Shown here piece after piece: positions 1 through 5,120 of a stretch of 5,120 nt of DNA; the first letter of the stretch is position 1, and the number at the start of each line of letters is the position of its first letter. The DNA is from Clostridia bacterium (GTDB lineage: Bacteria; CBDUZB01; JAGLHV01), in the NCBI GenBank assembly GCA_030595925.1, contig JAUVLC010000145.1, forward strand, positions 1 to 5,120. The letters are read 5' to 3'. The position numbers were made by a program, and so were the translations under genes. A model generated the notes under the pieces. It was not told the origin of the DNA, ran no database searches, and worked only from the letters and a program-made list of their open reading frames with translations.

Positions 1-56
1 TTTTTTTTGCCTTTTTTACCTCCGGGGTGAATTTCCTTTTTTAACCATCCTTCCAT
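1..56 (-). CDS. Possible partial leftward ORF, lysine-rich N-terminus, unrecognised
   Basis: Read on the minus strand, an ATG at 56-54 opens a frame that stays open to the left edge and begins MEGWLKKEIHPGG followed by a run of Lys and Gly. An AGGG lies 8 nt before this ATG, at a sensible distance for a ribosome site. The same frame is blocked upstream by a TAA, and no other ATG, GTG or TTG start lies between that stop and position 56. Only about 18 codons are visible, and the lysines come from poly-T tracts that are common in AT-rich DNA, so this may be chance. If real, the region 57-361 would be a divergent intergenic region. I do not recognise the protein. Confidence 0.2.
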   Translation of the reverse strand, partial: MEGWLKKEIHPGGKKGKK

Positions 57-361
57 CCATCTTTCCCTGCAAACTTTGGGGTAAAGTGATTTTTAATTTC
101 TTGTTTCTTCGACGCTATTTTTACAGCGCAAATAGCTCGTTAAATTGTTATTTGCAAATAAAAAGCGAACACTTTTTAAGGGTTTCATCTCCTGATTTTT
201 GAATATTCACAAATTTTCCATTTTCCCGTAATTTAAGGTTTGATGCTTATTTATTTAACCAATACACTCTAATTTGTAATTGAAGGAAGCGAATCATTTT
301 TTTTCAGGATTAGAGCTCAATATTTTTGTCTTTGAAGAGACTTTTTGGAGGATAAATTACA
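57..361. other. AT-rich intergenic region without a recognisable gene
   Basis: No reading frame here looks protein-like in either direction. The frame open from base 2 to about 200 on the plus strand has no start and is rich in Phe and Leu from T-runs. Small structures seen are a 4-bp hairpin at 113-128 (CGCT/AGCG), a 14-bp palindrome at 148-161, and a weak GTCT/AGAC hairpin at 328-341 followed by five T residues, too weak to call a terminator. GGAGG at 347-351 belongs to the small frame starting at 362. I found no tRNA-like fold, no CRISPR repeat, and no c-di-GMP riboswitch core. Confidence 0.5.
148..161. promoter_or_regulatory. 14-bp perfect palindrome, possible operator
   Basis: TTATTTGCAAATAA is exactly self-complementary around its centre between 154 and 155. 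Its half site GCAAATA also occurs at 128-134, so three copies of the half site lie within about 35 bp, in a region that may separate divergent genes. Such an arrangement suits a dimeric DNA-binding protein. AT-rich palindromes of this size can arise by chance, and no regulator for it is encoded in the window. Confidence 0.25.
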
Positions 362-390
362 TTGACAAAAGCAGAAATTATTGATAAAAT
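362..390 (+). promoter_or_regulatory. Sigma-70-type promoter for the GGDEF response regulator gene
   Basis: A consensus -35 box TTGACA (362-367) is separated by exactly 17 nt from TAAAAT (385-390), which matches TATAAT at five of six places. Transcription would start near 397 and leave a leader of about 85 nt before the ATG at 483. This is the best promoter match upstream of that gene. The same bases can also be read as a small ORF, described separately, which weakens the call a little. Confidence 0.55.
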
Positions 391-400
391 AAACTGGTAA
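362..400 (+). pseudogene. 12-codon TTG frame resembling an HU/IHF N-terminus; remnant, leader peptide or chance
   Basis: GGAGG at 347-351 is followed 10 nt later by TTG and the peptide (M)TKAEIIDKINW, ending in TAA at 398-400. The sequence TKAEIIDKI is typical of the first helix of HU/IHF-family nucleoid proteins, which commonly begin M-T-K-A-E/D-hydrophobic. Neither this frame after the stop nor the other two frames up to 482 show the rest of that family (about 90 residues, with a GFG-F core), so no functional HU is encoded. It may be the stump of a degraded HU gene or a short translated leader. It may also be an accident, since its start codon lies inside a good -35 box. Confidence 0.25.
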
Positions 401-482
401 CTGAAATGTTTGGTAAGAGGGAAAAACCGTTTTTTGGAAAAAAAGTTTGTTTTATTAAAAATTTTAAAAAGGGTATTTAATT

Positions 483-1937
483 ATGGATAATAAAAAAATG
501 ACGATTATTGTAGTTGATGACGAGCCCATTATTACAGAAACGCTGAGTATGTCATTACAAGAGGAAGACTGGCAAATTTTTTCTGCTAACCATGGAGAAG
601 AGGCTATTAAACTGGCAAAAAAAGTTTCTCCGGATGTAGCTATTATAGATTTAAAGTTGCCGGATATAAGCGGTTTGGAAATAGCTCGGGCAATAAAAGA
701 TATGGATGCGGATGTGTGTGTTATTATCATAACCGCCCATGCGAAGATGGAGACAGCTATAAGTGCGTTAGTGGAAGGGGCTTATGATTATATCACTAAA
801 CCGTTTGATATTACCCATGTGAAATCGGTGGTGCAAAAAGGTTTACAAAAACGAGCTCTTGCTTTAAAAAATAAAGAACTTATTGAAAAATTAAAAAGAG
901 AAAAAAGAAGGGTTGAAGCCATTTTGGAAATAAGTAAGATGTTTAATGTAATTGTTTCCTTAGATGATTTGGTAGACTTTTCTGTAGTTAAAGTTTCCCA
1001 GATGTTAGAAGCACAGAGGGGATCTTTGATGCTTCTGGATAAAGACTCGAAAGAGCTTTTTATTTGTGGTGCATATGGGTTGGAAGAAAAAATAATTAAA
1101 GAGACCAAATTAAAAATAGGAGAAAGTATTGCCGGCCGGGTGGTTGAAACAGGGGAACCGTTGTGTGTTATGGATATTGAAAATGATTTGAGGCTTTTAC
1201 GTAAAAACCAATCCTGTTATGAAACTAAATCGTTTATTAGTATACCTATAAAACAAGAAAAAGAGATTATAGGTGTATTTAATTTTTCCAATAAGGAACC
1301 TTTTTTTAGTGAAGAAGATGTTGCTTTTGTCTCTATTGTTGCTCATCAGACAGCTATTGCTATAGAAAAAATCCGTTTGTATGATAAGGTAACAAAATTA
1401 GCTGTTACGGATGAATTAACCGGTTTGTTTAATAGAAGATATTTTATGAAACAGTTAAAAGAAGAAATTAAACGAAATCAAAGGTACCATCATTCTCTTT
1501 CTTTAATTATGTTTGATGTTGATGATTTTAAAAAATTTAATGATAATTATAGCCATTTAGTAGGGGATGCCGTACTTAAGAAAATAGCAAGAATTTTAGC
1601 TGAAAACGTGCGTAATGTGGACATCGTCAGTCGTTATGGTGGGGAGGAGTTTATTATTGTTTTACCGGAAACCGATATTAAAGAGGCCACAAGAGTAGCG
1701 GAAAAGATAAGAAAATCTGCTGAAGAAAGTCTTTTTGGCAGAAAATTCTTGGGTAGAAACCAGGGGGGAGGAGCAAAAAGCATAAAAAAGTTAACTGTTA
1801 GCGGAGGAGTGGCTACTTATCAATTGCGAGAAGGAACAGAGATGTTTATTAAGAGAGTGGATAGTGCTCTTTATCAGGCTAAAAAAACCGGTAAAAATAA
1901 AATTGAATGTGCCTTGCCCCATGTTTTTCATAAATAA
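483..1937 (+). CDS. Orphan response regulator: receiver-GAF-GGDEF diguanylate cyclase
   Basis: The 484-residue soluble protein should make c-di-GMP from two GTP in response to phosphorylation. The receiver domain (about 7-122) has the acidic pair D12-D13, the phosphate-accepting D56, the switch residue T84 and K106-P107. A charged helix (about 123-148) leads into a GAF domain (about 150-297), whose small-molecule ligand, if any, cannot be read from sequence. The GGDEF domain (about 305-475) starts with the usual DELTGLFNRR, has D345 for metal binding, and the active-site variant GGEEF at 386-390, which is normally active. R377-x-x-D380, five residues before GGEEF, is an intact inhibitory site, so product feedback is expected. 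A modest insertion (about 418-432) precedes the final strand. The ATG at 483 is the first start after an in-frame stop at 465-467, with AAGGG 9 nt upstream; M6 is a weaker alternative. No membrane segments are seen. No partner histidine kinase is in the window, so the input is unknown. Confidence 0.93.
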   Translation: MDNKKMTIIVVDDEPIITETLSMSLQEEDWQIFSANHGEEAIKLAKKVSPDVAIIDLKLPDISGLEIARAIKDMDADVCVIIITAHAKMETAISALVEGAYDYITKPFDITHVKSVVQKGLQKRALALKNKELIEKLKREKRRVEAILEISKMFNVIVSLDDLVDFSVVKVSQMLEAQRGSLMLLDKDSKELFICGAYGLEEKIIKETKLKIGESIAGRVVETGEPLCVMDIENDLRLLRKNQSCYETKSFISIPIKQEKEIIGVFNFSNKEPFFSEEDVAFVSIVAHQTAIAIEKIRLYDKVTKLAVTDELTGLFNRRYFMKQLKEEIKRNQRYHHSLSLIMFDVDDFKKFNDNYSHLVGDAVLKKIARILAENVRNVDIVSRYGGEEFIIVLPETDIKEATRVAEKIRKSAEESLFGRKFLGRNQGGGAKSIKKLTVSGGVATYQLREGTEMFIKRVDSALYQAKKTGKNKIECALPHVFHK

Positions 1938-2038
1938 GTTTATACTTTTATTAATTTACCTCATTCTTTTTAACCATAAATCAATAGTTTTTCTTTTTAA
2001 AAAAAGATACAACATTTATGAGAAAACTTCCGGGGATA

Positions 2039-2058
2039 TTTTCCCGCTAAGGGGAAAA
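2039..2058 (+). terminator. Weak hairpin downstream of the GGDEF gene
   Basis: TTTTCCC (2039-2045) and GGGAAAA (2052-2058) form a 7-bp stem with a 6-nt loop, about 100 nt after the stop of the GGDEF gene. The bases directly after it are A-rich, and the T-run only begins at 2065, so it is a poor intrinsic terminator. It may still contribute to 3' end stability. Confidence 0.2.
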
Positions 2059-2131
2059 AAATAAATTTTTTGTAATTATTTAAAAATTTGTTTAAAACAA
2101 AATACTTTAAATTCAAAAAAGGGTGTTGATA

Positions 2132-2160
2132 AACTGTCTTTTGTTAGACAGTTATTTTTA
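2132..2160 (+). terminator. Perfect 8-bp inverted repeat with T-tract: terminator, or operator of the next gene
   Basis: AACTGTCT (2132-2139) and AGACAGTT (2146-2153) pair perfectly around a 6-nt loop and are followed by ATTTTTA. That is the form of a Rho-independent terminator, and it would separate the GGDEF gene from the next unit. The stem has only three G-C pairs, and it lies about 195 nt after the upstream stop codon but only 67 nt before the next start. An operator role is therefore also possible. The right arm overlaps a possible -35 box at 2145-2150. Confidence 0.42.
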
Positions 2161-2173
2161 TTAAAGAGATAAG
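2145..2173 (+). promoter_or_regulatory. Possible promoter for the primase-like gene
   Basis: TAGACA (2145-2150, five of six matches to the -35 consensus) lies 17 nt before GATAAG (2168-2173, four of six matches to the -10 consensus). Transcription would start near 2180, about 40 nt before the ATG at 2220. The -35 box lies within the right arm of the inverted repeat, so a protein bound there would block it. In AT-rich DNA a match of this quality is only suggestive. Confidence 0.28.
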
Positions 2174-2219
2174 GTTTAAAGGATAAAAAACGAAAAGGAA
2201 CGGTTAAAAGATAAATTAT

Positions 2220-3617
2220 ATGTTAAGTTTAACGGATTTTTATTTTCATCCTGAGGTGCGAAGGAGAATTGTAGAATATTGTGGAGGAGAAGGGGATAAT
2301 TTTTCTTCTTTTACAGCCGCAACACTGGTTGGTTATGGAGAAAAAAAACACTGGATAGGTAAAAATCATGAAGAGATTGGACTTTCTCCTCAAGAGGGAT
2401 TCGAGCAGATATTAGGGAACGGATGGGATATTTTTCGTTCCAGTTGGGATAAGATGAGTAGTTTGGGTATTTTGGATGTGGAATATTTTAATATGGATTA
2501 TCCGGGAGAAATATATCTTAATCCTTACCGGACATTTAGTAGATTAGAGTTGTTATATAAAACGGTATTAAGTGTATTTTATAAATTTAACATTATTCCT
2601 TTAGTAATTATGACTGGCCGGGGATATCATTTTTCCATTCGTTTACCTCAAAACAACAAAATCCATCAAAAAATCGAGGAAATAGGGAGCATCCCTTCTT
2701 CTATAAAAAGCAAATATCTTGGTCTAAAAAATAGGGGACTGTGTTTTTCTCTCAAACAGGGAAAAGCTTATGAGGGGCTCGGCCGGTTAATGGAATATGT
2801 GGTTCATTTGGTTATTAAAAAGATGCGTAATGGGGAAATACCCGTTGTTTGCACTGATTTAGCCGTAGGAATGAATGGTTCAGTACGGGAAGCAATTTCC
2901 CTGGATTTATCTATGTATGGAGACCCTCTCCATTTTCGACACATTCGTTGTCCCTTTAGTACCTATCAAAAACATAAAAATAAGGGATTTAAAATTGGCG
3001 AGTTAGCTGCAAAAAAACCTGTGCAGGTTGCTCTTCCCAGAATGGAAACGGTAAAAATGGAAGATTTGTGTCAGTGGAAAAATGATTTTCGAAAAGCCAG
3101 TGATTATGCAGCTAAAGTAGAAACCCGGATTCCGGATGCATCAAAAGGTTGTGAAAATTTAATCAGGAGTTATAAACGGTCACAGCTCTATCAATTTCAT
3201 AAACATTTTGATTCCCAGGAGCATGATTTGCCTTCTGATTGGGAAAAAACTTATGATCGTTTCGATTTGGGAAAACTTCCCCCCTGTATATCACATTCGC
3301 TCTCTTTTCCCAATGATAATTTATTAAAGCCGACGAATATACAGGCTATTACACGGGTGTTATTAAAAGAAAAATGGCATCCTAAACATATCGCCGGCCT
3401 TATTCGTTCCAAATATGAGCGTAATTATGGTTGGGGAAATATGTGGGTAAGAAATGATGCCAATTTACGTGCCGATTTTTATGTTCGTCTTTTTGCAGGA
3501 CTATTGAGTGACGGAACGGATCAGGAAGAAGATTTAAACTGTATTTCTTATCAGAAAAAAGGGTTTTGTTGGAAGAAGTGGTGTGGATATAGTTTAGAGC
3601 ATTATAAAATTAATTGA
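2220..3617 (+). CDS. Single-chain primase-polymerase-like protein: PriS-like AEP domain plus PriL-like 4-Cys domain
   Basis: This 465-residue protein reads as an archaeo-eukaryotic primase (AEP). Motif I is probably D86-x-E88 in ILDVEYFNMDYPGE, with D93 as the alternative acidic residue. Motif II is T132-G-R-G-Y-H137, close to the family's SGxGxH nucleotide-binding motif. Motif III is D229 in SLDLS, followed by R240-H-I-R243-C-P-F-S and K251, like the 'hIRxPxS-K' stretch after motif III of primase-polymerases. The C-terminal part (about 350-465) opens with LPPC (C356), continues with a helical stretch (PTNIQAITRVLL, HPKHIAGLI) and ends with C441, C450 and C455. This matches the four-cysteine 4Fe-4S layout of the primase large subunit PriL. 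Expected activity is primer or DNA synthesis by a two-metal mechanism, perhaps in damage tolerance or on a replicon. There is no helicase domain, no zinc motif between motifs II and III, and no signal peptide. The ATG at 2220 is the first possible start after an in-frame TAA at 2205; the ribosome site is weak. The domain calls come from motif reading only. Confidence 0.72.
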   Translation: MLSLTDFYFHPEVRRRIVEYCGGEGDNFSSFTAATLVGYGEKKHWIGKNHEEIGLSPQEGFEQILGNGWDIFRSSWDKMSSLGILDVEYFNMDYPGEIYLNPYRTFSRLELLYKTVLSVFYKFNIIPLVIMTGRGYHFSIRLPQNNKIHQKIEEIGSIPSSIKSKYLGLKNRGLCFSLKQGKAYEGLGRLMEYVVHLVIKKMRNGEIPVVCTDLAVGMNGSVREAISLDLSMYGDPLHFRHIRCPFSTYQKHKNKGFKIGELAAKKPVQVALPRMETVKMEDLCQWKNDFRKASDYAAKVETRIPDASKGCENLIRSYKRSQLYQFHKHFDSQEHDLPSDWEKTYDRFDLGKLPPCISHSLSFPNDNLLKPTNIQAITRVLLKEKWHPKHIAGLIRSKYERNYGWGNMWVRNDANLRADFYVRLFAGLLSDGTDQEEDLNCISYQKKGFCWKKWCGYSLEHYKIN

Positions 3618-3663
3618 AACTATTGAAGATTTTATTTATTTTAAAAAACGGAAATGAATTCAA

Positions 3664-4509
3664 ATGGAAATAGGTATTTCTACAGGGATTATTTATAATT
3701 ATGACTTATTGGAAAAAATTTTTTTATTTAAAGAAGCAGGGTTTGATAGTATTGAAATTTGTTTTAATCCGCGACTAAATAAAGATAATTTTTATCAATT
3801 TGATTATCAAAATTGGATTTATGTATATGAACTTAGAGATAGATTAAAAGAGCTTGGTTTGAAAATACATTCAATCCATGCTCCTTATTCCTCTACCTTT
3901 GACATTTCCGGCTTAAATGAGCAACAGCGTATAAACACAGTAAATGAAATAAGAAATATTATTGATGTTTTAAGAGTTTTGGACGGAAGTGTTGTAGTGC
4001 TTCATCCTACAATAAAAGAAATGTCCGAAAATAATTTTGGAGAAAGAGGTAAATGGTTTAAACAAGCGACGGAAAGTCTTCGGGATATTATTGTTTATGG
4101 AGAAAAAAAGGGGATTAAGATAGCAGTGGAAAATTTACTTCCCCATCTTTTTTTTGGAGATTTGAATGATTTGTTAAATTTAGTCAATCAATTTGATTCT
4201 GAAAATTTAGGAATTTGTTTGGATACTTCCCATGCAAATTTAGGTGCAGGGACCCTGGAAGCGGTAAGAAAATTTGGTCAAAAAATTAATTCCTTACACA
4301 TTTCTGATAATTATGGCAAAAAAGACGATCATTTTCCTGTAGGGGAAGGAACTGTTAATTGGGATGAATTTTTAAGTGAATTGCGAAGGGTAAATTTTAA
4401 AGGGGTCTTTATGTTAGAAATTTTAAAAGAAGTCAGGGAAGAAGAATTGCCGTTAATGTTAAAGAAAATTTATAAAAACACAAGAAAATTGGTGGAGGGA
4501 ATACTGTGA
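3664..4509 (+). CDS. Xylose-isomerase-like TIM-barrel protein (sugar phosphate isomerase/epimerase family)
   Basis: The 281-residue protein is a TIM barrel of the AP endonuclease 2 / xylose isomerase-like superfamily (COG1082 type). Candidate metal and substrate residues come in the expected order at strand ends: H72 (HSIHAPY), H114 (VVLHPT), E156 (AVENL), D187 and H190 (CLDTSHAN), H212 (LHISDN), D221 and H223 in DDHFPVGEG, and E252 (MLEI). The family includes isomerases and epimerases that use one divalent metal, and endonuclease IV, which binds three zinc ions with a similar set. The sequence lacks the endonuclease IV signature ENTAGQG, so an isomerase or epimerase of unknown substrate is the safer call. 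The ATG at 3664 is the only start after an in-frame TGA at 3655, with a weak GGAAA about 10 nt upstream. It follows the primase-like gene by 46 nt and overlaps hisS by 4 nt, so all three are probably co-transcribed. Confidence 0.85.
   Translation: MEIGISTGIIYNYDLLEKIFLFKEAGFDSIEICFNPRLNKDNFYQFDYQNWIYVYELRDRLKELGLKIHSIHAPYSSTFDISGLNEQQRINTVNEIRNIIDVLRVLDGSVVVLHPTIKEMSENNFGERGKWFKQATESLRDIIVYGEKKGIKIAVENLLPHLFFGDLNDLLNLVNQFDSENLGICLDTSHANLGAGTLEAVRKFGQKINSLHISDNYGKKDDHFPVGEGTVNWDEFLSELRRVNFKGVFMLEILKEVREEELPLMLKKIYKNTRKLVEGIL
4494..4498 (+). promoter_or_regulatory. Strong ribosome binding site that fixes the GTG start of hisS
   Basis: GGAGG lies 7 nt before the GTG at 4506, inside the end of the upstream gene. 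The GTGA overlap (start at 4506, upstream stop at 4507-4509) implies translational coupling, and the strong site makes GTG the chosen start although it is not ATG. Confidence 0.75.
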
Positions 4510-5120
4510 AATATTCTTCTGTGCGGGGAACAAGAGACATTTTAAACGAAGAAGCACTGAAATTGCGTTACCTGGAAAATTTAGGGAGGGAGGTGTTTTC
4601 TTCCTATGGGTATAGGGAAATAGTAATTCCTACCTTTGAGCGGACGGAACTTTTTACCCGCAGTATCGGTGAAGTATCGGATATTGTAGAAAAAGAGATG
4701 TATACTTTCCAGGATAAAAAGGGCAGGAGTTTGAGTTTACGGCCGGAAGGGACTGCCGGGGTAGTGCGTGCTTTTATAGAACGTAATTTATATAGAGAAA
4801 ACGCAGCGATGCGTCTTTATTATATGGGGCCGATGTTTCGGTATGAAAGGCCGCAGGCGGGTAGATATAGAGAATTTCGGCAAATAGGAGCGGAATTCTT
4901 TGGTAGTGATGATACCAGGAGTGATGTGGAAATTATAAATGTTTTTGTAGATTTTTTCAGGAAGGCAGAGTTGAAAGAGAAAGATTTCAATCTTTACATC
5001 AATAATGTAGGTTGTGAAAGTTGTAGAAAAAAATACAAAGCGGTTTTTACTAATTCTATGCAAGATAATCTTTCTAAGCTTTGCGATGATTGCCAGAGGA
5101 GATTTTCCCGCAATCCTTTT
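4506..5120 (+). CDS. hisS: Histidyl-tRNA synthetase, N-terminal 205 residues (cut by window end)
   Basis: HisRS charges tRNA-His with histidine in the cytoplasm, through a histidyl-adenylate, as a class II homodimer. The visible part covers about half of the usual 420 residues. It begins with the conserved RGTRDIL (7-13), followed by class II motif 1 around 35-55 (P42, LFTRSIGE). RPEGTA (79-84) supplies the histidine-binding E81 and T83, and motif 2 FRYERPQAGRYREFRQ (111-126) contains R112, which should contact ATP and the adenylate, followed by Q126 and E130. The Cys pairs C170-x-x-C173 and C193-x-x-C196 lie before the RNP-type segment; such pairs occur in clostridial-type HisRS and may bind a metal, which is inference. 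Motif 3 and the anticodon-binding domain lie beyond the window. The frame is intact to the last base. The start is GTG, overlapping the upstream gene by four bases. Confidence 0.96.
   Translation, partial: MKYSSVRGTRDILNEEALKLRYLENLGREVFSSYGYREIVIPTFERTELFTRSIGEVSDIVEKEMYTFQDKKGRSLSLRPEGTAGVVRAFIERNLYRENAAMRLYYMGPMFRYERPQAGRYREFRQIGAEFFGSDDTRSDVEIINVFVDFFRKAELKEKDFNLYINNVGCESCRKKYKAVFTNSMQDNLSKLCDDCQRRFSRNPF

Follow-up and report, generated by a model that had tools for sequence, protein, structure and literature searches.

The 5,120-bp window analysed here, the whole of one contig from a 2.6-Mb genome that is 97 % complete, carries on its forward strand a gene (2220..3617) whose 465-residue product combines primase-like motifs with a cysteine-bearing tail. 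This raised the question of whether bacterial chromosomes can encode, in one polypeptide, the functions that PriS and PriL perform in archaeal and eukaryotic primases, as the original prediction had proposed. According to the principal survey of AEPs in bacteria, these enzymes nearly always reside on mobile elements, and PriL hardly ever occurs apart from the chromosomal primases of archaea and eukaryotes (PMC5862659). If the proposal is true, a PriS+PriL-like chain encoded by bacterial chromosomes that also carry DnaG would violate both generalisations.

The ORF is real and belongs to a conserved family. Homologues are intact across the full length in many genomes, and comparison with two congeners gave dN/dS values of 0.10–0.13, showing that the gene is under purifying selection. 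Searches of Pfam, NCBIfam, PHROGs and PDB sequences with the single 465-aa protein returned nothing, in agreement with the suggestion that the family is undescribed, and a profile search of the PDB with the family returned chance-level matches only. Family members were found in 25 searched genomes and one further locus, across many bacterial families, and several little-studied phyla are among the hosts. Homologues were present in 18/386 sampled bacterial genomes (15/327 genera, 12 families), in additional genomes of small phyla (3/6, 8/16 and 2/2 in separate sets) and at locus L008. All three genomes sampled from the window's own phylum carry the gene. It is also present in all seven genomes of one host family, f73, which points to vertical keeping.

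The N-terminal part of the protein (residues 1 to about 302; 2220..3125, plus strand) is an AEP (Prim-Pol) catalytic domain, as judged by AlphaFold modelling and structural comparison with VIA-align. Every motif picked out by the original prediction was found at its assigned residues: D86/E88, TGRGYH (132–137), D229 followed by RHIRCPFS, LPPC (C356) and the cysteines C441, C450 and C455. On the plus strand, motif I (D86-x-E88, predicted metal ligands) lies at 2475..2483, motif II with the predicted nucleotide-binding His137 at 2613..2630, motif III (D229, predicted third metal ligand) at 2904..2906, and the basic pair R240 and R243 that follows it at 2937..2948. In all 27 aligned members D86, E88, G135, H137, D229, P236, R240, R243, S247 and K251 are invariant. 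D93, which had been listed with the residues expected to be conserved, is replaced by R, K, C, T, S or N among the aligned members and is therefore not catalytic; D86, E88, H137, D229 and the four cysteines did prove conserved.

The AlphaFold model, built from the 27-sequence alignment, had a pLDDT of 88 and a pTM of 0.91. Its best PDB match was Prim-PolC (6sa0_A; Z 17.4, 259 residues aligned at 3.6 Å, 10 % identity), followed by LigD PolDom (2fao; Z 16.7), CAPP (12.6), PriS (11–12) and RepB' (8.8); dozens of chains exceeded Z 10, and all high-Z matches were AEPs. An AEP/RRM-like fold thus accompanies motifs I (hhhDhD/E), II (sxH) and III (hD), and the predicted fold and invariant motifs agree in identifying a catalytic AEP half. 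The label 'PriS-like' holds for the fold in general, but the modelled domain is of the repair-polymerase type and not clearly PriS itself, since it scores Z 16–17 against Prim-PolC and LigD PolDom and about 12 against PriS.

Whether the C-terminal half is of PriL type is a harder question. This helical domain (residues 303–465; 3126..3614, plus strand) was modelled at a pLDDT of 88, and its likeness to the PriL C-terminal domain, with a probable [4Fe-4S] cluster, comes from weak PF04104 matches in two relatives, the hhalign register of the cysteines and their spacing. The predicted first cluster ligand is C356 of LPPC (3285..3287, plus strand) and the predicted remaining ligands form C441-x8-C450-x4-C455 (3540..3584, plus strand). 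Members that carry these cysteines are termed type 1. Every one of the 23 type-1 members of the alignment has C356, C441 and C450, and C455 is in register in 22 of them, the exception (L050) having a Cys close by. All four were also found in seven further type-1 members, giving 30/30 in total, one with the shifted Cys.

The PriL profile PF04104 exceeded its cut-off in 0/386 genomes, and two family members scored below threshold, at E-values of 0.002–0.02. In whole-genome scans the C-terminal half was matched in G340 and G235 (E 0.0024 and 0.0038); chance matches with comparable E-values also turn up at other places in the 386 genomes, so that it is the location of these two matches alone that is telling. 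Two of the four best PF04104 matches fell on one gene, which is not expected by chance, although the G340 and G235 proteins are related and their matches are not fully independent. In the L037 protein, domain residues 40–99 aligned to profile positions 97–157, and a PriL consensus begins, with its FPPC, at profile position 108, which places the first PriL cluster cysteine on the PPC cysteine of the family.

An hhalign comparison of the type-1 alignment with a pair of PriL sequences also brought the cysteines of the two families into alignment, with a score of 28 (60 column-shuffled controls: mean 12.5, sd 3.1, maximum 26.3). The pair comprised human p58, which was confirmed, and an approximate archaeal-like consensus, not a database sequence, which scores 1.3e-35 to PF04104. 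When the cysteine-free paralogues described below were included, the match to the two-row PriL alignment was weak. In the type-1 comparison the residue opposite the PriL initiation arginine (human R306) was not clearly conserved. As in archaea, there are four conserved cysteines, the first within PPC and the later ones close together. The Pyrococcus abyssi PriL has C-x10-C-x5-C followed by NPLTYY, and the family has C-x8-C-x4-C followed by G-x-x-L-x-x-Y; the short spacing is accounted for by archaeal PriL being without most of the C-terminal subdomain (Sauguet et al., PMC2852410). From the location of the PF04104 matches, the hhalign register and this archaeal-type spacing, we consider it probable that the C-terminal half is homologous to PriL, and likewise that it holds a [4Fe-4S] cluster. 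The four conserved cysteines behind the proposed 'PriL-like half' are secure, whilst its PriL ancestry is probable only, and PriL did not appear in the PDB fold search.

Foldseek of the C-terminal domain against the PDB gave no PriL match, and VIA returned the helical domain of RepB' (Z 3.0) and three unrelated chains with lower scores, PriL not being listed; by itself this absence carries little weight. It does fit an alternative in which the C-terminal half is an independent, helical PriCT-like domain binding structural zinc through the four cysteines, and the protein is a repair polymerase of Prim-PolC/PolDom type, not a PriS–PriL fusion. The RepB' domain, the sole match of interest, is PriCT-like, the AEP half is nearest to Prim-PolC and PolDom, and the PriCT domain of CAPP also bears conserved cysteines (PMC8211822). 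Against this stand the PF04104 matches in two genomes, with the PPC cysteine in register, and the hhalign alignment that sets the family cysteines on those of the PriL cluster; moreover, PriCT and the PriL Fe-S_N domain have themselves been proposed to be homologous (PMC5862659). We judge the zinc-binding alternative to be somewhat unlikely, and retain a probable PriL-type domain as the preferred assignment.

Fusion of the two functions is not new in itself. Single PriS–PriL chains have been reported from Nanoarchaeum equitans, plasmid pTN2 and a Bacillus provirus (PMC3973330), and the DPANN cluster 2 archaea carry such a fusion, of the N. equitans type, in one chromosomal gene (PMC7414124); the latter contradicts the earlier statement that single-chain versions come mainly from plasmids and mobile elements. 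Compared by published description, the DPANN proteins resemble the present family in joining a catalytic AEP and a PriL-type domain in one chromosomal gene, but they are archaeal replicative primases, whereas the hosts here are bacteria with DnaG and the AEP half is nearer Prim-PolC. With PolpTN2, hhalign detected no similarity (E 0.28 and 0.37). PolpTN2, from Thermococcus nautili plasmid pTN2, also fuses a PriS-like domain to a PriL-like Fe-S domain (PMC3973330), but is plasmid-borne, has 945 aa with additional PriCT-1 and winged-helix domains, and has Gln in place of the motif II His (PMC5862659). This Gln and a location on mobile elements mark the PolpTN2/PrimPol-PV1 supergroup; the family described here has an invariant His, lies among housekeeping genes and had no relative in the plasmid, phage and viral collections searched. 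With archaeal and eukaryotic PriS–PriL the family shares the same two predicted functions, the order of the cysteines and, with archaea, their spacing. Those primases are encoded by two genes and include a PriL N-terminal domain and a PriS zinc motif, whereas in this family there is a single chain, whose AEP and cysteine domains lie too close together to accommodate a PriL N-terminal domain. What seems new is a bacterial chromosomal family of this kind, of which the literature searched gave no description.

A chromosomal setting cannot be seen from the window alone, as the window is one whole contig, but it is backed by longer contigs of relatives. Upstream of the AEP gene, in the window as elsewhere in its genus, lies a receiver–GAF–GGDEF response regulator (483–1937), separated from it by a terminator-like hairpin with a T run (2132..2163, plus strand; 8-bp stem, fold z −2.0). 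A match of this regulator to SduA was rejected, as it covers the receiver domain alone. Downstream, the immediate neighbour is a plus-strand gene (3664..4509) for an endonuclease-IV-like TIM barrel (AP_endonuc_2, PF01261, 1.9e-42), which is followed by the 5' part of hisS (4506..5120, plus strand; PF13393, 3.6e-31). The gene had been placed 'beside hisS'; hisS is indeed close, but the TIM-barrel gene is the adjacent one. Across lineages the neighbours are housekeeping or metabolic genes, and include hisS, PhoH, TldD, CysRS, GlgE, 2-oxoacid dehydrogenase E2, YbbR, chromate transporter, ThiF, LpoB and glycosyltransferases. A seemingly conserved cluster of upstream neighbours (c3) turned out to be merely glycosyltransferases of different kinds.

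These surroundings bear on the possibility that the gene is the replication primase of an integrated element, such as a plasmid or provirus remnant. Bacterial AEPs are, as a published rule, nearly always borne by mobile genetic elements (Kazlauskas et al., PMC5862659), and some genomes carry tandem or second copies. However, plasmid, phage and IMG/VR viral collections held no relative of the family (129 pattern matches on viral contigs included none), and no helicase is fused or adjacent to the AEP. Neighbours such as hisS, tldD, cysS, glgE, YbbR and glycosyltransferase genes, the presence of the gene throughout the sampled genomes of its phylum and of f73, and a dN/dS of about 0.1 likewise speak against such an origin, which we regard as very improbable. 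The chromosomal location proposed at the outset is thus upheld by the housekeeping neighbours, the lack of relatives in these collections and the contigs of relatives. Nor is the AEP the replicative primase, given that the hosts have their own DnaG (over cut-off in 17/18 host genomes, and as fragments in the 18th).

The closest structural relatives suggest what the enzyme might do instead. The family shares the AEP fold, a chromosomal location and the catalytic triad with Prim-PolC (LigC-associated) and LigD PolDom, but identity to the AEP half is 9–13 %, and among the identified neighbours there was no sign that the gene shares an operon with, or is fused to, LigC, LigD or Ku. Prim-PolC and LigD PolDom act with LigC or with LigD/Ku, and neither is known to have a PriL-like or four-cysteine C-terminal domain. 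A polymerase for NHEJ-type or microhomology end joining at double-strand breaks, similar to LigD PolDom, could be envisaged, as PolDom is the second-best structural match and archaeal PriSL joins ends without Ku (PMC12019639). Yet Ku was found in 1/18 host genomes and is missing from the other 17, and no ligase occurs among the identified neighbours, so that we hold an end-joining role to be unlikely. CAPP has the same domain order, an AEP followed by a C-terminal PriCT with conserved cysteines (PMC8211822), and matches the family at Z 12.6, which might suggest a CRISPR- or defence-associated enzyme. CAPP proteins are linked to cas1/cas2 and often fused to TPR or RT domains, whereas no cas gene was found among the annotated neighbours of the AEP (part of the flanking ORFs being annotated), family members matched no PADLOC model, and there was no sequence match to CAPP chains in the PDB. 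Of the explanations considered, a CAPP-like function seems to us the most improbable.

The TIM-barrel gene offers a further indication of function. In seven lineages (the window's own genus, L035, L037 with L061 and L063, L040, L041, L050 and L086) it immediately follows the AEP gene, the AEP stop and TIM-barrel start codons overlap in some of them, such as L050, and the order of AEP, TIM barrel and next gene is repeated in L007, L037 and L040. As the TIM barrel is missing from the AEP flanks of about half the lineages, it cannot be an obligatory partner. In the AEP tree the lineages that have it are interleaved with others; a count of one change on this tree was set aside, as the label test leaves out unlabelled rows. 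The nearest solved structure is MJ1311 (4.6e-39), and of the NCBIfam models that for the phosphodiesterase CbiR fits the copy in the window best, though below cut-off. Eight of the nine endonuclease IV metal-ligand positions align, relative to an Nfo sequence whose ligand numbering was checked. At the ninth, Nfo H69, most copies have a His three residues away, and the L054 copy has Ser opposite Nfo D229. By this sequence comparison, the TIM barrel may act as a nuclease.

Taken together, we favour a chromosomally encoded primase-polymerase that consists of one chain, is not the replicative enzyme, probably has a PriL-type domain with a [4Fe-4S] cluster, and serves DNA repair or damage tolerance, a reading in which our confidence is evenly balanced. 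In this model the AEP domain would bind two metal ions through D86, E88 and D229 and the nucleotide through H137, and would add nucleotides to a 3' end. PriL-CTD and PriX hold the template and the initiating nucleotide (PMC5700102); the cysteine domain may do the same, and so allow the enzyme to begin a new strand or to hold on to a short primer or a gap. The enzyme would then reprime past damage or fill gaps during repair. In some lineages the adjacent endonuclease-IV-like phosphodiesterase might cut or clean ends for the AEP. Prim-PolC provides the analogy: when mycobacterial base excision repair with this enzyme was reconstituted, it worked best with endonuclease IV (PMC5663958).

Type-2 members form a separate clade in which the catalytic residues are kept but the chain stops short of the cysteine tail. 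Both types occur together in six f73 genomes. Type-2 genes at L051:6356-7645, L052:3048-4340, L053:3183-4472 and L054:8059-9297, in genomes that also have type 1, retain the catalytic triad and are without the four cysteines, a pairing that parallels archaeal PriL/PriX. More tentatively, and doubtful as a whole, we speculate that the family is a vertically kept bacterial chromosomal primase of long standing in several candidate phyla, whose initiation domain is truly of PriL type with a [4Fe-4S] cluster; that with its endonuclease-IV-like partner it would form a repriming or excision-repair pathway; and that the cysteine-free type 2 would parallel the archaeal PriL/PriX split. The role of the primase Fe-S cluster is disputed (PMC5700102), and a 465-residue chain with natural Cys-less paralogues is a good object on which to test it.

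The type-2 genes of L052 and L054 adjoin PHP-domain, PhoH–PIN and ClpC-like genes, and a very divergent AEP-like ORF of 515 aa (L053:1587-3131) lies directly upstream of the type-2 gene of L053. A deep-branching AEP subgroup (G031b/G041), represented by L047:8384-9700 and L043:8359-9678, has a C-terminal domain without the RNYGWG stretch. Tandem AEP pairs occur at L036:2446-5276 and L008:2658-5520, with the four cysteines in both copies; the second copy has TTxSGYH as motif II, compared with MTGQGYH, and it is possible that the two copies form a heterodimer.
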